Shown piece after piece: positions 1 to 64,000 of a stretch of 64,000 nucleotides of DNA (positions are counted from its first letter, which is position 1; the number at the start of each line of letters is the position of its first letter). Below the pieces are notes generated by a model. The model made no database searches, was not told the origin of the DNA, and saw only the letters and a program-made list of their open reading frames with translations. Made by a program: the position numbers and the translations under genes. The stretch comes from Chitinispirillales bacterium (GTDB lineage: Bacteria; Fibrobacterota; Chitinivibrionia; Chitinivibrionales; Chitinispirillaceae): NCBI GenBank assembly GCA_031254105.1, contig JAIRVB010000039.1:186001-250000 (forward strand), given 5' to 3'.

Positions 1-425
1 AAGAAAAATACATTGCATTATGCAAAGAAAAAGACTTTAATCAAATAATGAAAATTGTTGAGAACAACCAAACATTAGCTGAGATTAATCATTCTCTGAA
101 TGAGCGAAGCAAGAATGGAGATATTAACAACAGAGGCGTTTTACGAATGGTTAACGGTTACTTTCAGGAATTGACTTTTATTTATGCCGAGCTGTTTCGT
201 TTGTGTAAATCAGGGGCAAAAGTGGCTTTTGTGAATGACAATGTCCGTTATGGCGGTGAGGTTATTTCAGTAGATTTCATTTCTACGGAATTGGCGGAAA
301 AAATCGGATTTAAACCTGTTAAAGTTTATTCTTTGAAACAGCAAAAAGGCAATAGCAGTCAACAAATGGCAAAATTTGGACGAGTACCCTTGAGAAAAAG
401 TATAACTGTTTGGGAAAAACCATAA
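1..425 (+). CDS. DNA methyltransferase, C-terminal part (cut by window edge)
   Basis: The frame is open to the left edge (first full codon at base 3), so the first ATG at 48 is internal and the gene begins outside the window. About 140 residues are visible. The end carries GGEVISVDFISTELAEKIGF and NSSQQMAKFGR, which I recognise as the C-terminal part of restriction-modification type N4/N6 DNA methyltransferases; the catalytic motif would lie upstream and cannot be seen. It is AT-rich like the nearby accessory genes and ends beside a hairpin repeat cluster. It may be half of a restriction-modification system whose partner is outside the window. The family call rests on the tail alone. Confidence 0.6.
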   Translation, partial: EKYIALCKEKDFNQIMKIVENNQTLAEINHSLNERSKNGDINNRGVLRMVNGYFQELTFIYAELFRLCKSGAKVAFVNDNVRYGGEVISVDFISTELAEKIGFKPVKVYSLKQQKGNSSQQMAKFGRVPLRKSITVWEKP

Positions 426-436
426 TATAAATATTA

Positions 437-610
437 AGAAAGATGCAATTTAAGCGGGCAGGTTCTTACCTGTCCGCGAATAAAATGTTTACTCGGAGAA
501 ATCTTGATTTTTACTGTTTACTGTTGATAGAACGATACTGCTTGCGCGGACGGGTACCGTCCGCGGGTAAAATGTTGGCTCGACCACCTTTTGTTTTTGA
601 TTTTTTTTCG
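437..610. repeat. Family A hairpin repeat, two tandem units
   Basis: Two units of roughly 85 bases fill most of the spacer between the methyltransferase and larE. Each holds a dyad (454-477; 546-564, GCGGACGG pairing with CCGTCCGC) followed by a conserved tail with GGGTAAAATG, a CTCG box and a T-rich run. Other members lie near 6305-6410, 7262-7445 and 13105-13290. A short reading frame overlapping the units (443-634) is only a by-product of the repeat. Confidence 0.7.
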
Positions 611-759
611 GGGTGCCCGAAGACTATGGGCTGAGGGCAGGGGGCGGTGTTTCACATGACTTTTCTAAGCGGCGCCCCCTCAGATATATAAAGGCTGATT
701 TTGAACCGAATGACTCTGTCATTGAGTTTTGCAAGAAGTCTGATATATCCTTATTCATA

Positions 760-1551
760 TTACCCCCGCCCCTCCAGATCCAATAACACCACCGGAAAAT
801 ACGGCTTAACCGCCTTCACAATATCATCCTTTTTGTCAACAGCCCGGCTCATCTGATTTCCCGGAAGCTGTATTCTCGCGGCCTCATCAAACACCCGCAC
901 GCGCAGGTCTGTAAACCCAAGCGCAAACAGCGCGTCTTCCGCCTTTTCCACACGCCGCAGCAGCTCCTCTTCAATCACGCGGCCATGAGGTATGCGCGTA
1001 GCAAGGCAGGAGTACGCCGGTTTATCCCATGTCCGCAGCCCCGCCTCTTTTGAAAGACGGCGTATATCGTCTTTCGTCAAACCGCACTCTTTCAGAGGCG
1101 AACGGACGGAAAGCTCGCTCAGGGCTTGCATGCCGGGACGGTCAGCCGCGCTGTCGGAAGCGTTTGTTCCATCAATAATGAGCGGCGCGCCGTCTGAAAA
1201 AGCGTGTTCCCGCAAAGCCTCAAAAATCGCTCTTTTACAAAAATAGCAACGCCTGGGCGAATTGAGAATAATCCTTCTATCATCCAAAATATTTTTTTCC
1301 AAAACGGCAATCTCAACCCCAACCTGTTTCGCAAACCGCAGCGCATCCTGCAATTCAAACTCCGGCTGAAAAGCAGTCTTTACAAAACAAACTTTCATTT
1401 CAGCACCGCACCGCATTCCCGCATATAACAAATAAGATGAGTCAACGCCTCCCGAAAAAGCAAGCGTAACGGTTGGGTTATCTTTGAAAAAGTCCTCTAA
1501 CGTCAAAAGCGGCCCCGCTAAATCCCCAAAAACTGAATCGCCAGCCCGCAC
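760..1551 (-). CDS. larE: LarE, ATP-dependent sacrificial sulfur transferase
   Basis: LarE inserts sulfur into the pyridinium mononucleotide precursor of the nickel-pincer cofactor used by lactate racemase (LarA) and related enzymes. The PP-loop SGGVDSS sits at residues 33-39, a CxxC pair at 102/105, and a cysteine in the YSCLATRIPHG motif at 182, close to the position of the sulfur-donor cysteine in characterised LarE. Length (263 aa) fits the family. The GTG start at 1551 overlaps the upstream transporter gene by 34 bases; an in-frame TTG at 1506 would give the usual short N terminus and is also plausible. It is the distal gene of a two-gene operon with a nickel-type transporter; larB is at 7640-8386 and no larA or larC is seen. 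Confidence 0.9.
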   Translation of the reverse strand: MRAGDSVFGDLAGPLLTLEDFFKDNPTVTLAFSGGVDSSYLLYAGMRCGAEMKVCFVKTAFQPEFELQDALRFAKQVGVEIAVLEKNILDDRRIILNSPRRCYFCKRAIFEALREHAFSDGAPLIIDGTNASDSAADRPGMQALSELSVRSPLKECGLTKDDIRRLSKEAGLRTWDKPAYSCLATRIPHGRVIEEELLRRVEKAEDALFALGFTDLRVRVFDEAARIQLPGNQMSRAVDKKDDIVKAVKPYFPVVLLDLEGRG

Positions 1552-2222
1552 ATCAAAACCGCAAAGCCTGCCAGCGAATGCGAATAACGCTCAATCTTTT
1601 TCGCAGGAATCATATCAATACCCTTCAACACAACGCCTGCGCAAACAAGCATTGTACCTACCGTACAAAAAGCAAAAACAGCCGCAACCGCAATCACAGA
1701 CATCATCCCGCCCTGCGCCGCCGGAAACATCAGCAAAGGAATCAAAAGCTCGCAAGGCCCAAGCACAAACAAAATAAAAAGCGGCCAGAACGAACGCGAC
1801 ACACCTGTTCTCTCTGAATGCTCATCGCCGCACTCCCTGCCGTGAACAGCATCATGATTATGCCAAACCTCCTTGCCATCCGTCAACACATGCTTATGCG
1901 GCCTGTTCCTCACCGCATTTCTGATACCCCATAACATATAAACCGCTCCAAAAGCAATAAGAAACCACACCGCCACCTCACCGCGAAAGTCCTGTATGCC
2001 AATCAGCGAACTAACCTGCGAACCAAGCAAAATCCCGCATAACCCCAAAATAATAGAACTCAAAACATGAGCCGCACCGCACACAAAAACAACAACCATC
2101 GTCTTAGCGAAACTCCACCCGTTCGCCTTACTCATCGCAACAAACGGCACATAGTGATCCACCCCAATCGCAGTATGAAAAATACCGATACCCGCAGCCG
2201 TAGTCATAAGAGCAAAATCCAC
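1518..2222 (-). CDS. Nickel/cobalt-type membrane transporter (NicO/UreH-like)
   Basis: A 234-residue polytopic membrane protein with about six hydrophobic segments. The N terminus holds HTAIGVDHY, which resembles the His-rich first-helix signature of NicO/UreH-type nickel transporters, and the central loop (about residues 108-140) has many His, Asp and Glu residues, as expected for metal capture. A strong Shine-Dalgarno (GAGGAG) precedes the ATG. Its 3' end overlaps larE, so the two are translationally coupled, and the likely job is nickel supply for Lar cofactor assembly. TauE/SafE-like or cytochrome-biogenesis annotations are possible for the same fold. Confidence 0.7.
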   Translation of the reverse strand: MDFALMTTAAGIGIFHTAIGVDHYVPFVAMSKANGWSFAKTMVVVFVCGAAHVLSSIILGLCGILLGSQVSSLIGIQDFRGEVAVWFLIAFGAVYMLWGIRNAVRNRPHKHVLTDGKEVWHNHDAVHGRECGDEHSERTGVSRSFWPLFILFVLGPCELLIPLLMFPAAQGGMMSVIAVAAVFAFCTVGTMLVCAGVVLKGIDMIPAKKIERYSHSLAGFAVLMCGLAIQFLGI

Positions 2223-2557
2223 AATTTCTCCTCAAAGTTTACATTTCAAATATCCAGAATAATGTAGAAATAAAACAACCGTTATATATTCAAGGGGGGC
2301 CGAACTCTGAAATGCAGCTCCGCACTCGGCCCCCTGGCGGCTACTTCGTGCGCCGCCACCCCCGGAACAGTCAAATCCAAAGCATATTGCAAGATGGAAT
2401 CGCCAGGGACAATATCCTCACGACTCCATTCGGACTTATGCCCGCGACAATCCTACTTCGAAATTCCTCTTTGCTGATGCAAATGTTCACCAACCCCCAA
2501 TTGCTGCCTATGCCGTAGAATAATCAGTTAAAACCCATTGTTGGGCGCATATCCGCA
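2223..2557. other. Spacer with a strong hairpin; no recognised gene
   Basis: No gene is supported. A dyad at 2295-2334 (GGGGGCCGA with TCGGCCCCC) could terminate or block transcription from either side. The remainder reads open for 40-70 codons in more than one frame, but without a ribosome binding site or recognisable protein; it may be an old gene relic. Confidence 0.4.
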
Positions 2558-2965
2558 TTAAAATTCAACAATAAAATTTTCTGATGTCAATGAAAGATAA
2601 ATTCTATCCCAAAAATTACCCCATAATACCATTTTTTGAGCTGTATCTATTGAGAAAAAACCTACAGTTCGACACTCATCATTGTTTTGTAAATTGCCAT
2701 GAGAATAGTTGGCAGTAAAAAGGAAATTAAAAGTGTTTACTCTTAAATTATGAAAAAAACCTTTATAAATGACATTTTTAATATAAACACCTGTTTCTTC
2801 AAAAACTTCTCTGTGCAATGCGGATACTAATGATTCATTATGTTCAACTAATCCACCGGGTATTTCCCAACCGCGTTTCAAGCCATCAATAAGTAATATC
2901 TCATTATCTGCATTTGTTATTACTGCAGACACTGAAACTGAATGCGTTTGTATCACATAAGCCAC
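2558..2965 (-). CDS. Nudix hydrolase
   Basis: A 135-residue Nudix-fold hydrolase. The full Nudix box Gx5Ex7REVxEExGV is present at about residues 37-60 (starting at GGLVEHNE), so all metal-binding glutamates are retained. Family members cleave nucleoside diphosphates linked to another moiety; the substrate cannot be told from sequence. It is the last gene of a four-gene AT-rich operon, starting 2 bases after the end of the gene before it. Base composition is far more AT-rich than the housekeeping genes, suggesting transfer of the operon as a block. Confidence 0.88.
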   Translation of the reverse strand: MAYVIQTHSVSVSAVITNADNEILLIDGLKRGWEIPGGLVEHNESLVSALHREVFEETGVYIKNVIYKGFFHNLRVNTFNFLFTANYSHGNLQNNDECRTVGFFSIDTAQKMVLWGNFWDRIYLSLTSENFIVEF

Positions 2966-2967
2966 CT

Positions 2968-4320
2968 TTATTTCATATATTGCATGACTGCAACAATAAG
3001 TTGCGAAGTTGCAATAAGAACCATTAAAATAGTAAATATAATTACCGTTATGTTAATTCCTTTAACAGAACGGGATAGGTTGTAATTCAGTGTATCAAGT
3101 TCTATTGACCTTTTAGTCGTTATAATCGAAGATATTGAAGACAAACGCTCTAATAAGCTAGAAAGAAGGTATCTATTTGATTTGAGGATCAATATTAAAT
3201 CCAGTTTTATAAGAAGTTGTTCCATAAATTCATTAAAAAAACTGTGCTTAATATTCATTTGTACATAAAAATCATCGGAAAAAATATTAATAAAATTCGT
3301 CATTTCAAAAATTATTTTTTCTAGCTTATTAAATTCTTGAGGAATTAAATACTTGCCACCTTCTATGATTTCCTTAATTTCTGAATATTTATGAATACAC
3401 CATTGATTTAGATACAACAAGGCTACTTTATGTTGAATAAAGATTTCACACCCTAAAACAATATCGTTAAAAAAACGTTTTTGAAACTCATCTTCTGCCT
3501 TTGGAAAATGCCTGATAACACGGTTTCTGTTTATTAGCCACAATTCATCTTTTCTGTATCCTATATCATCTTTCAGAAGCTTTTTTATACGATCTATATC
3601 ATGATTTTTATAATTACTTAGTGACATTCGGAATAAACGAGCAAGTTGCCTTAGAAAATCATCATCTTTATATAAATCATGTATAAGCATTTTTTTATTA
3701 TTATAGATAGTGTAATCAAAATCCATAACTTCAAAACAATCAACAAATTGATTAAATTTTTCAAATCTTATCTGATTATTGAATTGTACAGTTAAATTAG
3801 AACCAAGCATTTCAATTAATTTAACGACTATTGAATGTGCTTTTTCTTTTATTATGTTTATCTTATTGTTATAGATTTCAATAAAATTGTTAAAAGACAA
3901 TCCTGAACTTTGATATGATAACCTTGAAGTTAGTGTAACAGAACCATTAATCCCAAGTTTAATTTTTTGAAATTTAACACTAATATTATGTTCTGTTAAG
4001 TGTAAAGGATTATCATCGTTAATAGAGAATGATAATGGCATTAAAGTTTTGTCATAATAAATCGAAAAAGTTGAACGCTCTCGCCTATCTGTACTAGAAT
4101 AAGATGAAGATGCAAATTCAGGGTTTTGGAATATATAATTTTGTTTCGTTGTTTCTATTTTTTCTTTCAGATCTTTTAACCATTTTTTACTACCTCTAAA
4201 AGAATTAAATGTATTTTTTTGTTCATTATTTAATAAAATATGTCCTAAATCGAATCCAAATATAATTTGCAATTCGATTTTATTAAAAATCAATTCTTTG
4301 GGTTTATTCATAAAATCCAT
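2968..4320 (-). CDS. Unknown protein with C-terminal membrane anchor
   Basis: I do not recognise this 450-residue protein. The body (about 1-420) is charged, rich in Asn, Lys and Ile, with long amphipathic helices in the second half, and it ends in one clear hydrophobic helix (about 424-446) with a two-residue tail, so it looks tail-anchored with a large cytoplasmic domain. There is no signal peptide or Walker motif. The start overlaps the end of the alpha/beta hydrolase gene by 17 bases and the stop is 2 bases before the Nudix gene, so it is tightly coupled to both. Very AT-rich. Confidence 0.75.
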   Translation of the reverse strand: MDFMNKPKELIFNKIELQIIFGFDLGHILLNNEQKNTFNSFRGSKKWLKDLKEKIETTKQNYIFQNPEFASSSYSSTDRRERSTFSIYYDKTLMPLSFSINDDNPLHLTEHNISVKFQKIKLGINGSVTLTSRLSYQSSGLSFNNFIEIYNNKINIIKEKAHSIVVKLIEMLGSNLTVQFNNQIRFEKFNQFVDCFEVMDFDYTIYNNKKMLIHDLYKDDDFLRQLARLFRMSLSNYKNHDIDRIKKLLKDDIGYRKDELWLINRNRVIRHFPKAEDEFQKRFFNDIVLGCEIFIQHKVALLYLNQWCIHKYSEIKEIIEGGKYLIPQEFNKLEKIIFEMTNFINIFSDDFYVQMNIKHSFFNEFMEQLLIKLDLILILKSNRYLLSSLLERLSSISSIITTKRSIELDTLNYNLSRSVKGINITVIIFTILMVLIATSQLIVAVMQYMK

Positions 4321-5089
4321 TTTTCTCCGTTCTTTTAGTTATTCTATCTATCCATTCAAAAGAGATTTTTTTTGCTTTGGCAAATTGTTCCGGTTGACAC
4401 TTAAATCCATGATTACCGCCTTCAATTAAAGCAAGCTCTTTATTTCCTCTTGCCATTTCAAAAGCCTGCTTTGATAAGTTGACAGATGCTTTTGTGTCAT
4501 CAGTACCATGAACAAAAAGTATTGGAGAAGGAATTTGGCTAATCGAATTGTATACATCCTTATTTTTTAAACTATCCAAAAAATCTTTTTTTACCTTATC
4601 TCCTTTATCTATGTATACATAACCAACTTTGTGAATTTCTGTTCCCAATGTTTTGCTATATCTTTGTTCTAATTCCGCCGATAAGCACCACAGTAAAAAC
4701 CCTCCAATGTCATTTCTTTGAGCTCCTACCAAAGATGCAACACCACTTCCAAAACTGCAACCCCATATAATCAAATTGGTTTCTGAATAAATGTCCTTAA
4801 CTACATAGTCAATGACACAATTTAAATCTTCAATCTCCGTATCAATTGTCATATCAGAGAAAGATAAATCGCTATACCCAGAACCACGATAGTCAAATAG
4901 GACGCAGATAAAATCATTAGCAGTCAGTTCATTAGAAAGTTCCCAAAAAAATCTATAACTTTCAAATCCAGCTACACTAAACCCATGTGAAAAGATAATA
5001 CACCCACAAGTATTAAATGTAGGCTTTTTGATACATAAATGAATAGATGATTTATTATCAACAGCTAATCTTGTATTAATTGTTTCCAT
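4304..5089 (-). CDS. Alpha/beta hydrolase (serine hydrolase)
   Basis: A 261-residue alpha/beta hydrolase with a complete catalytic set: oxyanion segment HGF (35-37), nucleophile elbow GCSFG with Ser112, acid in HGTDD (Asp197 or 198) and His227 in GGNHGF. The small cap region and the FDYRGSGYS strand fit the dienelactone hydrolase/acyl-esterase/thioesterase group. No signal peptide, so cytoplasmic. It overlaps the acyltransferase gene by 14 bases and the membrane-anchored unknown by 17. An esterase next to an acyltransferase could add and remove the same acyl group, which is inference only. Confidence 0.85.
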   Translation of the reverse strand: METINTRLAVDNKSSIHLCIKKPTFNTCGCIIFSHGFSVAGFESYRFFWELSNELTANDFICVLFDYRGSGYSDLSFSDMTIDTEIEDLNCVIDYVVKDIYSETNLIIWGCSFGSGVASLVGAQRNDIGGFLLWCLSAELEQRYSKTLGTEIHKVGYVYIDKGDKVKKDFLDSLKNKDVYNSISQIPSPILFVHGTDDTKASVNLSKQAFEMARGNKELALIEGGNHGFKCQPEQFAKAKKISFEWIDRITKRTEKNGFYE

Positions 5090-5822
5090 TTGATTCAGCC
5101 TCCATTTTATTGATAATTTTTTCTACTTCTGAATGATTACGGTAACGTATTAACCTAGCTGGTATTCCTGCCATTAATGAATATTCACAAGTTGATTTTA
5201 AAAGCACTGAATTCGTAGTAATATATGAAAATTTTCCTATAGAAATATCCCCTATAATAACGGCTTCTCTTCCAATAATAACTCCGTCATGAATAGTTGG
5301 TGCTGGTTCAATTTCACCTTCAATTCCTGAAGAATACTTATGCGATGTATGTCCTAACATTGACGTGTAGTTTCCAATAATTGTTCTAGCACAAAGAGTT
5401 CCATTAATACGACAATTATTTCCAATAGAAACATTATTATAAAAATAAGTACTTGGAAATACATAACAACCTTTTCCGATATTGCAATTTTCTCGAATTA
5501 TAACATTATGGGCACAATCAAAATTATTCCCAATTTTTGTTCCATTATAAATTGTAGTATTACTTCTTATTATGCTATTACTTCCAATAAAAGTTTTACC
5601 TTGTGAAATAGTATCATAAACATCCCTTAGCTTTAAAGAACAATTAAATTCAATATCGCTTAATGTAAATGGAGAAGGATGCCCAATAACAACATTATTT
5701 TCAATAATTGCATTTTCAGCGACTTCAACCTCTCCATATATATGTATATTGTCACCAAATATTACTTTATTTGATATAGTTGCTTGTTTTGATACCCATA
5801 CTGTTGGAGAAACTTCTACCAT
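5076..5822 (-). CDS. Hexapeptide-repeat acyltransferase (left-handed beta-helix)
   Basis: First gene of the four-gene operon. Repeated hexads (such as IGNNFD, IGKGCY, IGNNCR, IIGREA) run through most of the protein, giving a left-handed beta-helix of the kind that transfers acetyl or other acyl groups from acyl-CoA to sugars or amino sugars; the C-terminal SLMAGIPARLIR is typical of the WbbJ/NeuD/serine acetyltransferase branch. I chose the ATG at 5822, with AAAGGA seven bases upstream, over an upstream in-frame GTG at 5891, because the extra 23 codons lie in host-like, less AT-rich DNA and match no acyltransferase N terminus. The predicted product has 248 residues. The substrate is unknown. 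Confidence 0.85.
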   Translation of the reverse strand: MVEVSPTVWVSKQATISNKVIFGDNIHIYGEVEVAENAIIENNVVIGHPSPFTLSDIEFNCSLKLRDVYDTISQGKTFIGSNSIIRSNTTIYNGTKIGNNFDCAHNVIIRENCNIGKGCYVFPSTYFYNNVSIGNNCRINGTLCARTIIGNYTSMLGHTSHKYSSGIEGEIEPAPTIHDGVIIGREAVIIGDISIGKFSYITTNSVLLKSTCEYSLMAGIPARLIRYRNHSEVEKIINKMEAESNGNN

Positions 5823-6512
5823 ACAATTTTCCTTTCCACCCGTTCTCTGGCTTGCGCTTTTCGGATAAATCCCCGCAACATTCATTGTCACCCATTTCTC
5901 TATTGAAAATACTTTCCAACAACTCCCTTTTTATGTTCACCAATCAAAAATATAACATTTTTTCTTAAACCGCCAATATATCTTAAAATAAGTCTCCATC
6001 AAGCAATCATAGCGACACTTTGTACCTAACCCTGCATTATTTAACATGATTATAAATATAGATTATTTTTCAGAAAAAAGTAAAAAAGATTAAAAAACTC
6101 TGTTTTTAGCCCGATAAAACGGTAAATGCCCCCGTTAAGCTCGGCGGCAACCTCCCCCACCGCTCCAACCAATAGCCTCGCACCGCAGGCTTTACATATA
6201 TGGATGATACTCTACTTTCGCCCGCCGGCTTAGAAAATAACGCATCAAACTCCATAGCATTCATTTGTCACCCACTTATTACTACGCGCTACGCGGATGT
6301 TGTTGACTTTTGATTTTTGAAAGATACAGTTAAAGCAACCAGATTCCTATCTGTCTGCGGGTAATATGATTGCTCGACTGCTTCTTGCTTTTGACTTTTG
6401 GTTTAGCAAAAGAGTTTATTTAACAGCTTATAGACAGCATGTATTATATTAATATTTATTATGGTATTGATATTGCTGAGATTGTTTCTTTAATATACTT
6501 CGAGGAGTGGGA
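5823..6512. other. Spacer with one family A repeat unit and a short direct repeat
   Basis: No gene is supported. ATTCATTGTCACCCA near 5881 recurs almost unchanged near 6258. A family A unit lies at about 6305-6410, with a decayed dyad (CAGATTCCTATCTG). The last 80 bases are AT-rich and may hold the promoter for the gene pair at 6513. Confidence 0.45.
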
Positions 6513-6704
6513 ATGCGTTTTACTGATGAAAGCCAAATCAAAGAGTTCTTTACGAAAGACACCGAGAGTACTTACCGTGTTTTGAGTGATGAGTGTAAAA
6601 GCATGAATGAGCATCCGAAAATACCTACAGAGGATTATTTAAAATCTGTAGAGGAGCTTGCCGAATCTTACGCAAATGTAATTGGTGTGCCTTATGTCGC
6701 TTAA
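6513..6704 (+). CDS. Small acidic protein of unknown function (first of coupled pair)
   Basis: A 63-residue protein starting at the ATG at 6513, preceded by GAGGAG at 6502-6507; the in-frame GTG two codons earlier lies inside the ribosome binding site and is unlikely. It is acidic, probably helical and has no recognised domain. Its last four codons overlap the start of the next gene, a coupling often seen for antitoxin-toxin or chaperone-effector pairs. No DNA-binding motif is obvious, so a toxin-antitoxin role is only suggested by arrangement. Confidence 0.65.
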   Translation: MRFTDESQIKEFFTKDTESTYRVLSDECKSMNEHPKIPTEDYLKSVEELAESYANVIGVPYVA

Positions 6705-7233
6705 TGCCGAGGAGTTGGAAGATGTTAAGCGAATGAATGAAAAATTAGAGTGGCTTGCTAAGACGTGGCTTATAATGCGAAAAAGGTTTGCGTTGCCTGA
6801 AAAGGAAGCTTTTGAGCTGAATCCTGATATAACCAAAAAAACTGTTTTTCATTATGTAAAAGACTTGAGATTTTTGAAAAAGAGGTATCAGATAGAGGAT
6901 ATGGTTCAGCCGCCAAAAATAGCGGGGTTGATGGCAAATGCCATATTAAAGTATCGTCCCTTGGTTCCATTTTACGGGCCTCAGGGCGGTATTGAAAAAA
7001 ATAAGGTTAACGAGTATTTTGCAATATATCATGGGATATGTGTTTGCGCTAATTACAAAGGCCTTGGGGTAGAGGGTAATAGCGCAATGAGGGCGCTGAT
7101 GGCAAATCCCAAGTTTAAAGAGTGGCACGAAAAGTTTACGTTTCTTATAAGGGAGCGTAATTATACTGCAGAATCTCTTATTATGGCTTTCGAGACGCTT
7201 TGTCTTTTTGCATTCCCTGCTGCCAAATCATAG
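6694..7233 (+). CDS. Unknown 179-residue protein (second of coupled pair)
   Basis: Starts at the ATG at 6694, overlapping the stop of the preceding small gene by 11 bases. It is basic and mostly helical, with an Arg/Lys-rich first third (RMNEKLEWLAK, LRFLKKRYQ) and a hydrophobic, Cys-containing middle (YHGICVCANYKGLG). I recognise no family or catalytic motif. Family A repeats lie on both sides of the pair, and it sits in the middle of the interval that splits the lar genes. Whether it is an effector, a phage-derived protein or something else is unknown. Confidence 0.6.
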   Translation: MSLNAEELEDVKRMNEKLEWLAKTWLIMRKRFALPEKEAFELNPDITKKTVFHYVKDLRFLKKRYQIEDMVQPPKIAGLMANAILKYRPLVPFYGPQGGIEKNKVNEYFAIYHGICVCANYKGLGVEGNSAMRALMANPKFKEWHEKFTFLIRERNYTAESLIMAFETLCLFAFPAAKS

Positions 7234-7261
7234 ATTCTGCCGCCAATGGCGGCGGAAATTG

Positions 7262-7445
7262 ACAGATGATGTTTGCTGTTGATGGGTTCATGCCTGTTCG
7301 CAAGTAAAATGCTTGCTCTACTGCCTCCTGCTTTTGACTTTCGATTTTAGAAAGATGCAGTTGATGCGGACAAATTCCTATTTGTCCGCGGATAAGGTGT
7401 TTACTCGCCCGCCTCTTGTTTTTGAATTTTGATTTTAGAAATGCT
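7262..7445. repeat. Family A hairpin repeat, two tandem units
   Basis: Two tandem units directly follow the unknown gene pair. The second has the best dyad of the family, GCGGACAAATTC with its complement near 7376-7400, then the conserved tail with a TTACTCG box, CCGCCTCTTG and a T-rich stretch ending in ATTTTAGAAA. The first unit has a decayed dyad (CATGCCTGTTCGC). The rest of the spacer to 7639 shows nothing I can assign. Confidence 0.7.
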
Positions 7446-7639
7446 GATTAGCTCACGGTCACAATTTACCTCTATCAGCATTGCCCCCATTTTTTCCGCC
7501 CGGGGAGGGCTAATGGATGGAACACCGCAGGCAAATTTCACATTTAAATAGTCATAACAGACATTTGGTAAAGCATTAATGTATGAGATATTTTTAGTTA
7601 TTCTGGTAATCAGCGGCTGCTATAGATTATTTCTCCACA

Positions 7640-8386
7640 TTAAATATGAGCAATCATATTCGCCAGATAACCCGCCCCAAATCCATTGTCAATATTCACA
7701 ACGCTCACCCCGCTGGAGCAAGAATTAAGCATGGACAGCAAAGCCGCAACCCCGCCGAACGACGCGCCGTAACCAATGGAAGTAGGAACCGCTATCACCG
7801 GACAATCCACAAGACCGCCCACAACGCTCGCAAGCGCGCCCTCCATCCCCGCAACAGCCACCACCGCCTTCGCGCTCATAAGAACTTCCGACTTATCAAG
7901 AAGCCTGTGAATCCCCGCAACGCCCACATCGAAAAGCCGCTCCACGCGGCTGCCCAAAATTTCGGCAGTAACGGCAGCCTCCTCGGCAACGGGAATATCG
8001 CTTGTCCCGCCAGTCGCCACAACAACATAACCCTTCCCGGTGACTTTTCCCGTAGGCGCAACAATTCCAAGCCTTGGCACGGGCTTGTATTCAAGGCTCA
8101 CGCTCTTTTGAATCTCACCCGCAGTCTCGCCATCCAGCCTTGTAACCAAAATATTACTGCGGCCATTCTCAAGCATCTTTTGAATAATACCGGCAATCTG
8201 CTCCGCCGTCTTACCCTGACCAAATATAACCTCCGCAATACCCTGCCGCACCCCGCGGTGATTATCAATTTTCGCATAACTCAGGTCAGAATACGGCTCA
8301 AGCTTCAGCTTCAGCAACGCCTCATCGGGCGACATCTCACCACTCTTCACAGCCAACAACATCTGATATGTTTGCGCCTTATCCAT
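7640..8386 (-). CDS. larB: LarB, pyridinium-3,5-bisthiocarboxylate pathway carboxylase/hydrolase
   Basis: LarB carboxylates and hydrolyses nicotinic acid adenine dinucleotide to pyridinium-3,5-biscarboxylic acid mononucleotide, the first step of nickel-pincer cofactor synthesis. The 248-residue protein has the PurE-like half, with GIVAPTGKVTGKGYVVVATG-type Rossmann segment, ATGGTSDIPVAEEAA near residues 127-141, DVGVAGIHRL, AGMEGALASVVGGL and the C-terminal VPTSIGYGASFGG. The ATG at 8386 has only a weak ribosome binding site. It lies on the same strand as larE but 5.4 kb upstream of the transporter, separated by accessory genes, so an ancestral lar cluster may have been split. LarC is not in the window. 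Confidence 0.92.
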   Translation of the reverse strand: MDKAQTYQMLLAVKSGEMSPDEALLKLKLEPYSDLSYAKIDNHRGVRQGIAEVIFGQGKTAEQIAGIIQKMLENGRSNILVTRLDGETAGEIQKSVSLEYKPVPRLGIVAPTGKVTGKGYVVVATGGTSDIPVAEEAAVTAEILGSRVERLFDVGVAGIHRLLDKSEVLMSAKAVVAVAGMEGALASVVGGLVDCPVIAVPTSIGYGASFGGVAALLSMLNSCSSGVSVVNIDNGFGAGYLANMIAHI

Positions 8387-8649
8387 TCGTATCCCACATT
8401 CTTAAAAGATAAACAGAATCTATAAAATAGTATAATCGCAGCACCAATTCCACGCGGATACTCTCATTTCATGCACAAATAGGAGAGGGCGTTTAGTTGT
8501 GAAAGGCTTTTGCTCATTTTTCAGCTGCAAACGATTGTTGCCATGCTTGTTGCAGACCTGGACTGCTAAATGAATATACATTTATTTTTTAATGCTCTTC
8601 TAATATACGCCCATTGTGTTTATCAAATTTTATTTAAGCATAAGCAAAA
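8387..8649. other. Spacer upstream of larB, nothing assigned
   Basis: AT-rich spacer that should carry the larB promoter. I see no convincing -35/-10 pair, repeat or small gene. Confidence 0.3.
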
Positions 8650-9246
8650 CTAGAAAGTATAAACTCGCCCCCACTCATCAGTAACATTTACGTTTATGGC
8701 GGCATCAGCCGGTACTTTGTTTGTTTCGACAATGGCAAACCATTCAACCAGTGCGGCATGACCCCCTCCTATTGAAATGTGATCAATGTTAATGTTAAGT
8801 GTGCCGTCAGTGTATGTCGTTCCAGTCAATTTAAACTCATATGCACCGCCTGCGGCTGTAAGAAAAAAGGTGACAAGCTGCCTGGATTTAAAGAACGTAT
8901 TGTCATACTTGGCAATACTATCTGAAAAACGTTCGTCACGCACCCAGCCATCTCCTGCTTCATTTAATGAAAGTGAATAGGTATCGGCAAAAAAATCATG
9001 TAACATGGCGATGTCGGTAATAACAATCTTGAGGGGAAGAAAATGTCTGTCTAAAGGCATATGGTCTGGAACATATCGGTCAGAGGGTAGTCCCTGCAAT
9101 GATCCTCCCCAACTTGCACGCCAGAACATTCCAGCATCCTCTCCAACTGGGGTCGTAAAATCATCTGTTAGACTACAGCCGGCAAAAATAAAAGCAAAAA
9201 AAAGTATAACCAAACCTTGAGCTAAATTTTTCTCTTGTTCGCACAT
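8650..9246 (-). CDS. Predicted lipoprotein of unknown function
   Basis: A 198-residue protein with a hydrophobic N terminus and a lipobox ending FAGC (Cys at about residue 23), so it is probably exported and lipid-anchored. The remainder looks beta-rich, with a segment AFELTGTTYTDGT-like in character (residues about 125-150) and a conserved-looking DEWGRVYTF end, but I recognise no domain. It has a good ribosome binding site (AAGGAG) before the ATG and stands alone on its strand after larB. The function is unknown. Confidence 0.7.
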   Translation of the reverse strand: MCEQEKNLAQGLVILFFAFIFAGCSLTDDFTTPVGEDAGMFWRASWGGSLQGLPSDRYVPDHMPLDRHFLPLKIVITDIAMLHDFFADTYSLSLNEAGDGWVRDERFSDSIAKYDNTFFKSRQLVTFFLTAAGGAYEFKLTGTTYTDGTLNINIDHISIGGGHAALVEWFAIVETNKVPADAAINVNVTDEWGRVYTF

Positions 9247-9741
9247 ATTAATATCTCCTTAGGGGCTAGACTGGAACAGATATGGAAACCAGCCTTAAAA
9301 CTTTCCATATCCGCAACCTGCACCATGCAAGCCTAACTACAATATACGTTTATTTTTTTTAAATAGCTTCTTTTTTTGAAAATAAAGGATTTTTCCTTGT
9401 GATTTTAAGCAATTCGTGGTAAATATCACATAAATCTGATTGGTTACGCCCCTGCCGAGCTTTCCTTTAATCCTGCGGGGGACGAAATAACTTTCGTCAA
9501 TCTATGGCGTTTCTGTTAGACCTCGTAAAAAGTGATATACGGACAGCGTTCAAATCTTGCGAAAAACAAACCATAATATATTTCTAAAACTGTTTTCATT
9601 ATTTACATTACCGCTGGCGCGGACGTCCACGTCCGTGTCTTGTAAAACAGATTATGTTGGCACACTGCCCGTTCTCCGTAAAGTTAATTGAGAATATGAG
9701 AAAAGCAAAGGGTTTGTTTATTGGGTAGTTTTAATAACGCA
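9247..9741. other. Spacer with hairpin and a possible gene-end relic
   Basis: A small dyad with GGACGTCCACGTCC lies near 9615-9640. Around 9440-9522 one frame reads IGYAPAELSFNPAGDEITF before a stop, which looks like the end of a real protein but has no start or continuation and is probably a relic. Nothing else is assigned. Confidence 0.35.
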
Positions 9742-9769
9742 TTGGCAAGTTTTTTATCTATATTATAAA
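9742..9769 (+). promoter_or_regulatory. Candidate sigma-70 promoter for the TIR-like/TPR gene
   Basis: TTGGCA at 9742-9747 and TATAAA at 9764-9769 are separated by 16 bases, about 44 bases before the chosen ATG at 9813, in an AT-rich stretch. This is a reasonable housekeeping promoter judged by eye. Confidence 0.4.
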
Positions 9770-9812
9770 AAGTGTATGGAATCAGGATGTTGTGTATAAT
9801 TTAGGAGTTACT

Positions 9813-12800
9813 ATGTTAAGAACAACAATACGCTTATTTCTCGCATCATCTATAAATGAGTTTGCAGATGAACGTCTAAGAGTGACTGATTTAATTAGTG
9901 GTCGATTAAATAACATCTACCGCAATAAAATATCTTTCTTTTTAGAAAAATGCGAGCATACAGATGAAGCTATTCATAAAGGTGGTAAACAAAGTCAGTA
10001 TGACGATTTAATACGAGATAGCGATTTCGTTTTTCTATTGTTTGGAAAATCGGTTGGCGAATGGACAAAACACGAGTTTGATGTGGCATATGAAGCGTTT
10101 CAAAAAAACAACAATCCTAAAATTATTGTTTATATCAGAACGGCAACAGATGATGGTAAAGTGGTAATACAAGATGATTCAGCAACATCATTTAAAAAAT
10201 ATTTAAATGACGAAATCAAACATTTTTGGGGAACATATGCTCATATTGATACTCTGCTTTTCAAAATAATCATGAATCTTATTGCGCTTAAACTTTTCGA
10301 TGTTAATATATGTGTGTCGGAAAATATGCTAAAAGAAAGCGACGAAGATATTCTCTCTTTGCAAAATGTTCCCGGATGGTGCAATAACCAAGTGCTACTT
10401 GATATTGAATCAAAAATATCTGAAACACTGGATTTTATTGTTGTTGCTAAAGAAAAATATGTTCTCAATCCTGATGACGATGAAACTTTTGAACAGTTGA
10501 AAAAAGCGAAAGAAACCTTATCTGCGTTAAAAGAGGATTTAAGTCGCAAGAAAGATGAAATTTTTAACACTTTTATATTTTGTGCAGAGAAAATGTTGTC
10601 CGGCAATTGTTCAGAACGTCTTTATGAAGCCAACAGACTGCTTGATGAAGGTAAATGGGCAGAAGCTATTGTTTTATTAAAAGAAACAAAAGGCGATATT
10701 GCCGAAATCTACAAAGAAGTAAACACGGCGAGAAAGTTTGAGGAATTAAGCTTACAACTAAGAGATAATGCCAATAACAAAGCCCAAGCGGCACTGAATG
10801 AACAATTACTTTTAATAAAACTTCTGTCTGCAAAAGCAAAAGGAATTGAGGCTTGGAATGAAATTCAAAGCGAATATGAACGCACAATAAAACTCGTTAA
10901 AGAGTTTAATTTAGACAAAACCATAATTGCAGATTACGCACGTTTTCTTAAAGAACAGTTGTATTACGAAAAGGCTATTCCTCACACGCTTGACTATTTA
11001 AGTTACCTAAATGCAAGCGGAGCGGACAAATTTACTATGGCTGTGGCACATTGCGATTTGGCAGATATTCTCATTAAATCGGGTCAGTATTTAACGGGCA
11101 AATCGGATTATGTCGATACTTTCGGCTTGGCGTTTTCTTTAATTGATAAAGCAATTGAAAACGAATTAACAGCCGATGACTATGCGAAAATAGCAAAATG
11201 CTACTTGTCGCTTGGGCGATATTGGAAACACTCCGACATTGCAGAACTTCGTAATGCGGAAGAGTTTGAACACGGTGTATGGTTGTTAAGATTATCAAGA
11301 GAAGTATGGAATAAAATATCAGAAAAAAAAGATTTTGTTTTTGAATCCCTTATGACTAATGCTTTAAAAGTGCATTGGCGGGTAATTAAGGAAATTACAA
11401 GCCCTCATCGTGAAATGGCATCAAGAGGATTGCTCTCCAACGAGGCTACTATAATGTCAAATTTGATATTCTTCACAGCAGGTAATTTGAAAGAAAGCCT
11501 TAATAAAGATTTATTCATTAGTGCACATTATTATGACCAAGGAGAATGCGAATTTGAATTGGGGAACATATATGCAAATGACGCTACAGATAACAAGGAT
11601 AACCAAGCATTTGATGTAGCAGATTTCTTTTATCAAAACGCATTGAGAAGATTTAGCCTTTTATATACAAAAGATGAAATAATAGAACGCTATTGCCTAC
11701 GCTTTAGAGGTGTAATTTATATGAATTTGTACGCTTGTTGGATAAATAAGCATAGACACGGTCAAGTTGAAACAAAAAAGCAATGGTCTGATTATGATAT
11801 ATCGTGCGGTAAAAACCCAAAATGGACTTGCGAAGAACTTGCGATGCATTATTTATATACGGCATATTCTATGTTTGAACATCTTTACGAATTAAATCCT
11901 AATCAATATGCGACCGGACTTCTCAGCGTATATATGATGGCGGCTGACAGGGAGAGGTCTATCGGTAATTTTGATAAAGCTGAGGAATTTTACAATAGGG
12001 TTCTAAAAGTACACGAAGAATTGCCACAGGATATTGACAAACATAGCGGTGTAAATAGAGATAAAATAGAAGCGTTAGGAAATTTGGCACGGCTTTATAT
12101 GAGACCAGATAATTTCAAACCAGATATTGCTGTGGAATACTACAAACAAGCATCTGATTTTTGTGTAGAATTATCTGAAAACAAACTTGCATTTTTTATT
12201 CCAACACAAATAAAAACATACATTGATTCGGCAACCGCATTTGCTGCGAGTGGTGATTATGAAACTGCATTTGATATTCTTTTTGACAAAAGTTTTAATC
12301 TGATAGTTAGTTTGTTTCGAGCAGACCATTCAGTGAAATTTACTTGTTGGGATTGGTGGCTTGATGTTATGACTACATTTAGACAAAATTTAGTCGGACT
12401 TACAAATAAAAACGCTTGTCCGACAGAGATATTATCTGAGTTTGTTGAAAAAGCGATAAAAGCATATGAATACATATGGGTAAATGAAATAATACAAATT
12501 GGTACAACAAAAATTGATTTGCTTATTTCCGAAAGTTTGCGTGGCGTGAATAAGAGCGGATTTGAAGAGCGTGTAATTGAAACAATCAATAATAATATTC
12601 ATACGACAGTCGTTGCTGGTGCGGCGATGGTGGAAGCGTATTATTTGATGATGTTCAATGGCGAAAACGAAAAAGCGACAAGCATCATTCAAGGCAGAAT
12701 TGCCTATTTTGAGGGATTGCTAAAACATATTGATGAGGAAAAAGACGGATATTTATTCTTGGTCATTTTCCACGACGTAGAGTTGTTGAATAATTGCTTG

Positions 12801-12863
12801 GAATCAATATGTAAAGACTTTGATGACAAAGCACGCAAACAGAGCGACAGCGCAGTACATTGA
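9813..12863 (+). CDS. TIR/DUF4062-like domain protein with TPR-type repeats
   Basis: A 1,016-residue protein; ATG at 9813 has AGGAG at 9803-9807. The first ~100 residues resemble DUF4062/TIR-like flavodoxin-fold domains: strand IRLFLASS followed by an E-R helix start, a strand DSDFVFLLFG, then GEWTKHEFDVAYEAF with Trp84 and Glu88 in the place where TIR NADases carry their catalytic Glu. About residues 190-270 look coiled-coil. From about 270 to the end, paired helices with YxxA spacing (such as YYEKAIPHTLDYL, GNFDKAEEFYNRVL, IAVEYYKQASDFC) indicate TPR-type repeats. No NTPase motif is seen. A sensor-plus-effector immunity role is plausible by architecture but is inference. Confidence 0.75.
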   Translation: MLRTTIRLFLASSINEFADERLRVTDLISGRLNNIYRNKISFFLEKCEHTDEAIHKGGKQSQYDDLIRDSDFVFLLFGKSVGEWTKHEFDVAYEAFQKNNNPKIIVYIRTATDDGKVVIQDDSATSFKKYLNDEIKHFWGTYAHIDTLLFKIIMNLIALKLFDVNICVSENMLKESDEDILSLQNVPGWCNNQVLLDIESKISETLDFIVVAKEKYVLNPDDDETFEQLKKAKETLSALKEDLSRKKDEIFNTFIFCAEKMLSGNCSERLYEANRLLDEGKWAEAIVLLKETKGDIAEIYKEVNTARKFEELSLQLRDNANNKAQAALNEQLLLIKLLSAKAKGIEAWNEIQSEYERTIKLVKEFNLDKTIIADYARFLKEQLYYEKAIPHTLDYLSYLNASGADKFTMAVAHCDLADILIKSGQYLTGKSDYVDTFGLAFSLIDKAIENELTADDYAKIAKCYLSLGRYWKHSDIAELRNAEEFEHGVWLLRLSREVWNKISEKKDFVFESLMTNALKVHWRVIKEITSPHREMASRGLLSNEATIMSNLIFFTAGNLKESLNKDLFISAHYYDQGECEFELGNIYANDATDNKDNQAFDVADFFYQNALRRFSLLYTKDEIIERYCLRFRGVIYMNLYACWINKHRHGQVETKKQWSDYDISCGKNPKWTCEELAMHYLYTAYSMFEHLYELNPNQYATGLLSVYMMAADRERSIGNFDKAEEFYNRVLKVHEELPQDIDKHSGVNRDKIEALGNLARLYMRPDNFKPDIAVEYYKQASDFCVELSENKLAFFIPTQIKTYIDSATAFAASGDYETAFDILFDKSFNLIVSLFRADHSVKFTCWDWWLDVMTTFRQNLVGLTNKNACPTEILSEFVEKAIKAYEYIWVNEIIQIGTTKIDLLISESLRGVNKSGFEERVIETINNNIHTTVVAGAAMVEAYYLMMFNGENEKATSIIQGRIAYFEGLLKHIDEEKDGYLFLVIFHDVELLNNCLESICKDFDDKARKQSDSAVH

Positions 12864-12929
12864 CAATTCGTTGCTAAAAAATACCTAAAAGCAGAAATGT
12901 CAACGCAGGCAATGTTGAACAATAATTGA

Positions 12930-13085
12930 ATGAATGAAAACGCAAAAATCAAAGCAAAAACAACAAATTTGTTTTTTGAACCGGACACTTTTAATAAATT
13001 GTCGGCTATTGAGACCGAACTTTACAGAAAAGATTGGACTGAAACATACGGATTGTTGTTGAACGAACTAAAACTGAGAAAATGA
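12930..13085 (+). CDS. Possible 51-residue small protein
   Basis: An ATG-started frame of 51 codons 66 bases after the TPR gene, with protein-like composition (NLFFEPDTFNKLSAIETELY) and a clean stop. No good ribosome binding site precedes it. It could be a tiny gene coupled to the TPR protein or the last exon-like scrap of a lost gene. I do not recognise it. Confidence 0.3.
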   Translation: MNENAKIKAKTTNLFFEPDTFNKLSAIETELYRKDWTETYGLLLNELKLRK

Positions 13086-13104
13086 TACAGAAAAAACAGC
13101 GCAA

Positions 13105-13290
13105 TAACTGGGCGACTTGCCGCAAGCAATATGCTTGCTCTACCGCCTCTTGTTGTTGACTTTCGCTTTCTGAAAGATACCGTTAAAGCGGACAAATTCC
13201 TATTTGTCCGCGGGTAATATGCTTGTTCGACCGCCTCTTGCATTTGACTTTTGATTTTAGAAAGATGCTGTTGATGCGGTCAGATTCTGC
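13105..13290. repeat. Family A hairpin repeat, about three units
   Basis: One decayed unit, one well-preserved unit with the GCGGACAAATTC dyad near 13185-13215, and the start of a third with GCGGTCAGATTC. Each tail carries the CTTGCTCTACC/CTTGTTCGACC box and a T-rich end. This is the rightmost cluster of the family found in the window. Confidence 0.7.
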
Positions 13291-13863
13291 TATGATGCCT
13301 CCGCAAGTACTTTTTCGTAAATGATAAAAAAGTTATCTCTTCCTATTTTTTGATAATAAACACCCTTTCGAGATGAAAACTTTGATAAAAAGAATTTTTC
13401 AACAACCTTCTATTCGAGTTCTTTAGACTCAGGATATTATTGAGAAGGTAGTAATGTGTTTTAAACTAATAATTGTTAATTATTGACTTATCACTTACTC
13501 ATACCTTTCAAATTACAAACAGATATATGCTGTCCTGCTTTTGGATACACTTTATTACCAGTTGAGTACAAAATTTATACAATAAGTGATTGCTTTGGGC
13601 AAAGATGCTGTATATTTATAGTAAAGCTTGTCCCAAGGCAGCTTTTGACAATTAACCAAAACAAAGGATTTCTAAATAGCCGGGTAAAAAATGTAGTCAT
13701 TCTGGAGGGAGTGGACTACTATCGAAAACTCCGCGTTTTGGGTTGCAGCGGTTTAACTTCGCTCCGCAGCAAGACTGTTTAGCGGCGCTGCAGGCACAAA
13801 GCGTTTTTGAATTCCGTTAATGAATGACGTTTTGTATATTCACTTTAAGCTAAGGAGAGAATT
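13291..13863. other. Spacer before serpin gene; no supported gene
   Basis: A 99-codon open frame at 13483-13782 lacks a ribosome binding site and resembles no protein, so it is not called. A GC-rich dyad-like stretch around 13745-13795 (GCAGCGG ... CGCTGCAGG) precedes the serpin and could act in termination. Confidence 0.35.
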
Positions 13864-15165
13864 ATGAGAGCAAATACCGGATCAGCAAAACTGTTTTTAA
13901 GTTTCGTGTTTATACTTACAGTAAGCATCTTATGCGCTGCATTTTTTGGGTGCGATCAGCCGAGTTTAATAGAATCAAATCCAGGAGAATCAGATCCAAA
14001 AATACAAACCTCTGATTTAATGCGGGGTATTAATCCCAGTCCGGCAGCCGCTGTAGAATTGGACGACCGGTTCCGCACCGCGGCGGCGAATTTTTCGCTG
14101 GACTTGTTCAGAGCTTCACTTTCAAATAAAGAGAACTCGCTGATTTCGCCCGCTTCGGTTTTACTTGCGCTTGCAATGGCGGCAAACGGCGCGGATGGAA
14201 ATACGCTTACGCAAATGGAGCGGGTTATCGGCGGAGGTATGTCTATCGCTGAGTTAAACGCCTATTTATACTCTTTCGTAAATGGTTTAGCCAGCCGGCC
14301 AAAGGAATCGCTTGACATCTCCAATTCTATCTGGTTCAGGAATTTTGGTTTTACACCGAACCGCGGTTTTTTGCAAACAAACGCTGACTATTTCGGCGCG
14401 GATGCGTTTGCCGCGCCATTTGACAATCAAACGGTAAATGACATAAACACATGGATAAGCGAAGCGACGGACGGGCTTATCAAGCAAATGCTGGACAAAA
14501 TCCCGGAGGAAGCGGTTTTATACTTAATAAATACGGTTCTGTTTGACGCTGAATGGAAATATATTTATGAAGACGGAAATATCAGCAGCGGAGAGTTTAC
14601 CAACCATAATAACCAGACGCAAACCGCCGAATTTATGCGCTCATCGGAAAGTTTGTATATACAGGGCAATGGCGCAACGGGCTTTATTAAACCGTACTAT
14701 AGCGGACGTTACAGCTTTGCCGCCATTTTACCGGATAATAATATATTTGATTTTATCGCCGCGTTGTCAGGCGAAGATTTTCTAAATCTTGTAAGAGATG
14801 CGCAGCCTGACAGAGTTAGGGCGGCGCTGCCCAAATTTGATTACGAATATGAAGTTTTAATGAACGACGCATTGAAATCAATGGGAATGGAAGACGCCTT
14901 TTGTGAAGAAACAGCGGATTTGTCTCGCATGGGTAATTGGATATATGGCGATTTGTTTATCAGCAATGTAATGCATAAAGCCAAAATTGCGGTTGATGTA
15001 CGGGGGACAAAAGCAGGTGCGGCTACAGTGGTAGAAGTATCAGGGCCGACAAGCGCCCCGCCTCCCCCTCGTTACGTTACACTTGACCGTCCATTTGTTT
15101 TCGCGATAATCGACAACACAAGCAATTTACCGTTATTTATTGGAACGCTTTTGTCGGTACCATAA
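13864..15165 (+). CDS. Serpin-family lipoprotein (protease inhibitor)
   Basis: A 433-residue serpin. The hydrophobic N terminus ends FFGC (Cys at about 29), a non-ideal but plausible lipobox. The fold is clear from NSLISPASVLLALAMAANGA-like helix B region, NTVLFDAEWKY, the GFIKPYYSGRYSFAAILPD strand, and the C-terminal DRPFVFAIIDNTSNLPLFIG. The reactive-loop hinge reads GTKAGAATVV, small residues as needed for an inhibitory serpin, followed by a short proline-rich stretch. It probably inhibits a serine or cysteine protease at the cell surface, perhaps a host or competitor enzyme. AAGGAGAG precedes the ATG. It is a single gene. Confidence 0.9.
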   Translation: MRANTGSAKLFLSFVFILTVSILCAAFFGCDQPSLIESNPGESDPKIQTSDLMRGINPSPAAAVELDDRFRTAAANFSLDLFRASLSNKENSLISPASVLLALAMAANGADGNTLTQMERVIGGGMSIAELNAYLYSFVNGLASRPKESLDISNSIWFRNFGFTPNRGFLQTNADYFGADAFAAPFDNQTVNDINTWISEATDGLIKQMLDKIPEEAVLYLINTVLFDAEWKYIYEDGNISSGEFTNHNNQTQTAEFMRSSESLYIQGNGATGFIKPYYSGRYSFAAILPDNNIFDFIAALSGEDFLNLVRDAQPDRVRAALPKFDYEYEVLMNDALKSMGMEDAFCEETADLSRMGNWIYGDLFISNVMHKAKIAVDVRGTKAGAATVVEVSGPTSAPPPPRYVTLDRPFVFAIIDNTSNLPLFIGTLLSVP

Positions 15166-15518
15166 AGAAACTAATCGGTGAAGACAGAAAGCACATCGCA
15201 TAACAAACGATATACGCATCGCAGCCGGGCGGCTCGGGGTTCCGTCTGCAGATATGTTCTTTGCTTACAATACAACTTCGCAGCCGCGTTATCGCTTTTT
15301 TACTGTTTCCACTATTACGCTTGATACGGTAATAAAACTCTTGCAGCGCGGGATCCCGCCTTACCGCCATCCACGCGCTCTCAATAAGCCATGACCTTTC
15401 CGCGCTTCATTGTTGATGGAAAGATGCGGATGACTTGAATCCATTCAGGAAAAAACTGCCTCCGGATGTGAATATATGATTTTTTTATTCAATTAAACAT
15501 GGATTTTATATATTTTGA
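15166..15518. other. Spacer after serpin gene, nothing assigned
   Basis: About 350 bases without a supported gene. One hypothetical frame on the minus strand (15137-15370) overlaps the serpin end and has no ribosome binding site. No hairpin strong enough to call is present until the inverted-repeat element at 15519. Confidence 0.3.
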
Positions 15519-15774
15519 ATTATAACCTGATATTACGCAGAATACTCTAAGCCCCGAAGGGGCGTAATACGCGAACACAGGGTGCAGCCCTGTGTTTACG
15601 AGCGGGCGCATGCTTACGAACGCGCACATGTCCCATATCTCATGAGACGGGAAGCAGATGACTTCCTGCGTCTGCGTCACGGGTCATCTTACTCCCATAC
15701 GATGGGCTGCACCCATCGTTAAATATATTATGCCCCTTCGGGGCTTAGAGTATTATGCGTAACATCAGTTATAA
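15519..15774. repeat. 256-base nested inverted-repeat element
   Basis: The two ends are inverted copies over nearly 50 bases: TAAGCCCCGAAGGGGC at 15548-15563 matches its complement at 15730-15747, with the match continuing outward to the TTATAAC ends and a few mismatches. Inside are further dyads, ACAGGGTGCAGCCCTGT at about 15576-15592 and ACGATGGGCTGCACCCATCG at about 15699-15718. The whole could fold into one long branched structure. It looks like a MITE-like element or a structured RNA. Confidence 0.7.
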
Positions 15775-15881
15775 CGTAACTTGCATTATAGATGGCTGCG
15801 TTTGTTTGTGTAAATAATAATATATAATACAAATAATAATAACAGCGGGGCGGTTACCGCGCCCGTACATGAGGGGGGTCT

Positions 15882-17696
15882 ATGGGAGGCGTAATCAAAA
15901 CATTATTTTTCGCCGCGGTTTTCGCTGCTTCCGGTTTCGCCCAAATGTTTACCCAGGAGTCTCTGCTTGCTACCGGGATTCCGGTGATAAGCATTAATAC
16001 TGAGAACGGCGCCGGTATTACGAGTAAAGAGATCTACACAAGAATAGAGTCGTTTACACTTACCGATCCCTATAATTCCGGTAACAATATTTCGAGACTA
16101 AGGTCCGATGTGTCCCGCCCCGACAGGCCTGCCGATGAGATACGGGGACGGGGCAACGCCACCTGGGTAATGCCGCAGTGGGGACTTGATTATCCCAAGA
16201 AACCGTACCGGTTAAGGTTTACCGGGCAGATAGGGCTTCTTGGACTGCCCAGAGCGAGAAACTGGGTATTGCTGGCGGAGTACCGTGATCCGACATTATT
16301 GTATACTCCTCTGACATTTGAACTCGCTAAAAATGTTTTTGAGATGCCTTTCACTCATAATTATTTCCATGTCCATCTGTTTTTGAACGGGGATTACAGA
16401 GGCGTATATGGTTTGACGGAGCATAAGCAGGTGCATGAGAACAGAATAAATATTGATCCGGATGAGGGTTGGTATGTTGATATAGACAGTTATTATGATG
16501 AGGAACCCAAGTTTAGAACAATCCAGTACGGGCTTCCCATTATGATAAAATCTCCTGAGCCGCCGGGGGAAGCCAATATGAATAATCCGGCATACCAATT
16601 TGTAAGGGATGACTGGAACGGGTTGTGTAATTTGATGGCATACGGCGGTTTCCCTGAAAACGGCTACCGCGGTTTGATTGATATAAACGCTGTTGTTGAT
16701 TACTTAATGGTCAATGAAATAATACGGAACTTTGAACTCCTGGAGCCAAAGAGCATGCTGGCGTACAAAGACAAGGGTAAAAAAATAGCCCTGGGGCCGG
16801 TGTGGGATTTCGATTGCGGGTTTGGCTATGATTACAATTTTACCCATATTTACTTTACGAGATATGATGAACGCATCCCCCAAAATAACTTTTTACGGCG
16901 TTTTTATGATGATCCGGTTTTTACCGTCAGGTTCAGGGAACGCTGGAATGAAAAATACGCCCAAATCGCGGGTTTTACCGGGTATATTGACAATATAAGT
17001 CAAAAGATCGCCGCTGCCGCGGCTGAGGATACCAGAAGATGGTATATAAACGGGAATAATAACTTCAATACCGGTTATGTCTCTTCACAATACATAACCA
17101 GTCACAGCGAGGCGGCGGGTAATTTAAAGACCTGGTGGAACAACAGAGTTTCATGGCTGAATAACGAGTTCAATACCAACGGCAGATTTCAGGGTATGAT
17201 AAATATCTCTTCAGCCACGGTAACGCTTTCCGATACATCATACATTTACGACGGCGCTGAAAAACGTCCGCGGGCGGTTGTGGAGTCTTACGGCAAAATA
17301 CTTACAGAGGGGATCCACTATACAGCGGAATACGCGAACAATACGGATGTGGGCGACGCTGTGGTTACAATTACGGGGATGGGAGACTACTACAACGGTT
17401 CAAAAGATGTCGGCTTCACAATAATCTTATATTCTTCGGCGCGAACCGGACAAAACGCGGCCGGAACATATAAACCGCTAATGACGGTGAGGGGGAGGAC
17501 ACTTACAGTTAACGCTTCTCCCGGTTCAAAAGTAGGGGTGAGGGTGGTGAACATGAGGGGAAAGACAGCAGCGAGATTTAACGTGAAAGGCGGTTCAACC
17601 CTATCCTTAAAGAAGATCCCCGCGGGAGCGTATATCATAGAAGCAGAGAGGGCAAAAGAGGGGGTCAGAATGAGATTCGCGGCAGTGTTAAGATAG
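15882..17696 (+). CDS. Secreted CotH-family protein with C-terminal sorting-like domain
   Basis: A 604-residue exported protein: signal peptide to about residue 20 (ending SGFAQ), then a CotH domain (about 55-420) with RGRGNATW, KKPYRLRF, LLAEYRDPTLL, GVYGLTEHKQVHENRI and the GPVWDFDCGFGYD segment that in CotH kinases carries metal-binding Asp residues. Residues about 440-515 form a bacterial Ig-like/MBG-type module (SYIYDGAEKRPRAVV). The last 75 residues (VNMRGKTAARF, LKKIPAGAYII) resemble C-terminal sorting modules of secreted Fibrobacter and Bacteroidota proteins. Characterised CotH kinases phosphorylate proteins; the substrate here is unknown. GAGGGGGG precedes the ATG. Confidence 0.85.
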   Translation: MGGVIKTLFFAAVFAASGFAQMFTQESLLATGIPVISINTENGAGITSKEIYTRIESFTLTDPYNSGNNISRLRSDVSRPDRPADEIRGRGNATWVMPQWGLDYPKKPYRLRFTGQIGLLGLPRARNWVLLAEYRDPTLLYTPLTFELAKNVFEMPFTHNYFHVHLFLNGDYRGVYGLTEHKQVHENRINIDPDEGWYVDIDSYYDEEPKFRTIQYGLPIMIKSPEPPGEANMNNPAYQFVRDDWNGLCNLMAYGGFPENGYRGLIDINAVVDYLMVNEIIRNFELLEPKSMLAYKDKGKKIALGPVWDFDCGFGYDYNFTHIYFTRYDERIPQNNFLRRFYDDPVFTVRFRERWNEKYAQIAGFTGYIDNISQKIAAAAAEDTRRWYINGNNNFNTGYVSSQYITSHSEAAGNLKTWWNNRVSWLNNEFNTNGRFQGMINISSATVTLSDTSYIYDGAEKRPRAVVESYGKILTEGIHYTAEYANNTDVGDAVVTITGMGDYYNGSKDVGFTIILYSSARTGQNAAGTYKPLMTVRGRTLTVNASPGSKVGVRVVNMRGKTAARFNVKGGSTLSLKKIPAGAYIIEAERAKEGVRMRFAAVLR

Positions 17697-17924
17697 AGGC
17701 CGCCGGAGCGGCGGTTTACCGTACCCGCCGGACGTGTAACCGGCCAACCGCCCTGCCGCTTTTGAATTTTGTACACTAACCGCTGTTTTTAGTATTTCTT
17801 ATACTTTTTGCCTTTGCGGATATAACATTTCCATCCGCGCAAAACAGTTTATAATAATGATATTTACAAATCTCCTCCAAAATTATATAATTGATATAAA
17901 TGACTGTTGTTTTGGAGAAACCTC

Positions 17925-19805
17925 ATGTTAGTTTTTGATTATGTTTTGATCCTTTTGGCCGCGCTTCTTCTGGCCAATTTTATTAACCACTTTTTGCCGG
18001 TGCTCTTAGTTCCCATTGTACAGATCATTCTGGGCGGATTGATCTCATTTGTTCTGTACAATGTGTTCGGCAGGGAGATCGATCTCTATCCGGAACTTTT
18101 CTTTGTGTTGTTTATCTCGCCGCTTATATTTCATTACACTGTGACAGCCGATAAACGAGATATGCGGGATATGTTTAAACCCATTGTCAGATCAGCTGTT
18201 TATTTAGTTTTTTTGTCAACTATCATTGTAGGGTATTTTTCGCACTTGCTTATCCCATCTATCCCTTTAGCCGCGGCGTTCGCGCTTGCCGCCGCGCTTT
18301 GCCCTACCGATGCCGTGGCGGTTGAAGCTATAACAAAACGCATAACCATACCGCGCAGTGTCACCAATATTTTATCCGGTGAATCCCTCTTAAACGACGC
18401 GACCGGAATCGTATGTTTCCAGTTTGCGACAATAGCTTTGGTAACCGGTTCGTTCAGCCTTCTTGACGGAGTGACAAGTTTTCTGGTTTTGGCTGTCGGC
18501 GGTATATTGGTTGGTTTACTTTTGACGCTTTTTAAATATATGCTTACGCGCTGGATCCGCACGCTTCACATCGAAACCGCGGCAATACATATTACAATAG
18601 GTCTTATAACACCGTTTATTGTATACATGGTTGCGGAGAAGTTAGGCGTTAACGGCATTTTAGCCGTATTCAGCTGCGGCATGATTCATTCACTGTACAG
18701 GGATAAGTTCAATCCCGAAACGCTTACCGTTAATAACGCGCAAAAGGATATATGGTCGATACTGGCGTTTAATTTAGACGGGTTAGTGTTTGTCATTTTA
18801 GGCGCTCAGCTTTACTATGTATTAAAATCGCATATATACGGTAATTATTCTATCGGCGGGTGGCGTATCGCCGGCAGCGTATTACTTATTACGTTTGCGC
18901 TTACAGCGATACGTTTTGTTTGGTGGATCATAACGGCAAGGCGCAAGGAGTATAATGACGACCCAAGAAATCCGGTCGGCAAAATAAGATCAGGTATAAT
19001 ATTTGGTGTTGCCGGAGCGCGCGGCGCTGTTCCCTTGGCGATCGTCCTCTCTATCCCGCTTTTACTTCCCGGCGGCGCGGCATTTCCGCAACGTGACTTA
19101 ATTATTCTTATAGCAAGCGGCGTTATTATAACATCACTGCTTATTACAAATTTTATACTGCCCCTTTTGGCTGAACAAATGGAAGAAGACTCCGGGCATA
19201 ATATGGAAATGGCCGCCCGTACCGAGATACTGCAAACAGTTATAGAGCAGCTCAGAACCGATGTGACCCCAAAAATTCAGGTCGCTACGGAGATTGTGAT
19301 ACGAAATTATTACTCCCGAATGAAATATAACAGTATTGACAAAATAAAAATAGATAAAATTCAAAATTATTTGGAATTGCACCGCAGCATCCTGCTTTGG
19401 GAGAAAGACGTTGTTCTTCGTATGACTGAAATGGGACAGATCAGCAAAGCCGCGGCGCAAAAAAATATGGACGATATGGAAGAGTTGATGGCTGAGAAAG
19501 GTAAAACCGTGAATCCTATACAGGCGTTGACATGGTCTCTGCGTCACCTTGTTCAATCCCTTACCTGGAAAGATCCGGAGCTGCGCGGCGATAATTTCGT
19601 GCGCTCATCTCCCATGCACAGGGACCGGGTAAAAAGAGGAAGAGAAAAGTTAGTAAGAGCGACTCACGACGTAGCCGCCAAAGCTTTCCATTGCGAGCGT
19701 CTGCTAATTCAACAAAAGCTGAACGAAGGACGCATATCATGGAAAACCGCAAAAGATATGCAGGCCAAAATTACTATGCTTGAGGCGCAGCTTCAAATGA
19801 GATAA
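17925..19805 (+). CDS. CPA1-family cation/proton antiporter (NhaP-like)
   Basis: A 626-residue monovalent cation/proton antiporter of the inner membrane. About 12 membrane helices occupy the first 420 residues, with ALCPTDAVAVEA near residue 130 and GESLLNDATGIV near 160, the two CPA1 ion-binding motifs including the paired Asn-Asp. GVAGARGAVPLAIVLS lies in the penultimate helices. The last 200 residues form a long, charged, helical cytoplasmic tail probably for regulation. I chose ATG 17925, six to seven bases after TTGGAG, over the upstream in-frame TTG. It converges on the caspase operon, with a seven-base-period repeat in between. Confidence 0.9.
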   Translation: MLVFDYVLILLAALLLANFINHFLPVLLVPIVQIILGGLISFVLYNVFGREIDLYPELFFVLFISPLIFHYTVTADKRDMRDMFKPIVRSAVYLVFLSTIIVGYFSHLLIPSIPLAAAFALAAALCPTDAVAVEAITKRITIPRSVTNILSGESLLNDATGIVCFQFATIALVTGSFSLLDGVTSFLVLAVGGILVGLLLTLFKYMLTRWIRTLHIETAAIHITIGLITPFIVYMVAEKLGVNGILAVFSCGMIHSLYRDKFNPETLTVNNAQKDIWSILAFNLDGLVFVILGAQLYYVLKSHIYGNYSIGGWRIAGSVLLITFALTAIRFVWWIITARRKEYNDDPRNPVGKIRSGIIFGVAGARGAVPLAIVLSIPLLLPGGAAFPQRDLIILIASGVIITSLLITNFILPLLAEQMEEDSGHNMEMAARTEILQTVIEQLRTDVTPKIQVATEIVIRNYYSRMKYNSIDKIKIDKIQNYLELHRSILLWEKDVVLRMTEMGQISKAAAQKNMDDMEELMAEKGKTVNPIQALTWSLRHLVQSLTWKDPELRGDNFVRSSPMHRDRVKRGREKLVRATHDVAAKAFHCERLLIQQKLNEGRISWKTAKDMQAKITMLEAQLQMR

Positions 19806-19807
19806 AG

Positions 19808-19878
19808 TATAATGTAGAATGTACAAATAAACCACAACAGAAAGGGATCTCTCTTCTCATTATACATTATACATTTAT
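19808..19878. repeat. Seven-base-period repeat, TATAATG/CATTATA words
   Basis: Between the two convergent genes, TATAATG-TAGAATG-TACAAAT (19808-19828) is followed by CATTATA-CATTATA-CATTTAT (19858-19878). The two runs are inverted relative to each other and both have a period of seven, so the spacer could fold as a bidirectional terminator. Confidence 0.65.
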
Positions 19879-22283
19879 TAAAACTTTCCCACACTAAACC
19901 CCGCGTAAAATCCCGGCCATATACGCGCGTTGTGATCTTTGTAGCTTACGTTGCGGTATCTTTTATGGTGCTTGGGTTTGATTGGAATATCGCCGTATTT
20001 ATCTTCGATGATTCCATTTACGCTTACGCCGGCGCTAAGGGCAAGGATTTTTACGGGGCTGTAGTTTAGCCCAAAACGGAGTTTGTACTCAATGTTATTA
20101 TACCAGTGTTCCTCTATTTCATCTCTTAAATATTCCCACTGCTCATCGCTCCATTTGTAATTATTTTTTTCCCTTAGTTCGTTCCATTTATCCCAGTTCA
20201 TCCTTTTTGTGGGATTTTCGGTATATGTCTGAAGCCAGGCGAAATCGAGGTTAAGAAAGAAGGGCGCTCTCATCCCAAAGCGCGTTCCAAATCCCGCGCC
20301 CCATGTTTTAGGCCACCGGTCGTACCACTCAAAACCGCCCTCAGGTATCTGGCTGTATTCAAATAATGTATAGAGCCACGGGGTTCCGGTGTGAAGTTTT
20401 ACACCGGTTCTGCCTGTTTCATCGTAGTAAAAATGCATGTCCATAATGCCGTTGCCTACAATATTTATAACACCGATGGGCGTTTTTTCACTGTATCCGG
20501 AGATATTTACCACGCCGATCTGGCGCTTTGTTTTACCTGTAATGTTAACCACTCCGATCTGATCATCTCCGGTACCCGTAATGTTGGTTACTCCGATTTG
20601 ACCGTAATTTGCTTTTCCGGCGAGGTTTACTACCCCCATCTGTCCGTAACCCGTTTCTCCAGCGATGTTTACCACACCGCCCTGAACATAGCCCGCGTTT
20701 TTCACGATGTTTACTACACCGCTCTGAAAATAGCCTACGTTTTCCGCGATGTTTACCACACCGCCCTGAACATAGCCTACGTTTTTCGCGATGTTTACTT
20801 GTCCGCCCTGAACATAGCCGACATTGCCGGCTATGTTAACCACTCCGCCCTGAAGGGCAACCCTCTGAGCAAGGTTTACAACTCCTCCCTGAATGCTGCT
20901 GTCGCCATGCGCGGCAAAATTAAATATTGACCCCTGTGCGCCGTAAAAGCGTCCGAGAGCGATATTGGAGAAATAACTAAGCTGCATTCCCATCATATCT
21001 TTGTGAGCTATATTCATAAGGGCGATTTGAATTCCGGAATATTCGGCTCGGGCTTCGTTAAGAAAAAGCGAGAGCTGAACTCCGTTTGCCGGAACGTCGT
21101 TAAAAGTATAGGCTATATAGCTGTTGAATTTGAAAGGCGCCGCGCGCGCGGAGTCAAGCAGCGGATTTGCGCTTTGCGTATTTTCTTCGTCTTCTCTGTC
21201 AGCGTTGTAACTATTGTCATCATTTCCCCGTTTTCTGGTAATTTCGCGTCTTACCGGTTTTAGCATATTTGGAGTAAGAATAACTTTCTCGCCGCTGCCG
21301 AGCGTAAGGTTTTCCGCGGTATATGACGCGGTATGTTCCATATGTATGCTGTATCTGCCTTCAGGAAGGCCGAGTTCTATTGTACGTCCTTTGTTTTTGT
21401 AAAGTTCAGCGATTAAAAATCCCTTTTCATCGCGGATAAAAAGACGGCCTTCAAGATCTGTATCAAGCGTAAGGCCCGAATTTATCTGACGTACGTCTGT
21501 CATTACCACATCGCCTGTTCCTGTAAGATTTATATCGCGGCTTGGATGCTGAGCGCCGCCTATTGTAGACTGCGTACTCTGAAGAGTTTCGTTAAAAGCG
21601 AACTGATACGCTTCGCTGAGAGTGACTGTTCCGCTGCCTGTCATATCCGCGGCTCCGCGCAGTCCGCTGACAAGCGCGTGGGTGAAGAAACTTCCCCGGA
21701 TACGGTCGCTCTCCTGACTAACTTCCGATTCGCTTGATGATGTTAAAAAAGCGTAGCCTTTCATGTCGGAACTCGCGTCTGAGAGAAACGCGGGACGCAC
21801 TACGCCGCCCTTTACGCGGGTGATTGCGCCTGAACCGCACGCGTCAAGGATCGCGACCTTCAGATCAGCGTTCAGGTTATCAACCTGTTTACGAAAATCG
21901 GGCCACATCATAAGCTCTTTTCCAAGCCGTAAACCTTTTTCGTCAGCGTGGCCGCTGTAGTAGACGATGATCTCCTTTCGTCCGTTCTTATACCGCGGGT
22001 CGTTCATCTTTTTCTCAATATTGGAAAAACCTTGCCGTATCTCAGCTATGCCCGGATCGCTTAAAAAGACCTTGTTCCTCTCATCAATCCCGCCCATTTC
22101 AGTCAGCACCGCGGCAAAAGCCTGCGCGTCGGTTACCGCGTAACGCAGAGTAGCGCGTCCGCTGCCGCCGTCATTCGCTCCTGCCGCAAGTAAAAAGCGG
22201 TGAACCTCTTTTGTAGAGGCGCCGCTGATAGAAACCGTCAGCAAAACCGCCATTATTGTTACTGCCGCAATTTTGTATCTCAT
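19878..22283 (-). CDS. Secreted caspase-fold (C14) protein with beta-solenoid repeats
   Basis: An 801-residue exported protein with a signal peptide of about 22 residues. A caspase/metacaspase-type C14 domain (about 27-262) keeps both catalytic residues: His112 in YYSGHADEKG and Cys149 in ILDACGSG. Residues about 265-345 form a beta-rich module, then a charged linker. From about 415 to 612 there are roughly 13 copies of a 13-14 residue repeat, consensus QGGVVNIAxNVGYV, predicted to stack as a beta-solenoid and resembling LA_2272-type surface repeats. The last 180 residues are beta-rich with many aromatics and may form an outer-membrane barrel-like end. It lies 31 bases after the anti-sigma gene in one operon with the ECF sigma factor. 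Confidence 0.85.
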   Translation of the reverse strand: MRYKIAAVTIMAVLLTVSISGASTKEVHRFLLAAGANDGGSGRATLRYAVTDAQAFAAVLTEMGGIDERNKVFLSDPGIAEIRQGFSNIEKKMNDPRYKNGRKEIIVYYSGHADEKGLRLGKELMMWPDFRKQVDNLNADLKVAILDACGSGAITRVKGGVVRPAFLSDASSDMKGYAFLTSSSESEVSQESDRIRGSFFTHALVSGLRGAADMTGSGTVTLSEAYQFAFNETLQSTQSTIGGAQHPSRDINLTGTGDVVMTDVRQINSGLTLDTDLEGRLFIRDEKGFLIAELYKNKGRTIELGLPEGRYSIHMEHTASYTAENLTLGSGEKVILTPNMLKPVRREITRKRGNDDNSYNADREDEENTQSANPLLDSARAAPFKFNSYIAYTFNDVPANGVQLSLFLNEARAEYSGIQIALMNIAHKDMMGMQLSYFSNIALGRFYGAQGSIFNFAAHGDSSIQGGVVNLAQRVALQGGVVNIAGNVGYVQGGQVNIAKNVGYVQGGVVNIAENVGYFQSGVVNIVKNAGYVQGGVVNIAGETGYGQMGVVNLAGKANYGQIGVTNITGTGDDQIGVVNITGKTKRQIGVVNISGYSEKTPIGVINIVGNGIMDMHFYYDETGRTGVKLHTGTPWLYTLFEYSQIPEGGFEWYDRWPKTWGAGFGTRFGMRAPFFLNLDFAWLQTYTENPTKRMNWDKWNELREKNNYKWSDEQWEYLRDEIEEHWYNNIEYKLRFGLNYSPVKILALSAGVSVNGIIEDKYGDIPIKPKHHKRYRNVSYKDHNARIWPGFYAGFSVGKF

Positions 22284-22314
22284 CCGATAGCCCCTTTCGG
22301 TTAGTTTCTAAATG

Positions 22315-23181
22315 TCAAATTAAAGCGTGTTTTTGTAAAGTAAAAATTGTAATCTGCTGATCTTTGGGTAATGCTGGTTTGTCAGTCGCCTTTTTTACTT
22401 TTTGTATTGATTGCGTTATCGCGTCTATGTCAAAGTTTTCCTGTGAGGTGACTAAGTAAAAAATTTCAAACCTGGGAGCGTCGTCAAGCTGATATGAATG
22501 GGGGAGGGCTACCGGTCTGCCTGGTGTCAACGCCGCGGCTTTGCCATAATTCCCTGATAAGTGTACTGTTACAACACCATTGCCATCCAGGCTGACAATT
22601 GTCCCATAGCAGCTCTTTGGTACAAGGTAGCGCAGTTGGATCACATCTCCCTGAGAAACTCCCGTTCCCGGATCAAGTTTTTCAGCCGCTTCGCCGCTTT
22701 TGCGCCATACTTCCAAGCTGGATTCAATACCCTTTATACGAATACCGTTGTCGGAGAGAAGCGCGGCGGCCTCGTCTTTAGAGGAGTTGGGTGAAAATAT
22801 ATACAGTGGAAGAATTAACAAAACAGCGGCGCATGTAAGAGCCGCGGGCGCCCAGCGGGGAAGCCCCTGTTTCCATCCCTTCCAAAAAGAGAGGCGGGTT
22901 GCGTTTGTATGGGAGCCGCGCGCAGCTTCCTTACTGCCTGCGCGGGCCTCCTTTATCATCCTGCTCAGAGGATATTTTTCAAGCATCTCCTCGTTACTTG
23001 AGCGTAGAGCGGTTATTCTTTGGCGTAAAGCGGTATCTGACCGCTCAAGTTCAGCTATCGCGTTAAGTTCATCCGCTGAAAGCTCGCCTAAAATGAAACG
23101 CTCAAGCTTCCAGTTTGGAATTTTTTTATTTGTATCAGCGTTACCGTTTCTTTTAACATTTTCATCCATAATTTTATCCAT
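22315..23181 (-). CDS. Anti-sigma-like membrane protein
   Basis: About 288 residues. The N-terminal ~90 residues (KLERFILGELSADELNAIAE) look like an anti-sigma/zinc-finger-like cytoplasmic domain, lacking the classical HxxxCxxC. One membrane helix follows at about 131-149 (LTCAAVLLILPLYIF), then a periplasmic domain of about 145 residues that resembles DUF4384-type modules (VSQGDVIQLRYLV, GVVTVHLSG). I chose the ATG at 23181 (MDKIMDENVK), preceded by GGAGG and just after the sigma stop, over an upstream ATG overlapping it. The partner is probably the ECF factor encoded immediately before. Confidence 0.75.
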   Translation of the reverse strand: MDKIMDENVKRNGNADTNKKIPNWKLERFILGELSADELNAIAELERSDTALRQRITALRSSNEEMLEKYPLSRMIKEARAGSKEAARGSHTNATRLSFWKGWKQGLPRWAPAALTCAAVLLILPLYIFSPNSSKDEAAALLSDNGIRIKGIESSLEVWRKSGEAAEKLDPGTGVSQGDVIQLRYLVPKSCYGTIVSLDGNGVVTVHLSGNYGKAAALTPGRPVALPHSYQLDDAPRFEIFYLVTSQENFDIDAITQSIQKVKKATDKPALPKDQQITIFTLQKHALI

Positions 23182-23182
23182 C

Positions 23183-23689
23183 TTATATACCCTCCAGTTC
23201 AACCAGAGTTTCACGCAGGCCGCGTAAGCGTTTACGCACGCCGCTTACCGACATTTTTACCTCGCGGGCTGTTTCCTCAAGCGTCATTCCATCAACTAAA
23301 TGAAGTACAGCGATTGTACGGCTTGATTGCGGGGAGCGGTCAAAAAGTTTTCTCAGCACGCTTCGCGCCCCGTGTTTACTCTCCATATCACCGCCGCAGG
23401 CTATTTTTTCCAAAAGCGGATCAGTGTCTGCGCAATCTCCGCGGCGTTTGTAATCCCGCAGTTTGTTCATGCAGTGATTAGTCGCCATTGTCCATAAAAG
23501 GCTTGATGGGTATTCAGCCTTCAGACGGTGCCTGTTCTCAAGCAATTTCACAAATACCTCCTGTGTGGCGTCAGCGGCTCTCTGGGCGTCGCGAAGCAGA
23601 TGCATGCAGCGCCTTTGCACCATTGGGCCGTATTTCCTGAAAAGCGCTTCCGCATCCATATCCTGGATGGCAGTTTCTGTATCGTTCAT
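23183..23689 (-). CDS. ECF-type RNA polymerase sigma factor
   Basis: A 168-residue sigma-70 family protein with region 2 (about 15-80: DAQRAADATQEVFVKLLENR, the -10 recognising helix) and region 4 (about 115-165: MTLEETAREVKMSVSGVRKR, the -35 recognising helix-turn-helix), and no region 3, as in ECF factors. The linker (about 85-110) is charged. It is the first gene of an operon with the anti-sigma-like and caspase-fold genes. AAAGG lies five bases before the ATG. A possible self-type promoter is at 23699-23725. The signal it answers to is unknown. Confidence 0.9.
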   Translation of the reverse strand: MNDTETAIQDMDAEALFRKYGPMVQRRCMHLLRDAQRAADATQEVFVKLLENRHRLKAEYPSSLLWTMATNHCMNKLRDYKRRGDCADTDPLLEKIACGGDMESKHGARSVLRKLFDRSPQSSRTIAVLHLVDGMTLEETAREVKMSVSGVRKRLRGLRETLVELEGI

Positions 23690-23698
23690 ATACCTTTA

Positions 23699-23725
23699 AC
23701 ACCGTTCATTGAGAGATTTGTTACC
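23699..23725 (-). promoter_or_regulatory. Candidate ECF-type promoter for the sigma/anti-sigma/caspase operon
   Basis: On the minus strand GGTAAC (23720-23725) and CGGTGT (23699-23704) are separated by 15 bases, a layout common in promoters read by ECF factors, just upstream of the sigma gene. This would allow autoregulation. It is a by-eye call. Confidence 0.35.
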
Positions 23726-23778
23726 GCGAATTAAAAAATACTTTTTTACAAACAGATATGCCTTTACATCAAAACAGA

Positions 23779-23855
23779 CGTGGAAATAGATGGCGGAATA
23801 CAGAAAACTCAATATTAATAAAACTCTTTTCCAAGTTGAATGACTGTATAACGTA
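23779..23855. repeat. Family C dispersed repeat
   Basis: Contains GGAAATAGATGGCGGAAT, then an A/T-rich middle and AAGTTGAATGACT. Related copies are at 32830-32935, 38091-38200, 50831-50922 and probably 52908-53024. It lies between the divergent sigma operon and flagellar operon. Confidence 0.5.
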
Positions 23856-24034
23856 AAATACATCAAAAGACAGGCGGTTCGGATAGTGTGAACGCGCTCT
23901 AAATACCGGTATGTCATTCTAATGGATAATTTTGGATTATTTCTCCGTTTATCAACAAAATTACAGAGATAATTCACACGCCTGTATTTGAATTCACGGT
24001 ACGCTGGCTCATTAACTGTAATCTTAAGGTAAAC

Positions 24035-24060
24035 TTTGCCTGACTCAGGGCAAACTTTGC
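24035..24060. promoter_or_regulatory. Dyad upstream of sigma-54 promoter, possible activator site
   Basis: TTTGCC and GGGCAAA flank TGACTCA, a near-perfect dyad (24035-24054), followed by another ACTTTGC half. It lies 84 bases upstream of the putative -24 element, where enhancer sites of sigma-54 activators such as FlrC/NtrC-type proteins usually sit. Confidence 0.4.
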
Positions 24061-24137
24061 TTCATATAACTATCCTACCGATAAGCTATGCCACTATAAC
24101 CACTTTAATATCAACGCATTATACTGCATATAAAAAA

Positions 24138-24152
24138 TGGCACGATTTATGC
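24138..24152 (+). promoter_or_regulatory. Sigma-54 promoter of the flagellar operon
   Basis: TGGCACGATTTATGC has the -24 GG and -12 GC at the exact sigma-54 spacing (consensus TGGCAC, five bases, TTGC; one mismatch). It is 71 bases upstream of flgF. Sigma-54 often controls hook-basal body genes. Confidence 0.6.
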
Positions 24153-24222
24153 GTATGTTTCTGAACCGAGAGACAATATCGGCAGATTTTACTTTTACTT
24201 AAACTTTTTTTAAGGAAATTTC

Positions 24223-24960
24223 ATGATCCAGGGACTCTACACAGCCTCAACCGGAATGACCGCGCTGGCCCATAAGCAGGATCAGATCGCAAACAATCTG
24301 GCCAACTTTAATACTACAGGTTTCAAGCAGAGCGGCCTTTTTACCGCCGCGTATCAGAATCATCTTAAAAACGACCATGATCAGGTTTTCGCTAACCGCG
24401 AACTTAAGGTTGATGGGGTTTATATAGACTATACAGAAGGTGCAATGCGCTCCACAGGCTCCGATCTTGATATGTTCATAAAGGGCAGCGGCTTTTTTAA
24501 GATAATGACAGACGATGGCGTACGTTATACGAGAAACGGCAATTTTTCGCTTGATACTCAGGGGCTGATTGTTACAAACGACGGAGCGAAGCTTATGGGC
24601 GCCGAAGGGTACATCAGAGTGGAGCCTAATATGAAGGTTACTATCAGCGAATCGGGTGAAGTTATACAGAATGGTGAAAGTAAAGGTGTTATAAAGATTG
24701 TTGACTTTGAGAAACCTTACGAACTCAAGCGTCACGGCAACAGCTCTTTTACCCCCTTGGATGTTACCGGCGCGGTGGAGCTTCAGTCTCAGGGTTTCTT
24801 AGTTAAACAGGGTTTTCTTGAAAGTTCCAACGTTGATCTGATACGCAACATGGTAAAGATGATCTCAACGCAGCGTAACTATGAGGCTGACCAGAAAGCG
24901 CTTTACGCGCAGGATGAGACGCTTGAGAAAGCGGTCAACATGGTAGGTAAGGTCGGGTAA
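24223..24960 (+). CDS. flgF: Flagellar basal-body rod protein FlgF
   Basis: A 245-residue rod protein of the FlgF/FlgG family, assembled in the periplasmic drive shaft of the flagellum. The N terminus has the family signature IQGLYTASTGMTALAHKQDQ with NNLANFNTTGFK, the middle holds GSGFFKI, RYTRNGNFSLD, and the C terminus the coiled LESSNVDLIRNMVKMISTQR segment needed for rod packing. It is the first gene of flgFGAHI and lies downstream of the sigma-54 promoter. The alternative name FlgG-like is possible, but the next gene is the better FlgG. Confidence 0.88.
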   Translation: MIQGLYTASTGMTALAHKQDQIANNLANFNTTGFKQSGLFTAAYQNHLKNDHDQVFANRELKVDGVYIDYTEGAMRSTGSDLDMFIKGSGFFKIMTDDGVRYTRNGNFSLDTQGLIVTNDGAKLMGAEGYIRVEPNMKVTISESGEVIQNGESKGVIKIVDFEKPYELKRHGNSSFTPLDVTGAVELQSQGFLVKQGFLESSNVDLIRNMVKMISTQRNYEADQKALYAQDETLEKAVNMVGKVG

Positions 24961-24981
24961 GGACGCCGTGGGGGCATGCAG

Positions 24982-25002
24982 GGAACGATCAGCGATCGTT
25001 CC
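24982..25002. repeat. Family B palindrome
   Basis: GGAACGATC-AGC-GATCGTTCC, a perfect nine-base-pair dyad in the flgF-flgG spacer. Other members are at 28871, 28990, 32257, 48720, 48780 and 63014, commonly flanked by GTAG on one side and GCTAAT-like bases on the other. Confidence 0.75.
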
Positions 25003-25071
25003 GTTATTAACAAAAACAAAGACAACAGGGCGAATAATTTCGCTACAAAGATATACGAAAGGTAACAAAAA

Positions 25072-25866
25072 ATGATAAGATGCCTTACGACAGCGGCAAC
25101 CGGAATGCAGGCCCAGCAGTTTTACATGGAGAACATCTCCAACAACCTGTCAAACCTTCAAACTACAGGATTTAAACGTACAAAGGTTGAGTTTCAGGAT
25201 CTTATGTATCAGGCTGTCAGAGAACCCGGGGTGCGCAACTTTGAGGGCGGTATGGCTCCTTCCGGAATAGAGGTAGGACTTGGCGTAAAACCTTCAAGCA
25301 CTCAGAGAATATTTGAGCAGGGCGCGCCGCAGCGTACCGAAAATCCTTATGATGTTGCGATTGAGGGCGATGGCATGTTCCAGATCATGCTTCCCGACGG
25401 TTCGGTTGCCTATACAAGAGACGGCACTTTTAAGCTGTCAAGCGATGGCACTATGGTTACCTCATCAGGTTTTTTCCTGCTTCCTCAGATTACTATTCCG
25501 GAAGGGGTGGCAGCCAATGATGTTACTATCACACCGGATGGGCGGATAAGTGTTGTAATGCCTGGAGAGACGCTTTCTACTGATATCGGACAGTTTGAAA
25601 TTGTGCGTTTTGTTAATCCTTCGGGTCTTCGCTCCCTTGGCGGAAACCTTTTTGGGGCGACTGACGCAAGCGGAGCGCCTATTGTCTCCTCTCCGGGTGA
25701 GGATGGCGCGGGGAGTCTGATGCAGAGATATGTAGAGGCTTCAAATGTAAATCTTGTAGATGAGATGGTGAACATGATCAGCGCTCAGCGCGCTTATGAA
25801 ATTGTCTCAAAGGCGATTCAGGCAGGTGAAGAGATGCTTCAGATCGCTAATAATCTTAAACGTTAA
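25072..25866 (+). CDS. flgG: Flagellar distal rod protein FlgG
   Basis: A 264-residue protein, the usual length of FlgG, which forms the distal rod through the P and L rings. Signature segments are present: MIRCLTTAATGMQAQQ, NLQTTGFKRTKVEFQDL (which includes the FlgG-specific insertion after the N-terminal helix), GDGMFQI, YTRDGTFKLSSDG and the C-terminal YVEASNVNLVDEMVNMI. AAGGTAAC precedes the ATG. It follows flgF after 111 bases that contain a family B palindrome. Confidence 0.93.
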   Translation: MIRCLTTAATGMQAQQFYMENISNNLSNLQTTGFKRTKVEFQDLMYQAVREPGVRNFEGGMAPSGIEVGLGVKPSSTQRIFEQGAPQRTENPYDVAIEGDGMFQIMLPDGSVAYTRDGTFKLSSDGTMVTSSGFFLLPQITIPEGVAANDVTITPDGRISVVMPGETLSTDIGQFEIVRFVNPSGLRSLGGNLFGATDASGAPIVSSPGEDGAGSLMQRYVEASNVNLVDEMVNMISAQRAYEIVSKAIQAGEEMLQIANNLKR

Positions 25867-25926
25867 CAAGTATACTGTGAGAGCGCGGTAAACCGCGCCC
25901 TATCCGGAAAAACAAGGATAAAAAAG

Positions 25927-26943
25927 ATGTCAGGCAAACAATACAGTAACGGATACAAATTAAGCGCGGGCGCTCTGAGAGCCGCTTTAGCGCTGTTTGC
26001 GTTTGCGTTTGTTTGTGTGGCAAATCCGGTTAAAAAAATGGTTGCGCTTCACTTTATTGATTCTGTCATGGTAAACGATACGCTGATCCGTCTTGGCGAT
26101 ATAGCTAAGATTGAGTGTCGTGACGCCGCGATGATCGCTTCACTTTCGCAAGTTTCTGTGGGTGAAGCCGCTCCCCCGGGATTTAACCGTTTTGTAAATA
26201 CTGCCGATTTTGTTGAATTTAAACTCAAGCCATTCTTTAAAGACGCTCAGTTTAGCGCAAGTCATAAGAGGGTTAAGGTCGCAAGCGATTTTCAGGAGAG
26301 AAGGGTTGAGCAGTTTGAAGAGCGGATAAGAAATTACGCGGCGGACGCAATCGGCTGGAAAGCGGGGGAGTGGATTCTCACTATAAACAACCTGAAAAGC
26401 TCATGGAAGAGCGCCGGAGGCCCTGTTGAGGTGGAAGTTTCAGGTATCAGCAACCCGTTTGCTAAAGGTAATATTAATCTGCTTCTTACCACGCGTCATG
26501 GAAACCGTATAAACCGTATACCTGTTGCTTGTCATATTAAAGTCAACGCCCCTGTTTTGATCGCGACACGTTCAATTTCGCGCGGGGAAGAGTTTGACGC
26601 TCAAAACTGTTCGCTTGCCGTTATGGATATAACCAATTTCGCTTATACCCCGCTGGGTCAAATCCCTGAAGCGGGAACAATGACGGCAGTGAGAACTGTA
26701 AACGCGGGAAGCATCCTGCATGACAGAATGTTAAAAGCGGTTCCTGCTGTGGCGCGCGGCGACAGGGTACGCATTACTTTTTCAAGTGAACGAATAAAAG
26801 TATCCGTTCTGGGCGTTGCGCGTGAATCTGGCTGCAGCGGGGAACGGATCTGGGTAGAGAATAGTCAAACAGGTAAACTTGTACGCGCGGCTGTATCGGG
26901 CAAAGGCTCGGTCACCGTATTTCAAGAGGGAGATAGAATATGA
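25927..26943 (+). CDS. flgA: FlgA, P-ring assembly chaperone
   Basis: FlgA is a periplasmic chaperone for FlgI polymerisation. The 338-residue product has an N-terminal hydrophobic segment (about 17-36, LRAALALFAFAFVCV) acting as signal sequence, a long first domain, and a C-terminal SAF-type domain (about 215-335) with ATRSISRGEEFDAQNC, GQIPEAGTMTAVRTV and RGDRVRITF. It is longer than enterobacterial FlgA (about 220) but like FlgA of other phyla. Its stop overlaps flgH by four bases (ATGA), so the two are coupled. Confidence 0.85.
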   Translation: MSGKQYSNGYKLSAGALRAALALFAFAFVCVANPVKKMVALHFIDSVMVNDTLIRLGDIAKIECRDAAMIASLSQVSVGEAAPPGFNRFVNTADFVEFKLKPFFKDAQFSASHKRVKVASDFQERRVEQFEERIRNYAADAIGWKAGEWILTINNLKSSWKSAGGPVEVEVSGISNPFAKGNINLLLTTRHGNRINRIPVACHIKVNAPVLIATRSISRGEEFDAQNCSLAVMDITNFAYTPLGQIPEAGTMTAVRTVNAGSILHDRMLKAVPAVARGDRVRITFSSERIKVSVLGVARESGCSGERIWVENSQTGKLVRAAVSGKGSVTVFQEGDRI

Positions 26944-27521
26944 ATCTGCGGTTAAAAACAGTTCTTTTGTCGGTGGCCGCCGCTGCCGCGTTCTCTGCGG
27001 CATGGGCAGTTCCCATGCACAGCCTTTTTTCCGATCACCGCGCGATGCGTGTTAATGACATTCTCACAATTCACATTGTGGAATCAGCAAAAGCCGGCAC
27101 GGAATCAAATACAAATACAGACAAATCAAACAGCGCCGAGGTGGGCGTTCCCACTGTGAACAACAGCAGATTCAGCAGGTGGCTGCCAACTTTCGGCGTC
27201 AAATCCAACAACTCCACCAAGTTTGACGGCAAGGGCTCTACCAATAGGAAAGGGTCTTTTGAAGCGACTGTGTCAGCGCGCGTTGTAGAGGTGCTTGAGG
27301 GCGGCAATCTGGTAATAGAGGGCAGTAAAGTCGTTGAGGTCAATCAGGAGAAGGAAGTTATAAAGATAAGCGGAATCGTAAGACCGCAGGATATTCAGAA
27401 AAATAATATTGTGTTTTCATCGAGCATAGCTGACGCGCAGATAACCTATTCCGGCAACGGCGTGGCTGCTACGGCATCACGCGCAGGTATCTTCACAAGG
27501 TTTTTTAACTGGATATTTTGA
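26940..27521 (+). CDS. flgH: Flagellar L-ring protein FlgH
   Basis: A 193-residue protein that forms the outer-membrane L ring. FlgH features are HRAMRVNDILTIHIVE, the Ser/Asn-rich low-complexity section, FEATVSARVVEVLEGGNLVIEG-type core and GIVRPQDI. The N terminus is a typical type I signal peptide ending AAWA; there is no lipobox cysteine, although many FlgH proteins are lipoproteins. It overlaps flgA by four bases. The absence of the lipid anchor suggests a somewhat different way of placing the ring. Confidence 0.9.
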   Translation: MNLRLKTVLLSVAAAAAFSAAWAVPMHSLFSDHRAMRVNDILTIHIVESAKAGTESNTNTDKSNSAEVGVPTVNNSRFSRWLPTFGVKSNNSTKFDGKGSTNRKGSFEATVSARVVEVLEGGNLVIEGSKVVEVNQEKEVIKISGIVRPQDIQKNNIVFSSSIADAQITYSGNGVAATASRAGIFTRFFNWIF

Positions 27522-27580
27522 TTAGTTACAGGCTGTGCCAGTTACCAGACAACTGAAAACTAAAGAATAAAGAGGTTCTC

Positions 27581-28729
27581 ATGAGCAAGAGCAGGTTTAC
27601 CAAAATCGTTTTGTCAAATAATTATTCGCCCTTGCTGTTGGCGGCAGCGGTGGTTTTAATGACAATAACGGCTGCGCCGGCACAGCAGATCCGTGTTAAG
27701 GATGTTGCGTCTGTCACAGGGCTTGAGGATGTGCAGCTTCTCGGCTATGGCCTTGTGGTTGGGTTGTCCGGAACAGGCGACCGCAATCAGACCATCTTTA
27801 CAGAGCAGACTATTGTCAACATGCTCAAGAACATGGGGATTGAGCTTCCTGAAAAGCACATAAGGGTAAGGAACGTTGCGGCGGTTATGGTGACCGGACA
27901 TCTTACCCCTTTCAGACGCAAGGGCACCCGTATTGATGTAACTGTTTCATCAATGGGAGACGCTACAAGCCTTGAAGGCGGAACGCTTATTCTAACCCCC
28001 ATACAGGGGCCGGACGGCAAAATATACGCTTCCGCTCAGGGTCCTTTAGCCACAGGCGGTTATGATCTGCGTGACCGCGGTCTTACCCACATCAAAAAGA
28101 ATCACGTTACTGTGGGCAGAATTACAAACGGCGCGATTGTACAGAATGAATACAAATTCAATATACTTGACGGTAGTAATTTGTCGCTCTCCCTTCACGC
28201 GCCTGACTTTACTTCCGCTGTGTCAATGGCCCAGGCGATTAATATTCAATATGGGGTGGCAAATCTGGCAAAGGCGCTTGACCCGGCGACTGTAGAACTT
28301 AATATGGAGCTTGCGGGCGACGCAGCTTCCGCCGCGGAGTTCATCTCAAGGGTAGAAAACATGACTTTTGAGCCCTCTTCGCAAGCGCGTGTGGTTATTA
28401 ATGAGCGCACAGGAACAATTGTAGCGGGCGGCACAGTGCGTATATCACAGGTTGCGGTAACGCACGGCGGCGTTAAGGTTGAAGTGGTTAATTTACCTGA
28501 AGTGATCCAGCCCCGCCCCTTCAGCCTGGGCCGTACCGAAGTGGTGCCGAACCCATCTATGATAGTAGAGGAGAAGGATGCCGAGATGGTGGTGCTTGAC
28601 GGAAACACGACAGTTTCGGAACTGGCTCAGGCGCTCAACTCCTTGGGCGTAACTCCAAGAGATATCATAGCGATTTTACAGGCGATAAAAGAAGCGGGAG
28701 CGCTTCACGCCAATCTGATAGTTCTGTAA
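27581..28729 (+). CDS. flgI: Flagellar P-ring protein FlgI
   Basis: A 382-residue periplasmic ring protein around the rod. A signal sequence (about 15-35, LLLAAAVVLMTITAAPA) is followed by the near-invariant IRVKDVASV, LLGYGLVVGLSGTGD, IELPEKHIRVRNVAAVMV and ends TPRDIIAILQAIKEAGAL, the standard C terminus. AGAGG precedes the ATG. Last clear flagellar gene of the operon. FlgJ, FlgK and FlgL are not seen after it, so the locus is interrupted or arranged differently from enterobacteria. Confidence 0.95.
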   Translation: MSKSRFTKIVLSNNYSPLLLAAAVVLMTITAAPAQQIRVKDVASVTGLEDVQLLGYGLVVGLSGTGDRNQTIFTEQTIVNMLKNMGIELPEKHIRVRNVAAVMVTGHLTPFRRKGTRIDVTVSSMGDATSLEGGTLILTPIQGPDGKIYASAQGPLATGGYDLRDRGLTHIKKNHVTVGRITNGAIVQNEYKFNILDGSNLSLSLHAPDFTSAVSMAQAINIQYGVANLAKALDPATVELNMELAGDAASAAEFISRVENMTFEPSSQARVVINERTGTIVAGGTVRISQVAVTHGGVKVEVVNLPEVIQPRPFSLGRTEVVPNPSMIVEEKDAEMVVLDGNTTVSELAQALNSLGVTPRDIIAILQAIKEAGALHANLIVL

Positions 28730-28805
28730 CAGCGCGGTTTACCGCGCTCAATAATAATAAACGGTGTCTTGGGGCGAGCCCCGTCGTCACCTATCCAAAA
28801 GGTCT

Positions 28806-29018
28806 GGACGCAGGGATGTGATTTAGCGCAGGGAAGCGCACCAGACATTTTTAGTAGTGATAAACCGTAGGGAACGGCCAGTGGCCGTTCCGCTAATCTT
28901 AACCGGAAAAATCCTGGGGACGCGCAGGGATGTGATTTAAGCGCAGGGAAGCGCACCATGTTTTTCATAACGATAACGACAAACCGTAGGGAACGGCCGG
29001 TGGCCGTTCCGCTAATCT
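28806..29018. repeat. Tandem direct repeat of about 114 bases, each with a family B palindrome
   Basis: Two copies, about 28806-28899 and 28919-29018, both begin near GCAGGGATGTGATTT, contain GCGCAGGGAAGCGCACCA and end with GTAGGGAACGGCC plus its palindromic partner and GCTAATC. The family B dyads are at 28871-28891 and 28990-29010. They fill the flgI downstream spacer. Confidence 0.75.
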
Positions 29019-29073
29019 ACCCAAAAGCAGCGCGGGAGATGCGCTGCCGGATAGTGTCACGTGGAGGTAACTT

Positions 29074-29622
29074 ATGCCAGTGATGAAAGCGTGCAGTACA
29101 GGCTTTATCAGAGGAATCAGCGGCCGCGGCGCGGTTAAAAGAACAGGCGCGGCTCCGGCGTTTCGTTTGCGGTTGGAAGAAAACAAAGACGCTGTCTCTA
29201 CCTTTTGTTTTGGCGGGGGAAGCGTGTCTGTTTTCAAAACGAAAGAATACTCAAAAGATAACCCTGTGATGATAGTAAAGTTTTGGGATGAGAATGAAGC
29301 GGTGTTCTCTCAGACCATAAATGTGGAAAACGTGAATCCCTTAAACGCGAATAATTTAGAGATGATCGCGTTAAGCAGCTTTCTTGATAAAGAGGGATAT
29401 TCGGAAAACAGCATACTTTGTTTCATAAGCTGCGCAAGAGGCTGCTCTCCGGTAACTCAAACCGAAGATCGCAATAGCGCGGCCAGCAGGAAAAACTTCA
29501 TAGTTCAGGTTGATGAATGGAGAAAAAATCAATACAGTACAGGTAATATTGCGGGATTTCGCTGCTTATCAAATTACTACAATCTGCTGGCGTTACGGTC
29601 AAAACCGCTTTATGAAGAATAG
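29074..29622 (+). CDS. Unknown 182-residue protein downstream of flgI
   Basis: I do not recognise this protein. GGAGG at 29063-29067 is ideally placed before ATG 29074, so it is probably translated. The N-terminal 40 residues are basic and low in complexity; the rest is a mixed alpha/beta globular protein (SVFKTKEYSKDNPVMIVKF, SFLDKEGYSENSILCFI) with four cysteines clustered around residues 123-134. There is no signal peptide or membrane helix. It may be transcribed with the flagellar genes, but 344 bases of repeats lie between. It converges on the DUF2723 gene. Confidence 0.6.
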   Translation: MPVMKACSTGFIRGISGRGAVKRTGAAPAFRLRLEENKDAVSTFCFGGGSVSVFKTKEYSKDNPVMIVKFWDENEAVFSQTINVENVNPLNANNLEMIALSSFLDKEGYSENSILCFISCARGCSPVTQTEDRNSAASRKNFIVQVDEWRKNQYSTGNIAGFRCLSNYYNLLALRSKPLYEE

Positions 29623-29637
29623 TGGTCAGCGGGCAGC

Positions 29638-29713
29638 GGTTAGTGATTAGTAAAACAGGAGAAAATCCAAAGTTGGTTTTAACTAACCACTAACAACTAA
29701 CCACTAACAACTA
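29638..29713. repeat. Seven-base-period repeat, ACTAACC/ACTAACA words
   Basis: ACTAACC, ACTAACA, ACTAACC, ACTAACA and ACTA run from 29682 to 29713, touching the stop codon of the convergent DUF2723 gene. An inverted partner GGTTAGT-GATTAGT is at 29638-29651, so the spacer may form a hairpin between the two converging genes. Confidence 0.65.
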
Positions 29714-32221
29714 TTTCGCCAGCTCCATCGCCCTTTTTGCCTGCTCCAGCATAGTCTCATACTGATTACTGTTTGCGGGATCTTCTTTAATGGCCGCTTC
29801 CATCGCCTTAACCGCCTCTTCAACCATTCCATGGTCAAGGAAGAACTCGTTGCGGATAGCGCGCGGACGCCAGTCCCAAAGCATCTCTTCTACACATGTA
29901 TCAAGAAACCTTTTGACGGTCTCCTTATTTTCACTATAGGTATTTTCAAGCTTTGCAAGCTCCTTAGCTTGCTGCGTGTTTTCCTGCGCGGTGCCCAAGA
30001 GAGTTGTTCTCATAACCCCAACCTCTCTTTTGAGTTTGTCCATGGGACGGCGCAGATCAAAAGCGATCTGAAGGTAATTGGTCAGGAGTCTGCGGGAGGT
30101 ATCGTTGTTTTTTGCTTTTCCGATTCCTCTGAATTTGTAAACAGAGTCAATCTTTGCGAGCGTACCTTCCAGATCATAATGGTTTTCCGCCGTTACCCTC
30201 TCAGGCATTACTTTTGAGACTAATCCCTTAGTTTGCAGAAATGGGGCAAGTCCCATTAAATTGTCATCTGAAACTGTCATGGCGAAGTAGATAGGCTTTT
30301 CCCATTTGTTAGCGTCTACAATATTAAGCACCATCATATCCTGTACGCGCAGTATCCGGTGATCTCTCTGGCCCGGCAGCGTAAGCGTTATATTGGCGTT
30401 TCTGAGAGTATGCTGACGCGGTTCCGCAAACGGGTAACGCTGAGGCTGCAGGTTTTCAATCTCACTTTCTGAATAGGAGATAGGCACTCTTGGCTCAAGC
30501 TTTTTGAGCTGCTTTATGTACCAGTCTGTATTAAGAAGGCTCAGGTTTACAACACGCACATCCGTGCGGATTCCGTAAGCTTCCTGAAGCGCCCAGAGAG
30601 GAAAAGTGTCATTGTCGCCGTTTGTAAAAAGAATTCCATTGGGTCCGCAGCTGTTAAGCAGGTTATAGGCGTAGTCATGGGCGATCCAGTCGCCGCTGCG
30701 GGTGCTGAGGTTGTAGTTTGTGACCGCGGGGATAACCGGAGACGCAAGGAGCAGCAGCGCGCAAATAGGAGCCGCGGTCTTGCTGACAGCGCGGTCTTTG
30801 GATGAATACAGCGCGTGCAGAAGGCATGTCGCCGCCATACCGATCCACATCCCGAAATACATAAACCCTGCCGTAAAGAAATAATCTCTAACCCTCACCT
30901 CACGGTGAACTGTAGGCATCGGGCCCGGCCTGCCTGCCCGGTTCCACTGCTCGTAATCGTACCTTTCAGGCAAGTTGCCATCCGCGAAATTCATATAAAA
31001 GACAAGTCCGATAGACGCTAAGAGTGTAAGTGATATAAGAAACACCGCCGCGCTTTTGTTTTTTTTGAACATGTAAAACCAGCCGTAAATCATAAAAGCC
31101 GTAGGGATAAGGTAGACAAGGAGCTTGGATATGCCGGGGATAAATCCAGCCCTGAAAAGAGATACTTCAGTATCCTGGGCGCCTAATCTGAAAAACTGCG
31201 TTATGTGGAACCCGCCAAAACCCATGTGCCCTTCGATACCAAACTGGCTTGCCCAGTAGCCTCTGCGCCAGAACATACGGGAGATCATACTCTCAGAACC
31301 GTATTGGCGTCTTTCGAGGAATCCTACAAATGCCTGCCATGTAGAAGGATGGTTCTCATTTATCATCGGCTCAAGAGCGGATCTTATAGGAATAAAAAGG
31401 TGTACCGAGTATCCGACTATGGCAAAAAGCGCAAGCATGAAGCAGAAGCGCCACTGGTACTGGTTTTTCTGAGAAACAAGAGACATCGTAAAAGTCACGG
31501 CAAGCGTTATTGCCGCAAACAACAGAAATGTCGCCAGACTGAACAAAACCGAAGCCATGAGAATACCGGTAATCCACAGCCGCCAGTCTTTGCGCTTCTT
31601 CTCATCCCACAGTACAATAAATAAAAACGCGGGCGGGAAAATTATCATACTGTACATGTGAAGCCCGATACCCAAAAACCCAAGGAACGCCACTAACACT
31701 AAAAGCTTGTCCCGGTCAGCTGCCTTGCTCTGCGCCCACTTCAGCACAAGAAGTGTACAAATAGCAATATTAAGCATACACATATTATATACGGAAGTCT
31801 CTACCGCGCTGAACCAGAATGTGTAGCCGAATGCCGCGAAAAGCCCGCCCACAACCCCGCCGGTATAAAGAGTGATTCTCTTCTGCGCGGTATCGGGAGA
31901 ACCGATAAAAAGCTTCGCGGCCTCTACGATAATCAGATATATAACCATAGCGGTCAGCGCGCTTGAGAGAGCTACAGCAAAGTTCATCCTGTAGCCAACA
32001 TCGCTGAAGAACGAAAAGAACATGCTTGATACACGCATCATCAGCACAAACAGCGGGTTGCCGGGCGGATGCGGAATACCGAGTGAGTGACCGGCGGCAG
32101 TATATTCACCGCAATCCCAGAACGCAACTGTAGGTGCGACAGTGGCGAGGTAAACGCCAAATGAAGTAAGAAAAACCAGAGCGGCGCAAAGCCAGTTATA
32201 ACGCGCGGTTGATTGTTCCAA
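29711..32221 (-). CDS. DUF2723/TMEM260-like membrane protein with C-terminal TPR-like part
   Basis: An 836-residue polytopic inner-membrane protein. The first 100 residues have the DUF2723 signature (FLTSFGVYLATVAPTVAFWD, CGEYTAAGHSLGIPHPPGNP), the GT-C-like family to which the human O-mannosyltransferase TMEM260 belongs. About 11 membrane helices extend to residue 520; FTNGDNDTFPLWALQEAYGI begins a soluble domain, and residues about 770-830 look like one or two TPR helices. A glycosyltransferase acting on a lipid-linked sugar is the likely role, the acceptor is unknown. Translation probably begins at a TTG (32221) with AAGGA upstream. Confidence 0.85.
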   Translation of the reverse strand: MEQSTARYNWLCAALVFLTSFGVYLATVAPTVAFWDCGEYTAAGHSLGIPHPPGNPLFVLMMRVSSMFFSFFSDVGYRMNFAVALSSALTAMVIYLIIVEAAKLFIGSPDTAQKRITLYTGGVVGGLFAAFGYTFWFSAVETSVYNMCMLNIAICTLLVLKWAQSKAADRDKLLVLVAFLGFLGIGLHMYSMIIFPPAFLFIVLWDEKKRKDWRLWITGILMASVLFSLATFLLFAAITLAVTFTMSLVSQKNQYQWRFCFMLALFAIVGYSVHLFIPIRSALEPMINENHPSTWQAFVGFLERRQYGSESMISRMFWRRGYWASQFGIEGHMGFGGFHITQFFRLGAQDTEVSLFRAGFIPGISKLLVYLIPTAFMIYGWFYMFKKNKSAAVFLISLTLLASIGLVFYMNFADGNLPERYDYEQWNRAGRPGPMPTVHREVRVRDYFFTAGFMYFGMWIGMAATCLLHALYSSKDRAVSKTAAPICALLLLASPVIPAVTNYNLSTRSGDWIAHDYAYNLLNSCGPNGILFTNGDNDTFPLWALQEAYGIRTDVRVVNLSLLNTDWYIKQLKKLEPRVPISYSESEIENLQPQRYPFAEPRQHTLRNANITLTLPGQRDHRILRVQDMMVLNIVDANKWEKPIYFAMTVSDDNLMGLAPFLQTKGLVSKVMPERVTAENHYDLEGTLAKIDSVYKFRGIGKAKNNDTSRRLLTNYLQIAFDLRRPMDKLKREVGVMRTTLLGTAQENTQQAKELAKLENTYSENKETVKRFLDTCVEEMLWDWRPRAIRNEFFLDHGMVEEAVKAMEAAIKEDPANSNQYETMLEQAKRAMELAK

Positions 32222-32256
32222 GCCAGCATCCTTTTTTGTTAGGTTTCTTGTCGTAG

Positions 32257-32277
32257 GGAACGGTCAATGATCGTTCC
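32257..32277. repeat. Family B palindrome
   Basis: GGAACGGTCAATGATCGTTCC, preceded by GTAG, just upstream of the DUF2723 gene. One mismatch in the dyad. Confidence 0.7.
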
Positions 32278-32594
32278 GCCTCCTTTATCAATAAATAAGG
32301 ACCATCCCGTTAATTTCCGGACTTGATCCCATCTGCTTACTATAGTTAATGACTGCGGGAGCGCTGCCGCCGGTCAGCCCATAAGGCGTAGAATTACGGC
32401 AAGCTAATAAAAATACACATATTGAAAGCCTCAGGTCAACAGAAACTACGCTTCGTCATTTATTTTATTATTTAAAGTCCATGGTCTTAAGGCGCGGGAC
32501 TTCATTTTTAACAGTGACAGGCGGGTGTGAGGGAATTACCGCCATCTCCAAAAAGAGGCGTCCGGTGAGAAATTGTATCCGCGGTAATCCCCAA

Positions 32595-32726
32595 TTTTCC
32601 ATTAAGATTTTCTCCCCTCCCTGTATGGCGCGCAGCCGCTTCGGCTGTCTCTATAACCGCCGCGTTTCAACGCGGGGCGGCAAACCATACACAGAACCAT
32701 CGTCCGCTCCTTAAACATCTTACTCC
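32595..32726. repeat. Family D structured repeat, copy 1
   Basis: A ~130-base element sharing an ordered set of blocks with 61274-61410: TTTTCCAT-AAGATTTTCTCC, an ATGGCGCG block, GTCTCTATAACC, GTTTCAACGCGGGG, an ACACA block and ACATCTT. Within it CCGCGTTTCAACGCGG and CAGCCG-CTTCG-GCTG form small hairpins. A 77-codon frame over it (32481-32714) is not a gene. Confidence 0.65.
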
Positions 32727-33318
32727 CGGCCATATGTTTTGAAGTTGAATTAGTATACTGCCGAAAGTTTCTTATTATCCCCGAAGCTAACCCGGGATTT
32801 TTGTCTTCCAGATAATTACCGCTTGCTGATCAGTGCAGAAATAGATAGCCAAATGCAGAAATAAAAAATATATTCTTTTGTTGTACCATATAGGAGTTTT
32901 CGATTTCTGCTTTGTTTTAAGTTGAGTGAAAGATAAGTTTACAGAAAAAATTTACAGGCTTACTCTTAATTGTAAAGACATGCTTTGGGTTGATGGATTC
33001 CTGCCTTTAAGCTGTCTGGTGGACTTGATCGAACGGCAAGTTTGACTTTAGAGAAAAATTGCCCTTTAGAAACCTGTTTTTTGTCAAAAAACACTCTTTA
33101 TCGTCACCTTTTACAAAAACTTTATCGTTTTTCCCCGCTATTTACCATTTCCCCCTTGATTCGTTTATTTAATCAATTTATATTAATACGTTATTAAAAC
33201 CAATGTGCGGACTGCCGTATCTGTCCCATATAGCAATGATCATTACCAAAAATAATTGACAACGGATTAGTGTTTGTCATCTCTTTCTAACCCAATCATA
33301 ACCTTTCGGAGGATGTTG
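32727..33318. other. Long spacer before ppdK with a family C repeat
   Basis: A family C copy with CAGAAATAGATAGCC and a second GCAGAAATAAAA lies at about 32830-32935. Downstream of it is an AT-rich stretch (33100-33300) that should carry the ppdK promoter. TTGACA at 33256 is a possible -35, but no well-spaced -10 follows. No gene is supported. Confidence 0.35.
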
Positions 33319-36105
33319 ATGGCCAAGAAGTACGTGTATTTTTTCGGTCCGGGCAAAGCTGACGGAAACGCGGGGATGAAAAATCTCCTTGGCGGTAAGG
33401 GCGCTAACCTTGCTGAAATGTGTAACATCGGCGGAATTCCTGTTCCTGCCGGATTCACAATTACGACGGAGTGCTGTATAGACTACTTCGCAAATAAGTC
33501 AAAGTTTCCTGCCGGACTTATTGAAGAGTATACAAAAGTGCTTAAAAAAGTCGAAAGTGTTATGGGCATGAAGTTTGGCGACCCCAAAAATCCGCTTCTT
33601 ATCGCCGGCCGCTCAGGCGCCCGTATGTCCATGCCCGGTATGATGGAAACGGTTCTTAACATCGGTCTGTGTTCCGCTACTATTCCCGGACTTATTGAAA
33701 AAACCAAGAATCCCCGTTTCGTTTACGATTCATACCGCCGTCTCATGATGATGTACTCAGACGTTGTTATGGAGAAAGCCGAAGGTATCGAGCCTAAGGA
33801 CGGTCATGGTATCCGTCACCAGCTTGAAGGCATCATGAACGCTATGAAGAAGAAGAAGGGTGTTGAGCTTGACACCGATCTTGATGCGGATGATCTTAAA
33901 CTTCTGTGCGATCAGTTCAAGACACGTATTAAGGAAGTAATGGGCAAGGCTTTCCCCGATGATCCTATGAAGCAGCTTGAAGGCTCTATCGGCGCGGTGT
34001 TCAAAAGCTGGAACGGAAAGCGCGCTGTCGCTTACCGCAACATCGAAGGTATCCCGCACGACTGGGGTACAGCGGTCAACATTCAGGCGATGGTTTTCGG
34101 CAACATGGGCGAGACATCCGCGACAGGTGTGGCTTTTACGCGTAACCCCGCAAACGGCGAGCACAAGTTCTTCGGTGAATACCTTGTTAACGCTCAGGGT
34201 GAAGACGTTGTCGCAGGTATCCGTACACCCGCTCCTATCAACGAATCTACAAAGAATGAGCATACCGCTCACTTGGTTTCTCTTGAGAAGAAGATGCCTA
34301 AGCTTTACGGCGAACTCGACGGCATTCAGAAGAGACTTGAGAAGCACTACAAAAACATGCAGGATCTTGAGTTTACGATTCAGGAAGGCAAGCTTTGGAT
34401 GCTCCAGACACGCGACGGCAAGCGCACAGGTATCGCCGCCGTACACATGGCTATGGACATGCTCAAAGAGAAGCTTATCGACACTGAAACAGCTATCCTG
34501 CGCGTAAAGCCTTCGCAGCTTGATGAGTTCCTGCATCCGGTTATCGACCCTGCCGCCGAGAAAAAGGCTGTTCTTGTTGGTAAAGGTCTGCCTGCCGGTC
34601 CCGGCGGAGCTTCCGGTCAGATCGTCTTTACTGCCGATGACGCGGTAAAATGGGCGAAAGACGGTAAGAAGGTTCTTCTTGTCAGAGACGAAACCAACCC
34701 TGAAGATATCGCCGGTATGCGCGCCGCTCAGGGTATCCTTACGGCACGCGGCGGTATGACAAGCCACGCCGCTCTGGTTGCCAGAAGTTGGGGTACATGT
34801 TGTATTGTCGGCGCCGCTGATTTTAAAATCGATTTTGGTAAAAAGAACGTTACCGTTAAGGGCAGAGTTTACAAAGAGGGTGATGTTTTCACGCTTAACG
34901 GCACAAAGGGCGCTGTTTACGAAGGCAAACTCCCGATGATCGATGCTACACAGAACCCGGTTCTTAAGGAGTTCTTAAAGCTCATCGACAAGTATAAATC
35001 AATGAAGGTTCGCGCTAACGCCGATACACCTTCAGACGCGAAGCTTTCACGCGACTTTGGCGCCGAAGGTATCGGTCTGTTCCGTATTGAGCATATGTTC
35101 TATGGAGAGGGCAGTGATGAGCCGTTGTCTTACCTGCGTCAGATGATCCTTGCTAAAGACGCAGGAGAGCGCCGTTCGGCGCTTGACAAGCTTTTCCCTA
35201 TCATGAAGAAAGACCTCAAGGCAACGCTTAAGGCGATGTCAGGTTACGCCGTTACAATCCGTCTTCTCGACCCGCCATTGCATGAGTTCGTGCCGCAGAA
35301 CCCTGAACTGCAGAAACAACTTGCCAATGCGCTTGGTATTACGGTTGACGAGATCAATGCACGCGGTAAGGCTTTGCATGAAGTTAACCCGATGCTCGGA
35401 CACCGCGGCGTTCGTCTCGGTGTAACTTATCCTGAGCTTTCAGAAGTGCAGATGCGCGCTATCCTTGAGGCTGCGGGTGAGCTTGGCAAGGAAGGCGAAA
35501 AAGTAACCGCTGAAATTATGGTTCCTGTTACTTGCGACTCAAAGGAACTCAAGGATCATAAGGTCATTTTTGACAAGGTAATGTCTGAAACTAAGGCAAA
35601 GCTTAATGTTAAGAAGATCGACTGCCTCTATGGCACAATGATCGAAATCCCCAGAGCGTGTCTGCTTTCTAACGAGATGGCTCAGGAAGCCGATTTCTTC
35701 TCATATGGTACAAACGACCTTACTCAGATGAGCTTCGGTTTCAGCCGTGATGATATCGGTTCGTTCCTTGGCGATTATCTCGAAAAGAAGATTCTCCCTG
35801 AGGATCCGTTCCAGAGCATCGACCGGAGCGGTGTGGGCGAACTTGTTAAGTTTTCAATCGAAAGAGGCCGCGCTGTAAAACCCAACCTCAAAATTGGTGT
35901 TTGCGGTGAACACGGCGGCGACCCCTCTTCTGTAGAGTTCTTCCACAGCGTCGGCCTTACTTATGTGAGCTGCTCACCTTTCCGCGTACCTATCGCGCGT
36001 CTGGCGATCGCTCATGCGGAGATCAAGGCTGCTTCAAAGAAGAAGTCCGCTCCCGCTAAGAAAACGGCTGCCAAGAAAGTAGCGAAGAAGGCTAAGAAGA
36101 AGTAA
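33319..36105 (+). CDS. ppdK: Pyruvate, phosphate dikinase with lysine-rich tail
   Basis: PPDK interconverts pyruvate, ATP and phosphate with PEP, AMP and pyrophosphate, and in anaerobes often works in glycolysis. I chose ATG 33319, six bases after GGAGG (33308-33312); the product has 928 residues. The N-terminal ATP-grasp domain begins NLLGGKGANLAEM, the swivelling phosphohistidine GGMTSHAALVAR has His483, and the TIM barrel has the catalytic Cys862 in GVCGEHGGDP. Beyond the normal end the protein has about 25 extra residues almost entirely Lys and Ala (starting AASKKKSAPAKK), like the tails of histone H1-like proteins, which PPDK does not normally have. Two hairpins follow the gene. Confidence 0.95.
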   Translation: MAKKYVYFFGPGKADGNAGMKNLLGGKGANLAEMCNIGGIPVPAGFTITTECCIDYFANKSKFPAGLIEEYTKVLKKVESVMGMKFGDPKNPLLIAGRSGARMSMPGMMETVLNIGLCSATIPGLIEKTKNPRFVYDSYRRLMMMYSDVVMEKAEGIEPKDGHGIRHQLEGIMNAMKKKKGVELDTDLDADDLKLLCDQFKTRIKEVMGKAFPDDPMKQLEGSIGAVFKSWNGKRAVAYRNIEGIPHDWGTAVNIQAMVFGNMGETSATGVAFTRNPANGEHKFFGEYLVNAQGEDVVAGIRTPAPINESTKNEHTAHLVSLEKKMPKLYGELDGIQKRLEKHYKNMQDLEFTIQEGKLWMLQTRDGKRTGIAAVHMAMDMLKEKLIDTETAILRVKPSQLDEFLHPVIDPAAEKKAVLVGKGLPAGPGGASGQIVFTADDAVKWAKDGKKVLLVRDETNPEDIAGMRAAQGILTARGGMTSHAALVARSWGTCCIVGAADFKIDFGKKNVTVKGRVYKEGDVFTLNGTKGAVYEGKLPMIDATQNPVLKEFLKLIDKYKSMKVRANADTPSDAKLSRDFGAEGIGLFRIEHMFYGEGSDEPLSYLRQMILAKDAGERRSALDKLFPIMKKDLKATLKAMSGYAVTIRLLDPPLHEFVPQNPELQKQLANALGITVDEINARGKALHEVNPMLGHRGVRLGVTYPELSEVQMRAILEAAGELGKEGEKVTAEIMVPVTCDSKELKDHKVIFDKVMSETKAKLNVKKIDCLYGTMIEIPRACLLSNEMAQEADFFSYGTNDLTQMSFGFSRDDIGSFLGDYLEKKILPEDPFQSIDRSGVGELVKFSIERGRAVKPNLKIGVCGEHGGDPSSVEFFHSVGLTYVSCSPFRVPIARLAIAHAEIKAASKKKSAPAKKTAAKKVAKKAKKK

Positions 36106-36121
36106 GTTCGTTATGTTAGTA

Positions 36122-36185
36122 ACGGGCGCAAGTTTTCGCCCGTACGCTTTAGGAAGCAAGGTTTCTGTTTGGGCCTTGCTTTTTT
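36122..36185 (+). terminator. Rho-independent terminator of ppdK
   Basis: A first dyad ACGGGCG/CGCCCGT (36122-36143) is followed by AAGCAAGG/CCTTGCTT (36154-36181) and a run of Ts. Confidence 0.8.
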
Positions 36186-36438
36186 AGTTTTGGCAGCGAA
36201 ATTACTCTTTTTTGCAATGTTTGATTGAGCGATGAAACTATGAAAACCATAACCCAAGTATAAGACGTTGTCTTGAACAAGTTAAAACCGGCGCCGGCAC
36301 AGGTGTGCATTCCGCGTCGCAAGAAGTTAACTCAGGGTCATTTGGCGCATCTATTGTTTGTCCGCAGAAAGAAGAACCGTTCCGGCAGCACAAGCGTTAT
36401 TGTAGTAAATAAAAGCGATGGCCTTTTTCGTGATTTGA

Positions 36439-36808
36439 AGACTATTTGGTATTAGTTCGGACGAAAAGACCATATCGGATCTGTATAACACAGGAAAAAA
36501 ATGGATAACAGCTCAAAAAGGGGAGTTGGACATATTTTCCCACAGTAAACAACAATACGAAGAAAAACAGTTGGCCGATTATTTTCTCACCAATATTGAA
36601 AACATCTTGCTCAATGGCACACAGCTTATTTTGGATCAAGTGTTTAATGACAATCATCTCAATGAATACCCGAAAATTCCAATAAATTTAATGGATTTGA
36701 GAAAAACTGGAAAGAGGAACCGGTTTGGGATAATTATGGCGAAGCTGTATTCACGGCAGCCAACTGAAATTCGCATTAGAACTAACCTATGCAATTGCAA
36801 TTGAATTA
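36439..36808 (+). pseudogene. Frameshifted remnant of an unknown protein gene
   Basis: One frame reads KTISDLYNTGKKWITAQKGE and continues through QLADYFLTNIENILLNGTQ to about 36700. Coding character then moves to the next frame (FEKNWKEEPVWDNYGEAVFT, about 36695-36765) and then to a third (LKFALELTYAIAIELI, about 36766-36808). These pieces join in sense only if two single-base shifts are undone. I do not recognise the family. Confidence 0.55.
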
Positions 36809-36946
36809 ATTTAAAGAGATTCGGTTACCGGGGATTTTTCGGTAACTGCCGTGGATGGTAAAAATTATAAAGTTCGGTAAACTGTTTCTGATTTTGATAA
36901 AGGTTGTTTTATTTGTTAAGTAAAATGAATACACGGGGGAAATAAG

Positions 36947-38059
36947 ATGGAGAAGAAAATAAAAACCGATAAACTCCGCGCGCTCGGACTTTTGGTTATT
37001 GTTTTTGCGCTGTATGTGATTCTCGAACGATTCGGTATTATGCACCTTCTTTCCGCTGATCTCAAAATAGCCGATGAGACTATGGGTTACGGTATGCTGT
37101 TTATAATCGGCTTGGTTACATCTGTACACTGTATATCCATGTGCGGCGGTATAAACCTTTCCCAGTGCATTCCGCAAGGGAAAGCGGACGGCGGCAGCCG
37201 CTCGTCAACATTCGCGCCCTCAATTCTGTATAACTTGGGGCGGGTCGTTTCATGTACAGCGGTTGGATTCGCGGTTGGCGGGTTAGGGTCGGCTCTCACC
37301 CCAACAAGTATCATGCAGGGCGCGGTGAAACTGACAGCCGGTGTGTTTATGATCATCATGGGAATTAACATGATGGGGATTTTTCCATGGCTTCGCAAGT
37401 TCAATCCAAGAATGCCGAAATTTTTTACCGCAAAAATCAACAATGACAACAGACAAGGCAAAGGTCCTTTGATTGTCGGTTTGTTGAATGGTTTTATGCC
37501 ATGCGGGCCGCTGCAGGCGATGCAGCTTTACGCTCTTTCAACAGGCAGTCCTGTAAAGGGCGCTATTGCGATGTTTTTGTTCAGCGCCGGAACTGTTCCT
37601 TTGATGTTTGGGCTTGGAGCGTTCAGTTCGGCAATGGGAAAGAAATTTACAGGTAAAGCTATGACAGCAGGCGCGGTCTTAGTTGCAGTTTTGGGACTTA
37701 CGATGCTTACACAAGGGCTGAATCCATTGGGAATCACGGTTGACTTTAGCGCGGGAACATCAAGTTCTGTCAAAGACGCCGTCATTGAAGACAATGTTCA
37801 AATAGTAAAAAGTACGCTTTCGGGAAGATCATATCCATCAATTACGGTTAAAGCCGGAACTCCTGTCAAATGGATTATTGACGCTCCGCAAGGCAGTATC
37901 AATGGTTGTAACAACAGGATTTTTATAAAAGAATACGGCATTGAGCATACATTTAAATTGGGAGAAAACATCATCAACTTTACGCCTGATAAGACAGGGA
38001 CTTTCGGGTATGCCTGTTGGATGGATATGATTCGCAGTACGGTTAATGTGGTAGAATAA
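36947..38059 (+). CDS. DsbD-like/TauE-SafE membrane protein fused to a cupredoxin
   Basis: A 370-residue membrane protein with about seven helices from the sulfite exporter/DsbD_2 group. VTSVHCISMCGG (about 56-67) and GFMPCGPLQAMQLYAL (about 184-199) carry the paired His/Met/Cys residues expected to handle copper. After residue 270 a soluble domain of about 90 residues resembles a cupredoxin (GTPVKWIIDAPQGSINGCNN, FTPDKTGTFGYACWMDMI) with Cys, His and Met as likely copper ligands. It lies just upstream of copA, so it probably takes part in copper sensing, delivery or export. Fusions of this type occur in Gram-positive and anaerobic bacteria. Confidence 0.82.
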   Translation: MEKKIKTDKLRALGLLVIVFALYVILERFGIMHLLSADLKIADETMGYGMLFIIGLVTSVHCISMCGGINLSQCIPQGKADGGSRSSTFAPSILYNLGRVVSCTAVGFAVGGLGSALTPTSIMQGAVKLTAGVFMIIMGINMMGIFPWLRKFNPRMPKFFTAKINNDNRQGKGPLIVGLLNGFMPCGPLQAMQLYALSTGSPVKGAIAMFLFSAGTVPLMFGLGAFSSAMGKKFTGKAMTAGAVLVAVLGLTMLTQGLNPLGITVDFSAGTSSSVKDAVIEDNVQIVKSTLSGRSYPSITVKAGTPVKWIIDAPQGSINGCNNRIFIKEYGIEHTFKLGENIINFTPDKTGTFGYACWMDMIRSTVNVVE

Positions 38060-38236
38060 AAACGGTATAAATGATTTCTGTAATTTAACCGGTCAATGCG
38101 GAAATGATTAGGAATTCTCATATTTCTGAATCCCGTGTTGCCTTGCGGCTTGATAGACACGGTCTGCGTTATTATTTTGAAGTTGAATTACTATTTAACA
38201 ACAAAGAGGGCAGTCACGCTTAAAGAGGTGATTTAT

Positions 38237-40705
38237 TTGAAAAGTCAGATTCTCGGTATTCATGGAATGAGCTGCGCCGCTTGCGCACAGAGAATTGAAA
38301 AAGTGGTCGGGAAGTTAGACGGCGTTGTACAGGCTAACGTCAACCTTGCCGGAGAAAAACTGTTTGTAGTGTATGACGAGAGGGTTTTGAATCTTGAAAA
38401 TGTAAAGCAAGCTGTTACAAAAATTGGTTTTGAAGCGGTTGAACCACCGGGCGGCAGCAGTGTAACAATTCCAATAGGCGGTATGAGTTGTTCTGCTTGC
38501 GCCATGCGAATAGAGAAAGCTTTGGGAAAGCTTTCAGGTGTGACATCCGCTTCTGTAAATATCGCTGCCGAGAAAGCTGCTGTCGTATATTCGCCTGGTG
38601 AGATAAGACTTTCGGCGATTCGGGAAGAGATTGAAAAACTCGGTTTTAAGGTATTCAAGATAAATAAAACAAACGCCGCCGATGAGGACAAAATCCGCAA
38701 GCAAAAGGAATTTAAAACACTTCGTTTAAAGTTTATTATTGCAGCGCTTTTTGGCGCGCCGCTCTTATATGTCGCTATGGCTCCTATGATTCCATGGGTA
38801 AACCTGCCCTTCCCGGTATGGCTTGACATGATGAGTTATCCGCTTGTATTTGCGTTAGTTCAAATCGCTTTAGTAATTCCGATTATCGCCGTTGGATATA
38901 AATTTTATACGGTTGGCTTTAAGCTTCTCTGGCAGCGAAGCCCGAATATGGATTCGCTTATCGCTGTCGGTACATCTGCGGCGGTTATTTACAGCGTATA
39001 TAATACCTGTACTATATACAAAGGGAACTTGAGAGCGGTTGACGCACTGTATTTTGAAACTGCTGGTGTAATCATCACGTTGATTCTGCTCGGTAAAACA
39101 TTGGAATCGGTGTCAAAAGGCAGAACAAGCGAAGCTATTAAAAAGCTTATGGGACTTGCGCCTAAGATTGCGATTATCATACATGATGGGGCTGAGAAAG
39201 AGATTCCTATTGACGAAGTTGAAACAGGTGATATCGTTGTTGTAAAACCCGGCGCAAAAATTCCTGTAGACGGTACGGTTACGGAAGGAAGCACATCAAT
39301 TGACGAATCAATGTTGACTGGCGAGAGTATGCCGGTGGATAAAAAAGCGGGTAGCGCTGTATACGCCGCCACAATAAACACAACGGGTACGATTCAATTT
39401 TGCGCCGAAAAGGTCGGCAGCGATACCGCGCTTAGCCAGATTATAAAGTTAGTCGAAGACGCGCAAGGCTCAAAGGCTCCCATTGCGCAGATGGCGGATA
39501 TTGTATCCGGCATCTTTGTTCCGATTGTGTGCGTAATCGCAATTGTCTCGGCAACAGCGTGGTATTTTACTGCGGGGAATTTAGAATTTTCGCTGAGGAT
39601 ATTTATATCCGTACTTGTTATCGCCTGTCCGTGCGCGCTTGGATTGGCTACACCGACAGCGATTATGGTAGGAACCGGAAAGGGCGCTGAAAACGGTATA
39701 CTTATAAAGGGGGGCGAGGCGTTAGAAACCGCGTATAAAATCGATACGGTCGTTTTTGACAAAACAGGTACGATAACCGAGGGCAAACCGACTGTTACGG
39801 ATGTTATAACGCCGGACGCTTCAGATAACGCCGATAATCTGCTGAGAATCACAGCTTCTGCCGAAAAACCATCGCAGCATCCGTTAGGACAGGCAATTGT
39901 ACGGAACGCGCAGGAGAAGGGATTTAAACTATACAAAGCGCAAGAGTTCAATTCAATTACCGGGCGCGGGATTGAAGCGGTAATAAACGGTCAGCGTCTT
40001 CTTGCTGGAAACCGAAAGTTAATGGATGAGCGCCGCATCTCATTGCTGGCAATGGAAACAGAATCCGATAAATTAGCCCAGGATGGTAAAACGCCGATGT
40101 ATGTGGCTGTCAATGGGAATTTAGCGGGAATAATAGCCGTAGCTGATGTCGTTAAGGCGTCAAGCAAAGCCGCGATTGATACTTTACGCAAAATGAACAT
40201 TGAGGTAGCGATGATTACCGGCGATAACAAAAAAACAGCCGCCTCTATCGCAAGACAGGTGGGAATTGACAGAGTACTTGCGGAAGTTTTGCCGCAGGAT
40301 AAGTCCGGCGAGGTAAAGAAACTACAGGATGAGGGCAAAAAAGTAGCTATGGTTGGTGACGGAATCAACGATGCGCCCGCTCTCGTTCAGTCAGATGTAG
40401 GCATTGCAATCGGCTCCGGTACTGATGTTGCAATGGAGAGCGCCAATATTGTACTCATGCGCTCCGAATTGACAGATGTTTCTACCGCCATACATTTGAG
40501 CAGGCGGACAATACGGAACATCAAACAAAACCTCTTTTGGGCGTTTGCTTATAACACAATTGGAATTCCGATTGCCGCGGGCGTATTGCATATATTCGGC
40601 GGCCCTCTGTTAAATCCGATGTTTGCGGCGGCGGCTATGAGTTTGAGTTCTGTTTCGGTATTAACAAACGCGTTGAGGCTAAAGCGGTTCAAGCCGTACA
40701 GATAG
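38237..40705 (+). CDS. copA: Copper-translocating P-type ATPase CopA
   Basis: An 822-residue Cu(I)-exporting P1B ATPase. The TTG at 38237, six bases after AGAGGTG, is the likely start; the ATG farther upstream adds unrelated residues. Two N-terminal metal-binding domains have GMSCAAC (Cys13/Cys16) and GMSCSAC (Cys85/Cys88). The core has TGES, the copper-transporting ACPCALG, DKTGTITEG with the phosphorylated Asp, HPLG and GDGINDAPA. It is cotranscribed in all likelihood with the cupredoxin-DsbD gene before it and the lipoprotein gene after it (10 bases away), forming a copper-detoxification operon. No CopY/CueR-type regulator is visible nearby. Confidence 0.95.
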   Translation: MKSQILGIHGMSCAACAQRIEKVVGKLDGVVQANVNLAGEKLFVVYDERVLNLENVKQAVTKIGFEAVEPPGGSSVTIPIGGMSCSACAMRIEKALGKLSGVTSASVNIAAEKAAVVYSPGEIRLSAIREEIEKLGFKVFKINKTNAADEDKIRKQKEFKTLRLKFIIAALFGAPLLYVAMAPMIPWVNLPFPVWLDMMSYPLVFALVQIALVIPIIAVGYKFYTVGFKLLWQRSPNMDSLIAVGTSAAVIYSVYNTCTIYKGNLRAVDALYFETAGVIITLILLGKTLESVSKGRTSEAIKKLMGLAPKIAIIIHDGAEKEIPIDEVETGDIVVVKPGAKIPVDGTVTEGSTSIDESMLTGESMPVDKKAGSAVYAATINTTGTIQFCAEKVGSDTALSQIIKLVEDAQGSKAPIAQMADIVSGIFVPIVCVIAIVSATAWYFTAGNLEFSLRIFISVLVIACPCALGLATPTAIMVGTGKGAENGILIKGGEALETAYKIDTVVFDKTGTITEGKPTVTDVITPDASDNADNLLRITASAEKPSQHPLGQAIVRNAQEKGFKLYKAQEFNSITGRGIEAVINGQRLLAGNRKLMDERRISLLAMETESDKLAQDGKTPMYVAVNGNLAGIIAVADVVKASSKAAIDTLRKMNIEVAMITGDNKKTAASIARQVGIDRVLAEVLPQDKSGEVKKLQDEGKKVAMVGDGINDAPALVQSDVGIAIGSGTDVAMESANIVLMRSELTDVSTAIHLSRRTIRNIKQNLFWAFAYNTIGIPIAAGVLHIFGGPLLNPMFAAAAMSLSSVSVLTNALRLKRFKPYR

Positions 40706-40715
40706 GAAAACATAC

Positions 40716-41375
40716 ATGAAAGACAGAGTATCGGCATTATTATTAATCTTAATTGTATTGACATTCACCGCTTGTGAGCGGTTAGATGTCGTACGCACTT
40801 ACTCAATAATAGCTTTCGAGGAGGTATACAACGAAATTCCCGATAAAATTATTAAAGAAAACGGTGAGTTTGCGGTAATCTCTCCGCATGGGGGCGATAA
40901 GTTTTTCTTCGGAACAAATATGCGCTTTGAGATCGGCTTAACTCCGTTTATCAATGCCGGCCTTGATACGGATAAATTGATAAACAACAATAGTAATATG
41001 TCAATAACCGGCGATACTCTGATCATCACAGCTGATATTTTAGGGGCGGAGGGGCAAACCGCCCCTAAAGCGTTTGAGCAGGTGATATGGAATAACCGCG
41101 GCAGGTTGTATTATCACATGGAGCATGATTCTTTTGAGCTGCTTTTAGGCGGCAAAAATAGTTTTAAATGGACTAAAGATTTAGATAAACAAATAGCGGA
41201 TGACGGCACAGAGGTACACGACTTATGCTTCGTTCTAAACCCAAGCGTGTTTGTTGACGCCGGCGCCGACATCGAAAATATAGATGGATGGGTATACAGG
41301 GAAACCATGACTGTTGATGAAAAGGGAAAAATGGTATACCTGATGAGACTGGTAAGGCAAAATCAATTACGGTAA
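40716..41375 (+). CDS. Predicted lipoprotein of the copper operon, with palindrome in frame
   Basis: A 219-residue protein with signal peptide and lipobox TFTAC (Cys at about 20). No family is recognised; the mature part looks like a compact beta-rich domain. It starts 10 bases after copA, suggesting a role around copper export or the cell envelope. At 41039-41069 a perfect 11-base-pair dyad (TTTAGGGGCGG with CCGCCCCTAAA) lies inside the reading frame and encodes ILGAEGQTAPKA; similar palindromes are typical of intergenic repeats, so it may be an insertion tolerated in frame. Ribosome binding site weak. Confidence 0.7.
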   Translation: MKDRVSALLLILIVLTFTACERLDVVRTYSIIAFEEVYNEIPDKIIKENGEFAVISPHGGDKFFFGTNMRFEIGLTPFINAGLDTDKLINNNSNMSITGDTLIITADILGAEGQTAPKAFEQVIWNNRGRLYYHMEHDSFELLLGGKNSFKWTKDLDKQIADDGTEVHDLCFVLNPSVFVDAGADIENIDGWVYRETMTVDEKGKMVYLMRLVRQNQLR

Positions 41376-41376
41376 T

Positions 41377-41622
41377 GTGAATAATGAAAACAGCTGGAGC
41401 GGTTCTTATAATGAATATATGTCTAAGCAAAAAGGCTATATTTCATGGAAACAGCTTGTTGAAGACGATATGTGGGTTGACTTGCTGACTTGGGAAACAA
41501 TGGACGACGCCAAAAGAATATTGGAATCAGACCATTCAAACGCTTTGGCTGAAAAATTTTATTCTTTCATTGACACTGAAAGCTGTAAAGTTCATCTTTT
41601 TTCTGTTGAAAAAAGTTATTAA
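41377..41622 (+). CDS. Small ABM-like (dimeric alpha/beta barrel) protein, possibly truncated
   Basis: Starts at a GTG two bases after the lipoprotein stop. The 81 residues (GYISWKQLVEDDMWVDLLTW then ETMDDAKRILES, FYSFIDTESCKVHLFSVEKS) follow the pattern of ABM-type dimeric ferredoxin-like proteins: strand, Trp/Asp strand, helix, final strand. The first strand expected in that fold seems absent, so the gene may have lost its 5' end or begin at an unseen codon. Function unknown. Confidence 0.5.
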   Translation: MNNENSWSGSYNEYMSKQKGYISWKQLVEDDMWVDLLTWETMDDAKRILESDHSNALAEKFYSFIDTESCKVHLFSVEKSY

Positions 41623-41639
41623 TTCTGTAGATAGAATTA

Positions 41640-41750
41640 TGGGAATAATAACCCGCGCTTTCGCTGGGGGTGATGAGGAAGGATGCGCCGGACCGCCCCG
41701 CCCTGCTGAAGCAATAGATCCCGCCTTAACGGGGGTAACGCGCGGCAGGC
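41640..41750. repeat. Family E GC-hairpin cluster
   Basis: Contains CCGCGCTTTCGCTGGGGGTG and CCCGCCTTAACGGGGGTAAC, short dyads of the type also seen at 60068-60140 and 62962-62990 (CCCCGCTAAGGCGGGG). They lie between the convergent ABM-like and outer-membrane protein genes. Two overlapping plus-strand frames here are not supported as genes. Confidence 0.5.
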
Positions 41751-41800
41751 AATCTGTGAAGAGTTATGCGAGAGCAATGTTTTTTGCTAAACCCACCCCC

Positions 41801-42526
41801 TCAATTAACCGTTATAAAGCAAACCATAATATCAATAAACGCTCTTGCTCTGATATATGGATCTTTAACAGCCTTGAATTCATTTGTGCCTACTCCCGCG
41901 TCAATGAACAGAAAAGGGATGCTGGCAGGATGGATTCGCAGCGCCCCGGTGGTATACAGATAAAGCGCGCCGTCATCTTTATGTGTATCAGCGGATAATC
42001 CCGCTTCCCACAGAAATGACCATGTGTTATTTGGGGTCTTCATAAGCCCGAAGTCCGCGCCGATTGAAAACCTGCTGCCTATCTGAGTATGCGGGGTTAT
42101 GGCCATGCTGAAGTCTCTACTGTTGACAAAGGCGTAAGTGAGAAATAACCCCAATCTTGAATCGGAGCTTGGAATGCCGTGATCGGTAAAATCTATAAAA
42201 GTGCTCGCAAGCCCGCCGCCAATCGCCAGATTATCGGCAAGTCCGTATTTGGCCGCTAAATTTGTCTTACCGATATTATCGACTAAGGACATTTGAATAT
42301 GCAAATTGCCAGGTAAGCCGAAAGAGATTTCGCGAAGTCCCAATACCAAATGATTGGCTGGGGTTACGCGGGACATTGGTGAATACAGGTAATGGCTCGG
42401 TTCCGACGGGCTGAGCGTAACGGTATTATTACTTTTGTTACCTGACGCAAACGCACCAAGGCTAAGGATTCCAATTGCAACAACACTTCTTTTAATAACA
42501 GATTTGACACTCACTTTTAACCTCAT
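41801..42526 (-). CDS. Outer-membrane beta-barrel-like protein
   Basis: A 241-residue exported protein with signal peptide (cleavage near GAFASG, residue 28). The mature part has alternating hydrophobic strands with aromatic ends (NLHIQMSLVDNIGKTNLAAK, LGLFLTYAFV, GSRFSIGADFGLM, GALYLYTTGALRI), consistent with an eight- to ten-stranded outer-membrane barrel. It lacks a C-terminal Phe but ends FIDIMVCFITVN. I recognise no specific family. It stands alone in front of an empty 420-base spacer that must contain its promoter. Confidence 0.65.
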   Translation of the reverse strand: MRLKVSVKSVIKRSVVAIGILSLGAFASGNKSNNTVTLSPSEPSHYLYSPMSRVTPANHLVLGLREISFGLPGNLHIQMSLVDNIGKTNLAAKYGLADNLAIGGGLASTFIDFTDHGIPSSDSRLGLFLTYAFVNSRDFSMAITPHTQIGSRFSIGADFGLMKTPNNTWSFLWEAGLSADTHKDDGALYLYTTGALRIHPASIPFLFIDAGVGTNEFKAVKDPYIRARAFIDIMVCFITVN

Positions 42527-42948
42527 AGAAAATTGGTTTTAGTCCGGTTATTATACTTTACCGTTAACGCACTCCTACAAGATTAAAATAATATCTGCCA
42601 TTTTCGGTAGTGAGATCGGGGCGCATTCTTACGCGGTCAACCCGGAAATGAAACAAAAGAAAAATATGAAGGATATGTACTCTTTAGATAGGGTATATTA
42701 TCTTGCGCAAATTGTAAAGTAGGGTAAAAAGAAATAGATATGCCCTTTGCCGTTTGGTAAACTATGCTTATCGCCAATTAAACATCCAAAGGAGGCGCAG
42801 GAGCATGCGTCGGTAATATTATATAATTAAACAGGGAATGTATTAAAGGAATAGAAAACGAATCAAAACCTGCTGCTAAAACTTAATATATGATACTTGA
42901 ATACAATTGATATGCCCTAAGTTAAAGAGGAAAACCGCAGCTTAAATC
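42527..42948. other. Spacer between outer-membrane gene and tRNA, nothing assigned
   Basis: AT-rich, with a few stretches such as AAAGGAGGCGCAGGAGCATG that look like a ribosome binding site but lead to a three-codon frame. No RNA or repeat recognised. Confidence 0.3.
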
Positions 42949-43032
42949 TGCGGAAGGGGGGACTCGAACCCCCACAGGCTTGCACCCACTAGGACCTGAA
43001 CCTAGCGCGTCTACCAATTCCACCACTTCCGC
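42949..43032 (-). tRNA. tRNA-Leu (CAG)
   Basis: Reading the minus strand, GCGGAAG pairs with CTTCCGC (acceptor stem), the anticodon stem CTAGG/CCTAG encloses TTCAGGT giving anticodon CAG, and the T arm has GGGGGTTCGAGTCCCCC. The long variable arm between them fits a class II leucine tRNA. The discriminator base is A and no CCA is encoded. Confidence 0.93.
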
Positions 43033-43110
43033 TGCACAGTAACGGCAGGTGTAAATATATTAAATGCGGAAATTTTATGGAAGTGTTTTTTGCTTTTTTA
43101 TTTATAAAAT

Positions 43111-44208
43111 TCAATCCCTCAAATCCGGCCCTGTAGCTTCCAATTCACTATTATCCGGTTCCGGCTCGGCAGCGGTTTCAGAGAGCTTGCCGTTTCTTGA
43201 TAGCGCTACCGCTATCATGCGGGTTTGAGGGAAGTGTGAAAAGATAATCATTCCTATTGAGGTTATCGGGATACACAAAATCATTCCTGGAATACCCCAG
43301 ATTTTGTTCCACAACGCAAGAGAAACAACAATAACAAGCGGACTTACATTCAAACGGTCGCCCATAAACCTGGGCTCAAGCACACTGCTTATCACAAGCT
43401 GTATGGTAGTAACGCCAATAAGAATTATAAAAAAAGGCGCAAGGCCTTCATACTGCACAAGAGCCATTAATGAAGGCAGCACAGTAGCCACAATGGAGCC
43501 GATTGTAGGAATATAATTGAACAAAAAAATGAGAAACGTCCAAAAACTGGCAAAATCAAGCCCTAAGGCTAAAAATATGAGATAACTGAACAGAGCGGTA
43601 GCTATACTCGCAACTGTTTTGATTCCAATATACGTACGAACATCCAGATCGATGCGTCTTATGATTTCACGCACCTCTTTCTGGCGCCTGGGATTGGGTA
43701 TGAGCTCTATAAGCTTATGACCGAAACTCCTTTGCTCCAGAAAAATAAACAGCAGATAAAGAAGCACAAAAGCGCCCTGACCGAAGATACTTGTCATCTC
43801 ACGCGCGGCAAAACGCGCGGTTGCGCCAAAATCAATATCAGCGATAAGTTTACTTAGAGAAAGAGGTTCATGCCATGGAATCACGGCTAAAAGGCGCCGG
43901 CTTATCTGTTCAAGATTGTACTGGTAGGCGGGCGCCGCAGCCGCCACTTCTGCGATGTTTGATGTGATTACCCGTGAAGCGAAGTAAACAGCTGCAGCAA
44001 TGACCACTAATGAGACACCAAACGAAAGAGGTTTGGGAAGACGGTAATGTTTCCAAAGCGGTATTTTAGAGATAGCGTTTGTGAGCGTATGAATGAGGTA
44101 CCATACAAACACCGCCAGCACAAGCGGAATGAGAAGCAGCTTTCCGACCGCAAGCAGGTAGAATAAAACAATAACCGGCAGAAGCCAGAACACGTAGTTT
44201 TTAATCAT
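43111..44208 (-). CDS. AI-2E family transporter (PerM-like)
   Basis: A 365-residue inner-membrane protein with about eight helices, a soluble hinge (about 60-160) and the conserved C-terminal block IVATVLPSLMALVQYEGLAP, GDRLNVSPLVIVVSLALW, GIPGMILCIPIT, typical of the AI-2E/PerM family. Some members export quorum signal AI-2, others are Na+/Li+-proton antiporters, so the substrate is open. It follows the tRNA on the same strand. A ~50-residue acidic C-terminal tail follows the last helix. Confidence 0.85.
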   Translation of the reverse strand: MIKNYVFWLLPVIVLFYLLAVGKLLLIPLVLAVFVWYLIHTLTNAISKIPLWKHYRLPKPLSFGVSLVVIAAAVYFASRVITSNIAEVAAAAPAYQYNLEQISRRLLAVIPWHEPLSLSKLIADIDFGATARFAAREMTSIFGQGAFVLLYLLFIFLEQRSFGHKLIELIPNPRRQKEVREIIRRIDLDVRTYIGIKTVASIATALFSYLIFLALGLDFASFWTFLIFLFNYIPTIGSIVATVLPSLMALVQYEGLAPFFIILIGVTTIQLVISSVLEPRFMGDRLNVSPLVIVVSLALWNKIWGIPGMILCIPITSIGMIIFSHFPQTRMIAVALSRNGKLSETAAEPEPDNSELEATGPDLRD

Positions 44209-44274
44209 TTTTGGTAAGGCCCGGATAGTTCATGTATTTTATGGTAAAATAACTTATGCCGGAGCTAATAATTA

Positions 44275-44288
44275 AGAGTCGAGAGTCG
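44275..44288. repeat. Seven-base-period repeat, AGAGTCG word
   Basis: AGAGTCG occurs twice in tandem. The remainder of the spacer to 44536 holds a dyad CGCCGGTC/GACCGGCG at 44403-44431, which may end transcription of the RloB gene. Confidence 0.5.
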
Positions 44289-44536
44289 ATGTTACGCAAA
44301 CATGGAAAAATTGTTTATCTCATAATGATATAGTAAAATAATGAACACTGGGCTTATATCTTTATACAGTGATTATCTTTTATGCAGCAATCATCAAACC
44401 ACCGCCGGTCTGTTGTCTGATTTGACCGGCGAAGCGATGAGCCATGATTTACGTTATTGATTTAACTTTCATACAATTCTCCTATTTTGTAAATATCAAG
44501 ATAAATGATCATAACATTACAAATAAAGCCTGCCTT

Positions 44537-45193
44537 TCACATAAGCCCGCAATCCCGAAGAATCTGCTCAATTGGTTCCCAAACCAAAAGTGAAGGATTT
44601 TCCCTGTAATATTTATATCCTTTATATTCATGTAGTGTATAATCATTATTCTTGTTTATCCGCATAATATCTTTAGCGCGAGCTACGGCATTAATAACAT
44701 CAGACAGAGTTATACTGCGGAGAATACGCTCAAAATTAGCCTTTTTCTTATATTCATCCATATTCTCAAACTGCTCATTATATGCCCTGTTCAACGGATC
44801 AAGATACTTATCCCTATGGCTAATTACATGATTTAAAGCCTGTTTATGCAGTATAATCCATAAATCAAAAGTCAAATTGCTATACCCAAACTTGTAATCA
44901 ATGTTTTTCTGACATGTTACCTCTTTCATTCTATCCATTGTTTTAATGAATTGGTTATTATGGCAACGCTCATTACTCTCATAATCGCAAATATGATATA
45001 CTATTTCTACGATAGGAGACAGCTTTTTTGCGTGCTTTAATGGATCTTTCTGAACAAAGGCTTTCAAAGAAACTGTATGGGTAGATTCATCGATTTCACT
45101 AATTAGCTTTTGCAATCTTTCAAGATACCACAGCTCTGTTTCTCCCTCAACTGAAAAGTGATATTGCTTATTAAGTTTTCTTTTTGTGGACAT
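44537..45193 (-). CDS. RloB-domain protein (AbiLii-like)
   Basis: A 218-residue RloB family protein, thought to adopt a Toprim-like fold. VEGETELWYLERL (about 15-27) is the acidic signature at the first strand, DYES (about 70) follows and SNLTFDLWIILH (about 105-116) corresponds to the family's NxxFExWLLLH block. It starts 2 bases after the AAA ATPase gene, and such pairs are described in AbiL phage-defence systems, in which both proteins are needed. Nuclease activity is inferred from the fold. AT-rich compared with neighbours. Confidence 0.8.
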   Translation of the reverse strand: MSTKRKLNKQYHFSVEGETELWYLERLQKLISEIDESTHTVSLKAFVQKDPLKHAKKLSPIVEIVYHICDYESNERCHNNQFIKTMDRMKEVTCQKNIDYKFGYSNLTFDLWIILHKQALNHVISHRDKYLDPLNRAYNEQFENMDEYKKKANFERILRSITLSDVINAVARAKDIMRINKNNDYTLHEYKGYKYYRENPSLLVWEPIEQILRDCGLM

Positions 45194-45195
45194 AT

Positions 45196-46557
45196 TTATA
45201 CCCCACTGTTCTTTGCGGCATTAATTATATCCTCAAAGATCGGTGTAAAATCGACATCCTTAATTGCGCCGTATTGATTGACAAAGTAATTCTTCAAATA
45301 ATCTTCATGCTTCCTGACGCCCTTTTCACCCGAAGTCTTAAAATCCGCCAATGAATACAACGTGCTGATATGAGTTTCATCATTCCGCTCAACAAACTTA
45401 ATCTCATCTCTGCGAAAAAGGCTTGAGTTTAAAAAAATCGGATTATGCGTGTTAAATATGAGTTGAGCGCGGTTTACATTAATCTCGTCATTATGAAAGA
45501 TATTTATAATGCTCATAAGCGCCATCGGATGAATTGAAGCGTCAAATTCATCAACAACCAATGTACCGCCAATGTGTATCGCACTAACAATTGACGGGAA
45601 TATATTAGCAAATCGTATAGTGCCATACGATTCAATCATATCCGCAGGAATAGCACCTCTATTAAAAAAAGAGTAAAGCTCTGGCTTCGAATCATTGTTT
45701 TTGGTAATATAAGCAACATCGTTTGCGCTTACTCCAAACACACGCGCGGCCTCACTGATATTTTTATCTCTATATAAACGCTTGTCTTTATCAATTTTGG
45801 GCCGAACCTTAATTGTGTCAGCGCGATATATCACATTGAGTTTGTTTTTAAACCAATCCTGCATAATCTCCACAAACTGCACAGAAAAAACAAACTTAAA
45901 TCCATTTGTTAAAAATAACTCTTCAGGGCGAAGACTGTCTTTTACAATCTCATTAGCGGTTTCTAATTTTTGTTTAGCGGAATTTGTAATATATTCCTCA
46001 ATAACTTTAAGATCGCTTAAAATCAGTTCTTCCCCTCTATCAAAAACTATTTCACCATTAACCTTTAAAACCTCACTAATTATTTTCCTTTTATATCCGC
46101 TATCAAGAAAAGAACCAAAGTCAACGGTAAGCTCGTAATTAATAAGTAAATCTTTTTTATTAAGTAAATCTTTTTCAAAAAATTCAATAACAAACTCAAC
46201 AGGCCGAGGCTCGGACAGTTGATTGTTTGGAATAGTTTCTAAAAGAAACGCTGCTGTGTTAATATGATGTAATGGCTGCCCCTCTTTAGGGTTTGATATG
46301 TCCCCGCGCAAAACAATAGAACGCAGCACTTCCATTGCGCCAATGATATTTGTTTTCCCCGCCGCATTAGGGCCGTATATAACAGAAGAACACAACCCTT
46401 TAATGGTTCGCTGATTAACTTTACCGTCAACCCGTTCCCTGACTTTCTCCGAAAATAAGCTGTAATCAAGTCCAGATTGCTTTGGCGCAGCTTCCATAGA
46501 GAATATGGTATCTTCCACAAAAGATTTGTAATTTTTTACCTTAAATTTCAAGAGCAT
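45196..46557 (-). CDS. AAA ATPase (RloA/AbiLi-like)
   Basis: A 453-residue ATPase of the AAA_15/OLD-like ABC ATPase type. It opens with LLKFKVKNYKSF, then Walker A YGPNAAGKTN (61-70), a middle coiled/helical insertion, the ABC-like core and Walker B GTLVVDEFDASIHP (about 340), followed by NTHNPIFLNS with the switch His. The paired RloB protein encoded immediately after suggests an AbiL-type abortive-infection system. A MITE-like element lies 380 bases upstream of its start, and both genes are AT-rich, consistent with a transferred defence module. Confidence 0.85.
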   Translation of the reverse strand: MLLKFKVKNYKSFVEDTIFSMEAAPKQSGLDYSLFSEKVRERVDGKVNQRTIKGLCSSVIYGPNAAGKTNIIGAMEVLRSIVLRGDISNPKEGQPLHHINTAAFLLETIPNNQLSEPRPVEFVIEFFEKDLLNKKDLLINYELTVDFGSFLDSGYKRKIISEVLKVNGEIVFDRGEELILSDLKVIEEYITNSAKQKLETANEIVKDSLRPEELFLTNGFKFVFSVQFVEIMQDWFKNKLNVIYRADTIKVRPKIDKDKRLYRDKNISEAARVFGVSANDVAYITKNNDSKPELYSFFNRGAIPADMIESYGTIRFANIFPSIVSAIHIGGTLVVDEFDASIHPMALMSIINIFHNDEINVNRAQLIFNTHNPIFLNSSLFRRDEIKFVERNDETHISTLYSLADFKTSGEKGVRKHEDYLKNYFVNQYGAIKDVDFTPIFEDIINAAKNSGV

Positions 46558-46934
46558 TATCCATCTCCATTTTGCATATCTTTAGCAATTAGATTATATG
46601 AGTTGCCGTTTCATTAATTAAAATTAGTTAAATTGCCATAATTTTGCAAATTTTCAGCAAAATATTTTTTGTAAACTTTAAGAATGTGGTAGCAAACAGA
46701 AATTAGCGCGGGCATACTACCCAACAAAACGCCGTCAGAACCCGCGCGTTTACCACAATTTTGCGGTAAAGCCTAAGAGAAATGATGGTAAACGCGCCAT
46801 TCGGCCATACCTACGCAGCCAGATATTGCGGGCAGAGGGCTTACTGGCTGGGTATGCCGCCGCATACTTTACACGCATATATGTACGAGTATCACATATC
46901 ACCTGCTCCTTGATCTCCTTTGTACGGTTAGCCC
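46558..46934. other. Spacer upstream of AAA ATPase with imperfect hairpin
   Basis: GGCCATACCTACGCAGCCAG (from 46803) and CTGGCTGGGTATGCCGCC (46843-46860) form an imperfect dyad. GGTAAACGCGCC recurs nearby. No gene is seen. Confidence 0.4.
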
Positions 46935-46938
46935 TCGC

Positions 46939-47078
46939 CAGACTGTGTTAAAAGTATCAAATCTTTGCCGAAAATGTTGATTTGTCAAGGTAAATTGACA
47001 AATAGGCTGCGAAATTAGCTCAAAAACAGCAGCTTTTTTGTTTGTCAACATTGCTCATTTCGAGTTTGACACAGTCTG
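46939..47078. mobile_element. MITE-like element with TCGC duplication
   Basis: The ends are inverted: CAGACTGTGTTAAAAG at 46939 and the complement of CAGACTGTGTCAAAC at 47078. TCGC directly flanks both ends (46935-46938, 47079-47082), as a target-site duplication would. The 140 bases encode nothing. AGACTGTGTCAAA-like ends occur on some IS256/IS4-type elements, so a parent element may exist elsewhere. Confidence 0.6.
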
Positions 47079-47319
47079 TCGCGACTGGCCCTCTTCATCA
47101 TCCTCATATCAGATACGCAATGATCAAAGACCGTTCCGTACAGTGTCCTGCCTTGCCATGTACACCACACACACCTGGCGCCCCAACTGTCAATACTAAA
47201 AACAATTGCCTTTTTTTGGTGCTTTAGATATATTAAGTCTTGTTGAATTTTGCGTAATCATTTTTATAATGATTGCTAAGGTTAAGGTTCAATACTCAAT
47301 TGATAACCTGTTTTCTCTC

Positions 47320-47347
47320 TGAGTTCTGAGTTCTGAGCTCTGAGTTC
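47320..47347. repeat. Seven-base-period repeat, TGAGTTC word
   Basis: TGAGTTC, TGAGTTC, TGAGCTC, TGAGTTC in tandem, ending 24 bases before purA. Confidence 0.7.
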
Positions 47348-47371
47348 TATAAGTTGAATCGGAGATAAAAG

Positions 47372-48661
47372 ATGCCAAATGCGGTAATAGTGGGGACACA
47401 GTGGGGGGATGAGGGTAAGGCTAAGGTTATTGATTATCTCACCGAAAAGTCGGATATTATAATCCGTTTTCAGGGCGGCTCCAATGCCGGACATACGGTT
47501 ATAGCCGATGGACGCAAATTCGTATTTCATCTTGTTCCCTCAGGCATAATCAGTCCCGGCAAGATATGCATTGTAGGAAACGGCGTAGTTATCGATGCCC
47601 AGCAGCTGCTTCATGAAATTGACGAGCTTGAGAAAAGCGGAATTTCCATTGATGGCAGGCTGTTAGTTTCCGATCTGGCCCATCTTGTACTTCCTTATCA
47701 CAAAGCGCTTGACAACGCATCGGAATCAAGCAGGGGCGGCGGCAAAATCGGTACAACCGGACGAGGCATAGGCCCCGCTTACGCGGACAAGGTTTTGCGC
47801 ACCGGTATACGGACGGGCGACCTATTTGACTGGGAGGTGTTCAGCTCGAAATTCAAAGCGAACTTTATCTCCGCAAAAAGTCAGGTCGAAGAGCAGGGTA
47901 ACGCGTGGTTTGATCTTGATGAAGATTCCATACTTGATAAATACAAGGCGGTGCGCGACCGTTTGACGCCTCTGATCAAAGATACGTCTCATTACATTTT
48001 TGAAGCGAGCCGCCAGGGCAAACAGCTTCTTTTTGAAGGGGCTCAGGGAACGTTTCTTGACATTGATCACGGCACTTATCCGTTTGTCACATCATCCAAC
48101 ACTGTTGCCGGGTGCGCCTGCACCGGCGCGGGGGTCGGCCCCTTAAGTATTGATCACTGTGTTGGAATCGTAAAGACTTACACGACAAGAGTCGGAAACG
48201 GGCCGTTTCCTACCGAGCTTAACGACTCCACAGGAGAGCTCCTGCGCAAGGTAGGGCATGAGTTCGGCAGCACAACCGGACGGCCCAGGCGCTGCGGCTG
48301 GTTTGACAGCGTTATGGTGCGTAAATCGATTCAACTTAACGGCATAACGAGGCTTGCCTTCACGAAGCTTGATGTTCTTAATGATCTTGATGAGATAAAA
48401 GTTTGCACTCATTATGAAATCGACGGACAAGTTACCGGCCAGTACCCATCATGCAGTCAGAAGCTTGAACGGGCCGAACCGGTTTACGAAACGCTTCCCG
48501 GTTGGAAATGCGACATTAGCGAATGCAAAGAGTTCGAAGCTCTCCCGAAACATGCGGTTAACTACATAAACAGACTGCGTGAGTTATGTTATAATATTCC
48601 GGCGTTAATTGTTTCTGTTGGTCCGGACAGATCGCAAACCATGGGGGTGGAACCGTTTTAA
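47372..48661 (+). CDS. purA: Adenylosuccinate synthase
   Basis: PurA joins IMP and aspartate with GTP hydrolysis to make adenylosuccinate, the first committed step to AMP. The 429-residue product has the family's length and blocks: GTQWGDEGKAK (P-loop; the usual last residues are GKGK, here GKAK), FQGGSNAGHTV, TTGRGIGPAYADK, FEGAQGTFLDIDHGTYPFV and the loop TTGRPRRCGWFD. GGAGAT precedes the ATG. It is a single gene, with repeats on both sides. Confidence 0.95.
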   Translation: MPNAVIVGTQWGDEGKAKVIDYLTEKSDIIIRFQGGSNAGHTVIADGRKFVFHLVPSGIISPGKICIVGNGVVIDAQQLLHEIDELEKSGISIDGRLLVSDLAHLVLPYHKALDNASESSRGGGKIGTTGRGIGPAYADKVLRTGIRTGDLFDWEVFSSKFKANFISAKSQVEEQGNAWFDLDEDSILDKYKAVRDRLTPLIKDTSHYIFEASRQGKQLLFEGAQGTFLDIDHGTYPFVTSSNTVAGCACTGAGVGPLSIDHCVGIVKTYTTRVGNGPFPTELNDSTGELLRKVGHEFGSTTGRPRRCGWFDSVMVRKSIQLNGITRLAFTKLDVLNDLDEIKVCTHYEIDGQVTGQYPSCSQKLERAEPVYETLPGWKCDISECKEFEALPKHAVNYINRLRELCYNIPALIVSVGPDRSQTMGVEPF

Positions 48662-48719
48662 TGTACAATATTAGCCGTAAAACAACGTATTTTATTAACG
48701 ATCATTGCGCTCACTACAG

Positions 48720-48801
48720 TGAACGATCATTGATCGTTCCTAACAAATAACGAAATAACAAACGTTACGAAAATCATAGGAAACGGTCTGTAATCGTTAT
48801 G
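48720..48801. repeat. Family B palindromes, one good and one decayed
   Basis: GAACGATCATTGATCGTTC at 48721-48739 is a full dyad; GGAAACGGTCTGTAATCGTT at 48780 is a decayed copy. Both are in the purA-DUF151 spacer. Confidence 0.6.
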
Positions 48802-48872
48802 CATTCTTAGTAAAAAATACAAACGGCAAGTACATTTCATGTTTCGCGATTATCAACAGGAGAGATTTACTG

Positions 48873-49448
48873 ATGATACATGTAGAAGTAGGAGCTACGT
48901 TTTTAGTCAGTATGGGAAAAGATTTTGTAATTCTGCTTAAGGGAGATGAGGACAAGAGGACGCTTCCCATTTCCATCGGTCAGCATGAAGCTCAATCAAT
49001 TGCTATACATCTTAACCAGATACCCTTTCCGCGGCCGCTCACTCACGATCTTTTTAAAAGCGTGGTTGACGTATCCGGCTGCACATTTTTACGAACGGAG
49101 ATTTGTGATCTGAGTGATGAAACATTTTACGCGCGCCTTGTTTTGGAAAAAAACGGCTCGACAGTCGAAATAGATTCACGGCCAAGCGATGCGATCGCCA
49201 TCGCTCTGAGATTCTCGGCGCCAATATATGTAAATGAACTTGTAATGGACGCAGCCGGAATAATAATACCGGAAGATGCCGCACCTGAGCTTTCGCCGCC
49301 TGCGGCGCAGACCGAAGAAGTTTCGGGTGTACCGCTTACCCCGTTTCAGATCCTCCAGCAAAAGCTTACAACAGCTGTGGAGGAGGAGCGCTACGAGGAA
49401 GCAGCCATCCTGCGTGATCAGATGGAAAAACTTAATCAATCTTTTTAG
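48873..49448 (+). CDS. Bifunctional nuclease-family (DUF151) protein with UVR motif
   Basis: 191 residues. The BFN/DUF151 domain (about 1-130) has FVILLKGDEDKRTLPISIG, EAQSIAIHL and DSRPSDAIAIALR; relatives are described as nucleases or nucleotide-binding regulators. The final 40 residues (LQQKLTTAVEEERYEEAAIL RDQMEKL across residues 148-178) form a UvrB/UvrC-type UVR helix hairpin, a protein-contact motif. A fused BFN-UVR gene is common in Bacteroidota and relatives. A ribosome binding site (AGGAGAG) precedes the ATG. Role in DNA or stress metabolism is inferred. Confidence 0.82.
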   Translation: MIHVEVGATFLVSMGKDFVILLKGDEDKRTLPISIGQHEAQSIAIHLNQIPFPRPLTHDLFKSVVDVSGCTFLRTEICDLSDETFYARLVLEKNGSTVEIDSRPSDAIAIALRFSAPIYVNELVMDAAGIIIPEDAAPELSPPAAQTEEVSGVPLTPFQILQQKLTTAVEEERYEEAAILRDQMEKLNQSF

Positions 49449-49542
49449 TTATGTTGTCAGGCAGGATTTGACAGAACCCTCAAATTAGTTTTGGGGCAGG
49501 TTTATTATAGATAGAACTTTTCAAAAAGCAGGGTTGCAAGCT

Positions 49543-49896
49543 ATGTACAGAACATTTCTTCATAGTAAAATCAGAGATGTACGCATCACAGGCGTCAATC
49601 TTGAGTATGAAGGCAGTATCACGATAGATGAGGAATATCTTTGCGAATCAGGCATCCTGCCCGATGAAGAGGTACATGTCCTTAATGTCAACACCGGAAC
49701 CCGTCTCATAACCTACGTTATTAAGGGTGAACGCGGCTCCGGTATCATGGAGCTTAACGGTCCTGCCGCGAGGCTTGGAATGGTGGGAGACCGCATCATG
49801 GTGCTCACCTACGCCATGCTCAGCCCAGAGGAGATAGCCGGACACAAACCCACTATAATAAGTATAGGAAGCAGGCAGAAGCTTAAATGCTCATAA
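49543..49896 (+). CDS. panD: Aspartate 1-decarboxylase precursor
   Basis: PanD makes beta-alanine for pantothenate and coenzyme A. The 117-residue proenzyme self-cleaves between Gly24 and Ser25 (LEYEGSITID) to form the pyruvoyl cofactor; Lys9, Tyr and the NGPAARLGMVGDRI block are present. I chose ATG 49543 over an upstream TTG. It follows the DUF151 gene and precedes an envelope-type small gene and rsfS. Confidence 0.95.
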   Translation: MYRTFLHSKIRDVRITGVNLEYEGSITIDEEYLCESGILPDEEVHVLNVNTGTRLITYVIKGERGSGIMELNGPAARLGMVGDRIMVLTYAMLSPEEIAGHKPTIISIGSRQKLKCS

Positions 49897-49909
49897 GACG
49901 GAAAATTTT

Positions 49910-49937
49910 CCAGTTTCCAGTTGCCAGCCGCCAGCTA
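49910..49937. repeat. Seven-base-period repeat, CCAGTTT-type words
   Basis: CCAGTTT, CCAGTTG, CCAGCCG, CCAGCTA in tandem. An inverted partner (AACTGGAAAC, TTCTGGAAAC) occurs at 49971-50000, before the next gene. Confidence 0.6.
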
Positions 49938-50023
49938 AAGAAACCACCTTTTTTCTTTTGGTTGTCATCAAACTGGAAACTTTTAGAGGTTTCTGGAAAC
50001 TCTCTTGTAAAGCAGCATCATAT

Positions 50024-50467
50024 ATGCGCAATCTGATCTTATTTTGCACGGTCTTGTCGCCTATTATGCTTTCACTTTTTATTGGCGTAAACATACGTCC
50101 TAAACCTGTGGAAGCCGCCTGGCCCAAAGGCGCCTCCGCCGCAATAGCCGTCAATACGCAGCAGAACATTCCTTTCAAGGGAAGCGTTCAGGTTCTTAAC
50201 GGATGCGGTGTCACAGGCGCCGCCGACCGCATGGCAGGGTTTCTGAGAGATAAAAACTTTGACGTCAAGGATATCGCGAACGCTCCTACATGGAACTACC
50301 CTTCCACCATGGTTATATCCAGAACACAAGATTTGGAGCTGGCCCAGGAGCTGGCAAAAATACTTAAAACAGACAAAGTGGTCCTTATTCGCACCGGAGA
50401 GAAACTCTATGACGCGACGGTTGTGACAGGGCCGGATTTCGAGGATAAAATAGGTGAAAAAAAGTAA
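50024..50467 (+). CDS. LytR C-terminal-domain protein with membrane anchor
   Basis: About 148 residues from ATG 50024; the longer upstream frame starts inside a repeat and is less likely. One N-terminal membrane helix (about 2-20) is followed by a linker and a LytR_C domain (about 55-140, SVQVLNGCGVTGAADRMAGF), a module found at the end of LytR-CpsA-Psr wall-anchoring enzymes and alone in periplasmic proteins. Its stop overlaps the rsfS start by 14 bases, so they are coupled. Function in envelope or peptidoglycan biology is inferred. Confidence 0.75.
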   Translation: MRNLILFCTVLSPIMLSLFIGVNIRPKPVEAAWPKGASAAIAVNTQQNIPFKGSVQVLNGCGVTGAADRMAGFLRDKNFDVKDIANAPTWNYPSTMVISRTQDLELAQELAKILKTDKVVLIRTGEKLYDATVVTGPDFEDKIGEKK

Positions 50468-50804
50468 CACTCCGCCGCTTTCAGGCCGTCAGCTTGTTGA
50501 TTCGGTTATACAGAGTCTTGAGGAAAAGCTGGCTGAAAAAATAGTTGTAATTGACATGAACGGTACATCGGGCGCAGCCGACTGGTTTATTGTTTGTCAA
50601 GGCGACAACACTTCGCACACATCAGCTGTCGCTGGTGGGGTAATTAAAGCCCTTAAAGAAAAACATACTCACCCTTGGCACCAGGAAGGGGTTGAAGAGG
50701 GCCGCTGGGCGCTTATCGACTATACGGATGTAGTTGTACATGTGATGCTTCCGGAGCTCAGAGAGTTCTATAACCTTGAGTCGCTTTGGACAGTTAAGAA
50801 GTAG
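50454..50804 (+). CDS. rsfS: Ribosomal silencing factor RsfS
   Basis: RsfS binds ribosomal protein uL14 and blocks joining of ribosomal subunits during starvation. The 116-residue protein has EEKLAEKIVVIDMNGTSGAA, DWFIVCQGDN, HPWHQEGVEEGRWALIDY and VVHVMLPELREFYNLESLW, the whole family consensus. Translation starts at a GTG overlapping the preceding gene by 14 bases. Confidence 0.92.
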   Translation: MKKSNTPPLSGRQLVDSVIQSLEEKLAEKIVVIDMNGTSGAADWFIVCQGDNTSHTSAVAGGVIKALKEKHTHPWHQEGVEEGRWALIDYTDVVVHVMLPELREFYNLESLWTVKK

Positions 50805-50830
50805 TTTTTACACTGGTATATACTAATTCG

Positions 50831-50922
50831 ACTTGAAAATAGATGGCTGAACACGGAAATAAAATAGAAATCTCCTCATTTCTGAATCATGTATTATTAA
50901 AAGTTGAATGACTGCTATAATA
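50831..50922. repeat. Family C dispersed repeat
   Basis: TTCGACTTGAAAATAGATGG at the left and AAGTTGAATGACTGCTATAA at the right are partly inverted, with ACACGGAAATAAAATAG between. TATAAT at 50916-50921 falls inside the element and may serve as a -10 for the mscS gene. Confidence 0.5.
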
Positions 50923-50945
50923 CACAAAAGCAGGAGTTTGCATAT

Positions 50946-52802
50946 ATGCCGGTACGTATAATGACGCTATGTTTGCTGTTTTGCCTCGGCGCTCTTGCGA
51001 AGGATAATTCAAAACCGCCTGAACGCCTTACCGTTTTTGCCGACACCGCGGTTTACAGAGATAATTACCGCGCGGCGGAGCTGATCCGCAAATATTGCCA
51101 GGACACTCTCGCGGCGCATATAAAGCAATCCATGCTTATTGAGCAGATCGCTTCATCAGGTGATAACGCTCAACACAAACTGCTTGAAGAGCGGTTAAAT
51201 AATCTGCGGATAAGTGATTCTGCAAAATTAGCCGCCAGCCGCGCCGAGATAGATTCCGTCAAGTCCCGCGCGGCTCCCGCCAGTGTAATCCTCAGGGGCG
51301 ACACTTTACTTACATTATACGTTCCGACAGGTTCGCTTGCGCCAAATGAACGCGCGGCGCTTTACAGCGGCCGTATTCTGCAGGCCGCAAAGCAGGCAGT
51401 CAGAACATTTCCCGCTTCAACGCGCGGCAGTTTGGCAGTTGTTGACAACGGCGTCAGCGCTGATATTGTTATCGGCGAAACGGTGCTTGTCAATATTACC
51501 GATATGGACGCGCACTGGGTTAATAGCAGCAGAAGCGCTCTGGCGCGTCTCAAAGCGGAAAATATCGGGAGCGCTTTTGCCGCTTATGAGAAGACGCTTG
51601 GGATGTGGAATATCATAGGAATGGCTGGACTCACCTTATTAGCCGCCGCGCTGCTTTTTGTGCTGTTCAAACTTGTGAGTCATCTGTTTTGTAAAGTCAT
51701 AGACAGAAAAATCGCGGAAAAGCGCGATACTCTGCTGATTAACGGATTACGATTCCGTAATGTGGAACTTTTAACATCCGCAAAACTTGTATCCGCCGCT
51801 CTTTTTATCTCTAAAACCATACGTTTTGCAATATATGCGTTCCTGCTCTATACAGCGCTGCCTATGATATTTGCCATATTTCCGTCTACGCGCCATCTGG
51901 CAGCTATGTTATTTTCGTGGATTATCACTCCGCTTGTTTCAATAGGAGAAAACTTTGCGGCGTATCTGCCCAGGCTGCTTCGCATAATCATTATATTAGT
52001 TGTAATGCGTTACATACTCAAATTTTTGCGCTACATAGCCTTGGAGATAGAGGCGGGACGGCTTGCGATCCCGGGGTTTTATCCGGACTGGGCGCACGCT
52101 ACTTATAATTTGCTCAGGATATTCCTGTGCGCTTTCACGATAGTGCTGATATTCCCGCTACTCCCTGAATCGGAGTCAGCGGTTTTCAAAGGAGTATCGG
52201 TTTTTATCGGTATTTTATTTTCGATAGGCTCCACAAGCGTAGTAGCGAATATGATGGCCGGACTTGTTATCACCTACATGCGCTCATTTAAAATCGGCGA
52301 CCGGATAAAAATCGGGGAGGTATTTGGGGATGTTGTCGAAAAAACACCATTTGTTATAAGGGTGCAAACTGTCAAGAAAGAGATAATAACCATTCCAAAC
52401 TCAACGATATTATCCTCTAATGTGGTGAATTACAGCGCCGGCGTAAGCGCGTCCGGCGTAATACTGTATCAGAACATATATGTTGGCTACGATGTTACAT
52501 GGGAGAGAGCGGGCAGACTTCTTATGGAAGCCGCGCTAAAAACCGAACACATCCTTAATGACCCAAAGCCTTTTGTCCTCACACAAAACCTTGGCGACAA
52601 CGCGGTGAGTTACCAGATAAACGCCTATACCAAAAGACCTGACTTGCAGACCCAAATCTACTCAGAGATGAACCGCAATATACTTGATATATTCCAGCGT
52701 GACGGAATAGAGATGATTACCCCGCAATATAAAGCTATACGCAGCGGGGAAAGATCAACCATAGCGCAAAGATACGCTCAAACTGAGGAGCAGCCGGTTT
52801 AA
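50946..52802 (+). CDS. MscS-family mechanosensitive channel with long N-terminal part
   Basis: A 618-residue member of the MscS family, which releases solutes on hypo-osmotic shock. I chose ATG 50946 with AGGAG nine bases upstream. After a signal peptide (to about 20) there is a ~200-residue periplasmic helical region, then about five membrane helices (about 215-430) and the MscS core: SIGSTSVVANMMAGLVITYM (pore helix), RSFKIGDRIKIGEVFGDVVE and IITIPNSTILSSNVVNYS, followed by a beta and a C-terminal domain. The large N terminus is like MscK/YbdG-type or plant-like relatives. Confidence 0.88.
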   Translation: MPVRIMTLCLLFCLGALAKDNSKPPERLTVFADTAVYRDNYRAAELIRKYCQDTLAAHIKQSMLIEQIASSGDNAQHKLLEERLNNLRISDSAKLAASRAEIDSVKSRAAPASVILRGDTLLTLYVPTGSLAPNERAALYSGRILQAAKQAVRTFPASTRGSLAVVDNGVSADIVIGETVLVNITDMDAHWVNSSRSALARLKAENIGSAFAAYEKTLGMWNIIGMAGLTLLAAALLFVLFKLVSHLFCKVIDRKIAEKRDTLLINGLRFRNVELLTSAKLVSAALFISKTIRFAIYAFLLYTALPMIFAIFPSTRHLAAMLFSWIITPLVSIGENFAAYLPRLLRIIIILVVMRYILKFLRYIALEIEAGRLAIPGFYPDWAHATYNLLRIFLCAFTIVLIFPLLPESESAVFKGVSVFIGILFSIGSTSVVANMMAGLVITYMRSFKIGDRIKIGEVFGDVVEKTPFVIRVQTVKKEIITIPNSTILSSNVVNYSAGVSASGVILYQNIYVGYDVTWERAGRLLMEAALKTEHILNDPKPFVLTQNLGDNAVSYQINAYTKRPDLQTQIYSEMNRNILDIFQRDGIEMITPQYKAIRSGERSTIAQRYAQTEEQPV

Positions 52803-52907
52803 CGCGGGCACAAAACGCGGAACCAAGACCTGTATTTGTGGGCAAAAACAATCATATCAGAGCGCATTTCCGAGAGTGTAAGTTATTTTCTGTAATTTAG
52901 TTTGTTT
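52803..52907. other. Spacer start after mscS
   Basis: About 100 bases without a gene leading into a long inverted repeat. Confidence 0.3.
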
Positions 52908-53024
52908 AATGCAGAAATAAAATGGCAGAATGCAGAAATAAAACAAATAAGATAGTTGAATAGTTTATTTATGTATTTTAAGAGTTTTTAATATTTCTGC
53001 ATTCTGCCATTTTATTTCTGCATT
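52908..53024. repeat. Perfect 32-base inverted repeat (family C-like)
   Basis: Bases 52908-52939 and 52993-53024 are exact inverted complements, separated by 53 bases. Each arm repeats GCAGAAATAAAA-type words at a 21-base interval. It could fold as a long hairpin in RNA, ending mscS transcription or acting as a small MITE. Confidence 0.8.
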
Positions 53025-53072
53025 ATCTTTAATTTTGGTTTCTGAATCGCGATATAGTATATTATATCTGAT

Positions 53073-53186
53073 AACAGCAACGGCGTTGTGGGTCTGAACA
53101 CCCGCGGCGCCTTTTTGTTTTGTATAATCATCGGAAAACAGCAACGGCGCTCTGTGAGCCTTTGGGCTTGCGGTGTCTTTTTTATC
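53073..53186 (+). promoter_or_regulatory. Two tandem attenuator-like hairpins in glnN leader
   Basis: AACAGCAACGGCG occurs at 53073 and again at 53127. The first leads into a 12-base-pair stem (GGCGTTGTGGGT with ACCCGCGGCGCC, 53082-53111) followed by TTTTTG; the second into a similar stem (around TGAGCC/GGCTTG) followed by TTTTTT at about 53178-53183. Both have terminator form, and the last lies just before the glnN ribosome binding site. Confidence 0.6.
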
Positions 53187-53208
53187 TTATTGAATAGGAG
53201 TGCGTACT

Positions 53209-55299
53209 ATGAAAGACATTTCCGGACTATTCGGCAGTATGGTATTTAACGATACGGTAATGCGGGCCAGACTGCCCAAAGATATTTACAAAGCGATGAA
53301 AAAGGCCATCTCTCAGGGAACGCACCTGGAGTACGATGTCGCAAACGCTGTGGCAAACGCCATGAAGGAGTGGGCGATTGAAAAAGGCGTTACGCATTTT
53401 ACCCACTGGTTTCAGCCGATGACTGGAACCACCGCCGAGAAGCATGACAGCTTTATCTCTCCGTCAAGCGGCGGACAGATCATAATGGAGTTTTCGGGTA
53501 AGGAACTTGTGCACGGAGAATCGGACGCCTCAAGCTTCCCCTCAGGCGGGCTCCGCGCGACTTTTGAGGCCAGAGGGTATACGATATGGGATACGACCTC
53601 ATTTGCGTTTATCAAGGATAATACGCTGTGCATCCCCACCGCGTTCTGCTCTTACAGCGGGGAAGCGCTTGACAAAAAGACACCGCTGCTGCGCTCAATG
53701 GAGGTTATCAACAAACAGGCTATGCGGATACTCAGGCTCTTTGGCAACACGACGGCGCAGCGCGTTATAACTACGGTCGGGCCGGAGCAGGAGTATTTCC
53801 TTGTTGACAAAGAGATGTTTTTGAAGCGTCCGGACCTCATTTACACGGGCCGCACGCTCTTTGGCGCGCGCCCGCCCAAGGGTCAGGAGCTTGAGGATCA
53901 CTACTTTGGGTGCATAAAGCCCCGGGTCGCCGCTTTTATGAAAGAGCTTGACGAAGAATTATGGAAACTCGGCGTTCACGCAAAGACCAAACACAACGAG
54001 GTCGCCCCGGCTCAGCACGAACTCGCGCCGTTTTTTACTACAGCCAATATAGCGGTAGACCACAACCAGATCACTATGGAGCTGATGAAAACGCTCGCAA
54101 ACAAGCACGGCATGGCCTGTTTGCTGCATGAGAAACCGTTCGCTGGCGTAAACGGCAGCGGCAAACACAACAACTGGTCGCTGAGTACCGATACGGGAGT
54201 AAATCTGCTTGAACCCGGTGAAACGCCTTATCAGAACGCACAGTTTTTGCTGTTTCTGGTAGCGGTGATAAAGGCTGTGGATGAGTATCAGGATCTTTTA
54301 AGGGTATCGGCGGCAAGCGCCGGCAACGATCACCGCCTTGGAGCGAACGAAGCGCCTCCGGCGATAGTATCGATGTTTTTGGGCGATGAACTTCAGGAGA
54401 TATTGGAAGCGATCGAGTCTAACGCAAACTACAAGGGCAAGAAGAGATCCCCGATGGAGATAGGCGTAACGGTTCTCCCTGACTTTCCAAAAGACACTAC
54501 CGACCGCAACCGCACATCGCCGTTTGCGTTTACCGGTAATAAATTTGAGTTTCGCATGTTAGGCTCCATGTTCTCAGTCGCGGGGCCTAACATCGTGCTT
54601 AATACTATTGTCGGTGAGATATTGTCTGAGTTTGCGGATATGCTTCAGGAGTCAAAAGATTTTACCGGAGATCTGGCGCGGCTCGTTAAAAAAACCTACA
54701 GTGAACATAAGCGGATCATCTTTAACGGCAACAACTATTCGCAGGAGTGGGTTGCGCAGGCGCAGACGCGCGGCTTGTCTAATCTTAGAACCACTGTGGA
54801 CGCGTTCCCCGCGTTCGTTAACAGAAAAAATATAACTCTCTTTACAAAGCACCATGTTTTCACCGAACAGGAGATCTACTCGCGCTACGAAATTCTCATT
54901 GAGAGCTACTGCAAAACGCTTCATATTGAGGCGCTTACCATGATAGATATCGTCAAGGGGAAAATCATTCCCGCTGTTGTCGGATATCAAAGCGAACTTG
55001 CTTGTCTTTTTCGAACGAAAAAAGCGTGCGGGCAGTTTGACACATCGCTTGAAGCGCATTTAATGTCAGGCATATCGAAACTGGCTGCCTGTATGCTCAG
55101 AAAACTCACCGCCCTTGAGCAGGCGGCAAGCGAATGCGCCGACAAACACGAGATACTCGCCCACGCAAGCTTCTACCGCGACACGGTCTGTCCGGCCATG
55201 TCGGAGCTGCGGCTCATTGTGGATGAGCTTGAAACCTTGACAGCCAAAAAATACTGGCCGCTGCCGGCTTATGCGGACTTGCTTTTCAGCGTGATCTAA
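53209..55299 (+). CDS. glnN: Glutamine synthetase, type III
   Basis: GSIII, a large hexamer/dodecamer glutamine synthetase that assimilates ammonium, common in Bacteroidota, Fibrobacterota and anaerobes. The 696-residue product starts at ATG 53209, eight bases after AGGAG. Blocks include [67 protein letters not shown] and [17 protein letters not shown], the set specific to type III. The leader carries two tandem attenuator-like hairpins, suggesting RNA-level control by nitrogen supply. A strong hairpin follows it. Confidence 0.96.
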
Positions 55300-55405
55300 C
55301 GGCGGAAGAGGAGATACATCTTGCAGCGGATTTTCGCCGCAGTGGATTGTAAAAATCTGTGAAATTCTTGAGATTGATAAACATGATATTTGGAAATACT
55401 TTTTT

Positions 55406-55456
55406 ACTGAGGAAAAGCAAGCCGAAGCGTGACTTTCGCTCCTTGCTTTCCTCAGT
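55406..55456. terminator. Terminator hairpin after glnN
   Basis: ACTGAGGAAAAGCAAG pairs with CTTGCTTTCCTCAGT across an inner GCGAAAGT-type loop, giving a stem of about 20 pairs. A T run lies upstream on the plus strand, so it would work best for the minus strand. Confidence 0.55.
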
Positions 55457-55498
55457 ATAATGTATATTGTGTTTATAATCTGAAAGGAACTTAGCAGC

Positions 55499-56346
55499 AT
55501 GATTATAGCCAACCCGATTTATGATGTGATGTTCAAGCGGATTTTAGAAAATAACCGCGCGGCGAAGTTTTTTATAGGAACGATACTTAATTGTAAAGTA
55601 CTCTCTTGAGCAAACTATCACCGAGCATACAAAAGTTGATAAAGACACCGAAAAACTCACGCTCTTCCGCATGGACTTCGCTGCCGCGATAGAAACCGAC
55701 GGGTTATTATTGAGATGCAAAAAGCGATGCGTCTTAGTGATGTCGCCTGTTTCAGAGAACATCTTGGCAATGAATATATTAAATTGGAACTTCCCATAAT
55801 CGCGATATACATACTTGACTTTAACCTGTCTGTGGATTCTCCGGCGTTTGGCAATGTGCCCGTTTACCGCGACTTGCGAACCAATGAAATACTTAATCCT
55901 TATGACGATTTTGTCGAGCATTTAATCCACAACGCGTATTTTGTTCAAACGCAGAGGATAAAACCCAGTATAAATACAAAGCTTGACAAACTGCTTTCGA
56001 TATTTGAACAGGCTAACTTTACAGGCAACAGCGAAACTACGAAAAAATATCAGTTTGATGTTGATGACCCTTGAAATCAAGGAGCTGTTGGAAGTCCTGC
56101 GCTACGCGGCGGCTGACGCTGAAGCGCGTAAAGAATTAGACGAGGAAGAATATTACCGAAAAGCGATGGAAGGGATGTTTGGGAAACAGAACAAAAAATA
56201 GAACAACAGGCGCTTGAGATTGCCGGAGAAAAACAACGACTGAAAGCATCGTTAAAAAATTAAATGAAAAAGGAACGCCCATTACGGAAATAATGGAAAT
56301 TACCGGATTGAGCGAATCAGAAATTAAAAATTATCTTAAGGTCTGA
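55499..56346 (+). pseudogene. Decayed Rpn/PD-(D/E)XK nuclease-transposase gene
   Basis: An ATG with AAAGGA begins NPIYDVMFKRILENNRAAKF, typical of this family, and stops after about 37 codons at TGA. The coding sense continues in shifted frames: EQTITEHTKVDKDTEKLTLF, then MRLSDVACFREHLGNEY to about 56074, then KELLEVLRYAAADAEARKEL and finally ITEIMEITGLSESEIKNYL before TGA at 56344. At least four frameshifts are needed to restore it, so it is dead. An intact but divergent relative runs toward it at 56452-57348. Confidence 0.8.
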
Positions 56347-56451
56347 AATAAAAGGGCCAACGCGCATTGAGGACTCACTCTTCTCCCATTCTGAAGTCTA
56401 TTTTTTTCCGTAAGGCGCAAACAGGAACAACTATGTCGAAATCTTATTTCG

Positions 56452-57348
56452 TCATTTTATCCCCTGTATTTGTTCACGCGTTAATCCGCTTAATTCGCAA
56501 ATATCCTCAACAGACATCCCTTTTTCCAACATTTTCCTGGCGATTTCGACAGTTTTTTGGGCTTCTCCTTCGGCTCTGCCCTCAGCTCTTCCCTCAGCTT
56601 TACCGTCAAATTTCCCACTCTCATAAGAAGTCCTTATCGAATTCTGCTCATAACCGGCCTGACCGATATAGTAGCGGTAAGCGCTTTTCTCCTCTTCCGT
56701 CATACTGTCGTAAACGAGCTTCTCACGGGCTTCCTTAAGTCCGCGCGCAGTAAAATTTTCGGGAATCTCTGTATTTTTAAGATAGTATATCCATTCATCA
56801 AGGCTGTCTTTAGCAACGTTATCGAACTCATTAACACAGAGAATATAATACTCAGGATACAAATCTTTCACATTGCCCTTTGCGAAAAATTTCTTTTGCT
56901 TTTCTGTCAATTGAAGCACGCTGTCATTGTGAATACCGCGGTATTCGGTAATACCGTGATACACATAATCCGAACCGTCCCCCATATCAAAATAGAGAAT
57001 ATTTATATGATAAACTTTACGTACTTTGTGATAACCGTCACTCAATGTAATATGTTCGGTTATCGCCTTAGATACCCCATAAAGCATCCGCAGATAGTAA
57101 TCCACCTCTGCGCTGTTTTGCAGCTCTATTATAAGAAGCTCTCCCTTAGCGTTTTCAACCAGCATATCCACACGGTTAAACTTGTCTAATGCGTGTTCCT
57201 GATTACCTTCGCTCTCCTTAATATTAATAATCTTAATATCATCATTGAGCAGCACCGACAAAAAGCCTTCAAGCACCGTATAATCGGCCTTGTTGCGCAA
57301 CAGGCGTTTGATCGCCCAGTCAAACCGGATTAATTTTGGCGCTTTCAT
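56452..57348 (-). CDS. Rpn-family recombination-promoting nuclease/PD-(D/E)XK protein
   Basis: A 298-residue protein of the Rpn/transposase_31-like group. The PD-(D/E)XK nuclease core is in FNRVDMLVENAKGELLIIEL (about 58-77), with Asp and Glu-x-Gln positions kept. It then has a helical middle, EEKSAYRYYIGQAGYEQNSI, a repeated RAEGRAEGRAEGEAQ stretch (about 252-266) and a C-terminal helix GMSVEDICELSGLTREQIQG. Such genes can promote recombination and multiply in genomes as families. A degenerate relative lies convergently at 55499-56346. Confidence 0.85.
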   Translation of the reverse strand: MKAPKLIRFDWAIKRLLRNKADYTVLEGFLSVLLNDDIKIINIKESEGNQEHALDKFNRVDMLVENAKGELLIIELQNSAEVDYYLRMLYGVSKAITEHITLSDGYHKVRKVYHINILYFDMGDGSDYVYHGITEYRGIHNDSVLQLTEKQKKFFAKGNVKDLYPEYYILCVNEFDNVAKDSLDEWIYYLKNTEIPENFTARGLKEAREKLVYDSMTEEEKSAYRYYIGQAGYEQNSIRTSYESGKFDGKAEGRAEGRAEGEAQKTVEIARKMLEKGMSVEDICELSGLTREQIQGIK

Positions 57349-57409
57349 GTTTTCTCCTTTTTGACGGGATGTTTAATTTTCACGACAATAATATAACTTA
57401 TGGAGCGCG

Positions 57410-57570
57410 GGGAGGGAATATCCACTGTATGACCGAAAAATCATCGGATGGGCGTTAAGCGACAATATGGAAACTCTCAGTGCGACTCTTCCTGCCCTGC
57501 AAATGGCGTTTAAAAACCGCCCTTGCTCAGCAAGGGATGATATTCCATAGCGACAGGGGCGGATAATTGA
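57410..57570 (+). pseudogene. IS3-family transposase fragment
   Basis: One frame reads YDRKIIGWALSDNMETLSAT then LPALQMAFKNRP, and after a one-base shift QGMIFHSDRGG before a stop. These are consecutive motifs of the IS3-type integrase core (with the D of HSDRG), so it is the relic of a transposase. No ends of the element can be found here. Confidence 0.75.
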
Positions 57571-57624
57571 CACAAAAACAAACGGCAAAAAAGAATTTGC
57601 ATTTGGAAATATAATCGGTGAATT

Positions 57625-60024
57625 TTATTTCCTCAGCTCCGCGCTATGCTTCTCTTTCATCACCAGGATAATCTTATTACAAACATCCTGCACATCGTCA
57701 TCATTGAGAGTCTTTTCCGGTGAACGGAACTCTACCGAAAAAGTCACGCTTTTGCTTCCTGCGCCAAGTTTTTCACCGCGGTATACGTCAAATGGGCGGA
57801 CATTCCCGACAAGCCCGGATAAGCTTTCTATCTCTTTTTTAACAGTGTCACTATCAAGAGTGTCCGGCATTACAAAGCTGAAGTCTCTTTCGAGAGCGGG
57901 GAACTTTGGCAAATTTTTGTATTTCGGAAGCGGCTTTGGTGTGCTGAGCCACGCTGTCAGGTCGAGTTCCGCATAAAATACACTGCTCTTTATGCCGAAA
58001 GTTTTGCATATCTGTTCGGATACCCGTCCTATTGTGCCCATTATGCCGTTAGATCCGCGGATACTTGCGCTTTCAGGAGTATAAAGAGGCCCGTGCTGCT
58101 CCAATTTAGAATATGAAAATGAATCTAAAGCGCAGTGGTCTGCAAAAGTTTCGATAATCCCTTTAAGAATAAAAAAGTCATTCTGCAGTTCAACATTGCC
58201 CCATGATTTCGGGAAACAGCTTCCCTCAATAATAATGGCGAGAATATCCTTTTCCTGGGCAAGACCTGTGGTGCTGTCCGGCCTGAATGTTTTGCCTATC
58301 TCAAAAAACCGGTTATTATTATTCTTTCGGTTCAGGTTGTAAGCTACTGATTCCAAAAGAGTTATGGCAAGCGTAGTACGCATCTCCGTCATGTCGGGGT
58401 TGAGCGGGTTAAGTATCTTTACCGGCTCTGTAGACGGGGTGATAAGCTTACGTTTGGCTTCAGAAACCATACTGTTAGTGATAAGCTCGTTAAGGCCGAA
58501 GTAACACAGGGCAGACCGCGCGTTATCGCGGTTTGTTTCTGTGCAGGAGGGCGGGTTTGTAAGTTTTACCTGCGAGTATTGAACTGCCGGGATTTTATCG
58601 TACCCGAACAAACGGCCAACCTCTTCAACAAGGTCTGCTTCCTCTGAAATATCATGGCGAAACAGCGGCACAGAGCATTGAAGTTTATCATCACCTTCTT
58701 TTGTGGTGATGATACCAATAGAGGTAAGCAGGGCGGTGATGCGCTCCTCATCAAACTCTACCCCAAGGATTCTTGAAGCTCTTGAAGGGCGTAAAGTCAT
58801 CTTCTTTTCAGGGAACGGCTCTGAATGCGTGTCAATTTTGCCAGCGCTTACGGTTCCGCCCGCAATCTCCTGCATGAGATACGCCGCTGTATTTATCGCA
58901 TTTTCAAGGCCTTGGGCAGGATCAACACCTCTCTCGAAACGGTAGGAGGAATCTGTGGAGAGTCCCAGCCGTTTTGATGTTTTGCGCACGCCGGTCTGTT
59001 CAAAAAAAGCGCACTCAAGAAACACATCTTTTGTAGAATCAGTGATTTGCGAGCCCAGCCCGCCCATGATCCCCGCCAGAGCTGTGGGCTTTTTGGCGTC
59101 GCATATGAGAAGATCATCGCCGGCAAGCTTCCGTTCTATACCATCAAGTGTCGTAAATTGTGAAATTCCAAGGCTTTGCGATTGTTTTACGATGATTTTC
59201 CTGCCATCAACAGCGTTGTAGTCAAAAGCGTGCATCGGCTGGCCGTATTGTATCAGGATGTAATTGGTGATATCAACAATATTGTTTATTGGCCGCAGAC
59301 CTGCCATGCTCAGGCGTCTTTGCATCCACTCCGGGGATGGGCCGATGGTCACACCGCGCACAAGCCGTCCCATGTAGCGTGGGCAGCGTTCTTTTGTTTC
59401 AATATTTACTGATATGGCGGACGATATGGAATCACCGTTTTTTTCTTCCGGTATTCTGGCGGTTTGTTTTAGTGGTTTGCCAAAGCTCGCGCTCACCTCA
59501 CGCGCAACTCCAAGCACGCTGAGGCAGTCACCGCGGTCAGGGGTGATCTCAATCTCAATCACCGCGTCATCAACAATATACTCAGAAAGTGGCGCCCCGG
59601 TGCGGTAATCGCTTGGAAGAGAGATAATTCCGCTGTTATTGTCAGAAATACCAAGCTCTTTCTCAGAGCAAAGCATTCCTCTTGATTCAACGCCGCGAAT
59701 CTTAGCTTTCTTGATAGTGAAATCTTCGCCAAGTACAGTACCTTCAGTGGCCAAAGCGACTGTCATTGAAGCAGTTACGTTAGGCGCGCCGCATACGATC
59801 TGTAAGATTTCGCCGTTACCTGCGTCAACCTCACAGAGTGAGAGCTTATCTGCGTTTGGGTGAGGATTTTTTGAGATCACTTTTGCTACTTTCACACCAT
59901 CAGGAATGTGAATACTGTTGATAGACGCCACCTCAATCCCTGCTTTGGTAAGCGCATCAGCTACTTCCTGCACGGGGACATTAATATCAACAAAATCCTT
60001 CAGCCAACTATATACTATTTTCAT
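57625..60024 (-). CDS. pheT: Phenylalanyl-tRNA synthetase beta subunit
   Basis: PheT with PheS charges tRNA-Phe. The chosen ATG at 60024 gives 799 residues (MKIVYSWLKDFVDINV). Domains follow the family order: tRNA-binding OB fold (about 38-150, KVISKNPHPNADKLSLCEVD), B3/B4 editing domain (about 205-385), B5 (about 400-470), the core homologous to PheS, and the C-terminal ferredoxin-like anticodon-binding domain (FRSPEKTLNDDDV near 768). It follows pheS after 152 bases that contain family E hairpins. Confidence 0.95.
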   Translation of the reverse strand: MKIVYSWLKDFVDINVPVQEVADALTKAGIEVASINSIHIPDGVKVAKVISKNPHPNADKLSLCEVDAGNGEILQIVCGAPNVTASMTVALATEGTVLGEDFTIKKAKIRGVESRGMLCSEKELGISDNNSGIISLPSDYRTGAPLSEYIVDDAVIEIEITPDRGDCLSVLGVAREVSASFGKPLKQTARIPEEKNGDSISSAISVNIETKERCPRYMGRLVRGVTIGPSPEWMQRRLSMAGLRPINNIVDITNYILIQYGQPMHAFDYNAVDGRKIIVKQSQSLGISQFTTLDGIERKLAGDDLLICDAKKPTALAGIMGGLGSQITDSTKDVFLECAFFEQTGVRKTSKRLGLSTDSSYRFERGVDPAQGLENAINTAAYLMQEIAGGTVSAGKIDTHSEPFPEKKMTLRPSRASRILGVEFDEERITALLTSIGIITTKEGDDKLQCSVPLFRHDISEEADLVEEVGRLFGYDKIPAVQYSQVKLTNPPSCTETNRDNARSALCYFGLNELITNSMVSEAKRKLITPSTEPVKILNPLNPDMTEMRTTLAITLLESVAYNLNRKNNNNRFFEIGKTFRPDSTTGLAQEKDILAIIIEGSCFPKSWGNVELQNDFFILKGIIETFADHCALDSFSYSKLEQHGPLYTPESASIRGSNGIMGTIGRVSEQICKTFGIKSSVFYAELDLTAWLSTPKPLPKYKNLPKFPALERDFSFVMPDTLDSDTVKKEIESLSGLVGNVRPFDVYRGEKLGAGSKSVTFSVEFRSPEKTLNDDDVQDVCNKIILVMKEKHSAELRK

Positions 60025-60067
60025 AGAAATCAATCCATTATTGTTACAATTATACTGATTTTAAGAA

Positions 60068-60140
60068 CAACAGACCCTCGCTTTCGCGGGGGTGACGCAA
60101 TCCGCCGCCATCCTCCCCCCGAAGGCGGGAATCCATTGTT
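60068..60140. repeat. Family E GC-hairpin cluster
   Basis: CCTCGCTTTCGCGGGGGTGA and CCCCCGAAGGCGGGA are small dyads between pheS and pheT. AACAACAGACCC precedes them, resembling the AACATTAGACCCCG end of the copy at 62962. Confidence 0.55.
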
Positions 60141-60176
60141 CTCAGTCTTATGTTATTATCTTAAATTATTCACTAA

Positions 60177-61211
60177 CTAAAACTGCTTCAAAAACCGCGC
60201 ATCATTCTCATAGAATAAACGAATATCATCAATCCCATACTTGAGAAGCGCAATCCGCTCAATCCCCATCCCAAAGGCAAACCCTGTATATTTTTCAGGA
60301 TCAATCCCGCAGTACTTAAACACATTCGGATGAACCATCCCCGCGCCCAGAATCTCAAGCCACCCGCTGTACTTGCAGATACCGCACCCTTTGCCTTTAC
60401 ACAGGAAGCACTCAACATCAACCTCAACGCTTGGTTCGGTGAAAGGGAAGTAGCTGGGCCTGATTTTAATATGCGTCTTCTCATCAAAAAAGGAGCGCGA
60501 AAAGGCAAGCAGCGTCCCCTTAAGGTCAGAAAAGCTCACGTTCTCATCTACATAAAGCCCCTCAATCTGATGAAACAGGCAGTAGCTTCTTGCGCTTATC
60601 TCCTCATTGCGGTATACCCGTCCTGGCATAATGGCGCGGATCGGGGGTTTTTGCTTCTCCATAACCCTTATCTGAACCGGTGAAGTATGGGTGCGGAGCA
60701 CTGTCTTGTCGCTGATATAGAATGTATCCTGCATATCTCGCGCAGGATGAAAGGGCGGCATGTTCAGAGCCTGAAAATTGTAATAGTCGCTCTCAACCTC
60801 CGGGCCGTAAGCGATTGAAAATCCCATAGTTATGAATATGTCTCTAATCTCATTTCTTATCTTCATAAGCGGATGCAGGCTGCCGGAAGAGAACGGGAAG
60901 CCGGGCAGGGTAGGGTCAAATCCCGAATCAGCGGCGCTTCCGGCGTTTTTATTCTGCCAGGGAGTTTCTTTGAATTTGCCCTCCACATCCTTACTCAAAC
61001 TGTTGACCGCAGCCCCAAAAACCGCGCGTTGATCCGGAGCCATTGTTCCAAGGGATTTTTTAAGTTCGCTTAAAATACCCTTTTTACCAAGATATTTGAT
61101 GCGGAAGTTCTCAGCATCAGCTTCCGTTCCAATAGCCTCAAATTCAGCAAGCGCGCTTTTGCGCAGGGTTTCGAGGGATTCAAGAGAATTATACTGCAAA
61201 CCGTCGCTCAT
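60177..61211 (-). CDS. pheS: Phenylalanyl-tRNA synthetase alpha subunit
   Basis: The 344-residue catalytic alpha chain. An N-terminal coiled coil (about 1-90) is followed by the class II core: HPLMKIRNEIRDIFITMGF, motif 2 with RTHTSPVQIRVM, MPGRVYRNEEISARSYCLFH, and motif 3 GFAFGMGIERIALLKYGIDD near the end. The insertion CFLCKGKGCGICK is a zinc-type knuckle typical of many bacterial PheS. It lies between rplT and pheT on the same strand. Confidence 0.96.
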   Translation of the reverse strand: MSDGLQYNSLESLETLRKSALAEFEAIGTEADAENFRIKYLGKKGILSELKKSLGTMAPDQRAVFGAAVNSLSKDVEGKFKETPWQNKNAGSAADSGFDPTLPGFPFSSGSLHPLMKIRNEIRDIFITMGFSIAYGPEVESDYYNFQALNMPPFHPARDMQDTFYISDKTVLRTHTSPVQIRVMEKQKPPIRAIMPGRVYRNEEISARSYCLFHQIEGLYVDENVSFSDLKGTLLAFSRSFFDEKTHIKIRPSYFPFTEPSVEVDVECFLCKGKGCGICKYSGWLEILGAGMVHPNVFKYCGIDPEKYTGFAFGMGIERIALLKYGIDDIRLFYENDARFLKQF

Positions 61212-61273
61212 AAATGTCCTAGTGTATCGATTTTACGAAAAAAAGTATAAACTGCCATACGGAAATAACTTTT

Positions 61274-61455
61274 ATTTTCCATAAGATTTTCTCCGCGCCC
61301 TGAATGGGCGCGCGCCCGGCAGGCCGTCTCTATAACCCCATGTTTCAACGCGGGGGCGGGAACCCACGCACACAAAGGCCGTTTCTTCTCAACACATCTT
61401 CCTGCACACGCTTCTCTCTCGCCGAAACCATGACTTATAGAGACAGCTGGCAGGA
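61274..61455. repeat. Family D structured repeat, copy 2
   Basis: Blocks in the same order as at 32595-32726: TTTTCCATAAGATTTTCTCC, GGGCGCGCGCCCGG dyad, GTCTCTATAACC, GTTTCAACGCGGGGGCGG, ACACA and ACACATCTT. A reversed piece (TTATAGAGACAGC, 61436-61448) can pair with GCCGTCTCTATAA at 61323-61335, so a longer fold is possible. No protein is encoded. Confidence 0.65.
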
Positions 61456-61527
61456 AGTTTCAATGAATAATCTAATCTTAGAGTGAAAACCTCAAAACTC
61501 AATTATTTCCGCGTTGTTTATTAAAAA

Positions 61528-61875
61528 TCAAGCGGCAACTGTCTGAACAAGCTTAGTAAACGCACCCGGCTCATGAAGCGCCAGATGCGCCAAACTTTTA
61601 CGGTCAAGCTCGATTCCCTTGGCCTTAAGACCGGAAATAAACTTACCGTAAGTAGTTCCATTAAGCCTTGCGGCGGCGTTTATACGCATAATCCACAGGG
61701 AACGGAAGTTGCGCTTATTCTGTTTACGGTCTCTGTAGGCGTACACTCCGGCGCGGTACATCGCGTCCTTGGCGATTGTAATACAATTTTTACGTTTTCC
61801 AAAATATCCGGCAGTCTGGCTTATTATAGCTTTGCGGCGCGCTCTGGAAGCAACCCGCGTTTTAGCTCTTGGCAT
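61528..61875 (-). CDS. rplT: Ribosomal protein bL20
   Basis: A 115-residue bL20, which helps assemble the large subunit and can repress its own operon. The N terminus PRAKTRVASRARRKAIISQT, GKRKNCITIAKDAMYRAGVY, FRSLWIMRINAAARLNGTTY and the C-terminal LDRKSLAHLALHEPGAFTKL are standard. It follows rpmI after 173 bases. Confidence 0.97.
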   Translation of the reverse strand: MPRAKTRVASRARRKAIISQTAGYFGKRKNCITIAKDAMYRAGVYAYRDRKQNKRNFRSLWIMRINAAARLNGTTYGKFISGLKAKGIELDRKSLAHLALHEPGAFTKLVQTVAA

Positions 61876-61932
61876 GTTTAACTCCTTTTATTTCAATTAC
61901 TTGTGATCGGTACTTAAACTGTTTGTTAATTT

Positions 61933-61960
61933 TGAATTCTGAATTCTGAATTTTGAATTA
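61933..61960. repeat. Seven-base-period repeat, TGAATTC word
   Basis: TGAATTC, TGAATTC, TGAATTT, TGAATTA in tandem, between rpmI and rplT. Confidence 0.7.
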
Positions 61961-61987
61961 ATTCCAAACTCTGCATCCGAATTCTAA

Positions 61988-62022
61988 CTAATCCTGCAAC
62001 ATCAAAGCTGCTTTCTTCCCAT
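61988..62022 (-). repeat. Partial duplicate of the rpmI 3' end
   Basis: This reads, on the minus strand, VHGKKAALMLQD then a stop, nearly matching [11 protein letters not shown] and stop at the true end of rpmI (62049-62083). The copy is 61 bases downstream and has no start. Confidence 0.65.
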
Positions 62023-62048
62023 GTACGGGCGAATCTTATTCACCACTA

Positions 62049-62243
62049 CTAATTCTGCAACATCAACGCTACTTTCTTCTCCACTCCCTCATATACAAGC
62101 GTAGATTTGCGCAGATTGCGTTTGCGCTTTCTGTCTTTCTTGTTGAGGATATGACTCTTATACGCTTTTTTGCGTTTTACGTGTCCGTTTGCTGTGAGGC
62201 TGAAGCGTTTACGCGCGTTGGAACGGCTTTTCATCTTAGGCAT
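62049..62243 (-). CDS. rpmI: Ribosomal protein bL35
   Basis: A 64-residue bL35 of the large subunit: [20 protein letters not shown] and [20 protein letters not shown] are family blocks. It starts about 30 bases after infC. A short decayed copy of its last codons is found downstream. Confidence 0.95.
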
Positions 62244-62272
62244 GAGAATGTTCTCCCTTTTATATGCTGTTA

Positions 62273-62902
62273 CTACGCCTGTGCGTCAGGCGCGTTATTG
62301 TTATTTTCTTCTTCCTGTTTTTTCTTCGCTTCGAGTTCCTGTTTGCGCAGGTACTCTTTCACTTTAACTTTATCCGGCACATACATGGAGGTCATGTTAC
62401 GGCCTTCCATCTTTGCCGAAAGCTCTATTAAAGCCAGATCCGCGAGTCCCGCGTCTACCCGGTCAAGCATCTGCTTCCCAAACTCCAAATGAGTGATCTC
62501 GCGGCCCCTGAACACCACCGTAGCCTTAACCCGGTCGCCTTTAAGCAGAAACTTGCGGGCGTGGTCAAGCTTGAATTTTAAGTCGTGATCATCTGTCTTA
62601 GGATGAAGCTTTATCTCCTTAAGATGCATTACATGCTGTTTCTTTTTCGCGTCCTTCTCTTTTTTGGCCTTTTCGTACTTGAACTTGCCATAGTTCATGA
62701 TCCTGCACACAGGAGGATCGGCAGTGGGCGCAATTTCAACTAAATCAAGCTGATAGTCTTCAGCTCTCGCTACAGCTTCAGCGATGGGCAAAATACCGAG
62801 CGCCTCTCCATCCGGCGCAATCACTCTTACACGCGGAACACGAATCTCATTGTTGATGCGAGTTCCGTCATCCCTTCGGGGTGGTGTGCGAAACTTGTTA
62901 AT
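62273..62902 (-). CDS. infC: Translation initiation factor IF-3 with AUU start
   Basis: IF-3 (209 residues) discriminates initiation codons and prevents subunit joining. The chosen start is ATT at 62902: AGGAGG (62909-62914) lies six bases upstream, and the protein then begins [20 protein letters not shown], the normal N terminus. No ATG or GTG is near; the next upstream ATG would add 22 unrelated residues. Rare AUU starts are the known device by which IF-3 represses its own synthesis. The N domain, linker ([20 protein letters not shown]) and C domain are complete, with a ~25-residue Gln/Asn/Lys-rich tail. Confidence 0.95.
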
Positions 62903-62961
62903 AGTCTGCCTCCTAAATACTGTGGTTTTGGTATCCCGTTGTTGCATAAAATTTTGCTTCA

Positions 62962-63034
62962 ACGTCACCCCGCTAAGGCGGGGTCTAATGTTCTTTATTA
63001 TTATTGATACAGCGGAACGATCAGTGATCGTTCC
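62962..63034. repeat. Family E hairpin and family B palindrome
   Basis: ACCCCGCTAAGGCGGGGTCT (62966-62985) is a GC-rich dyad, and GGAACGATCAGTGATCGTTCC at 63014-63034 is a perfect family B palindrome. Both lie between thrS and infC. Confidence 0.7.
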
Positions 63035-63120
63035 CTACTGTAAATACATCTATCATCATTAAATTTAATCACTTATTGCGTAGACTTACAACTTGTACCT
63101 GAAAACTTGTTTTCCAACTC

Positions 63121-64000
63121 CTAACCATTAAAATTCATATCATTCATTCCCGCGGCCGACAGCCTGAGAAACTCTTTTTTAACTTCTTCAAAAGAATGGC
63201 TGCCAAGATCACCCTTTGAATGCTGACGCACCGAAACATTGCCTGCCTCCCGCTCCTTTTCACCAACTATCAGCATAAATGGAATCTTGCCAGTCTCAGC
63301 TTCCCGTATCTTAAATCCGATCTTTTCATTACGCTCATCAATTTCAGCCCTGATTCCCGCCTCCAAAAGTTCACAATGAACCTTTTTGGCGTACTCAAGA
63401 TAATTGTCCGAAATAGGCAAAATCCGGCACTGCTCAGGCGACAGCCACAGCGGAAGAGCTCCGCCATAATGCTCAAGCAAAATCCCGATAAAACGTTCCA
63501 TTGACCCTAAAAGCGCTCGATGAATCATCACAGGCCGCTTTTTCTCGCCGTCAGCCGCTGTATACTCAATCTCTAACCGCTCAGGCATGCTGAAATCTAA
63601 CTGAATCGTTCCGCACTGCCAGCTGCGTTTTAAAACATCCTTAACGTGAAAATCAATTTTTGGCCCATAGAACGCGCCGTCGCCCGGATTAAGCTGATAT
63701 TTGATCTTCTGATCCTCAAGCACCTTTTTAAGCGCATCCTCAGCCTTATCCCAAATCTCAACCGATCCAATGTACTTATCGGGCCTTGTTGAAAGCTCTA
63801 TCTTGTAATCGTCAAAACCAAAAGTCTTGTAAATGTATGTAATAAAAGCAATTACCTTAGTTATCTCATCCTCAATCTGATCCGGCAGACAGAAGATATG
63901 CGCATCATCCTGCGTAAACTGGCGTACTCTGAACAGGCCGTGAAGCGCGCTTGATTTTTCGTGGCGGTGTACAAGCCCGAACTCGCAGAACTTGAGCGGA
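63121..64000 (-). CDS. thrS: Threonyl-tRNA synthetase, C-terminal part (cut by window edge)
   Basis: The frame is open to the right edge, so the first ATG at 63723 is internal. About 293 residues are seen: LHGLFRVRQFTQDDAHIFC (catalytic core with zinc-region His), GDGAFYGPKIDFHVKD, WQCGTIQLDFSMPERLEIEY, HRALLGSMERFIGILLEHYG (motif 3) and the anticodon-binding domain from LSPEQCRILPISDNY to the end. It is upstream of infC in the conserved translation operon. Confidence 0.96.
   Translation of the reverse strand, partial: PLKFCEFGLVHRHEKSSALHGLFRVRQFTQDDAHIFCLPDQIEDEITKVIAFITYIYKTFGFDDYKIELSTRPDKYIGSVEIWDKAEDALKKVLEDQKIKYQLNPGDGAFYGPKIDFHVKDVLKRSWQCGTIQLDFSMPERLEIEYTAADGEKKRPVMIHRALLGSMERFIGILLEHYGGALPLWLSPEQCRILPISDNYLEYAKKVHCELLEAGIRAEIDERNEKIGFKIREAETGKIPFMLIVGEKEREAGNVSVRQHSKGDLGSHSFEEVKKEFLRLSAAGMNDMNFNG

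Follow-up and report, generated by a model that had tools for sequence, protein, structure and literature searches.

A three-gene operon in a Chitinispirillales genome places the gene of an exported C14 caspase behind those of an ECF sigma factor and its one-helix anti-sigma factor, which raises the question of what such a caspase does beside a sigma factor. The operon spans positions 19878-23689 on the minus strand of the window, the 64,000-nucleotide stretch of contig JAIRVB010000039.1 analyzed here; all features described below lie on that strand. Our preferred reading, to which we give a probability of roughly 0.4, is that the operon forms a self-amplifying envelope signaling module in which the caspase makes the site-1 cut in its own anti-sigma factor.

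Organization of the operon

The sigma stop codon (23185-23183) adjoins the anti-sigma ATG, one base on at 23181, and the anti-sigma stop ends at 22315, 31 bases before the caspase ATG at 22283; the caspase gene ends at 19878. Both spacings agree with the initial annotation. The GTG at 23214 given for the anti-sigma gene in the ORF list is merely the longest-ORF choice, and the ATG at 23181 was taken as the start.

The first gene (23183..23689) encodes a protein of 168 amino acids with hits to Pfam Sigma70_r2 (1e-11) and NCBIfam sigma70-ECF (1.9e-18), and its score of 66.7 bits to TIGR02937 exceeds the cut-off of 42.9. As a short protein with regions 2 and 4 only, it falls among the ECF (group IV) sigma factors.

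The exported caspase

The 801 amino acid product of the third gene (19878..22283) scores over the Peptidase_C14 (PF00656) cut-off (6.6e-10), and its fold matches procaspase-7 and metacaspase. Residues 1-22 or thereabouts (22218..22283) resemble a signal peptide, as initially proposed, with a helix at residues 2-19 and a hydrophobic N-terminus that is kept in nearly all homologues. The catalytic residues His112, in a YYSGH motif (21948..21950), and Cys149, in a DACGSG motif (21837..21839) and the sole cysteine of the protein, are intact and invariant in 41 sequences. This caspase fold with its His-Cys dyad places the protein among the C14 proteases and orthocaspases. A PDB sequence search with the caspase reached metacaspases only, mostly their N-terminal half, and residues 151-267 of the protease domain are poorly modeled, which counts against our preferred reading. 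The protein lies outside the EACC1-associated caspases (NF047832; 51 bits against the 140 needed), and its 34.9 bits to the VC2662 family (NF047437; 140 needed), with the best stretch at residues 400-501, reflect a partial resemblance and not membership.

Residues 450-609 (20457..20936) contain QGGVVNIA-type beta repeats, mostly spaced 14 residues apart and modeled with pLDDT >90; the initial annotation had recognized these repeats, but we counted 12 units where it gave about 13. The beta-rich end that it had also noted (19881..20447) terminates in GFYAGFSVGKF and is probably an outer-membrane barrel: 65 of 79 caspase homologues have a terminal F, and the OprF, OmpA, NspA and Ail barrels are among the fold matches, from which we infer an outer-membrane topology. 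We rejected the idea that the repeats are essential: none are present in L021, a paralogue from this genome, and in L027, L028 and L030, homologues of just 564-595 amino acids, they are missing or would not fit.

The anti-sigma factor and a candidate cleavage site

The membrane-bound anti-sigma factor (22315..23181; 288 amino acids) consists of an N-terminal helical domain, one transmembrane helix and a periplasmic DUF4384-like domain. The N-terminal domain (helices within residues 23-91) lacks zinc ligands in the window protein, while distant homologues have a zinc finger (zf-HC2 in L035). AlphaFold places the transmembrane helix at residues 111-128 (22798..22851), and a similar segment is present in 88 of 88 homologues. 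With an anti-sigma domain, a single transmembrane helix and, in complete loci, an adjoining sigma gene, the protein corresponds to a Class I anti-sigma factor. The periplasmic beta domain (residues 155-284; 22330..22719) is modeled mostly at pLDDT >90; its Pfam DUF4384 match (1.8e-4) is under the cut-off in the window protein and over it in some homologues. A PDB fold search with the anti-sigma factor returned nothing at E 0.001 or better, the best matches being generic beta-sandwiches.

A disordered periplasmic stem (pLDDT <50 at residues 130-148) ends in R148-I-K-G151 (22729..22740), a candidate site-1 cleavage site at the border between disordered and folded sequence in the AlphaFold model. 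The R-x-K-G motif is found in 82 of 88 anti-sigma homologues, with the Lys in all, and R148 and K150 are invariant in A3. Orthocaspases and metacaspases cleave after Arg or Lys (PMC8283722), and this specificity, together with the placement and conservation of the motif, argues for cleavage by the caspase. So does the finding that four caspase-less anti-sigma paralogues lack both R-x-K-G and the DUF4384-like domain, and that two other DUF4384 proteins in the phylum also lack the motif, but these caspase-negative comparisons number only six, which tells against the proposal. Since the motif is fixed relative to the folded domain, yet lies 7-45 residues off the membrane, it may instead be structural, as a first strand or a docking site, and this also weighs against it.

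Promoter and regulon

An ECF-type promoter, GGTAACA-N16-GTGTTAAA (23695..23725), the sole copy in the window, ends 5 bases upstream of the sigma start codon. The conserved form at this position, GTRACA-N16-GTGTT, occurs in 68 of 103 upstream regions, against 0.06 after shuffling. With a conserved promoter of the ECF type in front of it, the operon is very probably transcribed by its own ECF factor; judged by motif conservation, the promoter is of the autoregulated bipartite type that goes with group IV.

The regulon was sought genome-wide by a pattern search with this motif, which gave 7 matches in this genome and 99 matches in 877 kb, with 0 in each control. Among the genes marked are those for ExbB-ExbD-TonB, TonB-dependent receptors (TBDRs) and lipoproteins. 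The caspase is therefore not the only target, and its description as the sole, dedicated target of the sigma/anti-sigma pair is not supported; the module appears to govern its own synthesis together with a TonB nutrient-uptake system. The promoter precedes the sigma start codon in representatives of three phyla, and TonB/TBDR targets are seen in two lineages; both observations favor the signaling module. The caspase is itself a regulon member, an observation that is compatible with a pure effector too and to that extent counts against a site-1 role.

Conservation across genomes

The initial annotation suggested a search for the same gene order elsewhere, and it recurs across the phylum: among 40 loci, nearly all that are complete contain the trio, which speaks for the site-1 role, and it is found in the majority of the 79 named loci, from Fibrobacter and Chitinispirillales and also from Latescibacterota, Myxococcales and Acidobacteria MAGs. 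Because of this recurrence the arrangement is far beyond chance. Sequence comparison shows or strongly supports a real, co-inherited module with an exported caspase, a promoter and a regulon motif, and the dyad is never lost; neither a failure of the three genes to occur together nor decay of the dyad in relatives, which were said to make a dedicated protease system unlikely, was found. In Fibrimonadales the caspase gene lies outside the operon and retains the ECF-type promoter, and such decoupled caspases have their sigma/anti-sigma pair at another site, preceded by an identical motif or one that differs by a single base, which also favors the signaling module. The distance matrices of all three genes correlate (r 0.93-0.96), so shared ancestry alone explains the covariation, which counts against the site-1 role; with every pair above 0.93, distance correlation was uninformative and was discarded as support for coevolution.

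Proposed mechanism and alternatives

In the proposed signaling module, the anti-sigma factor would at rest tether the ECF factor to the inner membrane, while a small amount of caspase would be made, exported and anchored in the outer membrane by its barrel and repeats, with the protease domain facing the periplasm. The trigger would be a change in the environment of the caspase, either ligand binding to the repeats or barrel or a barrel that fails to assemble. Active caspase would then reach the stem and cut after the Lys of R-x-K-G, the DUF4384-like domain would be lost, and intramembrane proteolysis would free the sigma factor. The latter would transcribe its own operon, giving positive feedback and more caspase, as well as the TonB-ExbB-ExbD, TonB-dependent receptor and lipoprotein regulon. 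We hold somewhat more tentatively the narrower proposal that a caspase anchored in the outer membrane is dedicated to site-1 cleavage of the anti-sigma factor encoded with it and thereby switches on the TonB uptake regulon. What it signals might be that its barrel is occupied or has failed to assemble.

There is a real if lesser chance that the caspase is output only: a protease of the outer membrane or cell surface, specific for Arg/Lys, whose substrates are external protein or surface proteins and which is induced together with TonB/TBDR uptake, while a standard site-1 protease triggers the anti-sigma factor. Clan CD gingipains fill such a nutritional role, the regulon couples the caspase to TonB, ExbB-ExbD and TBDR genes, the hosts are gut and fiber-degrading bacteria, and the promoter is all that decoupled caspases keep. 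Output alone leaves unexplained, however, why this kind of anti-sigma gene nearly always adjoins the caspase gene, and why neither the periplasmic domain nor R-x-K-G is found in the paralogues without a caspase. It is unlikely that the DUF4384-like domain stays uncut and acts as an inhibitor that holds the caspase until a signal from outside releases protease and sigma factor alike, since this does not predict a conserved R-x-K-G ending a flexible stem; DUF4384-orthocaspase fusions (PMC8283722), which also fit the site-1 role, and a secreted DUF4384 protein gene directly 5' of a secreted caspase gene at locus L187 are consistent with it. A defense or programmed-cell-death module is very improbable and was set aside: ECF genes do lie near caspase-EACC2 systems (PMC8195603) and the fold is that of a caspase, but export of the protein, a distribution in the phylum that is wide and not patchy, and a regulon concerned with TonB and the envelope all speak against it, and the PADLOC caspase match is weak, covering only a part of the domain with 20 bits.

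Relation to known systems

Sigma-70 and metacaspase operons were noted in 2012 by Asplund-Samuelsson et al. (PMC3501461) for four of five M. xanthus metacaspases, and the association, which is the one seen here, was extended to Anaeromyxobacter, Haliangium, Sorangium, Ralstonia and Fibrobacter. The sigma-caspase pairing was thus already on record when the initial annotation described it as non-standard, but without the anti-sigma factor, a word that the text of that report does not contain; its passages on these operons describe neither promoter nor regulon and propose no topology or mechanism. In the literature searched we found no description of an anti-sigma factor, promoter, regulon or candidate cleavage site for such operons.

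The type III-E CRISPR Craspase locus (Csx29-Csx30-CASP-sigma; PMC10028731) likewise combines a caspase-like protease, a sigma inhibitor and an ECF sigma factor, and cleavage of Csx30 by Csx29 lifts the inhibition, a precedent for the site-1 role. Craspase is cytoplasmic and RNA-guided, with a CHAT protease, Cas7-11 and a CRISPR array, whereas the window protease is an exported C14 enzyme encoded beside a membrane anti-sigma factor in an operon with no CRISPR part. FecI-FecR-FecA signaling (PMC11637429, PMC9249621) shares the ECF factor, one-helix anti-sigma factor and TonB-dependent receptor targets, and involves regulated proteolysis by a site-1 protease still unidentified. Here a DUF4384-like domain replaces the FecR C-terminal domain and a caspase is the third gene; neither the anti-sigma factors nor the two TBDRs tested matched FecR or STN. 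In the RseA/DegS/RseP sigma-E pathway (PMC10028731) an envelope event leads to site-1 cutting of a one-helix anti-sigma factor, as proposed here, but DegS is an inner-membrane PDZ serine protease, and the candidate here is a caspase that brings an outer-membrane-like domain of its own. Orthocaspases such as MaOC1 (PMC8283722) share the C14 p20-type domain and dyad; the window caspase differs in being exported, sigma-linked and equipped with beta repeats and a barrel-like C-terminus.

The roles of bacterial caspases beyond cell death and CRISPR defense are largely open, and several anti-sigma factors still lack an identified site-1 protease. One conserved module sets out a caspase, its probable substrate and the regulator released, along with the promoter of that regulator and a TonB regulon; C149 and R148/K150 are single residues on which it can be tested. 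A promoter signature is also gained for an important gut and rumen fiber-degrading phylum. If the proposal is true, the module would apply the logic of Craspase in the envelope, and would do so widely among Fibrobacterota and in other phyla as well.

Conservation of the three-gene operon

The three open reading frames lie where the initial annotation had placed them, at window positions 19878-23689 (the window being part of contig C15), all on the minus strand: a sigma factor gene (23183-23689), an anti-sigma gene (22315-23181) whose ATG start is one base past the sigma stop, and a caspase gene (19878-22283) that starts 31 bases past the anti-sigma stop. Domain searches identified the first product as an ECF sigma factor and the third as a C14 caspase above the Pfam cut-off, while the middle protein gave a DUF4384 match below that cut-off. 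The three-gene order noticed in the window recurs in other genomes. A caspase match is encoded in 29 of 41 related genomes, the family-level relatives being recorded as Chitinispirillales MAGs, Fibrobacterota, and among 40 loci the order sigma - anti-sigma - caspase is kept wherever the flanks are long enough; in several of these loci the anti-sigma gene fell below the single-sequence search threshold and a gene-sized gap stood at its position; for some of these it was recovered by profile search. Anti-sigma profile matches covering the periplasmic domain adjoin a caspase match, with three exceptions at contig ends. Named genomes with the trio include Fibrobacter (F. intestinalis ATCC 43854 and F. 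succinogenes MAGs among them), Chitinispirillales and Latescibacterota, together with one Myxococcales and one Acidobacteria MAG, for both of which contamination is possible. Three Latescibacterota loci (L135:2627-7635, L137 and L139) each contain two family caspase genes with another gene between them.

The caspase

The catalytic His and Cys, described as intact in the window protein, are invariant in the caspase homologues, and the signal peptide is matched by a signal-peptide-like N-terminus in nearly all of them. Cys149 is the only cysteine of the window caspase, which fits an exported protein. A fold search placed procaspase-7 and a metacaspase at the top; later matches included the eight-stranded barrels OprF, OmpA, NspA and Ail, with modest E-values and the aligned stretch not given. 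The C-terminal residue is Phe in 65 of 79 homologues, in a pattern such as GFYAGLTVGRF, typical of outer-membrane barrels. A second trio operon of the same genome (L021:5482-8691, on contig C29) has the same promoter motif; its caspase lacks the QGGVVNIA repeats and retains the C-terminal beta region.

Promoter and regulon

The motif GTRACA-N16-GTGTTWNA was found upstream of the sigma genes, its GTGTT usually ending 8 bases before the start codon. Strict matches occur in 68 of 103 upstream regions (55 distinct matches, since duplicate loci are included) versus 0.06 after shuffling. Besides Fibrobacterota, the motif occurs in Latescibacterota and in the Acidobacteria MAG; Chitinispirillia trios that are more distantly related carry TGAGCG...CGTC-like sites (15 of 25, versus 0.29 in shuffles). 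In Fibrimonadales, where the caspase gene no longer adjoins the sigma gene, the same motif directly precedes the separated caspase in five genomes and one-base variants (GTATCA) do so in three more; in 6 of the 8 genomes searched, the sigma/anti-sigma pair was located elsewhere, preceded by the motif or by a variant with one base changed. Of all the evidence, this natural uncoupling speaks most strongly for control of the caspase gene itself by the sigma factor.

Across 877 kb of loci, partly from near-identical relatives, the full motif occurred 99 times and its reversed control not once. Fifty-four matches precede sigma genes, 13 a TonB-dependent receptor gene downstream of the caspase, nine a DUF3450-type protein gene, eight caspase genes and seven an FMN-reductase-like gene. 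The window's own genome has seven matches (control, 0), before the window sigma gene and its C29 paralogue, an ExbB-ExbD-ExbD-TonB-like cluster, the gene of a protein that fuses TonB_C to a TonB-dependent receptor (the motif also precedes its orthologue in genome G019), one periplasmic protein and two lipoprotein-like genes. In another genome of the phylum, G040, the genes after the caspase gene encode, in order, a receptor, a lipoprotein, DUF3450 and ExbB-like, ExbD-like, TonB-like and TPR-like proteins; Pfam supports the ExbB of contig C23, both receptors and DUF3450, the remaining assignments having been made by eye from sequence. Since the motif precedes TonB and receptor genes as well as the caspase, the predicted output of the system is the caspase plus a TonB system, and the initial view of the caspase as the dedicated target of the sigma/anti-sigma pair is not supported in the sense of a sole target. 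In two TonB-dependent receptors under the ECF motif (L171:1160-4000 and L176:4482-7385), the N-terminal part includes a domain of the TonB C-terminal type.

A full-length serpin gene (13864-15165, plus strand; Pfam 1.6e-80) lies 4.7 kb from the operon on the opposite strand and is without the ECF promoter motif; some serpins inhibit caspases. A CotH kinase protein (15882-17696, plus strand) has a weakly secretion-tail-like C-terminus.

The anti-sigma factor and a possible mechanism

AlphaFold predicts helices at residues 23-91 of the anti-sigma factor, a transmembrane segment at 111-128, a disordered stem at 130-148 and, from about residue 150 on, a beta domain modelled with confidence. R148 and K150 are the sole invariant residues between the N-terminal and beta domains in the alignment; R-x-K-G is found in 82 of 88 distinct anti-sigmas, and the Lys in all 88. 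Both the beta domain and R-x-K-G are missing from four paralogous sigma/anti-sigma pairs that lack a caspase (L217:801-1867, L218:3183-4951, L219:2609-3624 and L220:4072-4524); R-x-K-G is also absent from two sigma-unrelated DUF4384 proteins. The L218 anti-sigma has a long extension of another kind. Basic P1 residues are preferred by caspase homologues from outside the animals, and 23 cyanobacterial orthocaspases contain DUF4384 (PMC8283722). One of the two sigma-unrelated DUF4384 proteins is secreted, and at L187:3-2196 its gene directly precedes that of a secreted caspase; the locus has no sigma factor, so that the pairing of DUF4384 with a caspase extends beyond the sigma system.

Because the caspase, the DUF4384-like domain and R-x-K-G are conserved jointly, and the latter two are missing where the caspase is missing, we tentatively propose, at a probability of about 0.4, that the caspase might be the site-1 protease of its anti-sigma factor. 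Somewhat less probable is that it is only part of the output, a nutritional protease co-induced with the TonB system; this model would account for the regulon equally well. It is unlikely that the DUF4384-like domain holds the caspase in restraint and stays uncut. Were the anti-sigma factor cleaved by the caspase, the activating signal could, as a guess, be failed barrel assembly.

The association of sigma-70 and metacaspase genes was already described in 2012 (PMC3501461). The literature searched, mostly outside subscription journals, contained no description of the anti-sigma factor, promoter, regulon or mechanism, and priority is not claimed. The system is not a member of the FecI-FecR-FecA type, as its anti-sigma factor has another periplasmic domain, and no signalling domain was found in the TonB-dependent receptors tested; nor is it Craspase, whose protease is CHAT, whereas that of the trio is C14. 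The trio may nevertheless work like FecI-FecR-FecA and like Craspase.
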